Shown here: one piece after another, positions 1-37,118 of the stretch | How the letters are laid out: every line of letters starts with the position of its first letter | Numbering within the stretch: position 1 is the stretch's first letter | Source: Planctomycetaceae bacterium | GTDB lineage: Bacteria > Planctomycetota > Planctomycetia > Pirellulales > UBA1268 | Direction: 5' to 3' | Assembly: GCA_947459185.1 (NCBI GenBank) | Contig: CANHCU010000026.1 | Coordinates: 1 to 37,118, forward strand | DNA length: 37,118 nt | Notes under the pieces: model-generated | What the model saw: the letters and a program-made list of their open reading frames with translations, nothing else | What the model was told of the DNA's origin: nothing | Database searches by the model: none | Translations under genes and position numbers: made by a program

Positions 1-238
1 CAGGATGCGAAGCGCAGCACCAGCAAACTGCGTTTGCCAAGAAAAAACAGCAGGACGCTGTGTTTTTCGTGAAGACAGCTCCTCGAGCTTCCGCCGATCC
101 CGGCTCCCCCGTGGCTACTTCGCAGGATGCGAAGCGCAGCACCAGCAAACTGCGTTTGCCAAGAAAAAACAGCAGGACGCTGTGTTTTTCGTGAAGACAG
201 CTTCTCGAGCTTCCGCCGATCCCGGCTTCCCCGTGGCT
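1..238. repeat. 122-bp tandem repeat, two copies
   Basis: The segment from 1 to about 116 recurs from 123 to 238 with a period of 122 bp; I count two mismatches (positions 81/203 and 106/228). Each unit contains a perfect hairpin (GCAAAC, loop TGC, GTTTGC) and a longer A-rich/T-rich imperfect hairpin (AAAAAACAGC against GCTGTGTTTTT). The junction between units forms another (CTTCGCA, loop GGA, TGCGAAG, 118-134). The array may begin left of the window. Reading frames across it look like by-products of the repeat. The A/T-rich hairpin could act as a terminator for whatever lies to the left. No protein-coding signal is seen in 1-375. Confidence 0.9.
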
Positions 239-324
239 GCAAGTTTTCAACTTGTCCGTTCATCGGCTTCGCCGTAACCAGGAAAGTGGCCGTTTGGACT
301 GGTACTCTGCGGCTGATAACGGAC

Positions 325-330
325 TAGAAT
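325..330 (+). promoter_or_regulatory. candidate -10 box (TAGAAT) upstream of msrA
   Basis: TAGAAT matches the sigma-70 -10 consensus at five of six positions and stands out in this GC-rich DNA. It lies 45 bases before the msrA start. No convincing -35 hexamer is found at 16-18 bp spacing. A very similar CTAAAATGA context occurs before the M28 peptidase gene at 20053. Confidence 0.3.
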
Positions 331-375
331 GATTGGGGCAATGAAGCATCGAGTTCATTCGAGGAGCCGAAACCC

Positions 376-987
376 ATGATGGCACGCGTGGTCCGGTTGT
401 TTCTGGCAGGAGCGATCATGATGATGAGCAGCGGATTGGCGGCTGGGGCCGAGGGAGAACTGGCGAAGGCGACGTTCGCCGGCGGCTGCTTCTGGTGCAC
501 GGAGGCGGTCTATGCCCAGATCAAGGGCGTGCAGTCGGTGACGAGCGGCTACATCGCCGGGAAGAATCCGAATCCTACCTACCAGCAGGTCTGCACCGGC
601 CAGACGGGCCACGCCGAGGCGGTGGAGATCGAATACGACCCGCAGCAGGTGCCCTATGAAAAACTGCTCGAGGTGTTTTTCATGACGCACGATCCGACCA
701 CGAAGAACCGGCAGGGGGCCGACGTCGGCACGCAATACCGCTCGGGCGTCTTCTACCACGACGACGAGCAGAAAAAGACCGCCGAAGAGGTGATCGCGAA
801 GCTCGATGCAGCGAAGGTGTTTCCCGGCAGGATCGTCACCGAGGTCACGCCGGCGAGCACGTTCTATGCTGCGGAGAAGTATCACCAGGACTACTTCGCC
901 AACAATCCGTTCCAGCCCTACTGCCAGGCGGTCGTGTCGCCGAAGGTGGAGAAGGTCCGCAAGGTCTTCAAGGACATATTGAAGTAG
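376..987 (+). CDS. msrA: peptide methionine sulfoxide reductase MsrA, exported
   Basis: MsrA reduces the S epimer of methionine sulfoxide in proteins. The 203-residue product has a hydrophobic N-terminal segment ending near AAGAEG (about residues 1-25) that reads as a signal peptide, so the enzyme probably acts in the periplasm. The family signature GGCFWCTE follows with the catalytic cysteine at residue 38; further family blocks include GHAEAVEIEYDP and a Y-H-Q-D-Y motif (YHQDYFANNP). Candidate resolving cysteines are in QVCTG and near the C-terminus (PYCQAV). Length is normal for an MsrA domain plus signal peptide, without a fused MsrB. The ATG at 376 has GAGGAG at 361-366; a second ATG follows directly. 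It is monocistronic as far as can be seen, convergent with pyc. Confidence 0.95.
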   Translation: MMARVVRLFLAGAIMMMSSGLAAGAEGELAKATFAGGCFWCTEAVYAQIKGVQSVTSGYIAGKNPNPTYQQVCTGQTGHAEAVEIEYDPQQVPYEKLLEVFFMTHDPTTKNRQGADVGTQYRSGVFYHDDEQKKTAEEVIAKLDAAKVFPGRIVTEVTPASTFYAAEKYHQDYFANNPFQPYCQAVVSPKVEKVRKVFKDILK

Positions 988-1067
988 CGGCGTATTCCCT
1001 CGCACGCGCGTCGGGCTTGCATGGGAGAGGGGCGTGCCCATGGCTTTATTATTGAAGCCCGCTCCTC

Positions 1068-1095
1068 ATCCAAGCCCGCAGCGCCAGCAAGGGCA
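1068..1095. repeat. dispersed 27-bp intergenic motif (copy 1)
   Basis: This stretch reads ATCCAAGCCCGCAGCGC followed by (C)AGCAAGGGCA. It recurs in inverse orientation at 11213-11239 with 25 of 27 bases identical. It lies in the 150-bp gap between the convergent msrA and pyc genes, which otherwise holds nothing I recognise; no simple T-tailed terminator is visible there. Similar AAGCCCGCAGCGCAAGCAAGGG strings are, from memory, frequent in planctomycete intergenic DNA. Confidence 0.7.
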
Positions 1096-1137
1096 TACTG
1101 CTCGCAAAGTTGCCAGAGGCGTCGGCGCTTGGGGCGA

Positions 1138-4100
1138 TCACGCGTCTGCGTAGCGGACGACCAGCTCCGCGGCCTCGACCGGCGTGCCGGGGCTGACGAG
1201 CACCTCGGCCACCTTGCCGTCCCGCTCCGCGTAGACCGTCGTCTCCATCTTCATCGCTTCGAGGCTCAAGAGCTTCTGCCCCTTCGTCACCGTGTCGCCC
1301 GGCCGCACCGCCACCGTCACGATCAGGCCCGGCATCGGCGACCCCACTTCGCGGGCGTCGCCCACCGTCGCCTTCGGCCGCCGCTGGACTTTCGCCTCGA
1401 GGCTCTTGTCGGCGATCGACACGGCCCGCGGCTGGCCGTTCAATTCGAAGAACACCGTCCGCGTGCCGTCGGCATGCGGCTCGCCCACCGTCAGCAGGCG
1501 GACCACCAGCGTCTTGCCCGGTTCGATGTCGATCGGCAGTTCCTCGCCCGGCTTCGGGCCCTCGAGGAACGCGGGCGTGGGCAGCACGCTCACGTTCCCA
1601 TACTTATTGGCGTGCTGCACGTAGTCTTGGAACACCCTCGGATAGAGCAGCCAGGAGAGCACCTCCCGCGGTGACGCCGTCCGACCGACGAGTTCAGACA
1701 CCTTTTTTTCGGCCGCCTTGAAGTCGGCCGGCGGCATCGAGGCGCCGGGGCGCCCCGTGACGATCTCGCCTTGGCGGACGATCCGCTTCACCACCGCCGG
1801 CGGAAAGCCACCCGGCGGCTGGCCCATTCGGCCAGCCAGCAGGTCGACCACCGATTCTGGAAACGCCATGTCGCGGGAGTCGGAGAGCAGTTCAGACGCC
1901 TGCATGCCGTTGGTCACGAGCAAGAGCGCGAGGTCACCCACCGCCTTGCTCGTGGGCGTCACCTTCACGATGTCGCCGAGCAGTTGGTTGACGTCTGCAT
2001 ACGCCCGGCAGACCTCCTCCCAGCGGTCACCCAGCCCGAGCGCCTTCGCCTGCTCGAGCAGGTTCGTGAACTGGCCACCGGGCATCTCGTGGAGATAGAG
2101 GTCGGCGTCGGGTGCCTTCATGTCGCACTCAAACGCCGTGTAGTGATCGCGGACCGCGGCCCAGTAGTGGGAGAGATGCCGCAGCGGCTCCGGATCGAGG
2201 CCGGTGTCGAGCGGTGTGTTGCGGGCAGCCTCCACGATCGCGTTCAGATTGGGCTGACTCGTCAGACCCGCGAAGCTCGCCATCGCCGCATCGACCACGC
2301 TCGCCCCCGCCTGCGCCGCCTCGAGGGCGCTGGCCAGCGAGGCGGCCGAGGTGTCGTGGGTGTGGAAGTGGATCGGGATGCCGATTTCGTCACGGAGGGC
2401 CTTCACGAGCCGGCCCGCCGCGAACGGCTTGCAGAGGCCCGCCATGTCTTTGATGGCGAGCATGTGGGCGCCGAGCCCTTCCAGTTCCTTGGCGAGCTTC
2501 ACGTAGTAGTCGAGCGAATACTTCGTCCGCTTCGGATCGAGCACATCGCCGGTGTAGCAGATCGCCGCCTCGCAGATCGCGCCGCTCTCCAACACCGCGT
2601 CGATCGCGACCTTCATGTTCGGCACCCAGTTGAGCGGGTCGAACACGCGAAACACGTCGATGCCGCTGGCCGCCGATTCCTTCACGAACGCCTGCACGAC
2701 GTTGTCGGGGTAATTCGTGTAGCCGACGGCATTGCTGGCGCGCAAAAGCATCTGGAAGAGGACGTTCGGCACCCGCTCGCGGAGTTGGATCAGCCGATCC
2801 CAGGGGCATTCCTTGAGGAACCGCATCGATGTGTCGAAGGTGGCGCCTCCCCACATCTCCAGCGAGAAGAGGCCCGGCGCCAGGTGGGCGTAGGCGTCTG
2901 CCACGGCAAGCATGTCGAATGACCGCATCCGCGTGGCCAGCAGCGACTGGTGGGCGTCGCGCATGGTCGTGTCGGTGATGAAAAGCCGATTCTGCTGCCG
3001 CACCCAGGCGGCAAACTTCTGGGGCCCGAGTTCCTTGAGCTTGGTCCGCGTGCCGGCCGCCGGGGTGGCCAGCCGATCAAACTCGGGCACCGGCGCCGGG
3101 CTGCGGCGGACCGCCACGGCTCTGCCCTTCACGAGCGGGTTGCCGTTGACGATCACGTCGGCCAGATACTCAAGCACCCTGGTGGCCCGGTCGCGACGGA
3201 GCGGGAAGTCGAAGAGCGCCGGCGTCTCGTCGATGAATCGCGTCGTGCAGCGGCCGGCGAGAAACTCGGGGTGCGTGACGAGGTTGATCAAAAACGGAAT
3301 GTTGGTCTTCACGCCGCGGACGCGGAATTCCTGCAGACAGCGTTCGATGTGGCCGGCGGCCTCCTCGTGCGTGAGGCCTCGCGCCGTCACCTTGACGAGT
3401 AGCGAGTCGAAGTAGGGCGTGACGACCGCCCCGGAGAAGGCGGTGCCGGCGTCGAGCCGGATGCCCATGCCGCTGGCCGACCGGTAGGCCGTGATCCGGC
3501 CGTAGTCGGGGAGGAACCGATTCTCGGGATCCTCCGTGGTGACGCGGCACTGGATCGCTGCCCCCATCGACTTGATCTGCGACTGATCGCCGAGGCCGAT
3601 CTGCGGATCGGAGAGCTTCCAGCCCTCGGCTACGCGGAGCTGGCGGCGGACGATGTCAACGCCGGTGATCTCCTCCGTGACGGTGTGCTCGACCTGAATC
3701 CGCGGATTGACCTCGATGAAATAAAACCGGTTGGCGTCGGTGTCGACGAGAAACTCCACCGTGCCGGCATTCTCATAGCGGGCAGTCCGCCCGATCGCGA
3801 GCGCCGCCTCGCAGATCCCCTCCCGCATGGCCGGGGTGAGGTTTGGGGCCGGCGCCATCTCTACCACCTTCTGGTGCCTGCGCTGGACCGAGCAGTCGCG
3901 TTCGAAGAGGTGGATGAGGTTGCCATGCATGTCGCCGAGCAGCTGCACCTCGATGTGCCTCGCCCGCTGGATGAACTTCTCGACGAATACGCTCGCGCTG
4001 CCGAAGGCTGTCTTGCTCTCCCGCTGCGCACTCTCCAGGGCCACCGCGAGTTCGTCCTCACCGTGGACGACCCGCATGCCACGGCCGCCGCCGCCGTGGG

Positions 4101-4587
4101 CCGCCTTGATGATCACTGGCCAGCCGAGTTCCTTGGCGATTTTGAGCGCATCCTGAAAGCCGACGACAGGCTTGGAGCTGCCCGCCAGGATCGGCACGCC
4201 CGCCTGCTTCGCCAGTTCGCGGGCGGCCGTCTTGTCGCCGAGGGTCTGGAGGAGCTCGACACGCGGCCCCACAAACACAATCCCCGCCTTCTGACAGGCC
4301 GCGGCAAACTCGGGGTTTTCGGAGAGGAAGCCGTAGCCGGGATGAATCGCATCGACGTCGTGTTCTTTGGCGATCGCCACGATCCCCTCGATGTCGAGGT
4401 AAGACCGAATCGGCTCGCCGGGTCGGCCGACGAGGTAGGACTCGTCAGCCTTGAAGCGGTGGAGGGCGAAGCGGTCTTCGTGGGCGTAGATCGCCACGGT
4501 CCGAATGCCCAGTTCGTGGGCGGAGCGAAACACGCGGATCGCGATCTCGCTGCGGTTGGCCACCAGCAACTTCTTGATGGGACGCAT
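1138..4587 (-). CDS. pyc: pyruvate carboxylase
   Basis: This biotin enzyme makes oxaloacetate from pyruvate, bicarbonate and ATP (anaplerosis) in the cytoplasm. The 1149-residue product has the full single-chain order. The biotin carboxylase domain (about 1-450) carries GYGFLSENPEFA, the glycine-rich ATP-grasp loop HGGGGRGMR and EVNPRIQVEHTVTE. The carboxyltransferase domain (about 510-800) carries DTTMRDAHQSLLATR and the metal-binding HFHTHDT. A tetramerisation region and the C-terminal biotinyl domain follow, with AMKM (biotinylated lysine about residue 1113). The reading frame is open further upstream to 5019, but homology starts at MRPIKKLLVANRSEIAIR, so the ATG at 4587 is chosen; GGAAGAAAG precedes it. 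It lies downstream of tsaB on the same strand, but 451 bp of repeat-rich DNA separates them, so it probably has its own promoter. Confidence 0.96.
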   Translation of the reverse strand: MRPIKKLLVANRSEIAIRVFRSAHELGIRTVAIYAHEDRFALHRFKADESYLVGRPGEPIRSYLDIEGIVAIAKEHDVDAIHPGYGFLSENPEFAAACQKAGIVFVGPRVELLQTLGDKTAARELAKQAGVPILAGSSKPVVGFQDALKIAKELGWPVIIKAAHGGGGRGMRVVHGEDELAVALESAQRESKTAFGSASVFVEKFIQRARHIEVQLLGDMHGNLIHLFERDCSVQRRHQKVVEMAPAPNLTPAMREGICEAALAIGRTARYENAGTVEFLVDTDANRFYFIEVNPRIQVEHTVTEEITGVDIVRRQLRVAEGWKLSDPQIGLGDQSQIKSMGAAIQCRVTTEDPENRFLPDYGRITAYRSASGMGIRLDAGTAFSGAVVTPYFDSLLVKVTARGLTHEEAAGHIERCLQEFRVRGVKTNIPFLINLVTHPEFLAGRCTTRFIDETPALFDFPLRRDRATRVLEYLADVIVNGNPLVKGRAVAVRRSPAPVPEFDRLATPAAGTRTKLKELGPQKFAAWVRQQNRLFITDTTMRDAHQSLLATRMRSFDMLAVADAYAHLAPGLFSLEMWGGATFDTSMRFLKECPWDRLIQLRERVPNVLFQMLLRASNAVGYTNYPDNVVQAFVKESAASGIDVFRVFDPLNWVPNMKVAIDAVLESGAICEAAICYTGDVLDPKRTKYSLDYYVKLAKELEGLGAHMLAIKDMAGLCKPFAAGRLVKALRDEIGIPIHFHTHDTSAASLASALEAAQAGASVVDAAMASFAGLTSQPNLNAIVEAARNTPLDTGLDPEPLRHLSHYWAAVRDHYTAFECDMKAPDADLYLHEMPGGQFTNLLEQAKALGLGDRWEEVCRAYADVNQLLGDIVKVTPTSKAVGDLALLLVTNGMQASELLSDSRDMAFPESVVDLLAGRMGQPPGGFPPAVVKRIVRQGEIVTGRPGASMPPADFKAAEKKVSELVGRTASPREVLSWLLYPRVFQDYVQHANKYGNVSVLPTPAFLEGPKPGEELPIDIEPGKTLVVRLLTVGEPHADGTRTVFFELNGQPRAVSIADKSLEAKVQRRPKATVGDAREVGSPMPGLIVTVAVRPGDTVTKGQKLLSLEAMKMETTVYAERDGKVAEVLVSPGTPVEAAELVVRYADA

Positions 4588-4721
4588 CGAAAAACTTTCT
4601 TCCAGAGCCCTGCAGAACGTAAAATCAGCCCTAAGCCTACCGTGCCTTGGAATCGGCAACAGGGCTACCAAAAGCCACCGCGGCGGCAGCGGGTTTCGGA
4701 CGGCGCGGAGGTGCTGCAACC

Positions 4722-4836
4722 GGGGTCGGCCCGGACACCTCCGCTCGTTACGGCGGCTCCTCGGTGGCGCCAGTGGGAGTGGCAGGTCATTGGCTCGGAG
4801 GCGCCTGAGGCTCGCTTTGGTGTCCGGGCCGACCCC
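4722..4836. repeat. long palindromic intergenic element, copy A
   Basis: The ends are an 18-bp perfect inverted repeat: GGGGTCGGCCCGGACACC at 4722-4739 and its complement at 4819-4836. Pairing continues imperfectly inward (GCTCG...GGCGGCTCC against GGAGGCGCC...CGAGC). The reverse strand aligns along its whole length with 17327-17445; the terminal stems differ in sequence but each stays self-complementary. It sits between tsaB and pyc. It is not a CDS. It could be a REP/BIME-like or MITE-like element, or a structured RNA. Confidence 0.85.
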
Positions 4837-4897
4837 TCGGTGATGCGCGGAGACTGCCGCGTATTCCGCGGGGGCGTTCTGAACGAGGATCCAGTGA

Positions 4898-5029
4898 GGG
4901 GCTGCCCATGCCCCGAGAGCCGGCGTTGCTGACCAGCGCAGGCAGGATGCCGGAGCGCAGTCAGCATCGAGTGAGCGAAGGCCATGGATGGCCGTAGCGA
5001 ACGTCCGGCGACGGGGCATGGGCAGCCCC
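4898..5029. repeat. long palindromic intergenic element, family C
   Basis: GGGGCTGCCCATGCCCC at 4898-4914 is exactly complementary to 5013-5029, and the similarity extends inward (CCGGCGTT against AACGTCCGG). The inside contains the smaller palindrome GCCATGGATGGC at 4981-4992. The right arm ends 9 bp beyond the tsaB stop codon, so the element could also terminate tsaB transcription. A single arm of the same family (GTGAGGGGCTGCCCATGC, here 4894-4911) recurs at 17264-17281, again next to an A/B-type element. Confidence 0.8.
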
Positions 5030-5038
5030 GAACCGGCG

Positions 5039-5725
5039 TCACCGCTTTTCGTCGGCGTAGCTGGGGCGGATGTAGTCGGGCACGAGTGTCGCGGGGTCGT
5101 CGGCCTCGCCAGCCGCGGCGCGGAGCGTCGCGATCTGGCCGATCTCAGCGACTGCGGGCGTCCACACTGTTAGTGGTGCGACCACGAGATCGGGCCGGCT
5201 CGCGAGGGCGTCGGCCAGCAGGGCCAGGCCGGGGCCGGTCACGATGCTGCCAGGAGGCAGGTCCGTCAGCCAGATCTGGGCGGCAGCGAGTGCGCCCGGC
5301 TCGACGCTCCAGCCGGTCGGAGAGTGCGCGGTCGGCACAACACGAGCGGCAAACACTTCGCCCCGGCCGGCGTCGAAGGCGACGGTCACCGGCGCGTCGT
5401 GCCGCCCGAGGGCCGTCGCGGTGCCACGTGCGATCACCTCGCACGACGACACTCCCACGAGCCGGCTGCCGGTGGTCCAGCAGAGGGCCTTGGCCGTGGT
5501 CACCCCCACCCGGAGGCCGGTGAACGAGCCAGGCCCACGGACGACGGCCACCAGTTCGACGGCGGCGGTTTTCCAGCCGAGTTCGGCAGCGACCGCCTCG
5601 ACAGCCGCCGCCAGCAGCCGGGCATGTTCGCCCGCGGTGGGAAGCGTTCGGCCGGCGATTCGGTCGCCATCGATCGCGGCGACCGATCCCGTCGCGAGGC
5701 TGGTGTCGATGACGATCGTTTTCAT
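5039..5725 (-). CDS. tsaB: tRNA threonylcarbamoyladenosine biosynthesis protein TsaB
   Basis: TsaB is the scaffold partner of TsaD in the complex that installs t6A at position 37 of ANN-decoding tRNAs. The 228-residue product starts MKTIVIDTSLATGSVA and has the family hallmark RGPGSFTGLRVGVTTAKAL around residues 67-85; it is a non-catalytic ASKHA-fold protein of the usual length. The frame stays open to 5842, but the extension is not TsaB-like, so the ATG at 5725 is preferred (an in-frame ATG at about 5737 would add MNQP). It is transcribed divergently from the metallophosphoesterase gene; palindromic repeats follow its stop. Confidence 0.93.
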   Translation of the reverse strand: MKTIVIDTSLATGSVAAIDGDRIAGRTLPTAGEHARLLAAAVEAVAAELGWKTAAVELVAVVRGPGSFTGLRVGVTTAKALCWTTGSRLVGVSSCEVIARGTATALGRHDAPVTVAFDAGRGEVFAARVVPTAHSPTGWSVEPGALAAAQIWLTDLPPGSIVTGPGLALLADALASRPDLVVAPLTVWTPAVAEIGQIATLRAAAGEADDPATLVPDYIRPSYADEKR

Positions 5726-5866
5726 GGGCTGGTTCATCGGCGGGTTTATCGGCCAACGCCTGACAATGCCACGGTGCCAGAACGATGCCGCGGCTTGACC
5801 ATGGGGGGGGGCCGTTCGTAGGCTCCACTGTACAGAGATCATGCGTCAAGGCCCGGCGGAGCGGGT

Positions 5867-6649
5867 TTGATTCCAGTGAAACGGGCCATCATCAGTGACG
5901 TCCACGGCAATCAGGAGGCGCTCAACGCGGTCCTGGAGGATATCGACCGGCAGCAGGTGGACGCCATCTACTGCCTCGGCGATGTGGTCGGCTACGGTCC
6001 GAATCCATGCGAGTGTGTGAAACTCGTCCGCGAACGCTGCAGCATGGTGTTGTTGGGCAACCACGATCAAGGCGCGCTCTTTGACCCGGATGGGTTCAAC
6101 GTGGGGGCCGAGAAGGCGATCCGCTGGACCCGCGCCCAACTCGAGCAGCACGATCGGCTGCCGAGGAATGCAGGCGATCCGCTCACCGACTTCCTCGGCG
6201 AACTGCCGCGGACGCACACCGAAGGGGACCTGCTGTTCGTTCATGGTTCAGCCCGCCGCCCGCTCGACGAGTATGTCTTTCCCGAAGATATCTACAACCC
6301 GCTGAAGATGGAGCACATCTTCGAGCTGTTTGGGAAATACTGTTTCCAGGGGCACACGCACATCCCCGGCATCTTCACGACGGCGCCCGATTTCATTTCG
6401 CCGGCAATGCCGAAGTCCGGACCGACGCAGGAGCAGCGACTTGCCCTTCCTGCCGGCAAGGCCATGGTGAATTGCGGCAGCGTCGGGCAACCGCGGGACG
6501 GTGATCCCCGCGCCTGCTACCTGATTCTGGAGGATGACTCGGTCCGATACCGTCGGATCGAGTATCCATGGGATGTCACCTGCCGGAAAATTCACGCGAT
6601 CCCCGATCTCGACAATTTTCTCGGAGATCGACTGACGCAGGGCAGATAG
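5867..6649 (+). CDS. calcineurin-like metallophosphoesterase
   Basis: The 260-residue protein has the metallophosphoesterase metal-ligand series in order: SDVHGN near residue 10, [11 protein letters not shown] near 38, LGNHD near 64, FVHGS near 124 and FQGHTHIP near 157, then [14 protein letters not shown]. This is the family often annotated as YfcE/MJ0936-like phosphodiesterases; the substrate cannot be told from sequence. There is no signal peptide, so it is cytoplasmic. The start is uncertain: TTG at 5867 (GGAG at 5858-5861) or GTG at 5876, giving [12 protein letters not shown]. It is divergent from tsaB. A nine-G run lies in the shared upstream region (5803-5811). Confidence 0.9.
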
Positions 6650-6665
6650 CCAGCGACGGAACCGA

Positions 6666-6671
6666 TATACT
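6666..6671 (+). promoter_or_regulatory. candidate -10 box (TATACT) upstream of yidC
   Basis: TATACT in the 91-bp gap before yidC matches the -10 consensus at five of six positions. No clear -35 is present at normal spacing. A similar GTATACTA occurs after mnmE at 11197-11204. Confidence 0.25.
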
Positions 6672-6740
6672 CAGGAAAACCCCCGCGCAGTCAGGCCAAC
6701 TCGAGGCCTGGGCAGATCGTGGGTTCATCCGGAGTCATTC

Positions 6741-9104
6741 GTGGAACGTCGCTACGCTCAGTTCATAGCCATTTCGCTGGCCATCGTGCTCGCCGGTCAG
6801 TTGCTGCAACTCTGGCTATTCCCCAAGCCGGTCCGCGACCGGCAGGCCGCCGAGATTGGTGAGGCAGCCGTTCTGAACCCGGCGGAAAACGCCGGCGAAG
6901 GATCTGCGAAGCCAGCCGCCGCTGCGGCCACGGCGAGTCGCGACGCGGATCTCCTGCCAGCGACGGGTGAGGACGTGTCCGCTGCGAAGCGGCAGCATTA
7001 CACGCTCGGCTCGCTCGACCCGAACGGTCCGGCAGGCATGCTCGTCACGCTCACCAGTCGCGGTGCGGCCGTGGAACGGATCGAACTGGCCAGCGAAAGC
7101 TTCCACGATCAAGACGATCGCTCCGGCTACATCGGCCATCTGGCGGTCGAGGCGGTCGATGGTGGCTGCCGCATCGGTGTCGTGGGCCCCGGCACGCCTG
7201 CCGAACGGGCAGGCCTTCGCCCCGGCGACATCATCACGCAGGTCGGCAGCACCGCCACGCCCAACCCCCGGGCGCTTTATGACACGCTCTCCGCCACCCA
7301 CCCCAGAAACTCCGTGGCCGTTGCGATCCGCCGCGACGGGCAGACGATCACCCGCGACGTCGCGTTGGAGCGACGGCCGCTGGAGGTGGTGCGGCCCGAG
7401 TATCGCACGCAGCCCGTCGTCGATGCCGAGGCCGAGCCGTGTGATCCGTTGTCTTTCCGGCTGTCGCTCGAAACCCGCGACGGCGGCAAGCGGACCGAGC
7501 CCTTGCTCGAGATCCCTGGGCAAGAACTCGCCGATCGCGATTGGCAGGCCGAGGCCGCCGCCGATGGCAGCATGGTGCGGTTTACCCGTCGCTTGCCAGG
7601 CGGGCTGACGGTTGCCAAGGAATACCGGCTCGTGGCATCTCCTCCCGACGACGGCGGCCGCGTCGGCGGAGCGAATGGCCCGGCTCAGCGGCTTGAACTC
7701 GTCGTCGAACTGACCGGTGGCGAACGGCCGACCCGCGTGGCCTATGCCCTCGACGGTCCCACCGGATTGCCGACGGAGGGCTGGTGGTATACCGCGCGGA
7801 TCGCCCGAGACTGGGGCACGCTCGCGGTTCGAGACGTGGCCATGCGGTTTGCCGGCGAGCAGAGCACACTGGTGAGCGGCCTCAAGATAGCCGACGGTGC
7901 GCTCGACCATCCGGCCTCGGCCGTCCGCGACGGCAAGCCGCTGTCGTTCGCCGGAGTCGATGCCCTCTATTTCGCTTCGGCGTTGATTCCCGCCACCACC
8001 GGTGCGGATGTCCCGGCCCTCGACGAGGTGCGGCCGCTCGTGGTGGGAGACATCCCGGCCGCGGCCCGCCGCAAGCTCGTCGATGTCACCAGCCGCCTCG
8101 TCTCGAAAGAGCTGTCGATCGATCCGGGGACGACGGTGGCCCACCGCTACGAGATCTTCGCCGGTCCCAAGAAGCCCGAACTCTTGGCGCGGTATGGCGC
8201 GAAGTCCGCAGGGATGGACGACCTCGTTTACTACGGCTGGTTCGGCTGGGTGGCCCGCCCGATGATCGCCGTACTCCACGCGCTCCATGCCGTGATCGGC
8301 AATTATGGTGTTGCGATCCTGCTGCTGACCGTGCTCGTCCGCGGGGCGATGTTTCCGGTCAGTCGGAAGCAGGCGCTCTCGTCGCAGAAGATGCAGGTGC
8401 TGCAGCCTGAGATGAAGGCGATCGCCGAGAAATATAAGAACGAGCCGGAGAAGCGGACGAAGGCGACCCAGGAACTTTGGCGGAAGCACGACTACAACCC
8501 GATGGGCGGCTGTCTGCTCGTCTTCATTCAGATCCCGATCTTCATGGGGCTTTACCGGTCGCTGGCCACCGACATCGAACTGCGGCAGGCGCCCCTCTTC
8601 AGTTCGGCGATCCGATGGTGCTCGAACCTCGCGGCCCCCGACATGTTCTACGACTGGTCGAAGATCCTGCCACCGTTCCTGTCGGCCCCGGAGGCCTGGC
8701 TCGGGCCCTTCCTCAACCTCTTTCCGTTGGTGACGATCGGGCTGTTCCTCTGGCAGCAGCAGCTCTTCATGCCGCCGGCGGTGGACGAACAGTCCAAGGT
8801 TCAGCAGCAGGTGATGAAGTACATGATGTTCTTCATGGCTCTGATGTTCTTCAAGGTGCCATGCGGGCTCTGCCTCTACTTCATTGCGTCCACGCTGTGG
8901 GGCATTGCGGAACGGCTCTGGCTGCCGCACACGCTGCCTGCCACGGCCGCTGCGGGCGTCGCCTCGAGCAACGGGGCGAGCGGCAACGGCAACGGCCGGG
9001 TGATCAACGTGCCGTTCGCCAAACTCGGCGGCAGCAAGGAGCCGGCCGCGCCGGCGAGCGACGCAGCCCGGCAGAAGCGGCAGTCGCGGAAGAAGCAGCG
9101 CTGA
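6741..9104 (+). CDS. yidC: membrane protein insertase YidC with an inserted PDZ domain
   Basis: YidC inserts and folds inner-membrane proteins, alone or with SecYEG. The 787-residue product has an N-terminal membrane anchor (AQFIAISLAIVLAGQLLQLWLF, about 6-27) and a large periplasmic domain (to about 490). The conserved 60-kDa inner-membrane-protein core (about 495-735) begins YYGWFGWVARPM and includes RKQALSSQKMQVLQPEMKAIAEKY and YNPMGGCLLVFIQIPIFMGLYRSL. The periplasmic part contains a PDZ-like segment at about 130-215 (GVVGPGTPAERAGLRPGDII), which makes the protein longer than the roughly 550 residues usual for proteobacterial YidC. The tail is basic (RQKRQSRKKQR), as expected for ribosome contact. 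GTG start at 6741. It heads a cluster with mnmE, a common bacterial arrangement. Confidence 0.95.
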   Translation: MERRYAQFIAISLAIVLAGQLLQLWLFPKPVRDRQAAEIGEAAVLNPAENAGEGSAKPAAAAATASRDADLLPATGEDVSAAKRQHYTLGSLDPNGPAGMLVTLTSRGAAVERIELASESFHDQDDRSGYIGHLAVEAVDGGCRIGVVGPGTPAERAGLRPGDIITQVGSTATPNPRALYDTLSATHPRNSVAVAIRRDGQTITRDVALERRPLEVVRPEYRTQPVVDAEAEPCDPLSFRLSLETRDGGKRTEPLLEIPGQELADRDWQAEAAADGSMVRFTRRLPGGLTVAKEYRLVASPPDDGGRVGGANGPAQRLELVVELTGGERPTRVAYALDGPTGLPTEGWWYTARIARDWGTLAVRDVAMRFAGEQSTLVSGLKIADGALDHPASAVRDGKPLSFAGVDALYFASALIPATTGADVPALDEVRPLVVGDIPAAARRKLVDVTSRLVSKELSIDPGTTVAHRYEIFAGPKKPELLARYGAKSAGMDDLVYYGWFGWVARPMIAVLHALHAVIGNYGVAILLLTVLVRGAMFPVSRKQALSSQKMQVLQPEMKAIAEKYKNEPEKRTKATQELWRKHDYNPMGGCLLVFIQIPIFMGLYRSLATDIELRQAPLFSSAIRWCSNLAAPDMFYDWSKILPPFLSAPEAWLGPFLNLFPLVTIGLFLWQQQLFMPPAVDEQSKVQQQVMKYMMFFMALMFFKVPCGLCLYFIASTLWGIAERLWLPHTLPATAAAGVASSNGASGNGNGRVINVPFAKLGGSKEPAAPASDAARQKRQSRKKQR

Positions 9105-9140
9105 TCACCCTCGTGAAAACGACGCAGCTGATTTCGACCC

Positions 9141-9752
9141 ATGATTCTTTCCGTCAGTATCGTCGCGTTGTGTGCTCTGTTTGTGCTCTGGCATGAGCCG
9201 TGGTTCACGCGGCGGCTGCAGCCGGGGGAGGCGGCCGCGCTGCTCGGCGGAAAGTACGACGACCTGAGCCCCGCCGAGCGGGAGCGGTTTCAGGCCTTCA
9301 TGAATGCCGACGACGGCCGGCCGTTTTACATGGTCAACCTGATGGAGTATCGGGAGCGGGCCGACTATCGCCCCGGAACGGCGCTCAACGGCTCGACACC
9401 CACAGGCCTCATCAGTGGTCGCGATGCGGGCTGGCTCTACTCGCGGGCCGTTCTGCCAGAACTGCTGAAGCGGGGCTGCTATCCCGTTTTCGTCGCCGGC
9501 AAGATCACGAACCTCCTCACCGCGGGCGGCGACACCGACTTCTTCGAGGATGTGGCGATCGTGCGGTATCGCAGCCGACGCGACATGCTCGCGATGGTGG
9601 CGAGCCCCGCCTTTCTTCACGCCGTGCCGCACAAGTGGGCGTCGCTTGAAAAGACGGTGGCCGTGCCGTGCCGGCGGCTCCTGCTCATCGATCCGGGCGT
9701 GCTCGTGCCGCTGGTGCTCCTGGCCTTCTGGCTGCTGTTGCGGCACGGATAA
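9141..9752 (+). CDS. membrane-anchored DUF1330-like (dimeric alpha/beta barrel) protein
   Basis: The function is unknown. The 203-residue product has a hydrophobic N-terminus (SVSIVALCALFVLW, about 4-17), a soluble middle and a C-terminal membrane segment (VLVPLVLLAFWLLL, about 185-199). The middle contains FYMVNLMEYRERADY and FFEDVAIVRYRSRRDMLAMVASPAFLHAVPHK, which resemble the two halves of DUF1330 / dimeric alpha-beta barrel domains (there typically MVNL... and ...RFPSREA...). It starts 36 bp after yidC and ends 3 bp before mnmE, so all three are probably co-transcribed. Family assignment is by eye and moderately sure; the membrane anchoring at both ends is unusual for that fold. Confidence 0.75.
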   Translation: MILSVSIVALCALFVLWHEPWFTRRLQPGEAAALLGGKYDDLSPAERERFQAFMNADDGRPFYMVNLMEYRERADYRPGTALNGSTPTGLISGRDAGWLYSRAVLPELLKRGCYPVFVAGKITNLLTAGGDTDFFEDVAIVRYRSRRDMLAMVASPAFLHAVPHKWASLEKTVAVPCRRLLLIDPGVLVPLVLLAFWLLLRHG

Positions 9753-9755
9753 CAG

Positions 9756-11189
9756 ATGTGGTCCGTTCGTGAACTGATCGTCGCGGCCGCCAGCGTGCGG
9801 GGCTCTGGTGCACGGGCCATCGTGCGGCTCTCGGGCGAAGGACTCGAACGACTCCTGAACGACCTGTTCGCGGCCACGGGGGGCGGGTTTGTCCGGCAGG
9901 GGGAACCGCCGCAGCTTGTGGCTGCCACGCTGGCTGCACGCGAACTGACGGCCGAGTGGGGCGAGTTGCCGGTCGAACTCATCCACTGGCCGGGGCCGCA
10001 GGGGCCGACTGGCGGGCCGCTGGCCGAGGTGCAACTGCCTGCGTCGGGGCCGCTCGTCGATGCGGTAGTGGCCGCGGCCTGTCGGCATGGCGCCCGGCTG
10101 GCCCGCGGTGGCGAATTCTCCCTGCGGGCGTTTCTCGCGGGCCGGCTCGATCTGCTGCAGGCCGAGGCGGTGCTGGCCGTGGTGGAGGCGAAGACGCCGG
10201 CGGAACTCTCTGCGGCGCTCGATTCGATGGCAGGCGGTGTGGGCCACACGTTGCACCGCCTGCGGGAGATGCTGCTCGACCTCACGGCCGACATCGAGGC
10301 GTCGATCGACTTCGCCGACGAACACACGCCCGACGCCGTGCCCGTGGCCGACGCCGCGGCCTGGGCGACGATCGAGGCGAGGCTCGCGGCGGCCGTCGAG
10401 CAACTCGATGCGGTCGCGGCCCGGCTCGCCAGCCGCGATTCCAGTGCGGTGGCCGATCTGCCCCGGGTGGTGCTCGTCGGGCCGCCCAACATCGGCAAGA
10501 GCAGCCTCTTCAACAGGCTCGTCGGACGGGATGCGGCCCTCGTGGCGGATGAGGTTGGCACCACGCGGGACTGGATCGCCGCCCGGCTCGACATCGACGC
10601 GACCGAGCCCGCCTGCCTGCTCGTTGACGTAGCAGGCATCGTTGCTGGTGTGGCTGATGACCTTGTCGGGACGGCTGCTCGTGGCCTGATCGAACGAGCG
10701 GCAGCAGAGCGGGCGAGGGCGGAGATTGCCCGCGCCGACGTCGTGGTGGTCTGCAGCGATGCAACGTCTTCCGTCGCAACAGCCCTGCCGCCATTCCCTT
10801 TAGCCTCGCCGCGGATCGACGTCTTCACGCGGTGCGATCTGGCCACGCCGTCCTCGTGTTTCGAATACGCATCGGTATTCGAAACGAGCAGCCACTCAGG
10901 CGCCGGCATCGCTGCGGTCCGGGCTGCGATTCTCGGTGCCGTGGCCAGCCTGCCCGGCGGCCGGTCGCCGGCGACGCTGCGAATGCGGGTAGGGGTGGCG
11001 GCTGCTCGGGAGGCGGTCGTGGCGGCATGCGCTGCGGCGGAGTCAACCCGCAGCGGCGGACCGCGTGACGAAGCGATCGTGGCCGGCCTGCTCCATCAGG
11101 CGGTATCCGCGGTCGGCGAGGTGACCGGTGTCGAGATCGGCACCGATCTGATCGACCGGATCTTTTCGCGGCACTGCATCGGCAAGTAG
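9756..11189 (+). CDS. mnmE: tRNA modification GTPase MnmE
   Basis: With MnmG, MnmE makes the 5-carboxymethylaminomethyl (or related) modification of wobble uridines. The 477-residue product has the N-terminal tetrahydrofolate-binding domain, a helical domain, an embedded G domain and the C-terminal CIGK motif with the essential cysteine (about residue 474, in IFSRHCIGK). G1 is GPPNIGKS (242-249) and GTTRD is present. G3 is DVAG (from D291) rather than the usual DTAG, and G4 is TRCD (358-361) rather than NKxD. Start is ATG at 9756, 3 bp after the preceding stop. Overall length and domain order are normal. Confidence 0.95.
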
Positions 11190-11212
11190 GTGAGCCGTAT
11201 ACTACGCGGAGA

Positions 11213-11280
11213 ACCCTTGCTTGCGCTGCGGGCTTGGATAGAAGGTGGGTTTGGATGGAACGTGGGTTTGGATGGAAGGT
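11213..11280. repeat. dispersed motif (copy 2) followed by a 17-bp x3 tandem repeat
   Basis: ACCCTTGCTTGCGCTGCGGG with CTTGGAT (11213-11239) is the reverse complement of the motif at 1068-1095 (25 of 27 bases). It runs into three 17-bp units at 11230-11246, 11247-11263 and 11264-11280, type GGGTTTGGATGGAAGGT, differing at one to three positions. The 118-bp gap between mnmE and the aldehyde dehydrogenase gene is almost wholly this repeat. TATACT at 11198-11203 may be a -10 box. Confidence 0.8.
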
Positions 11281-11307
11281 GTTGTGTCGTCCTGTTGAAA
11301 GCCTCCA

Positions 11308-13038
11308 ATGCCTGAACCGATCGACTGTTTGAATACCACGTTGACGGCGCTCGCTGACGGCGCACGCCGGCATGCGGCCCGTGATGCCTCGGCCCGCGCG
11401 GCGCTGGCGGTCGCCTGCGCCGAGCGGGTGGCCGGCATGGCCGACGACTGGGCCCGCACGGCCGTCGCCATCAAGTTGGGCGGGCCAGCAGCCCTCGCCG
11501 AGGAGATCGCCACCGGGCCACTCGGCACGCTGCGGCTTTTGTTGCTCACGGCGTGGGCCCAGACCGAGATCGCAAAGAATGGGCTGCCGCAGCCCAGCCG
11601 GCCGCCGAGGCTCTCCCATGCAACGAACGAGGGCAATCAGCGACCGTCGGACCCAGCCTCGCTGGTCGAACTCGATGTCATGCCGGTAGGGACGCTGTTC
11701 GATCCGATGATCTTCCGCGGCCACCGGGCCACCGTGCGATGCGTCAATCCCGGCGGACTCCACGCCTTCGAGCGGAGCTGGCGGCGGGAGGCCGAGGAGA
11801 GGCCCAGGTCGGGAGGTGTGGCCGTCGTGCTCGGCGCGGGCAATGTCTCCGGCCTCGCTGCCGCCGACGTGATCTGCCAGATCTTCGAACACGGTCGCGC
11901 CGTCCTGCTCAAACTCCACCCGCTCCATGCGTCGCTCGAGCCGATACTCGGCAGGGCGCTCGAACCGCTCGTCGCGGCGGGACTGCTGGCGATCGTCACC
12001 GGCGGCGCGGAGACCGCGCAGGCCGCCGTCGCCGCGCCGCTCGTCACGCATGTGCACCTCACAGGCGGGCAGGGGGCTTTCGACGCACTTGTCTGGGGCG
12101 GCCGCGATCCACATGCAGCCGGGGCCGAGCCGCTGCTCGCAAAGCCGATCACCTGCGAACTGGGGAATGTCACGCCCTGGATCATCCTGCCGGGCCGCTA
12201 CACGCCGGCCCAACTCGCCTGTCAGGCCGACACCGTGGCGGCGTCGATCGCCAACAACACGTCGTTCAACTGCATCGCCACCAAGCTCGTCATCACCTGC
12301 CGTGCCTGGCCGCAGCGGGACGAATTCCTCGCGCTCGTGGGCCGGCGGCTCGCGAGCCTGCCCGCCCGCCAAGGCTGGTATCCCGGTGCAGCGACCGCCT
12401 GGGAGACGATTGCCGGTCGGCCGGCTCCGGCCGATGGCACGCTGCCGTGGGTGTTTCGCACGGGGCTCGACATCGAGCGGGATCGGGCCTGGGTCGCACG
12501 GGAATGGTTCGTGCCTGTCGCCGCGGAGACGGCAATCGCCGCCGATGACATCGAGGCCTTCTGCACGCGGGCGGGTGGCCTCGTGCATGGCCTGCCGGGT
12601 TCGCTGGCGGCAAGCGTGACGCTTCCTGCGACGCTTGCCACACGGGATCGGCAGCGGGCGGAACTACTCGTCGAGCATCTCGAATATGGTGTCGTGGCGG
12701 TCAACGGCTGGTCGGCGCTGGCCTATGCAATGGGGAACATCCCGTGGGGTGGGTTCCCTGGAGGCACGCTCGCCGCACCCGCAAGCGGCATCGGCCGCGT
12801 GCACGATCCGCTGCTGCTGCCGCTGGTGCACAACACGATCCTGCGGACACCGCTGGTGGTGTGGCCGACACCGCCGTGGTTTCCCTGGCACGCAGGCGGC
12901 GCGAAGCTCGCCCGTGGCCTCGTCGCTACGTACGCTTCGCTCGCCCGCGGCGGGCCGGGCCTCGGGCCCCTGATGCAGCTGACCCGGATGCTGCCGGACG
13001 TGCTCCTGTCGGCGGTTCGCCCGCCGGCTCGTCCGTGA
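11308..13038 (+). CDS. aldehyde dehydrogenase family protein
   Basis: This would be an NAD(P)-dependent aldehyde dehydrogenase; the substrate is not deducible. The 576-residue product has the ALDH nucleotide-binding features (VVLGAGNVSGLAAADVICQIFEHGRAVLLKLHP) and a glycine motif (HLTGGQGAFDALV). The general-base region is CELGNVTPWII (E284) and the nucleophile region is NTSFNCIATK (C322); the 38-residue spacing is close to the 34 of classic ALDHs. It is about 80 residues longer than typical members, mainly an extra N-terminal helical section (1-110). Start is ATG at 11308 with a weak ribosome site. The last 113 bp overlap the end of the convergent helicase gene. It does not look like LuxC or a CoA-acylating type, but those are hard to exclude. 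Confidence 0.85.
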   Translation: MPEPIDCLNTTLTALADGARRHAARDASARAALAVACAERVAGMADDWARTAVAIKLGGPAALAEEIATGPLGTLRLLLLTAWAQTEIAKNGLPQPSRPPRLSHATNEGNQRPSDPASLVELDVMPVGTLFDPMIFRGHRATVRCVNPGGLHAFERSWRREAEERPRSGGVAVVLGAGNVSGLAAADVICQIFEHGRAVLLKLHPLHASLEPILGRALEPLVAAGLLAIVTGGAETAQAAVAAPLVTHVHLTGGQGAFDALVWGGRDPHAAGAEPLLAKPITCELGNVTPWIILPGRYTPAQLACQADTVAASIANNTSFNCIATKLVITCRAWPQRDEFLALVGRRLASLPARQGWYPGAATAWETIAGRPAPADGTLPWVFRTGLDIERDRAWVAREWFVPVAAETAIAADDIEAFCTRAGGLVHGLPGSLAASVTLPATLATRDRQRAELLVEHLEYGVVAVNGWSALAYAMGNIPWGGFPGGTLAAPASGIGRVHDPLLLPLVHNTILRTPLVVWPTPPWFPWHAGGAKLARGLVATYASLARGGPGLGPLMQLTRMLPDVLLSAVRPPARP

Positions 13039-15043
13039 ACTTCTCCGCCTGGCCGGTGAGCTCATAGAGAAACCGACTCGGGCGGCAGGGCTTGCTCTTG
13101 CCCCACTTCATCCGCGTCAGGCAGAGGGAGAGGGCGAGTCGCTTCTTCGCGCGGGTGACGCCCACGTAGCAGAGACGCCGCTCCTCGTCGATCGCCTGCA
13201 GGCCATCGTTGAGCGAGCGGTGGTGCGGTAGCAGCCCTTCCTCCAGCCCTACCATCCAAACGCAGTCGAACTCCAGCCCCTTCGCCGCATGGAGGGTCAT
13301 CAGACGGAGTACGTTGCCCTTCGGCTTGTCGGAACGAAACCGCTCCGCTTCCGTGACATCAAGCACAAGGTCGTCGAGAAACCCGCGGACCATGCCTGCA
13401 AAATCGGGCCGCTTGGCTGCGGGGAGAGCCTTGCCAGACTTCTCGTGGTCGGCCAGCGCGTTGACCATCTGCTCCACGCAGTCCCACCGGGCCTCCTGCT
13501 CGGCAGGATCGTCCTCGTATTCCTTCTGGAGAAAGCCGCGATAGCCGATCAACTCCAGCAGCGTCCGCAGCGTCTCGCCCGCCCCTCGCGCGTCGGCGCC
13601 GTCCCGCAACGCGATCACCCGCTCGAGCGCCATCACGCCGGCGGTCGCCGCGGTCGAAAGTCGATGGGCATCGCGGGCGGCGAGGAGTTCCTTCCAGAGG
13701 CTGTGTCCCGCGGTGGTGCCTGCATTGCGAGCAGCCTGCACCGTCGTCCCGGAGAGGCCCCGCGGGGGCACGTTTGCGATCCGGGACAGGGCGAGGTCGT
13801 CGTCGGGATCGACGAGCACCCGCAACAGCGCCATCACATCCTTCACCTCACGACGGTCGAAGAAGGAGCGGCTGCCGATCAGTTCGTAAGGAATGCTTCG
13901 GCGGCGGAGTTCCTGTTCGAACACACGGGTCTGTTCGCCGGTGCGGAAGAGAATCACGGCCTCGGCCGGTGCGACCGAACCTTCCTTCAGCCGCGATTCG
14001 AGGTCGCTCACCACCCGCCGTGACTCGTCTATCTCGTCCTGGGCCTGCACGATCGCGGGCGGCGGGCCAGATGGTGCCTTGGAGATGAGCGTCTTGCCGT
14101 GCCGCCGCGAGTTGCGGGCGATCAGCGTGTTGGCGGCGTGGATGATCTCCGGCGTTGAACGGTAGTTTTCCTCGAGCCGCACGACCGTCGCCCCCGGCCA
14201 GCGGCGGGGGAATTCGAGGATGTGCGAGATCTCGGCGCCCCGCCAGGCATAGATCGACTGGTCGTCGTCGCCCACCACGCAGAGGCTGCGGTGGTCGCGG
14301 GCCAAGGCCGCCACGATCCGCTCCTGGATGCCGCTGGTGTCCTGGTATTCATCGACGAGGAGGTGGTCGAACCGCGTCGCCTCGGCCTGGCGGACTTCCT
14401 CATGCTCGGCGAAGAGGTCGTCCACCACGAGCAGCAGGTCGTCGAAGTCAACGGCGCCCGCCGTTCGCAGGGTCTGCTGGTAACGGCGGTATCCCGCGGC
14501 GGCAAGCTCCCAGGAATCTCCCGCATCGGCCGGGATCGCGTCGAAGGCGGCGTCGGGCCGCACTGCCGCGCTCTTCCAGCGGCTGATGCGGTCGAGCAGA
14601 TCGCCGGGGCGGAGCGTGGCCTCCGGCACCTTCAGCTCCTTGAGCACCTTCCGAGCGGCCGACTCCTGTTCGCCGCGGTCGATGATCGCAAACCGGCCGG
14701 GGAGGCCGACCCGCGCGGCGTGCCGCCGGAGGATGCGAACGCAGAGCGAGTGGATCGTGGAAATCTCCGGCTGCTCATCATTCTTCGTCTTGAGCAGCTT
14801 GCCGGCGCGGGCGAGCATCTCCTTCGCCGCCTTGTTGGTGAAGGTCACGGCGAGGATTCGCGATGGACGCGTACCGCGCCAGACAAGATGGGCGATTCGG
14901 GCGATGACGACGCGGGTCTTGCCGGTGCCCGCCCCGGCGAGCACCAGAAGCGGTCCCACCGGCGCCCAGACGGCCTCCGTCTGCGCCGGATTGAGGCCGG
15001 TCGAAGGTTTCTGGGAAGCGGCGGGAGTGTTGACTGGGTTCAT
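12926..15043 (-). CDS. UvrD/PcrA/Rep-type ATP-dependent DNA helicase
   Basis: This is a superfamily 1A 3'-5' helicase for repair or replication restart. The 705-residue product shows LNPAQTEAV (Q motif, 17-25), Walker A AGAGTGKT (36-43), motif Ia VTFTNKAAKEM, Walker B/II DEYQDT (from D231), motif III GDDDQSIYAWRGA, motif IV LEENYRS, motif V LMTLHAAKGLEFD and motif VI RRLCYVGVTRAKKRL. Length fits PcrA/UvrD. The C-terminal tail (about 35 residues, rich in A, G, P, R) is encoded antisense to the aldehyde dehydrogenase gene; it may be a by-product of the overlap. ATG start at 15043. Which of pcrA, uvrD or rep it is cannot be settled by eye. Confidence 0.94.
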   Translation of the reverse strand: MNPVNTPAASQKPSTGLNPAQTEAVWAPVGPLLVLAGAGTGKTRVVIARIAHLVWRGTRPSRILAVTFTNKAAKEMLARAGKLLKTKNDEQPEISTIHSLCVRILRRHAARVGLPGRFAIIDRGEQESAARKVLKELKVPEATLRPGDLLDRISRWKSAAVRPDAAFDAIPADAGDSWELAAAGYRRYQQTLRTAGAVDFDDLLLVVDDLFAEHEEVRQAEATRFDHLLVDEYQDTSGIQERIVAALARDHRSLCVVGDDDQSIYAWRGAEISHILEFPRRWPGATVVRLEENYRSTPEIIHAANTLIARNSRRHGKTLISKAPSGPPPAIVQAQDEIDESRRVVSDLESRLKEGSVAPAEAVILFRTGEQTRVFEQELRRRSIPYELIGSRSFFDRREVKDVMALLRVLVDPDDDLALSRIANVPPRGLSGTTVQAARNAGTTAGHSLWKELLAARDAHRLSTAATAGVMALERVIALRDGADARGAGETLRTLLELIGYRGFLQKEYEDDPAEQEARWDCVEQMVNALADHEKSGKALPAAKRPDFAGMVRGFLDDLVLDVTEAERFRSDKPKGNVLRLMTLHAAKGLEFDCVWMVGLEEGLLPHHRSLNDGLQAIDEERRLCYVGVTRAKKRLALSLCLTRMKWGKSKPCRPSRFLYELTGQAEKFTDEPAGEPPTGARPAASGSAASGARGPARRGRAKRT

Positions 15044-15179
15044 GGAACGGGGAATCTACCACATGCGGATCGAGTCCGGCTTGACGCTCCGCGGCGGGAA
15101 GTCTCTATTTCTCTGCTCGCGCTATGGCGGTTGCTCCCTCGGGTTGGGAGCCGACGCCGGTGGCCGTCAGGAGCACGCT

Positions 15180-15998
15180 GTGAAGAAATCATCGCACCGC
15201 CGTCGCAGAAGTCCCGGTATGACGCCGGATGCTGAGGGCCGCTCGCGGCTGGCCGCCGACGAATCGCGTCCGCTCGATGCCGACCGTGTCGACCTGGCGC
15301 TCGCGGAGGAGGAAGTTGGCGACAACGACCTCGCCGAGGCAACGCTGGCGATTGTCGATCGCATCCGTCCCTACTTCAGCACGATCCTTGCCGGGCTCGC
15401 CGCGGCGCTGGCCACCTTCGTGGCGTTTGGCTTTGTGCAGTCGCAGGCCGAGGCCACCCGCACGCAGAGCTGGGATGCCTGTCTGGCGGCGATATCCACG
15501 GGCGAAACAGACTCTTTCAATGAGGTGATCCGTCGCTATCCGGGTACCGATGCGGCCCGCTGGTCGGAACTGATGGTGGCCGACGCTGCGGCAGCGGAGG
15601 GCACCCAGTTGCTGTTCGTCGATCGGCAGCGGGCGGAGGGCCGCCTCCAGTCTGCCGTCGAAGCCTATTCGTCGCTGATGGCGGGCAGACCTCAGGGATT
15701 GCTCGGCGAACGGGTCGTCTTTGGATTGGCAAAAGCCCGTGAAAGCCTTGGCCAGCTGGCGGAGGCCCGCCGCGGCTACGAGGCAGTGGCGGCAGAGTTT
15801 CCGACCGACGCGCTCGCCCAGATCGCAGCCACCCGGGCCGCCGAAATCGGCCGCGAGTCGACCCGCCAGTGGTACGATTGGTTTGGAGCCCAGAAAATCA
15901 CGCCGCCGGCCAGTGCCACGAATGTCGCAAACCCAGCCAACGCCACACCATCCTCCGAGCCAGCCGCTGAGCCAGCCCAGCCCGCAGCCGGGCAATAG
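15180..15998 (+). CDS. membrane-anchored TPR-like (YfgM-type) protein
   Basis: The 272-residue product has a charged N-terminal section (about 1-60), one membrane segment (ILAGLAAALATFVAFGFV, about 65-82) and a helical outer part. That part contains tetratricopeptide-like helix pairs: FNEVIRRYPGTDAARWSELMVADAAAAEG, then AVEAYSSLMAG...GLAKARESLGQLAEARRGYEAVAAEFP. It resembles the YfgM/TPR_21 class of periplasmic chaperone-like proteins; partner unknown. The tail is Ala/Pro/Ser rich. GTG at 15180 is chosen because AGGAG lies at 15169-15173; ATG at 15219 is the alternative. It is divergent from the helicase gene and overlaps the start assigned to the next gene. Confidence 0.8.
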   Translation: MKKSSHRRRRSPGMTPDAEGRSRLAADESRPLDADRVDLALAEEEVGDNDLAEATLAIVDRIRPYFSTILAGLAAALATFVAFGFVQSQAEATRTQSWDACLAAISTGETDSFNEVIRRYPGTDAARWSELMVADAAAAEGTQLLFVDRQRAEGRLQSAVEAYSSLMAGRPQGLLGERVVFGLAKARESLGQLAEARRGYEAVAAEFPTDALAQIAATRAAEIGRESTRQWYDWFGAQKITPPASATNVANPANATPSSEPAAEPAQPAAGQ

Positions 15999-17118
15999 CG
16001 ACGACACGGGCTTCGCTCCCGACGACGAGCTCCGTGATGAGGTTGGGGAGGGTGAGGCCGTGGAGCCGACTCCCCCGGCGGTTGAGGCAGGAGCGATCTG
16101 TCTGGCCGGCTTCGCCCCCGGCACCGACATCGTGCTGACGGCCGACGCCGCCTCTGCGGGCTTGCGGCTCGATGTCTTTCTGGCCCGCACGTTTCCGGAA
16201 CAGAGCCGCTCGTTTCTCGCACGGTCTATCGACAAGGGAGTCGTGCGGGTCGATGGGGTCGTGGCGCGGGCGTCGCTCAAGCTGCGGGCCGGCTCGATCG
16301 TCTGCATGACGGTGCCGGAGCCGCCCCGGGCCGGGCCGGCGGCGGAGGAGATTCCGCTGGAGTTCGTCCACCTCGACGACTGGATCGCGGTCGTGAACAA
16401 GCCGGCCGGCATGGTCGTGCATCCCGCCAAGGGCAACTGGAAGGGCACGCTCGCAGGGGCGCTCAAGTGGCACCTCGAACGCCCTGAAGCGGCCGCCGGT
16501 GGTGCGGGACTCTCGAACGCGGGTGGCCCGACGCGGCCGGGGATTGTCCACCGGCTCGACCGCGACACCAGCGGCGTGATTGTGGTGGCACGCACCGAGG
16601 AGGCCCACCATGCGTTGGCGAAGCAGTTCGAGCGGCGAACCGTCACGAAGACCTATTTGGCGATCACGCAGGGGCAGCCACAGTTCGACAGCGACGAAAT
16701 CAATCTGCCCATCGGCATCCATCCCTACCAGCGGGAGAAGATGGCGGTGCGTCGCGACCACTCGACCAGCCGCGACGCGGTGACGCGGTTCGAGGTGCTG
16801 GAGCGATTCCGGGGGGCGGCGCTCGTCAGGGTCGCACCCAAGACCGGCCGGACGCACCAGATCCGCGTACACATGGCGGCGATCGGCTGTCCTGTGCTCT
16901 GCGATGGTCTCTACAGCGGCCGCACCCGCATCGATTCGGCCTTCTTTGGGCTTCCCGACGACGGCGCCGGCCCGGTTGCAGGTTTGGCCCTCATCGAACG
17001 GCAGGCGCTGCACGCCGCCAGCCTCGCGGTCGATCACCCTGTGACACGGGAACGGATCGAATTCACAGCGCCTCTTCCCGCCGACATGCAGCGGGTGCTC
17101 GATGTGCTGCGGGGCTGA
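15922..17118 (+). CDS. rluD: RluD/RluA-family 23S rRNA pseudouridine synthase
   Basis: It isomerises uridines in large-subunit rRNA. The protein has an S4 RNA-binding domain (about 75-135, LRLDVFLARTFPEQSRSFLARSIDKGVVRVDG) and then the catalytic domain. There VNKPAGMVVHP, HRLDRDTSGVIVVAR (H210-R-L-D213, catalytic aspartate) and PKTGRTHQIRVH are diagnostic. The first 46 residues are a Pro/Gln/Ser-rich then acidic leader. The start is uncertain: ATG at 15922 overlaps the previous gene by 77 bp and lacks a ribosome site, whereas GTG at 16060 (352 residues) has GGGGAGGG 7 bp upstream. RluD rather than RluC is a guess from the S4 domain and sequence feel. Confidence 0.9.
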   Translation: MSQTQPTPHHPPSQPLSQPSPQPGNSDDTGFAPDDELRDEVGEGEAVEPTPPAVEAGAICLAGFAPGTDIVLTADAASAGLRLDVFLARTFPEQSRSFLARSIDKGVVRVDGVVARASLKLRAGSIVCMTVPEPPRAGPAAEEIPLEFVHLDDWIAVVNKPAGMVVHPAKGNWKGTLAGALKWHLERPEAAAGGAGLSNAGGPTRPGIVHRLDRDTSGVIVVARTEEAHHALAKQFERRTVTKTYLAITQGQPQFDSDEINLPIGIHPYQREKMAVRRDHSTSRDAVTRFEVLERFRGAALVRVAPKTGRTHQIRVHMAAIGCPVLCDGLYSGRTRIDSAFFGLPDDGAGPVAGLALIERQALHAASLAVDHPVTRERIEFTAPLPADMQRVLDVLRG

Positions 17119-17137
17119 CACTCGCAGGTGCTTACCA

Positions 17138-17197
17138 GTTTCCTCTGGGCTTTCCTCTGGGCTTTCCTCTGGGCTTTCCTCTGGGCTTTCCTCTGGG
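17138..17197. repeat. 12-bp tandem repeat, five units (VNTR)
   Basis: Five consecutive copies of CTTTCCTCTGGG occupy 17138-17197 (the first begins GTTT instead of CTTT), directly after the pseudouridine synthase gene. On the other strand it reads as a K-A-Q-R repeat in a frame that otherwise shows no coding character, so it is taken as intergenic. Near-perfect identity suggests recent expansion. Confidence 0.95.
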
Positions 17198-17263
17198 CTC
17201 GCGTCCGTGGCGGGCCCATCCCGTCGCTTGCGCTCAGGGCTTCTATGCGATTCGGAATTATCC

Positions 17264-17314
17264 GTGAGGGGCTGCCCATGCGGTGACTACACGCGAAACA
17301 TGGCATCTTGCCAT
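17264..17314. repeat. single arm of family C repeat plus a small hairpin
   Basis: GTGAGGGGCTGCCCATGC at 17264-17281 is identical to 4894-4911, one arm of the palindrome at 4898-5029, here without its partner arm. A perfect hairpin follows at 17300-17314 (ATGGCA, loop TCT, TGCCAT). I see no gene in 17119-17458; the VNTR, this arm and the next element fill most of it. Confidence 0.75.
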
Positions 17315-17326
17315 TTCAGTCGACGA

Positions 17327-17445
17327 GGGCGTGCTGCCCGGACACCGAAGCGAGCGTCAGGCGCCTCGGCGCAGCAATCGCACCACCGTCCCTGACGCGG
17401 TCGCCGAGCCGCCGTGCGAGCGGAGCGTGTTCGGGCAGCACGCCC
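17327..17445. repeat. long palindromic intergenic element, copy B
   Basis: The termini are a 14-bp perfect inverted repeat (GGGCGTGCTGCCCG at 17327-17340, complement at 17432-17445). The sequence aligns with the reverse strand of 4722-4836: shared blocks include GCCCGGACACC, AAGCGAGC, TCAGGCGCCTC, GAGCCGCCGT and CGAGCGGAG in the same order and spacing. The outer stem differs (GGCGTGCT/AGCACGCC here, GGGGTCG/CGACCCC there) but remains paired. It ends 13 bp beyond the stop codon of the minus-strand glycosyltransferase, so it could serve as its terminator. Confidence 0.85.
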
Positions 17446-17458
17446 GGCACGGATCAAC

Positions 17459-18289
17459 TCACGGATGCTCCTCGTCGCGGGGTTCGTCCGCGAGCAGGAG
17501 GGCGCGAGGCAGCGTGGAGTCGATCACTCGACCGAGCGCTACTACAAACCCGACGCCCCCATCCCGCCAGCCGCTCCGCAGCAAGTAGCTCTTCACGAAT
17601 GCCGCCAATCCGCGGAGCGGCAGCATCCAGGCGCCGGACCGCTCCCCCTTCGACCGCAAGTCATCAGCTTTCAGCGGCGCGTACCGCAGCGACCGCGACA
17701 GCACATCGCGGCAATCGGTGAAACTGTAATGGAGAATCGATCCGGCCAGCAGCCGCGGGGGCTGTTGCGATTGCACCTCCTCGTGGACGGCAATCGCCTT
17801 GAAAGCGGCCGTCGTGCGGTTGAACAGCCGGAGCACGCGCTCATTCCGCCAGGCGCCGTGGCTGACCTCGCGACGGCCCACGAAGGTCCGCCGGTGGATC
17901 GCCCAGCAGGCGGCGGGGTTGGAGAGATCGAGGTGCTCGCAGGCCGCCTGGGCTTGGTCGTCGAGCACCTCATCGGCATCGAGTGAAAGGATCCAGTCGT
18001 GGGTCGCGAGTTCGACGGCCCGCCGCTTCTGCGGTCCGTAGCCGAGAAACGGCTGGTGTTCGACGCGGGCCCCGGCTGCCCGGGCCAATGCGACGGTGTC
18101 GTCGGTCGAACCTGAGTCGAGGACGAGTCGCTCGTCGCACATGTTCAGGGCACCGAGCACCTCGCCGATCCGCGAGGCGGCATCCCGCGCGATGATGACC
18201 GCCGAGATCGGCAGCCGACGCGAGCCGGATCGGTGCACCGTCGATTCCGTCGCCGCGGCCACGTCGCCGCTGGAAGACTGACTAGTCAT
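17459..18289 (-). CDS. family 2 glycosyltransferase, WaaE/KdtX-like
   Basis: It transfers a sugar from a nucleotide donor, probably onto a lipopolysaccharide core or other surface glycan. The 276-residue product has a GT-A fold core: ISAVIIARDAASRIGEVLGAL (28-48), LVLDSGSTDDTVALA (55-69), the KR pair in GPQKRRAVELATHDWILSLDADE (85-107) with the DxD-type motif at 104-106, then WRNERVLRLFNR and a C-terminal helix pair. This order matches WaaE-type LPS core glucosyltransferases; acceptor and donor are not provable here. Its ATG overlaps the stop of the histidine kinase gene by 4 bp (ATGA), so it is translationally coupled to it. Element B follows its stop. Confidence 0.88.
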   Translation of the reverse strand: MTSQSSSGDVAAATESTVHRSGSRRLPISAVIIARDAASRIGEVLGALNMCDERLVLDSGSTDDTVALARAAGARVEHQPFLGYGPQKRRAVELATHDWILSLDADEVLDDQAQAACEHLDLSNPAACWAIHRRTFVGRREVSHGAWRNERVLRLFNRTTAAFKAIAVHEEVQSQQPPRLLAGSILHYSFTDCRDVLSRSLRYAPLKADDLRSKGERSGAWMLPLRGLAAFVKSYLLRSGWRDGGVGFVVALGRVIDSTLPRALLLADEPRDEEHP

Positions 18290-19983
18290 GATACGGTGGC
18301 GGGGCTGTCGGGTGGGGGGTCGGCCTGCTCATCGTCCCCGGTGCGCACCGGGAATTCCAGAACGAACGTGCTTCCCTCACCGGGCTGACTGGAGACGTGA
18401 ATGTCGCCGCCATGCTCGCGCAGGATCTTGCGGCTGACCGTTAGGCCCAAGCCGGTGCCGCGGGCACCCTTCGTGGACACGAAGAGGTTGAAAATTTCAG
18501 CAATCGTGTCCGGGGGCATGCCCTCGCCGTTGTCGCTGACGGTGACGCGGACGCGTTCGTCTTCCATGTCGCATGTGACGCGGATCGACACCGTTGCCCC
18601 GCTGCGATCCTCGACCGCATCGAGCGCGTTGGTCACGACGTTGAGGATGGCCCGAGACAGTGCCTCCGGGTCGAAGAGCAGTTGGGGTATGTCGGTCGGT
18701 GGTGCCCACTCGAGCGTCGCGCCGATTTCATCAGCCCGCTGCTGGACGGTTTCCACGATGTCGGCGACCAGCGCCACGAGGTCGGACGGCACCGGGTCGG
18801 GTTCCCGCTCCTTGCTGAACGAGAGCATGTCCATCACCAGCGAGGAGATCTTGTTCTGGTTGCGGTTGACGATGTCCCAGCCCTTGCGGACCACGGCGAG
18901 GTCCTCATTTTCCAGGCCCATCTCGACCAGGTAGCTGCCGCCGCGGATGCCCTGCAGGATGTTCTTGATGTGGTGCGAGAGTGTGGCGATGGTCTGGCCG
19001 ACGGCGGCAAGCCGTTCCGACTGCACCATCGCGGAGTAGTAGGTGGTGTCCTCGACGGCCAGCGCCGCCTGATGGCCGATGGCGATGAGGAGCTTGAGAT
19101 GCTCGTCGGTGAACTGCCGCTGCCCCCGCTCGATCGCGTCGCCCAACGGGACGGTCGTGTCCACGTAGATCACACCGACCGTGCCGTAGCGGCCCTGCAT
19201 CGGCACGCAGATCGCTTCCCGCACGCCGGTTCGCACCACGCTGTTGCCGCCGCTGAAGCGATCGTCGTCCTGGGCATCGCTCGTGATCACACCCTCGCCG
19301 CGGTCGAGCACGTAGTCGAGGATCGTGCGGCTGATGGCCATCGACGTTGCTTCGCTCACACGCCGGTCTCGCCGGGCCTTCGTGCGGAGCTGCTTTGACT
19401 CGGGGTCGAGCAGCATGATGCAGCCACGGTCCGCCTCGACCCATTCGAAGACAAGCTGCAGGATGCGGCCGAGAAGTTCGTCGATGTCGAGGGTGTGGCT
19501 GACCGCAAGTGCTGTGCGATACATCACCTGCAGGTTGCTGCGGGCCCGGGCCAGCCAGCGATTCTGCGTGTCGTCGGGAAGCGGATCCCCGCCGACGTCG
19601 GCCTCACGGGCCGTCCGTACGATCCGCGAGCCGTCGCCGCCATTGGATCCCGGCACGATGTCAACGAGGCCCGTCGCGGCCACGTCGGCCCCGTCGCGGG
19701 CATAGACGAGGATTGTCCGACCCACCTGAATCTGATCGCCGCTGGAGAGCTCCGCCCGTTCGATCTTCCGGCTGTTGAGCCAGGTGCCGTTGGAGCTTTT
19801 CAGGTCGCCCACGAAGAACGACTCGCCCACCCGGCGGATCTCGGCATGCCGTCGGGATACCTCGTTGTCATCCAGCTGCACGAAGTTGCCCGCCTCCCGC
19901 CCGATGCTCATCGCCCCCTCGTGGTGGCTGAGATCGTAGCGGGAGCCACGATTGCGGCCCTGAATCACGAAAAGGGAAGGCAC
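18286..19983 (-). CDS. FHA-GAF sensor histidine kinase
   Basis: The cytoplasmic 565-residue sensor kinase has no membrane segment. Domains in order: FHA (about 1-95; GRE 28-30, SRRH 43-46, SSNG 63-66, all phosphothreonine-binding landmarks), GAF (about 155-315), HisKA with LSHHIKN (phospho-acceptor probably H337) and HATPase_c with NVVTNALDAVED (N box), DNGEGMPP (G1) and GTGLGL (G2). The FHA domain would let it read a Ser/Thr-kinase phosphorylation signal. No response regulator lies in the window. GTG start at 19983 with GGAG 8 bp upstream. The glycosyltransferase gene overlaps its stop. Confidence 0.93.
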   Translation of the reverse strand: MPSLFVIQGRNRGSRYDLSHHEGAMSIGREAGNFVQLDDNEVSRRHAEIRRVGESFFVGDLKSSNGTWLNSRKIERAELSSGDQIQVGRTILVYARDGADVAATGLVDIVPGSNGGDGSRIVRTAREADVGGDPLPDDTQNRWLARARSNLQVMYRTALAVSHTLDIDELLGRILQLVFEWVEADRGCIMLLDPESKQLRTKARRDRRVSEATSMAISRTILDYVLDRGEGVITSDAQDDDRFSGGNSVVRTGVREAICVPMQGRYGTVGVIYVDTTVPLGDAIERGQRQFTDEHLKLLIAIGHQAALAVEDTTYYSAMVQSERLAAVGQTIATLSHHIKNILQGIRGGSYLVEMGLENEDLAVVRKGWDIVNRNQNKISSLVMDMLSFSKEREPDPVPSDLVALVADIVETVQQRADEIGATLEWAPPTDIPQLLFDPEALSRAILNVVTNALDAVEDRSGATVSIRVTCDMEDERVRVTVSDNGEGMPPDTIAEIFNLFVSTKGARGTGLGLTVSRKILREHGGDIHVSSQPGEGSTFVLEFPVRTGDDEQADPPPDSPATVS

Positions 19984-20053
19984 GGACGCGGCTCCACGGG
20001 GAACTTTTCCGTTCCCATCCTACCCGCTGTGCCGCGTGTCACGGGAGTGTGGC

Positions 20054-20059
20054 TAAAAT
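20054..20059 (+). promoter_or_regulatory. candidate -10 box (TAAAAT) upstream of the M28 peptidase gene
   Basis: TAAAAT matches five of six -10 positions, 69 bases before the chosen start, in the 145-bp divergent gap with the histidine kinase gene. The context CTAAAATGA resembles CTAGAATGA before msrA (324-332). No clear -35. Confidence 0.3.
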
Positions 20060-20128
20060 GACGGGAGACCGCTGTTGTTTCATGACGGCGGCAGACGCAT
20101 CCCCCACGCATTCCTGCAGGACATGCCC

Positions 20129-22072
20129 ATGCCGAGCACACATCCCTTGTCATTCCGAGTCTGGGTCGCCCTAGCCGTGTGGCTGACAGTTCAGGTTTCG
20201 GGCGTGGCGATGACGGTTGCTGCTGAGCCGGCTGACGACGCTCCGCTGCGCGATCGGCTCAAGCTGGCCGTCGAGTGGCTGGCCGCTCCCGAGCGGGAGG
20301 GGCGCGGGCCCGGCACCAAGGGGGTCGACCAGGCCGCTGACTGGGTGGCCGAGCAGCTGGCCGCGATCGGACTCGAGCCGGTCGTGAGCGGCGTCCCCGG
20401 CGGGGCGGCTGCGACGCCATTCCAGCGGTTCGCCATGACGCTCGACGCGAAGCTGGGGCCGGCGGACGCCAACACGGCTGAACTGGTGGGCCCGCCCGGT
20501 GAGAACGGCGTGCCGAGGACGATTCCGCTGAGCCTGGGCAAGGATTTCACGCCGCTAGCCGCGGGTGGTTCAGGCAGGTTTGATTTGCCGCTTGTCTTCG
20601 CCGGCTACGGCATCACCGCCCCTGCGGAACACTACGACGACTACGCGCCGCTCGCGGCCAACAAGGGGAGCGTTTCCGCCAAGGGGGCCGGCGTCGTGGT
20701 GCTGCGACAGGAACCGCAGAAGGACAACCCTCACAGCGTGTTCGACGGCAATCAGGCGTCGCAGTATGCGGCGCTGGCCCGCAAGGTGGCCAATGCGTCG
20801 GAGCACGAGGCCGGCGGTATCATTTTTTGCAATGACGCCGATGCGGACGGCGACACGCTGATGGCCTTCACCCGCGCCGGTGACGGCTCCGAGAACCGCA
20901 CGATGCCGATCGTGCACCTCCGCCGGTCGCTGGTGGACGATGTCGTGAAGGCGTCCCTCGGCAGGAATCTCGACACCATCCAGAAGGGGATCGACGACGC
21001 GCTCGAGCCGCAGAGCGGCCCCCTCACCGGCTGGCGGATTCGCGGCCAGACGGCGATCGAACGGACCGAGACCGAGGGTAGGAATGTGATGGCTGTCCTG
21101 CCGGGCGTGGGCTGGCCGCAGGGGAGCGCGGATGCTGCCGACGGGAAGCGGCCTCCTGAACCCGAGACCGTCGTGCTCGGTGCGCATTACGATCACCTCG
21201 GTTTTGGCGGCGCCAATTCCGCGGCGCCGGGCGAGCATGCGGTGCACCACGGCGCAGACGACAACGCCAGCGGCACGGCCCTGCTCGTCGAAGTGGCGAG
21301 GATACTCAAGCAGGAGGGCCCGTTTCCGCGGACGATCCTCTTCGTGGCCTTCTCTGGCGAGGAGCGTGGCCTGCTCGGCAGCGCCCACTACACGGCCAAC
21401 GCGGTGGTGCCGCTGGCCGACACCGCTGCGATGGTGAACCTCGACATGGTGGGCCGGCTCGATGGCAACAAGATCGTGGTGCACGGCACGGGCACGGGCA
21501 CCGGGTTCGACGCGCTCGTCGATCGGTTCGTCGCTGCCCGCGGGTTCGAGGCGGCCAAGGAGCCGGGAGGCTTCGGCCCGAGCGACCATTCGAGCTTCTA
21601 CGCCCGGAAGATCCCGGTGCTGCACCTGTTCACCGGTTCGCATACCGACTATCACCGCCCCACCGACACCGCCGACAAGATCAACTATGACGGCATGGTG
21701 CGGATCACGCGGCTCGTGGCCGACATCGTCCGCGACCTGGCCACCGTCCCCGAGCGGCCGGCCTACATCGAGGTGGCTTCGAAGCAGTTTGCCCGCGGCG
21801 GCGGCGACCGGCCCTACTTCGGCAGCATTCCCGACTTCGGCAAGCCGGGGAAGGGCTACGCCATCACCGGCGCGACGAAGGACTCGCCGGCCGCGAAGGG
21901 TGGCCTCAAGGGGGGCGACGTGATCGTGCGGCTGGGGGAGAGTGCGGTCACGGGGCTCGAGGATTTCGACAGCGCCCTGCGGAAGCACAAGGGGGGCGAG
22001 ACCGTGCCGGTGGTGGTGATGCGCGACGGCGCCGAGGTCACGCTCCAGATCACGCTCGACCCGCCGAAGTAG
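20129..22072 (+). CDS. exported M28-family metallopeptidase with PA and PDZ domains
   Basis: This is a zinc aminopeptidase/carboxypeptidase of family M28, probably periplasmic: residues 1-34 form a signal peptide ending near TVAAEP. A protease-associated domain lies about 140-290. The peptidase core has the metal ligands LGAHYDHLG (H353), HGADDNASG (D377), FSGEERGLLGS (E411/E412), VNLDMVGR and HTDYHRPTDT. A C-terminal PDZ domain (about 565-645; KGGLKGGDVIVRLGE) may recognise substrate termini. The frame is open from TTG at 20075; ATG at 20129 is preferred because AGGA at 20118-20121 is then correctly spaced (ATG at 20123 is also possible). The 173-bp gap after it holds no gene. Confidence 0.93.
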   Translation: MPSTHPLSFRVWVALAVWLTVQVSGVAMTVAAEPADDAPLRDRLKLAVEWLAAPEREGRGPGTKGVDQAADWVAEQLAAIGLEPVVSGVPGGAAATPFQRFAMTLDAKLGPADANTAELVGPPGENGVPRTIPLSLGKDFTPLAAGGSGRFDLPLVFAGYGITAPAEHYDDYAPLAANKGSVSAKGAGVVVLRQEPQKDNPHSVFDGNQASQYAALARKVANASEHEAGGIIFCNDADADGDTLMAFTRAGDGSENRTMPIVHLRRSLVDDVVKASLGRNLDTIQKGIDDALEPQSGPLTGWRIRGQTAIERTETEGRNVMAVLPGVGWPQGSADAADGKRPPEPETVVLGAHYDHLGFGGANSAAPGEHAVHHGADDNASGTALLVEVARILKQEGPFPRTILFVAFSGEERGLLGSAHYTANAVVPLADTAAMVNLDMVGRLDGNKIVVHGTGTGTGFDALVDRFVAARGFEAAKEPGGFGPSDHSSFYARKIPVLHLFTGSHTDYHRPTDTADKINYDGMVRITRLVADIVRDLATVPERPAYIEVASKQFARGGGDRPYFGSIPDFGKPGKGYAITGATKDSPAAKGGLKGGDVIVRLGESAVTGLEDFDSALRKHKGGETVPVVVMRDGAEVTLQITLDPPK

Positions 22073-22245
22073 GGCGGAACGCATCCTGCCCGCTTTCGCA
22101 GCTGTTTTTTGGCCTTGAGCCAGTGGGCTTGGGTTGCCATCATCCCGCCCGCCCTCGGACTCGAGGCCGACCCCGAATCGTTTCGGCGGCGATCGGTCGG
22201 CACCGTGGGTCGCGTGTGACAAACAACCAGCAAGGAGTGCATTCC

Positions 22246-22905
22246 GTGAACAGGCAAATCGCCAGTATCGTGTGTGCGGCCGTCGTGGCCCTGACGCATG
22301 CCACAGTCTTCGCCCAGGCGCCCGTTGCTGTGCCACAGGGGCAGCCGCAGCAGGTGCGTCCGGCGACGCCTTCCTCGCACGTCGCCGTGATCGACGTCGG
22401 CTACATCTTCAAGAACCATGTCCGGTTTAAGGCCGCGATGGACAAGATGAAGGACGAGGTGATGGCAGCCGAGAACTCCCTCAAGGGGGAGCGCGACCGC
22501 ATCAACGGCCTGATGGAGCAGCTCAAGGGCTTCAATGTCGGCACGCCGGAATACAAGAAGCTCGAGGCCGAGATCGCCAAGGGGCAGGGCGACTTCAACG
22601 TGAATGCGCAGCTCCAGAAGAAGGATTTCATGGACCGCGAGGCGAAGGTCTATCTGCAGGTCTACACCGAGGTCGAGAAGGCCGTCGCCCAGTTCGCGCG
22701 TGAGCATGGGATCGCGGTGGTGTTCCGGTTCGACGGCGATCCGGTCGATGGCGCTGATCGCAACCAGATCCTGAGGGGCATCACCAAGCCGATCGTCTAT
22801 TACGAATCGGGCAACGACATCACGCCCGACATCCTCAAGATGCTCAACAACGCCGCTGTCGCCGATCAGACCGGCCGTCCCGGGGCGATGCCGCCGCGTC
22901 GATAG
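22246..22905 (+). CDS. OmpH/Skp family periplasmic chaperone
   Basis: Skp-type chaperones hold unfolded outer-membrane proteins in the periplasm. The 219-residue product has a signal peptide (about 1-24, ending VFAQA), then HVAVIDVGYIFKNHVRFKAAMDKMKDEV, which is the usual OmpH opening (VAVVDVQxVF), a long charged helical region (about 55-150) and a C-terminal strand segment. GTG start at 22246 with AAGGAG at 22232-22237. It lies directly upstream of lpxC and lpxA, the usual neighbourhood of skp, although bamA, lpxD and fabZ are absent here. Confidence 0.9.
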   Translation: MNRQIASIVCAAVVALTHATVFAQAPVAVPQGQPQQVRPATPSSHVAVIDVGYIFKNHVRFKAAMDKMKDEVMAAENSLKGERDRINGLMEQLKGFNVGTPEYKKLEAEIAKGQGDFNVNAQLQKKDFMDREAKVYLQVYTEVEKAVAQFAREHGIAVVFRFDGDPVDGADRNQILRGITKPIVYYESGNDITPDILKMLNNAAVADQTGRPGAMPPRR

Positions 22906-23016
22906 GTGGCCTTGGAAAAGTCATCCAGAGCCTTGTTCACTCGGTCGGCTGCTGGGAATGCTCGGAGTTCCCGCGGCCGGCCAGGTGTCTGTGACGGAGT
23001 TGCCGCGGGTTTTCTC

Positions 23017-23883
23017 ATGCATCAAACCACACGACAGCGGTCGCAGCGCACGCTCAAAAGGCCGGTCTCCATTACGGGCGTCGGCTACTGGAGTGGGCGT
23101 GAGAATCGCGTCGAACTCGAGCCCGCGGCCGCCGGCGCCGGGGTGGTCTTCGTGCGGGAGGATCTGTCTGATCAGGTGGTGATTCCCGCGGCGGTGGACT
23201 ATCGCGTGGAGGCCTCGAGTCGCACGAATCTCTGTGCGGGCGGTGGCCGCGTGGAAATGGTTGAGCATCTGCTCAGCGCGCTTGCCGGTCTCGACATCGA
23301 CTGCTGCCTCGTGCGGGTGCATGGCGAGGAGATGCCAGGGCTCGATGGCTCATCGCGGGCGTTCGTCGAGGCGATCGATGCCGCGGGAGCCACGGAATTG
23401 GCAGCCGCCGTCGACCCGATCGTCGTCGATTCCGTGGTCCGCATCGGCGACGATACCTCCTGGATCGAGGCCTCGCCCCCGAGGTTTTCCGGGCTCTCGG
23501 TGGACTACGAACTGGATTACGGTGCCGGCCCGATCGGACGGCAGACGCTTTCGCTGCGTGTGACGCCGGAGGCGTATCGCACGGAGCTGGCCGCCGCACG
23601 CACGTTTCTCCCGGCCGAGGATGCCGAGAGGCTCCGGTCCGAGGGCCGCGGGCTGGCGGCCACGACCAACGATCTGCTGGTGTTCGGACCGGATGGCCCA
23701 ATCGGCAACGCGCTCCGCTGGCCGGACGAATGCGTGCGGCACAAGGTGCTCGATCTGGTGGGCGATCTGTCGCTTGCCGGCCGCCCGATCCACGCCCACG
23801 TCCGGGCCTGTCGCAGCGGACACAGGCTCAACGGCGCCCTGGCGGCGCGTCTGGCCGCCTCCCTGCAGCCCGCCTCCGCCTGA
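23017..23883 (+). CDS. lpxC: UDP-3-O-acyl-N-acetylglucosamine deacetylase LpxC
   Basis: LpxC catalyses the committed, zinc-dependent step of lipid A synthesis. The 288-residue product begins with QRTLKRPVSITGVGYWSG, as LpxC does. It has MVEHLLSALAGLDID (first zinc histidine) and GEEMPGLDGSS, then AARTFLPAEDAERLRSEG, DECVRHKVLDLVGDL (zinc His and Asp) and SGHRLN with the catalytic histidine. The family's early GLHSG block reads GYWSG here. The frame is open from a GTG at 22906, right after the ompH stop, but homology begins after the ATG at 23017. No FabZ fusion is present. It is followed 26 bp later by lpxA. Confidence 0.93.
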   Translation: MHQTTRQRSQRTLKRPVSITGVGYWSGRENRVELEPAAAGAGVVFVREDLSDQVVIPAAVDYRVEASSRTNLCAGGGRVEMVEHLLSALAGLDIDCCLVRVHGEEMPGLDGSSRAFVEAIDAAGATELAAAVDPIVVDSVVRIGDDTSWIEASPPRFSGLSVDYELDYGAGPIGRQTLSLRVTPEAYRTELAAARTFLPAEDAERLRSEGRGLAATTNDLLVFGPDGPIGNALRWPDECVRHKVLDLVGDLSLAGRPIHAHVRACRSGHRLNGALAARLAASLQPASA

Positions 23884-23909
23884 CTCCACCGCTCCCCGAG
23901 ACCAACGGC

Positions 23910-24785
23910 ATGGACGATTTTCAAGCCACAGTGCCGATGCGGGGCGACACGCCTTCCTGCGGCGGCGTGCTCCGCGGGAGACCGCCGCTGGTGCATCCGT
24001 CGGCCGTGGTCGAGGCTGGTGCGCAGCTCGCCGATGACGTGACGATCGGGCCTTTCTGCTGCGTCTCGGGCGGCGCCGTCATTGGACGCGGCACGGTGCT
24101 CGAGAACCACGTCACCATCATGGGCGATGTGCACATCGGCGAGCAGAACCACCTCTTTCCCAACGCGGTGATCGGGGGCGAGCCGCAGGACGTGAGCTAC
24201 CGCGGCACGCGAACGCGGGTTGACATCGGCGACGGCAACGTCATTCGCGAGAGCGTCACGATCAATCGCGCCACGGAAAAAGAAGAGGGCGTGACCTCGA
24301 TCGGCAACGGTAATTTTCTGATGGCGTGCAGCCACGTGGCCCACGACTGTCGTATCGGCGACCACTGCATGCTGGCCAACGGCACGCTGCTGGGCGGGCA
24401 TGTTCGCGTGCACTCCCGGGCGTCGTTGTCCGGTGCGGTCGCTGTCCACCATTGGGCCACGATCGGCGGCTGGTCGTTCGTGGCAGGGCTCTCCCGCGTG
24501 CTCCATGACGTGCCTCCGTTCATGCTCTGCGAGGGGCTGCCTGCCCGGCCGCGGTGCATCAACGTAGTGGCCCTCAAGCGGGGAGGTTTCGCCAACGACG
24601 CGATCGAGGGGGTGTCCGAGGCTCATCGGCTCCTCTTTCGGGCGAAGGTCGGGTTGGAGCCGGCCCGCGAGATCCTGAGGACGAAGGGGATGCTGCTCCC
24701 GGACGTCCTCCAACTACTCGAATTTTTGGCCAGGCAACAGGAAGGGCGGCACGGACGCGCCCGCGAACGAAGGAGGGCGGCATGA
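23910..24785 (+). CDS. lpxA: acyl-ACP--UDP-N-acetylglucosamine O-acyltransferase LpxA
   Basis: It transfers the first hydroxyacyl chain to UDP-GlcNAc (or to a 3-amino analogue). The 291-residue protein is a left-handed beta helix built of hexapeptide repeats (about 28-215). GGEPQDVSYRG and SHVAHDC are LpxA signatures; the catalytic histidine is H145. The C-terminal helical part begins INVVALKRGGF, close to the family's N-x-x-G-L-K-R-R-G-F. ATG at 23910 is chosen; about 27 residues precede the first repeat. Its TGA overlaps the ATG of the oxidoreductase gene. Confidence 0.95.
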   Translation: MDDFQATVPMRGDTPSCGGVLRGRPPLVHPSAVVEAGAQLADDVTIGPFCCVSGGAVIGRGTVLENHVTIMGDVHIGEQNHLFPNAVIGGEPQDVSYRGTRTRVDIGDGNVIRESVTINRATEKEEGVTSIGNGNFLMACSHVAHDCRIGDHCMLANGTLLGGHVRVHSRASLSGAVAVHHWATIGGWSFVAGLSRVLHDVPPFMLCEGLPARPRCINVVALKRGGFANDAIEGVSEAHRLLFRAKVGLEPAREILRTKGMLLPDVLQLLEFLARQQEGRHGRARERRRAA

Positions 24786-25834
24786 CACGCATGAAGGTGG
24801 CGGTGATCGGGTGCGGACATCTGGGCACGATTCATGCCCGCCTGCTGGCAGCGCGGAGCGATGCCGAACTCGTGGCAGTGGTCGATCCCGTGCCCGAGTC
24901 GCGGCAGCGGATCGCCGAGGCTCATGGCTGTGCGGCGCTCGCCGACCCGGAGGAACTCGTCGGCCTGGCCGATGCGGTCGTCGTCGCGGCTCCGACCTGC
25001 TTGCATGCCGCGGTATCGCTGCCGCTGCTCTCACAAGGTCTCGATCTCCTCATCGAGAAGCCGATCGCCACCAACGGTGACGAGGCACGACAGATCGCCA
25101 CCACCGCCGACCGCCATGGCCGGATCGTCGCCGTCGGGCACGTGGAGCGATTCAATCCCGCCTGGAAAATGGCCGTCGAGCGGTGTGGCCGGGGACGAAT
25201 CCTGGCGGTCGAATCGGCGCGGCTTGCCCCATTCACGTTTCGGTCACTCGACGTCGGCGTCGTGCTCGACCTCATGATCCACGACATCGATCTCGTGCTT
25301 TCGCTCGAGCCGGGGAAGCTCACGCGCGTCGAGTCGCAGGGGATTGTCGCCACCGGGGGGCACGAGGATGCCGTCCGGTCCCGGCTCGTCTTCTCGTCGG
25401 GGCTGATCGCCGATCTCTCTGCCTCGCGGATCCATCCCACGCTCAGCCGTCGGGTGTCACTCTGGGGCACGCAGGCGATCGTTGCCGCCGACTTCAACGC
25501 CAAGACGGTCGAAGTCGTCGCGCCTTCTCTCGCCGTTCAACGCGGCACCTTCGACGCGGCAGCCGTGCCGCCGGCCGGCCGTGCGGCGCTCAAGGACAGC
25601 TTCTTCACCGACATCCTGCCGCGGGAAATACTCGCCGTGCCCGAGGCCAACGCGATCGCCTGCGAGCACGACAATTTTCTGGCTGCCGTGCGGTCGCGTC
25701 GCCCGGCGCTCGTGACGGCGGCCGCGGGCGGCGCGGCGCTCGAGATCGCCATGCGGGTGCTCGACGGCCTGATCTGCACCCGTCTGGGTTCGGAAGATCC
25801 TGTCGTGTCGGCACCATCCCGCGCCGCGGCCTGA
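24782..25834 (+). CDS. Gfo/Idh/MocA oxidoreductase coupled to lpxA, possibly GnnA-like
   Basis: The 350-residue NAD(P)-dependent sugar dehydrogenase has a Rossmann N-terminus (VAVIGCGHLGTIHARLLAA, 5-23), the EKPI motif with catalytic lysine K93, GHVERFNPAW and the MIHDIDL block (H167). It starts at ATG 24782, overlapping the lpxA stop by 4 bp (ATGA), with AGGAGGG at 24770-24776. Genes of this family beside lpxA include gnnA, whose product oxidises UDP-GlcNAc at C3 as a step to the 3-amino sugar of amide-linked lipid A. The partner aminotransferase gnnB is not in the window. The gnnA role is an inference from context; family membership is firm. Confidence 0.9.
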   Translation: MTRMKVAVIGCGHLGTIHARLLAARSDAELVAVVDPVPESRQRIAEAHGCAALADPEELVGLADAVVVAAPTCLHAAVSLPLLSQGLDLLIEKPIATNGDEARQIATTADRHGRIVAVGHVERFNPAWKMAVERCGRGRILAVESARLAPFTFRSLDVGVVLDLMIHDIDLVLSLEPGKLTRVESQGIVATGGHEDAVRSRLVFSSGLIADLSASRIHPTLSRRVSLWGTQAIVAADFNAKTVEVVAPSLAVQRGTFDAAAVPPAGRAALKDSFFTDILPREILAVPEANAIACEHDNFLAAVRSRRPALVTAAAGGAALEIAMRVLDGLICTRLGSEDPVVSAPSRAAA

Positions 25835-26046
25835 CCGCGTCGGACGGCACATTTCCCCTGTCTTCCTCAGGTGGTACGGCCGTCGCGAACGGCCGGCCGT
25901 GCGTGGAAAACGGCGTGCCGTCGGCACCGGAGAAAGCGGCTGCACCGTCGGGCCGTATCCGGTCAATGATGCCCCGGGCGGCCGCCGAAGAACAACCAGA
26001 GGGGCGTTGGGGCCCCAGGGAACACTTCGATCCGCAGGGGGCATCC

Positions 26047-26892
26047 ATGGAAGTTTACGACCGCATCTCGCTCGTTGAAGACGAGGTTCGCCGCAGCGGC
26101 AACCACGTCCGCTTTCTGCCCGCTGCCAGCATCGTCGTGGCGGCGTTCTCCTTCATGCTGACGACCGTCGTGTGGCGGCTGGTGCACCAGACCAGCGCCG
26201 TCGAGGCTGCCGTGCAGGAGAGCATCGTTAGCATCAATCGTTTCAGTGCTGCCAACAGTGATGAACTCGCGCGGCTGCACGAGGGCCTTGCCCGTCAGGC
26301 AACCGCTGCCGTCGAGTTGGAGGCAAGGCTTGCCAGTATGGAGTCGTCCGGGGTTGCCACCCTGACCCGCATCCAGTCGCTCGGGACCGACATGGCACGG
26401 CAGTGGGCCGTCGCCGACCAGGTGCGGCAGGAGTTGATCCGGTCCACCGCGGCCATCTCCCAGACACGGCACGAGATTCTGGAGCGTCTTGCCGTCCACA
26501 CTGATCGCAATGCGACGGCCCGCGACGCAATGATCCGGCACGTCAATGCCGCGATCACGCAGATGGAGGAGACACTGCTTACCCAGGCGGCAGACTTCCA
26601 GCAGCAGAAGCAATTGTCAGACGCCGCAGCCGAACGCGACCGGGCCACCCGACGGGCAATGCTCAGCGAGGCCACGCAGGCCTTCGCGGTGCAGGTGGAG
26701 GGGCTGCGGGAGATTCTTGATGGCTTGCGGGTCGAAGCCGCGGCCGTCGATGGCACGCTGCCGTCGGAGTCGGTGAAATCGGCGGCGGACATCTCGGAAG
26801 GCAGGGCCGACGGTGCGGCAGATGCGGCAAAGCCCGACCAGACAGGCGAACCGTCCACGGCCGCGCTCGAGAAGGAAAGCGTGCTGGAGTAG
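26047..26892 (+). CDS. membrane-anchored coiled-coil protein of unknown function
   Basis: I do not recognise this gene. The 281-residue product has a short cytoplasmic start (MEVYDRISLVEDEVRRSGNH), one membrane helix (FLPAASIVVAAFSFMLTTVVW, about 24-44) and a long Ala/Gln/Glu/Arg-rich helical region (about 50-235) likely to be coiled coil, then an acidic, low-complexity tail. The topology resembles proteins that span the periplasm (TolA- or Skp-like spacing), but no domain can be named. Start ATG 26047 has a weak AGGGGG upstream; in-frame ATGs near 25966 would add about 27 residues. The 212 bp between the oxidoreductase and this gene show nothing else. Confidence 0.7.
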   Translation: MEVYDRISLVEDEVRRSGNHVRFLPAASIVVAAFSFMLTTVVWRLVHQTSAVEAAVQESIVSINRFSAANSDELARLHEGLARQATAAVELEARLASMESSGVATLTRIQSLGTDMARQWAVADQVRQELIRSTAAISQTRHEILERLAVHTDRNATARDAMIRHVNAAITQMEETLLTQAADFQQQKQLSDAAAERDRATRRAMLSEATQAFAVQVEGLREILDGLRVEAAAVDGTLPSESVKSAADISEGRADGAADAAKPDQTGEPSTAALEKESVLE

Positions 26893-26984
26893 GAGGGCGG
26901 CCGCAGGGCGGGCTGGCGGAGCAGGCTCAGGCTGCCGAAGGAAAGGTGGCGGGGCGGGGTTCGCCCGGCAGCGGAGGTGAGACG

Positions 26985-27629
26985 ATGCGGCGAGTCACCT
27001 GGATCCTTCTGACAGTGGCGGCGGTGTCCTGCGGTCGGGCCGATGCGGAGCCGGTCGCGGCGACGGCCGCCACGACGCCGGTGGTGTTCGACGGACTTGG
27101 CCTCGACGACTTCAAGGGGGCCGACTCGGTTGCGTCGGCACTGCGGGGCATCGAAACCGATTCGAATGCTGCTGACCTGCCGCTGGGTATTCCCATCGAC
27201 ATGCTGGTGCGGGGGCCCTCGGGACGGGGGAGCAGCAGCGATTCGCTGGCCGCTGAAGTGAGAAGCCGCATCGAGGGAATCGCCCTGACAGCCGGCATGC
27301 AGGCCGATCCGACCGTGATTCAGGACGGCCCGGCGAAGTGGGTCGGCGGACTCGGTCTCTCGAGCGACCACGCACTGGGCCGCGAGGTGCTGGAGTTGAA
27401 GACCTCGCTCGGACGAAGCCAAACAGCCGGTATTCTTGGCGTGGAGATCGGGCCGCGAATCGAGCGGCGGCTCCGCGGCGGCATGCTCATCTTCCTCGAC
27501 GGCAAGGCTCAGGCACAGGCCCGTCGATCGGCCGACACGGGCGAATGGATGCTGCCGAGGCTTGCCGAACAGGAAGCAGGGGCCGCGGGTGCGGTGGGAG
27601 TGACCGCGAGCACTGGCGTCGTGCGGTAG
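26985..27629 (+). CDS. exported protein of unknown function
   Basis: I do not recognise this gene. The 214-residue product opens MRRVTWILLTVAAVSCGRADAEP, a signal peptide; the cysteine at 16 is in a poor lipobox. The rest is mixed alpha/beta with many Gly and Ala and no cysteine or obvious motif. The start has GGAGG at 26973-26977. It is the last gene of the plus-strand lpx block and is 27 bp from the stop of a convergent gene. GC-rich codon use is like its neighbours, supporting a real gene. Confidence 0.65.
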   Translation: MRRVTWILLTVAAVSCGRADAEPVAATAATTPVVFDGLGLDDFKGADSVASALRGIETDSNAADLPLGIPIDMLVRGPSGRGSSSDSLAAEVRSRIEGIALTAGMQADPTVIQDGPAKWVGGLGLSSDHALGREVLELKTSLGRSQTAGILGVEIGPRIERRLRGGMLIFLDGKAQAQARRSADTGEWMLPRLAEQEAGAAGAVGVTASTGVVR

Positions 27630-27656
27630 GACGCACGGTGCTGCCGCCGTTTTTCG

Positions 27657-29153
27657 TTACGCCAGATCGCGATCCTGGAAGAGGACGAGCGCCACGAGCA
27701 GGGCTACCGCGGAGTAGAGGCCCGCGTAGAGCGCGGCCCAGCCCAGGTAGCTCCAGGGCACTGGTACGCCACCCACGACGGCTGCCTCGATCGTGAAGTG
27801 CTCCAGAACCGGGAGGATCGTCGCGAACAACTGCCCCACAAAACGCACGATCGCGATCTTTCCCACGCTCGACTGCACGATCAGCGGTACCAGGTGGCCG
27901 AGCGCGTAGACGGTGAAGCAGATGATCAGGTTGGGGACAATGCCCAGCCGCGTGGAGACCGCGAGACTGACCGCCGCCAGCAGGATCGTTTCCAGAAGCG
28001 AGAGCACGAGGCCCGGCACCACGGTGATCATCTCATCGGCGCAGTCACGCCAGATCGGGTCGAGCTTTGCCCCTTCGCGGGCGTCGTAGACCACCTTGAG
28101 GCTCGTCGTGGCGAGCAACACGGTGCCGAGAATCATGAATACGAGCAGCGCCACCAGCACCAGGCCGGCGAACTTGCCGAGGATGAATTGCGGCCGGGTG
28201 AGCGGCTTGGAGAGCACGGTCAGCGCGGTCCGGCCCTCGATCTCTTCTGCCACCGACACGCTCGCGGTCCAGACGACCACCAAGAGCGCCAGCACCTTGA
28301 TGAGCGTGAGCCCGCTGTCCTTCAGCATCTTCACGTCTTCGCCGAAGGTGTTGTAGGGGATCACGATGAACGCCAGCAGCACCACCAGGCCCACGATCAG
28401 CGCCACGGCGAAGATCGGCTGCCCAATTGCCTCCTTCGTGGTCGCCGAGGCGACCGCCGCGATCCGCCGCGGCACGAGGCGGAACAGACCATAGAGCAGC
28501 GACAGCGTCAGCAGGGTGACCACCGTCCATGGCAGGATCGCCGCCTGCGGGAACTCGGGAATGAGTTTCCAGTTTGCGGTCAGTTGCACCGGCTTGTCGG
28601 AGGCGTTGGTGGCCTCCAGTTTGGCGCGGGCGCCGAGAAACGGATTGGTGTTGCCCTCGACGCGATTCCAGGTCCACCGGTTGCTGTTGCTGGCGTCAAG
28701 TTCCACGTCGGGCACCTTCGAGAGCGCGAAGCCCTCGATCGGCTGCTGCGTGCGAACCACCAGCGGCGCGTCGCTCTCAAGCTCCAACGTTGCGAGTTCC
28801 TGCGGCCTCAGGTCGAGCGCGATTTCCTGGAGTGTGGCGCCGGCCGGGACCGTTGTGCTGACCGATACACTGTCCGCCGACGACAACCGGACGAGCGATC
28901 GCCAGATCTGGCCTATAGGAACGAGCGGGGCACATGCGACCGCCACACCGGCAAGCGTCAGCAGGAGCCACGCCATCGGTCCGGCGAAGCCATCCCGGAG
29001 GCTCGTGCGGGCCTCTGCGGCCGCCCGCGGCGACACCACCAGAAGGATGGCCCAGACGAGTGCCAGCACGGCGAGCGTGATCAGGGCACCGACGCCGAGC
29101 AGCCAGATGGACGGAACGGCAACCAACCAACGATTGGCGAAGAGGGGGATCAT
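27657..29153 (-). CDS. ABC-2 type transporter permease
   Basis: This is the membrane component of an ABC exporter. The 498-residue product has two N-terminal membrane segments, a soluble outer domain (about 90-220) and about six more membrane helices. The block IPYNTFGEDVKMLKDSGLTLIKVLALLVVVWTASVSVAEEIEGRTALTVLSKPLTRPQFILGKF is typical of ABC-2 permeases, where the acidic loop after the second helix contacts the ATPase. No ATPase gene is adjacent, so the partner must be elsewhere. Start is ATG at 29153. It is the last gene of the GNAT-M16-M16 set, 94 bp after the active M16 gene. Confidence 0.85.
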   Translation of the reverse strand: MIPLFANRWLVAVPSIWLLGVGALITLAVLALVWAILLVVSPRAAAEARTSLRDGFAGPMAWLLLTLAGVAVACAPLVPIGQIWRSLVRLSSADSVSVSTTVPAGATLQEIALDLRPQELATLELESDAPLVVRTQQPIEGFALSKVPDVELDASNSNRWTWNRVEGNTNPFLGARAKLEATNASDKPVQLTANWKLIPEFPQAAILPWTVVTLLTLSLLYGLFRLVPRRIAAVASATTKEAIGQPIFAVALIVGLVVLLAFIVIPYNTFGEDVKMLKDSGLTLIKVLALLVVVWTASVSVAEEIEGRTALTVLSKPLTRPQFILGKFAGLVLVALLVFMILGTVLLATTSLKVVYDAREGAKLDPIWRDCADEMITVVPGLVLSLLETILLAAVSLAVSTRLGIVPNLIICFTVYALGHLVPLIVQSSVGKIAIVRFVGQLFATILPVLEHFTIEAAVVGGVPVPWSYLGWAALYAGLYSAVALLVALVLFQDRDLA

Positions 29154-29247
29154 GGCAGTCTGTTAAGAATGGGAAGGAGGCCTGTGAGGCGTGGCGTCGA
29201 TGTGACAATCCGCCCCCGATTGTGCGGTCCGTAATCCGCCAACAAGA

Positions 29248-30510
29248 TTATGCCGGGGCGGTGGCTTGAGAGGAAGCCTCCGCTCCGGAAGGCCCTGCCA
29301 AGACAGTCACGCCGGGGCCATCCAGTGGCCACCGGGCAAGGACCCGCTGCAGGTCGTCCACCGTCAGATCCTCAACGATCCGCAGGTTGTCGGCCACCGA
29401 CCGGTAGATTCCGCCATGGGCCCATTCGAGCCCGACGTGAAACAGCCGCCGGCGAGGCCGTTCGCCTTCCAGCACCACCCGCCCGGCCAGCTTGTTGCGG
29501 GCCTGGGAGAACTCACGCCGGCCAATGCCCTGGGTGGCCGCCTCGCGGTAGACCTCGAGAATGCGCGACAGCAGGGGATCGACGTCGGCCGCGTCACAGG
29601 AGAGTTGCGTGATCATCAGGCCGGCGTCGAGGAAATCGTGATGGTGGCACGAGGCATGTTCGGCGGCACCGGAATCGACCATCGCCCAGTAGAGCCGGCT
29701 CCCTGAGTCGTCGCCGATTACCACGGACAGCAGCTTGGCGGCGAAGCGGTCGTCGTCGTCGCCAGCCGGGCCAGGCGACATCCGCACGGCGTAGGAGAGC
29801 GTGGCCGTGGGGCGGACGATCTGTTCGAGGTGGGCGGTGACCAACGCCGTCATCGGCACGCGGCGGTCGGGCACATCCCGTGGCTCCCAGTTGCCGCAGA
29901 GCCGCTTGGCCGATTCCACCAGGGCCGGGAAATCGACCGCACCCGTTGCCGCGAGTACGATGTTTCCCGGGCTGTAGCGGCGGGCGTGGTATTCCCGCAT
30001 CGCCTCCACAGGCAGCGACTGGATCGATTCCACGGTGCCAAGCACGCTGCGGGCCAGCGGGTGTCGCCCGAAAAACGTGGCCCGGCAGCGGTCGTCCGCG
30101 CCAAACGGCGGCTGGTCGTCATACATCCGGATCTCCTCCAGGATGACGAGCTTCTCCGTCGCGAAGTCCTCCTCCCGCAGGGCCGGCCGCATCATGCGGG
30201 CCAGCAGATCGACCGCCTCGTGCTGCTGCGACGGCAGCACGGCGGCATGGTAGACGGTGTCCTCCTCGCTGGTGAAGGCGTTAGCGCTGGCGCCCATCCA
30301 GTCGAACCGCCGGTTGATCTCTTCGGCCGACAGGTCGTTCGTGCCTTTGAAGACCATGTGTTCGAGAAAGTGGCTCGCGCCCCACAGGTCGTCGCTCTCA
30401 TCGCGGGCGCCGGTGCGGACGAAAAACCCGATGCTCGTGGAGAGTGCGCCGTCGGTCACCTCGGCGATGATCTCGAGGCCGTTGTCGAGGCGTTCACGCA
30501 GAAACCGCAT
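29248..30510 (-). CDS. M16 family peptidase, catalytic subunit
   Basis: This is a zinc peptidase of the pitrilysin/processing-peptidase family (M16B). The 420-residue product begins RFLRERLDNGLEIIAE and carries the inverted zinc motif HFLEH (H47-F-L-E50-H51) with the distal glutamate in EEIRMYDD. The C-terminal half has the usual second M16 fold, but the conserved R-G-L-[AC]-Y block is missing (SRLYWAMVDSGAAEHASC in its place). There is no signal peptide. ATG at 30510 is chosen, as upstream frame is not M16-like. It overlaps the end of the preceding M16 gene by 17 bp, so the two are made together and probably form a heterodimer. Confidence 0.92.
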   Translation of the reverse strand: MRFLRERLDNGLEIIAEVTDGALSTSIGFFVRTGARDESDDLWGASHFLEHMVFKGTNDLSAEEINRRFDWMGASANAFTSEEDTVYHAAVLPSQQHEAVDLLARMMRPALREEDFATEKLVILEEIRMYDDQPPFGADDRCRATFFGRHPLARSVLGTVESIQSLPVEAMREYHARRYSPGNIVLAATGAVDFPALVESAKRLCGNWEPRDVPDRRVPMTALVTAHLEQIVRPTATLSYAVRMSPGPAGDDDDRFAAKLLSVVIGDDSGSRLYWAMVDSGAAEHASCHHHDFLDAGLMITQLSCDAADVDPLLSRILEVYREAATQGIGRREFSQARNKLAGRVVLEGERPRRRLFHVGLEWAHGGIYRSVADNLRIVEDLTVDDLQRVLARWPLDGPGVTVLAGPSGAEASSQATAPA

Positions 30511-31747
30511 CACGCACCTCCAGGGCTTCCCGGCCGAGCGAGACGACCGACAGGTCGTGGATGGGGTGTTTCTCCAGCCATTCCTCGATCGACCGCACAC
30601 TGAGGCGGTCGTAGCGATCGAGTTCCTCGGCCAGCGTGCGCACGGTGCCGAGGTGATACCACTGCCGCGCGATCGCGCCGGCCCGGGCCGCGCTCGACTC
30701 CTGCTGCATCACCAGCGCACTCTTCGCCCGGGCCTTCACACGCTCCAGTTCTGCTTCCTGGATCGTGCCCGGCAGGCGGTGGATCTCGGCGAGCATCACG
30801 TCGAGCGTCTCCTGCGCCCGCGCCGCCGTCGTGCCCGAATAACACACCGCCATGGCGAAGTCACGGTGGGTTTGGTAGCCGGCGGAGACGCTGTAACAGA
30901 GGCCGCGGCGTTCGCGGACCTCGGAAAACATTCGCGAACTCGAGCCGCCGCCAAGGACCGCCAGCGCCGCCGTGGCCTCGTAGGAATCGTCTGAGTGGTA
31001 GGGGGGCGCCGACCAGGCCAACGCGATGTGGGTCTGCTGCGAGTCGTGCGGCACATGCTTCACCCGGGGACCACGAGGTCCTGTCGCGACCGCCTCTGCG
31101 GCTCCCGTGGTCCAGTCGCCGAAGAGCTGCTCGATCCTGGGCACGAAGTCGCTCCAGTCGATGCGGCCCGCGATGGCGATGATCGCACCGCGCGGCCGCA
31201 CGTGGGCGGTGATGAAGTCGCGGACATCGCCAACGGAGAGCCCCTCCACGTCAGCCGAGAGGCCTTCGGATGGCATGCCCCAGGGGGATGGATAGTGGAT
31301 TTCCCGCAGGGACAGGATTGCCCGATGGGCGGGATCGTCCTCGGTGCCGGCCAGATTTTGAAGCACCATCTGCCGGGCGTTTTCCAGTTCATCCTCCGCG
31401 AGGAGCGGCCGTCGGAGAATGTCGGCGTAGATCGGCAGGGCGTCGGAAAGTTGCCTGGCAACCATGGCGCCGGAAAAACTCGCGTGGCTCATCGAGACGG
31501 CCTGGGCCCACTGCACCCCGGCCCCCTCGAGATCCTCGACGATCTGGCGGCTGCTGCGGCTGCCAGCGCCACGGAGCATCATTTCCCCCGAGAGTGTTGC
31601 CAGCCCGCAGCGTCCTCGGCCGTCGTGGATGGCACCGGCCGGGGAATGAAAGGCCACCGCCACCGATTCGAGGCCGGGCAATTCCTCACCGAGCAGCACG
31701 ATGCCGTTGTCGAGTGTCGTCGAGAAAAGGGTCTGCTTCACAGTCAC
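30494..31747 (-). CDS. M16 family peptidase, non-catalytic partner subunit
   Basis: The 417-residue M16B protein begins VTVKQTLFSTTLDNGIVLLGEELPG. Where HxxEH is expected it reads GLATLSGEMMLRGA, so both zinc histidines are gone and it cannot be catalytic by itself. Its C-terminal domain retains RMFSEVRERRGLCYSVSAGY, the Arg/Tyr block that helps bind substrate in M16 enzymes. This is complementary to the next gene's product, like the alpha and beta subunits of heterodimeric M16B enzymes. Start: GTG at 31747 or GTG at 31741; neither has a strong ribosome site. It lies 16 bp after the GNAT gene. Confidence 0.9.
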   Translation of the reverse strand: MTVKQTLFSTTLDNGIVLLGEELPGLESVAVAFHSPAGAIHDGRGRCGLATLSGEMMLRGAGSRSSRQIVEDLEGAGVQWAQAVSMSHASFSGAMVARQLSDALPIYADILRRPLLAEDELENARQMVLQNLAGTEDDPAHRAILSLREIHYPSPWGMPSEGLSADVEGLSVGDVRDFITAHVRPRGAIIAIAGRIDWSDFVPRIEQLFGDWTTGAAEAVATGPRGPRVKHVPHDSQQTHIALAWSAPPYHSDDSYEATAALAVLGGGSSSRMFSEVRERRGLCYSVSAGYQTHRDFAMAVCYSGTTAARAQETLDVMLAEIHRLPGTIQEAELERVKARAKSALVMQQESSAARAGAIARQWYHLGTVRTLAEELDRYDRLSVRSIEEWLEKHPIHDLSVVSLGREALEVRDAVSA

Positions 31748-31763
31748 CGTGGCCAAGGCAGGA

Positions 31764-32396
31764 TCAGGACACGGCCGCACTCGCGGCGGACACGCTCTGC
31801 CCCACCGGGGCCGACATGGCGTCGATTCCGGCCGGGCGTTCGTCCACCGTGCAGCCATCCACCACTTTGTACACAGTTCTGGAGCGACGGAAACCCAGAC
31901 GCTGATACAGGCGAACGGCGCGGCAATTGTCGGCCGTCACCTCCAGTGAGCCCACCCGCAGTCCGTGCTGGCGAAACCCCTCGAGAGCCTGCGCGATCAG
32001 GCAGGTGCCGAGTCCCAGTCCGCGGTGGCCCGGCACCACGCCGATGTTTTGAATCAGGCCAGACCCGCCCGTCGCGGCGACGCCCTGGATCGTGCCACAC
32101 CACTGCAGGTCTTCCGGTGATCGCCCAAACGCGATGAGCCAGGTCGCATGCGGCAGAAATCCCGGTTTATTCCGGATTTCCCGCATCAGCCGCCGACAGC
32201 CTTCGAAGCTGCCCAGGCAGGGAAACACCAGCGCATCGATCTCGTCGCGGAAGGACCGGAACTTCGCGCGGGCATGGACGTCCACGAGGGCCTCGTTCCA
32301 GGGCACGAACCGGTAGCCGGGCCGCAGCGGGGCCGGCTGTCGTGGCACCGTAAGGTCCACATCCATTCGAAACCGCTTGAAGTAGGTCGAGTCCAC
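31764..32396 (-). CDS. GNAT family acetyltransferase
   Basis: This is an acyl-CoA-dependent N-acyltransferase of unknown substrate. The 210-residue product has the GNAT core: LIQNIGVVPGHRGLGLGTCLIAQALEGF (strand 4, then the CoA pyrophosphate loop with the RGLGLG signature) and LEVTADNCRAVRLYQRLGFRRSRTVYKV. GTG at 32396 is chosen because GGAG stands 7 bp upstream, giving MDSTYFKRFRMDVDL; ATG at 32366 is the alternative. It is the first gene of a minus-strand set with the two M16 genes, and divergent from the metal transporter operon. Confidence 0.87.
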   Translation of the reverse strand: MDSTYFKRFRMDVDLTVPRQPAPLRPGYRFVPWNEALVDVHARAKFRSFRDEIDALVFPCLGSFEGCRRLMREIRNKPGFLPHATWLIAFGRSPEDLQWCGTIQGVAATGGSGLIQNIGVVPGHRGLGLGTCLIAQALEGFRQHGLRVGSLEVTADNCRAVRLYQRLGFRRSRTVYKVVDGCTVDERPAGIDAMSAPVGQSVSAASAAVS

Positions 32397-32474
32397 TGTG
32401 TCGCTCCGGGGCGGGTGAGATGCTTCGAACTTAAGAATACGCTCAGTTTTGGTCAACGCTTCGGTCGGCTGGGA

Positions 32475-32503
32475 TTGCCAATATCGCCAGCAAATGCTAT
32501 GTT
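32475..32503 (+). promoter_or_regulatory. putative sigma-70 promoter of the metal ABC operon
   Basis: TTGCCA (32475-32480) and TATGTT (32498-32503) are separated by 17 bp, the best-formed promoter seen in the window. Transcription would begin near 32510, only about nine bases before the ATG at 32519. The -10 box overlaps the first of two operator-like palindromes. Confidence 0.5.
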
Positions 32504-32517
32504 TTGGTGAATCAAAA
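32502..32517. promoter_or_regulatory. operator-like palindrome 1
   Basis: TTTTGGTGAATCAAAA: five-base arms TTTTG/CAAAA with a six-base centre. It overlaps the -10 box and the expected start point of the metal ABC operon, an ideal site for repression. It is related to palindrome 2 at 12 of 16 positions, 22 bp away (about two helical turns). It shares GTTTTGGT with 32446-32453 and, inverted, with 35369-35376. Confidence 0.5.
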
Positions 32518-32518
32518 A

Positions 32519-33460
32519 ATGTTTTTTGACAGATCAAAATCGTCGTTTTCGGCATCCCTGCTCAGCGTGGCGGTCGCCGCACTCGTCGCGATCACGATGC
32601 CACCGGCGCGGGCAGAGCAGCCGGCCGCGACCGTCGTGGCGACGACGACGATCGTGGCGGATCTCGTGCGACAGGTCGGCGGCGACAGGGTGTCGGTTGA
32701 CTGCCTGATGGCGGCCGGCATCGACCCGCATTCCTACCGGGCTACGCCCCGCGATGCCGATCGGCTTTCCAGGGCGAAGCTTGTCGTCGCCTCGGGCCTG
32801 CACCTCGAGGGGAAGCTGTCCGAACTGCTCTCCCGACTCGCACGGCGGGTGCCGGTGACGGCCGTGGCCGACACGCTGTCCCGCGACCAACTCCTGCCAG
32901 TGGCCGACGACCTCTACGATCCCCACGTCTGGTTCGACGCGCGGCTCTGGAGCCGCTGCGTGCCTGCCGTCGTGGAGGCCCTCGCGAAGCTCGACCCCAG
33001 CGGTCGCGACCACTATCAGTCCCGCGGGGCCGACTTCGTGGCTCGCCTGGAAGCTCTCGACGAAAAGCTGCGGGAACGTCTCGCGACGATTCCCAAACCG
33101 CGTCGGGTGCTCGTTACCGCCCATGATGCGTTCCGCTATTTCGGCAGGGCGTATGACGTCGAAGTGGTGGGCGTGCAGGGCACGAGCACGGAGAGCGAGG
33201 CCGGACTCGCCGACATCAACCGGCTGGTCGATCTGATCGTCTCGCGAGGCATCCCCGCGGTGTTCGTGGAGACGAGCGTGTCGGACCGCAACGTCACGGC
33301 ACTTCGCGAAGGGGCGCAGGCCCGCGGGCATGCGGTCGCGGTCGGCGGCCAGTTGTATTCCGATGCCCTCGGTGGCCCGGGCAGCGGTGCCGAGACCCTG
33401 GAAGAAGTTCTCGTGGCGAACGTTGAAACGATCCACGGCGGACTGACGGGAAAGCGGTAG
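32519..33460 (+). CDS. metal ABC transporter substrate-binding protein (TroA/ZnuA/YtgA type)
   Basis: This periplasmic receptor is for Mn, Zn or Fe. The 313-residue product has a signal peptide (to about residue 34, PPARAEQ) and the cluster A-I binding-protein landmarks: GIDPHSY (H71), DPHVWFD (H136), GTSTESEAG and VFVETSVSDRNV, supplying the His, His, Glu/Asp-type ligands. There is no histidine-rich loop of the kind common in ZnuA, which favours Mn or Fe, weakly. ATG at 32519 is chosen (GGTGA at 32506-32510 is the possible ribosome site, though it may lie upstream of the transcription start); GTG at 32507 is possible. First gene of the four-gene operon; the ATPase gene follows after 4 bp. 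Confidence 0.92.
   Translation: MFFDRSKSSFSASLLSVAVAALVAITMPPARAEQPAATVVATTTIVADLVRQVGGDRVSVDCLMAAGIDPHSYRATPRDADRLSRAKLVVASGLHLEGKLSELLSRLARRVPVTAVADTLSRDQLLPVADDLYDPHVWFDARLWSRCVPAVVEALAKLDPSGRDHYQSRGADFVARLEALDEKLRERLATIPKPRRVLVTAHDAFRYFGRAYDVEVVGVQGTSTESEAGLADINRLVDLIVSRGIPAVFVETSVSDRNVTALREGAQARGHAVAVGGQLYSDALGGPGSGAETLEEVLVANVETIHGGLTGKR
32524..32539. promoter_or_regulatory. operator-like palindrome 2
   Basis: TTTTGACAGATCAAAA: six-base arms TTTTGA/TCAAAA around CAGA, inside the first codons of the binding-protein gene. Being A/T-rich in otherwise GC-rich DNA and related to palindrome 1, it is a plausible second repressor site. The likely regulator is a DtxR/MntR-type protein, perhaps the domain encoded at the end of the same operon. 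Confidence 0.45.
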
Positions 33461-33464
33461 CGAC

Positions 33465-34244
33465 ATGCAGCCGCCACCCCGTGAGCCAATCCTGGAATTC
33501 CACGACGTGACCGTCGCCTACGGCCGGCGACCGGTGCTGTGGAACATCGACCTCGCGATCGACGAGCCCTGTCTGTTCGGCATCATCGGGCCCAACGGTG
33601 CCGGCAAGAGCACGCTGCTGAAGGCGGCGCTGGGCCTCGTGCCGCTGGCTGGCGGCACGGTCCGTTTCTTCGGTCAGCCGTTCGCGGAGGTCCGTGGCCG
33701 CGTCGGCTATGTGCCGCAGCGGGAAACCGTTGACTGGGATTTTCCCGTCAGCGTCAGTGATGTCGTGCTGATGGGCACCTATGCCCGGCTCGGCTGGTTT
33801 CGCCGCCCGGGGCCGCAGGAGCGCGAGATCGCACGGGAGAGCCTCGCGCGGGTCGGCCTGGCCGATGTCGCGGGGCGACAGATCGGAAAGCTCTCGGGTG
33901 GCCAGCAGCAGCGGGTGTTTCTCGCCCGCGCGCTGGCCCAGCAGGCGGATGTCTACGTGCTCGACGAACCGATGGCCGGCGTCGACGCCAGATCGCAGGA
34001 CCTGATCTTTGGAGTGCTTTCGGAACTCCGCGAAGCTGGCCGGTTGGTCGTGGTCGTGCACCATGATCTGCCGACCGCCGCCCAATGGTTCGACCGCGTG
34101 GCGCTCATCGACATGCGACTCGTGGCCGCCGGCCCGACGGCCGCCGTGCTCACGCCCCAGAACCTGGAGCGGACCTACGCAGGCCGGCTCGACCTGCTCG
34201 ACGAACTGGGCCGGGCGGTCGAGGAACGGGGGCGGACGTCGTGA
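33465..34244 (+). CDS. metal ABC transporter ATP-binding protein
   Basis: The 259-residue ATPase of the Mn/Zn/Fe importer has Walker A GPNGAGKST (about 43-51), Q-loop region VGYVPQRETVDWDFPVSV, signature LSGGQQQR (about 143-150) and Walker B VYVLDEPMAGVD. The H-loop reads VVVHHD. The QRxxVDWDFPVSVxDVVxMG block is typical of the manganese/zinc/iron class. It starts at ATG 33465 and its TGA overlaps the GTG of the permease gene by 4 bp (GTGA). Confidence 0.94.
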   Translation: MQPPPREPILEFHDVTVAYGRRPVLWNIDLAIDEPCLFGIIGPNGAGKSTLLKAALGLVPLAGGTVRFFGQPFAEVRGRVGYVPQRETVDWDFPVSVSDVVLMGTYARLGWFRRPGPQEREIARESLARVGLADVAGRQIGKLSGGQQQRVFLARALAQQADVYVLDEPMAGVDARSQDLIFGVLSELREAGRLVVVVHHDLPTAAQWFDRVALIDMRLVAAGPTAAVLTPQNLERTYAGRLDLLDELGRAVEERGRTS

Positions 34245-35122
34245 CAGCCCCGGCAGGCATCGAGCCACTGTTTGCGATCTCCCACAACACGCTGGTGGTG
34301 GCCTGCGGCGTGGCTGCCGTGGGCTGTGGTGCGGGCGTCATCGGTTGTTTCGGCGTGCTGCGCAAGCGGGCCCTGGTGGGGGATGCCGCGGCGCATGCCA
34401 CGCTCGTCGGCGTGGCGCTGGCCTTTCTGGCCACGGGCCGCCGCGATCTGCCGGTGCTGCTGGTCGGCGGATTCCTCTCGGGCCTCGCGGCGCTCGGTGT
34501 GCTCGTGCTCCTGCGGGTGTGCACCCGCACGCGGGATGACGCCGCCACGGCAATCGTGCTGAGCGTGTCGTTCGGCCTTGGCATCACGCTCGTCTCCGGC
34601 ATCACGGCCCGCGGCATTCCCGGGGGTGCCGGCTTGGAGCAGTTTCTGCTCGGCCACACTGCGGCGCTCACGACTGCCGACGCGATACTGCTGGCCGCCG
34701 TGTCCGCGGCCGCTGTGCTGCTGCTGGTGCTCTCGCTCAAAGAGGCCACGCTCATCGCCTTCGATTCCTCGTTTGCCGCCGCCACGGGCTGGCCCGTGGC
34801 GATCATGGACTACTTTTTGGTGGCGCTGGTGGCGGTGATGGTGGTCGTGGGCCTGCCGGCCGCCGGCGCGGTGCTCGTCACGGCACTGGTCGTGATTCCG
34901 CCCGTGGCCGCCCGGCAGTGGACCGACCGCGTGCCGACGATGCTCTTGCTTTCGGGCGTATTCGGCCTGGCGTCGGCGCTGTTTGGCGTGGCGGTGAGCG
35001 CGGTCGTTCCCCGGCTCGCGACCGGTCCGCTGGTGGTGCTGGCCGCGGCGTTCATCTTTGCGGTTTCATTCGTGGGGGCCCCGGAACGCGGCTGGTGGGC
35101 CCGCCACCGCCGGGAGCGGTGA
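34241..35122 (+). CDS. metal ABC transporter permease (ABC-3 family)
   Basis: The 293-residue integral membrane protein has about eight to nine hydrophobic helices. The early block GVLRKRALVGDAAAHATLVGVALAF matches the family's R-x-x-L-x-G-D-A-x-x-H-A, and AAGAVLVTALVVIPPVAARQ is the conserved later helix pair. It corresponds to YtgD/ZnuB-type permeases. GTG start at 34241, overlapping the ATPase stop. A 255-bp gap follows before the second permease. Confidence 0.92.
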   Translation: MTAPAGIEPLFAISHNTLVVACGVAAVGCGAGVIGCFGVLRKRALVGDAAAHATLVGVALAFLATGRRDLPVLLVGGFLSGLAALGVLVLLRVCTRTRDDAATAIVLSVSFGLGITLVSGITARGIPGGAGLEQFLLGHTAALTTADAILLAAVSAAAVLLLVLSLKEATLIAFDSSFAAATGWPVAIMDYFLVALVAVMVVVGLPAAGAVLVTALVVIPPVAARQWTDRVPTMLLLSGVFGLASALFGVAVSAVVPRLATGPLVVLAAAFIFAVSFVGAPERGWWARHRRER

Positions 35123-35377
35123 AAGATGATCAGCAGGGCCACACTTCATCGACCACAGTCGCCCGCATTGGTTCGCCGGCTGCGGCATGCTCGTCGCCGG
35201 CGGATTCTGCTACAGGATGCTCTCGGACGACGGGTCATCGCTCGTGAGTCGCAGAATTCACCGGCTCCTGCGCGTGCCTCCGACCGGCTCCTCAGCATCT
35301 GGAGATTTCATCTGCTGCGATTCCCCGGCGACAATCAATCGATGCCGGCGCCTGCGGGCTGATGTCAAACCAAAACA
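35123..35377. other. 255-bp gap between the two permease genes
   Basis: I see no convincing gene here; the short open frames lack ribosome sites and family resemblance. Just before the next ATG, ACCAAAAC at 35369-35376 is the inverse of the GTTTTGGT string found twice at the operon promoter (32446-32453 and 32501-32508), so a further regulatory site is possible. A gap this long inside an otherwise overlapping operon may hold an internal promoter or a decayed gene. Confidence 0.4.
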
Positions 35378-36667
35378 ATGACGACCCTTTCCTTTTTCAC
35401 CGATGGCGGCGGCATGCATGCCTGGGCGATCGCCACGGCGGCGATGGTCGCGGCCGGCTGTGCGCTGGTGGGCACGCTGCTCGTCGTCCGTCGGATGAGC
35501 CTCGTGGGTGACGCCATCAGTCATGCCGTTCTGCCTGGCATCGTGGTGGCGGTGCTCGCGGGCGGCAGGCTGGGCGGGCCGCTCGTGCTCGTGGGTGCCG
35601 TCGCGGCCGCGCTCCTCACGGTCTGGCTGACGCAGTTGCTGCGGTCCGAAGGCGGCCTCTCAGAGGATGCCGGGGCAGGGGTGGCCTTCACCACGCTGTT
35701 TGCGGTGGGCGTGGTGATCGTGACGGCTGCTGCGTCCCGCATCGATCTTGATCCGGCCTGCGTGCTCCACGGCCTCTTGGAACTGGTGCCGTTTGACACG
35801 GTGCCGATCCTGGGGGTCGAGGTGCCGCGGGCCTTCCTGACCGCCACGGTCGTTTTCGTCACGCTGGCGTTGACGGCGATCGCCACCTGGAAGCTGCAGG
35901 TGTTCACCGCCTTCGATCCCGGAGCGGCCCGGGCGGCCGGCGTGCCGGTGGCGGCGGTCACGACGGGGCTGCTCGTGGCCACGGCGCTGGCCACGGTGGC
36001 GGGCTTCGAGGCCGTGGGGGCGATCCTCGTCGTGGCCATGCTCGTCGTGCCGGCTGCGACGGCCGAACTGCTGACGCGGCGGCTCCATCGCATCGCCGTG
36101 CTGGCGATCCTTCTGGGCGTTGTGGCCGCGGCCATCGGCTACCTCGCCGCATGGCGGTGGAATACGACCGCCGCGGGCATGATCGCCGTCGTGCTTGGCA
36201 TGCAATACCTCGCGTGCGTGCTCCTCTCGCCCGACGACGGACTCGTGGCCCGGCTCTGCAATCGTGGCTGGTTTGCCTGGCGGGTGGCCTGCGAAGACAG
36301 GCTCGCGGCGTGGTGGCGGGCGGAGGAAGCGGTGGCACGCGGAGATACCTTCCCGTCCGCCGAGGGGCCGACGCTCGGTGACCGCGTCGCGGACGTCTGG
36401 CTGGCGATCACGGGCCGTGTGTCGCGGGGCCCCCGCGGCTGGACGCTCTCCGGTCGCGGCCGCGAACAGGCGGACATGGTGGTGCGATCGCATCGGCTCT
36501 GGGAGTCGTGGCTGGGGCGGCATGCCGAACTCCCGCTCGATCATCTCCACCCGCCGGCCGAGTGGATCGAACATCACCTCGGGGCCGAGGTCCGACGGCG
36601 AATCGAGGCGGAGGTCGGCACGCAGGCCAGCGATCCGCACGGCCGAACGATCCCGCCCGAGCCGTAA
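35378..36667 (+). CDS. metal ABC transporter permease fused to a DtxR/MntR-type repressor domain (YtgCR-like)
   Basis: Residues 1-285 are an ABC-3 permease (VVRRMSLVGDAISHAVLPGI near 36-56; AVGAILVVAMLVVPAATAELL near 215). Residues about 300-429 resemble a DtxR family regulator. A shortened winged-helix section contains EGPTLGDRVAD, comparable to the DtxR recognition helix SGPTVSQTVAR, and the wing RGWTLSGRGREQA. The dimerisation/metal domain follows from about 362. Its H372, E376, H391, E395, E398 and H399 match the spacing of DtxR H79, E83, H98, C102, E105 and H106 without gaps. Glutamate at the C102 position is as in MntR and favours manganese. Chlamydia YtgCR has this architecture and its repressor part is released by proteolysis. 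ATG at 35378; last gene of the operon. Confidence 0.88.
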   Translation: MTTLSFFTDGGGMHAWAIATAAMVAAGCALVGTLLVVRRMSLVGDAISHAVLPGIVVAVLAGGRLGGPLVLVGAVAAALLTVWLTQLLRSEGGLSEDAGAGVAFTTLFAVGVVIVTAAASRIDLDPACVLHGLLELVPFDTVPILGVEVPRAFLTATVVFVTLALTAIATWKLQVFTAFDPGAARAAGVPVAAVTTGLLVATALATVAGFEAVGAILVVAMLVVPAATAELLTRRLHRIAVLAILLGVVAAAIGYLAAWRWNTTAAGMIAVVLGMQYLACVLLSPDDGLVARLCNRGWFAWRVACEDRLAAWWRAEEAVARGDTFPSAEGPTLGDRVADVWLAITGRVSRGPRGWTLSGRGREQADMVVRSHRLWESWLGRHAELPLDHLHPPAEWIEHHLGAEVRRRIEAEVGTQASDPHGRTIPPEP

Positions 36668-36671
36668 ACAC

Positions 36672-36744
36672 GGCAAGGCTCGGCATCGTGCCGACCTTGC
36701 CTTGGCGGGCCCCGCCCGCTGGTACTTACCCGGCCCTCCGGGCC
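36672..36744. terminator. hairpin cluster between convergent genes
   Basis: The main stem is GGCAAGG-TCGGCA (36672-36685, one bulged C) pairing with TGCCGA-CCTTGCC (36689-36701) over a TCG loop: 13 bp. Two smaller stems follow: GCGGG/CCCGC (36705-36719) and GGCCC/GGGCC (36732-36744, touching the RND stop codon). There is no T-run, so this would be a bidirectional attenuating or Rho-assisted terminator rather than a classic intrinsic one. Confidence 0.6.
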
Positions 36745-37118
36745 TAACGCTGGCCGAGAACACCCGTGCCCCGTCGCCGGAGTTGGTCGAGGGCGAGGTA
36801 GACCACCGGCGTCGTGAAGAGCGTCAGGCACTGGCTCACGATCAGTCCGCCCACGATCGCGATCCCGAGCGGCCATCGGACCTCCGCGCCCGGGCCTGTG
36901 CCGAGCGCCAGCGGCAGTCCACCGAACAGGGCGGCGAGCGTCGTCATCGTGATCGGACGGAACCGCAGGATGCAGGCCTCCACGATGGCGTCGGCGGCCT
37001 TCAGGCCTCGCGAGCGTTCGGCATCGAGTGCGAAGTCGATCATCATGATCGCGTTTTTCTTCACGATCCCGATCAGCAGGATGATGCCGATCAGCGACAT
37101 CACGTTGAGCTCTTTGCC
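36744..37118 (-). CDS. RND efflux transporter permease, C-terminal fragment (cut by window edge)
   Basis: The frame runs off the window at 37118, so only about 124 C-terminal residues are seen. [37 protein letters not shown] is the highly conserved helix 10-11 region of AcrB/MdtB/MdtC-type (HAE-1) pumps, followed by [62 protein letters not shown]. These pumps export drugs or lipophilic compounds across both membranes with a periplasmic adaptor and TolC. The sequence is intact to the stop at 36744-36746. Confidence 0.95.

Follow-up and report, generated by a model that had tools for sequence, protein, structure and literature searches.

The last gene of a metal ABC transporter operon in a Planctomycetaceae bacterium encodes a genuine fusion of an ABC-3 permease with a DtxR-type domain. 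The stretch of DNA analysed, referred to here as the window, comprises 37,118 nucleotides of contig CANHCU010000026.1, and the features delineated on it are listed in Table 1. Sequence comparison and structure prediction provide good support for the conclusion that the fused domain of the window clade has lost DNA reading. The explanation that we favour, and consider fairly probable, is that a re-used repressor domain serves as a metal sensor on the transporter and would throttle import, and that a separate, stand-alone DtxR would repress the operon.

Table 1. Features of the fused gene and of its operon in the window.
Feature	Coordinates	Strand	Remarks
Fused gene	35378..36667	+	Second (MntD/TroD-like) ABC-3 permease with C-terminal DtxR-type domain, 429 aa
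Permease part, residues 1-285, PsaC-like fold	35378..36232	+	PF00950; best Foldseek matches 7kyp PsaBC
Single long helix, residues 286-320, juxtamembrane, running into DtxR helix 1	36233..36337	+	AlphaFold2 model, conservation
Degenerate helix-turn-helix, residues 321-345, without helix 2, helix 3 drifting	36338..36412	+	
Wing, residues 346-358	36413..36451	+	Strands in AlphaFold2 model
Metal-binding/dimerisation part, residues 359-426	36452..36655	+	Six ligands, W375, motif DPHGxxIP
Periplasmic metal-binding protein (ZnuA/TroA family)	32519..33460	+	PF01297; proposed start ATG 32519
ABC ATPase	33465..34244	+	PF00005
First (MntC/TroC-like) permease, without C-terminal domain	34241..35122	+	
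Sigma-70-like promoter TTGCCA-17-TATGTT	32475..32503	+	1 found, 0.0 expected
Candidate operator box 1, TTTTGGTGAATCAAAA	32502..32517	.	Palindrome search, conservation
Candidate operator box 2, TTTTGACAGATCAAAA	32524..32539	.	22 bp from box 1

The fused reading frame runs from an ATG at 35378 to a stop codon at 36667, its coordinates and frame being correct. Pfam searches placed the ABC-3 domain (PF00950) at residues 15-282 (4.3e-41) and the Fe_dep_repr_C domain (PF02742) at residues 360-426 (1.8e-16; 60.3 bits, the cut-off being 27 bits), so that a single frame holds both a permease and a DtxR metal domain, as in the YtgCR-type architecture. The closest relatives of the tail among PDB sequences were the manganese repressor DR2539 (8.2e-11), 5zr4, SloR and IdeR. 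These matches bear out the initial annotation in describing the last permease of the operon as carrying a C-terminal DtxR-type tail. PF00950 was matched over its full length, and the operon, in the order binding protein, ATPase, permease 1 and permease 2 plus DtxR domain, supplies the ZnuA/TroA-type binding protein and the ATPase expected of an ABC-3 Mn/Fe/Zn transporter. The permease fold (7kyp) and the operon content are shared with the Mn importers PsaBC, TroCD, MntCD and SitCD, which are without a C-terminal sensor. The 255-bp gap between the two permease genes (window 35123-35377) is shared with no relatives other than the nearest ones (L032-L035) and gave neither an Rfam match nor a clear remnant. 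Directly after the fused gene, on the opposite strand (36744-37103), an edge fragment reads like the C-terminus of an RND efflux pump.

An AlphaFold2 model of the fused protein (pLDDT 90.6, pTM 0.84) was compared with known structures by Foldseek; PsaBC was the match for the permease and DR2539 that for the tail. In the model a continuous helix (residues 289-320) is followed by a loop (321-332), a helix (333-344), the wing strands (348-357) and then the metal helices, and few residues separate the fused domain from the last membrane helix. The long helix at residues 286-320 carries the invariant residues E306 and D307.

Alignment with DtxR placed H372, E376, H391, E395, E398 and H399 at the positions of the ligands H79, E83, H98, C102, E105 and H106, exactly the mapping and spacing that had been claimed on first reading. 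D307 occupies the position of DtxR Met10, which we take to be that of Asp8 in MntR, and A310 that of MntR Glu11. Neither the six ligands nor D307 varies among the close relatives (36/36). The Glu at the Cys102 position had been taken to point to MntR-like manganese specificity. The Mn-type site stands, but His98 and Glu102 without Glu11 are the set of DR2539 (H,E,H,E,E,H, including H98), so that "Mn-type, possibly Mn/Fe" is a safer description than MntR-like specificity. DR2539 is responsive to both Mn and Fe and requires His98 (PMC3327659), and the residues aligned here support a DR2539-like site of this type. With DR2539, ScaR, SloR, IdeR and DtxR the window protein shares the metal-binding/dimerisation half; it differs from these repressors in being fused to a permease, in having neither a recognisable DNA-binding domain nor an SH3/FeoA domain, and in W375.

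Judged by sequence and predicted structure, the half that would read DNA has degenerated, and constraint on it is relaxed. The window protein contains the PF02742 metal/dimer domain that places it with the DtxR/MntR family, but gave no match to the N-terminal DNA-binding domain (PF01325) by which that family is also recognised. This profile was likewise without a match in 22/22 close fused relatives, all of which contain PF00950 and PF02742. Helix 2 of the winged helix is missing from the AlphaFold2 model, in which the loop at 321-332 takes its place. The remark that helix 2 "looks reduced" was thus right but understated, and the wing described as kept is indeed predicted as strands 348-357. 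Of the profiles suggested for the tail, Fe_dep_repr_C was found and Fe_dep_repressor (PF01325) was not; likewise, the expected structural likeness to DtxR holds for the metal part and the wing and fails at helix 2.

The same division is apparent from the rates of change. Pairwise identity within the window clade (36 proteins) is 0.77 for helix 1 and 0.78 for the metal half, versus 0.30 for helices 2-3, and between close pairs dN is 0.26-0.50 for residues 319-345, compared with 0.05 for the metal half and 0.06-0.09 for the permease. A paired comparison was made in 13 genomes of the same family, taking one fused and one stand-alone protein from each (best match per locus). Identity of the helix-turn-helix was 0.87 (no gaps) for the stand-alone proteins versus 0.28 for the fused ones, and identity of the metal half 0.89 versus 0.79. 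The net charge of helix 3 did not separate fused from stand-alone proteins. The string GPT-x-x-x-x-VA, initially read as recognition-helix-like, was rejected as such: GPTLGDRVA in the window protein is RPTVGDRLA, RPNLGERLA or GWTLRQRVA in its nearest relatives, an unconserved chance string. In the model of L086, a fusion from a distant planctomycete, the winged helix is complete and is accompanied by the metal domain; since many other distant fusions also keep a complete winged helix, loss of the reading head is a feature of the window clade and not of all fusions.

A likely reader of the operon's promoter region is encoded elsewhere in the genome. Twin palindromes of the form TTTTG-N6-CAAAA lie over the -10 sequence and around the start codon, the proposed ATG being situated between the two boxes, a placement that recurs in most relatives. 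In the 4.09 Mb of the genome this motif occurs at only two places, each time as a twin pair with the same spacing, and the reversed control motif occurs 0 times. The exact twin box is present in 13/30 related genomes, all of the same family. An exact box was found upstream of binding-protein genes (33/63) and of stand-alone dtxR genes (11/62), counts that are not independent because some loci repeat, and coding controls reached at most 8/10. The genome encodes an intact stand-alone DtxR (G000:C3:47680) with PF01325 (45.6 bits) and a FeoA domain. At the promoter of its own gene the best score was 8/10, short of an exact box, so that the link between this protein and the boxes rests on other genomes. 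As the box and the stand-alone reading head are constant and the fused reading head is not, and as the boxes are conserved in relatives and, in other members of the phylum, also precede stand-alone dtxR genes, we infer from conservation that the boxes are bound by the stand-alone DtxR; repression of the operon by this protein via the twin boxes is likely.

The other twin pair in the genome (L123:4083-4120; C68:8582-8619) is located directly upstream of a gene whose product belongs to DUF1559 (PF07596) and has a prepilin-type N-terminus. Boxes, in some cases three, also precede DUF1559 genes in several genomes of the same family (L221, L222, L223 and L224), which suggests a metal-regulated DUF1559 pseudopilin.

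In architecture, YtgCR of Chlamydia trachomatis (CT069) comes closest among known proteins; the window fusion shares with it an ABC-3 permease plus C-terminal DtxR-type domain, a metal ABC operon and the ligands, YtgCR being taken for this comparison as described in published reviews. YtgR, a reported DNA-binding repressor, resides on the C (first) permease, from which it is released by cleavage, and in the presence of metal it binds to the ytg promoter (PMC5599777, PMC7755916). The window fusion, in contrast, is on the second permease, has a decayed reading head and coexists with a separate intact DtxR. The initial annotation had predicted a membrane-tethered or proteolytically released sensor that counts transport and represses transcription; on this YtgCR-like explanation the tail would repress its own operon in a metal-dependent manner. 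The domain order is that of YtgC-YtgR, the wing and part of helix 3 are still predicted, and some distant Planctomycetota fusions keep the full winged helix. We nevertheless regard this explanation as quite unlikely: the reading head is degenerate and fast-evolving where the operator is constant, PF01325 is absent, only few residues lie between the last membrane helix and the domain, and the genome has a DtxR of its own. The predicted YtgR-like repression of transcription is accordingly unsupported, the supposed recognition helix drifting under an unchanging operator. Since neither sequence nor model (PF01325 in 0/22 relatives, helix 2 absent, relaxed constraint) gives the fused domain a winged helix fit for DNA binding, the window protein is not to be classed among the repressors.

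Far from being peculiar to a single genome, the fusion is common in Planctomycetota, often on both permeases. PF02742 was present in 130/246 sampled Planctomycetota genomes, and in the loci retrieved, a single frame encoding permease and PF02742 was verified for at least 40 genomes besides the window's own; survey loci were chosen by PF02742, and the counts cover PF02742-bearing loci only. A literature search found no paper that, judged from titles and abstracts, apparently describes the planctomycete fusion. Both permeases are fused in many operons (for example L078, L079, L090, L092, L104 and L111), the first alone in L070-L074 and L082, and the second alone in the window clade. On the permease tree the fused state requires three changes, which is compatible with a single gain early on followed by loss on two occasions, and hence with a fusion that is old in origin and was repeatedly lost. 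When outgroups were included, the window clade's first permease, which is unfused, grouped as sister to a fused permease (98/84), and the sister lineage (L094) has the C-terminal domain on its first permease. In three genomes of the same family (L218, L219 and L220) the first permeases end in eroded DtxR-like tails of 16-22 bits. The window's first permease has lost its C-terminal domain, and these tails, going by their sequences, are intermediate stages of such loss. Complete loss from one permease of the same operon and eroded remnants in relatives would also fit a leftover domain without function on the second. To this we give very little credence, as dN of the metal half is about 0.05, equal to or below that of the permease, and the ligands together with D307 do not vary.

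Several other arrangements were seen in the survey. In operons with two fused permeases (L091, L092, L104, L105, L111 and L114) the domain on the first permease often carries Asp in place of His98 and is without DPHGxxIP, and the second keeps both His98 and the motif; the two sensors of such operons seem, from these residues, to have diverged. A separate planctomycete PF02742 group without an ABC-3 match (L075, L077, L081, L083, L087, L097, L117 and L118) has Cys at the Cys102 position and the motif CPHGxxIPxGxCC, and is perhaps an iron-type branch. Deinococcus and Paracoccus plasmid permeases of Mn type (L144:3944-5035, L147:3944-5035 and L145:3926-5053) have C-terminal tails of ~90 residues that are winged-helix-like, with weak winged-helix scores, and lack the DtxR metal half. 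The tailed permease of L147 is directly followed by a small, separate gene that is DtxR-like.

For the favoured on-transporter sensor, the operon would encode an Mn (or Mn/Fe) importer, with the stand-alone DtxR acting on the twin boxes over the promoter. The domain on permease 2 would be an old repressor domain that lost DNA reading and kept its metal site, tethered by a rigid helix to the last transmembrane helix and placed beside the ATPases. There it would read cytosolic metal and, when metal is ample, slow or stop import (trans-inhibition). From this anatomy we infer metal binding by the fused domain and an effect of that binding on transport. A cytosolic regulatory domain performs trans-inhibition in MetNI and ModABC (PMC10710835). 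The likeness of the MetNI C2 and ModABC regulatory domains to the fused domain lies in the proposed action, a cytosolic substrate-sensing domain inhibiting its own importer, which is established for those transporters and would apply here by analogy; those domains are ATPase-borne, of other folds and dimeric. It counts against throttling that the heterodimeric transporter would carry only one DtxR domain, which would leave the sensor to work either as a monomer or as a pair between transporters.

Two other roles were considered for a domain of this anatomy. It might accept the imported metal as a chaperone or buffer, or stabilise the permease, without any regulation. The invariant ligands and rigid attachment are consistent with such a role, and the Deinococcus/Paracoccus tails without a metal half point to a structural role of the winged part. 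However, the DtxR-type ligand geometry that is kept belongs to a sensor in characterised proteins, and a chaperone would need a transfer partner, of which none was seen; we hold this role to be unlikely. Alternatively, the fused domain might pair with the stand-alone DtxR through the kept dimer surface and hold it at the membrane, relieving or tuning repression. Conservation of the metal/dimer half in both partners of the same genomes agrees with such pairing, and lost DNA reading would suit a dominant-negative partner. The metal helix, however, bears a fusion-specific mark, as Trp at DtxR position 82 (W375), adjoining the ligands, is present in 87/87 fused versus 5/37 stand-alone proteins, and P99-P100 are specific to the fusion in the window clade. 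These residues, on the same helices, suggest a diverged surface, and no precedent for a membrane decoy was found, which makes pairing very unlikely.

Returning to the on-transporter sensor, we propose, as a tentative joint reading that falls a little short of probable, that a repressor domain captured by an importer became an allosteric metal valve after DNA reading was lost, a second intact copy running the genes. It would represent a trans-inhibition domain of DtxR fold borne on the permease instead of the ATPase, and YtgCR would be one branch of an older and wider family. One architecture would then have two uses, a repressor in Chlamydia and, in this planctomycete clade, seemingly the reading of metal by the transporter and not of DNA. 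The metal half alone is thus insufficient for naming such fusions "repressors". If the proposal is true, it extends the known features of ABC importers by a metal-sensing valve, explains why the fusion is common in free-living bacteria despite their having a DtxR already, and offers in the full winged helix, the decayed helix, the remnant and the lost domain a natural series for the conversion of a transcription factor into a part of a transporter.
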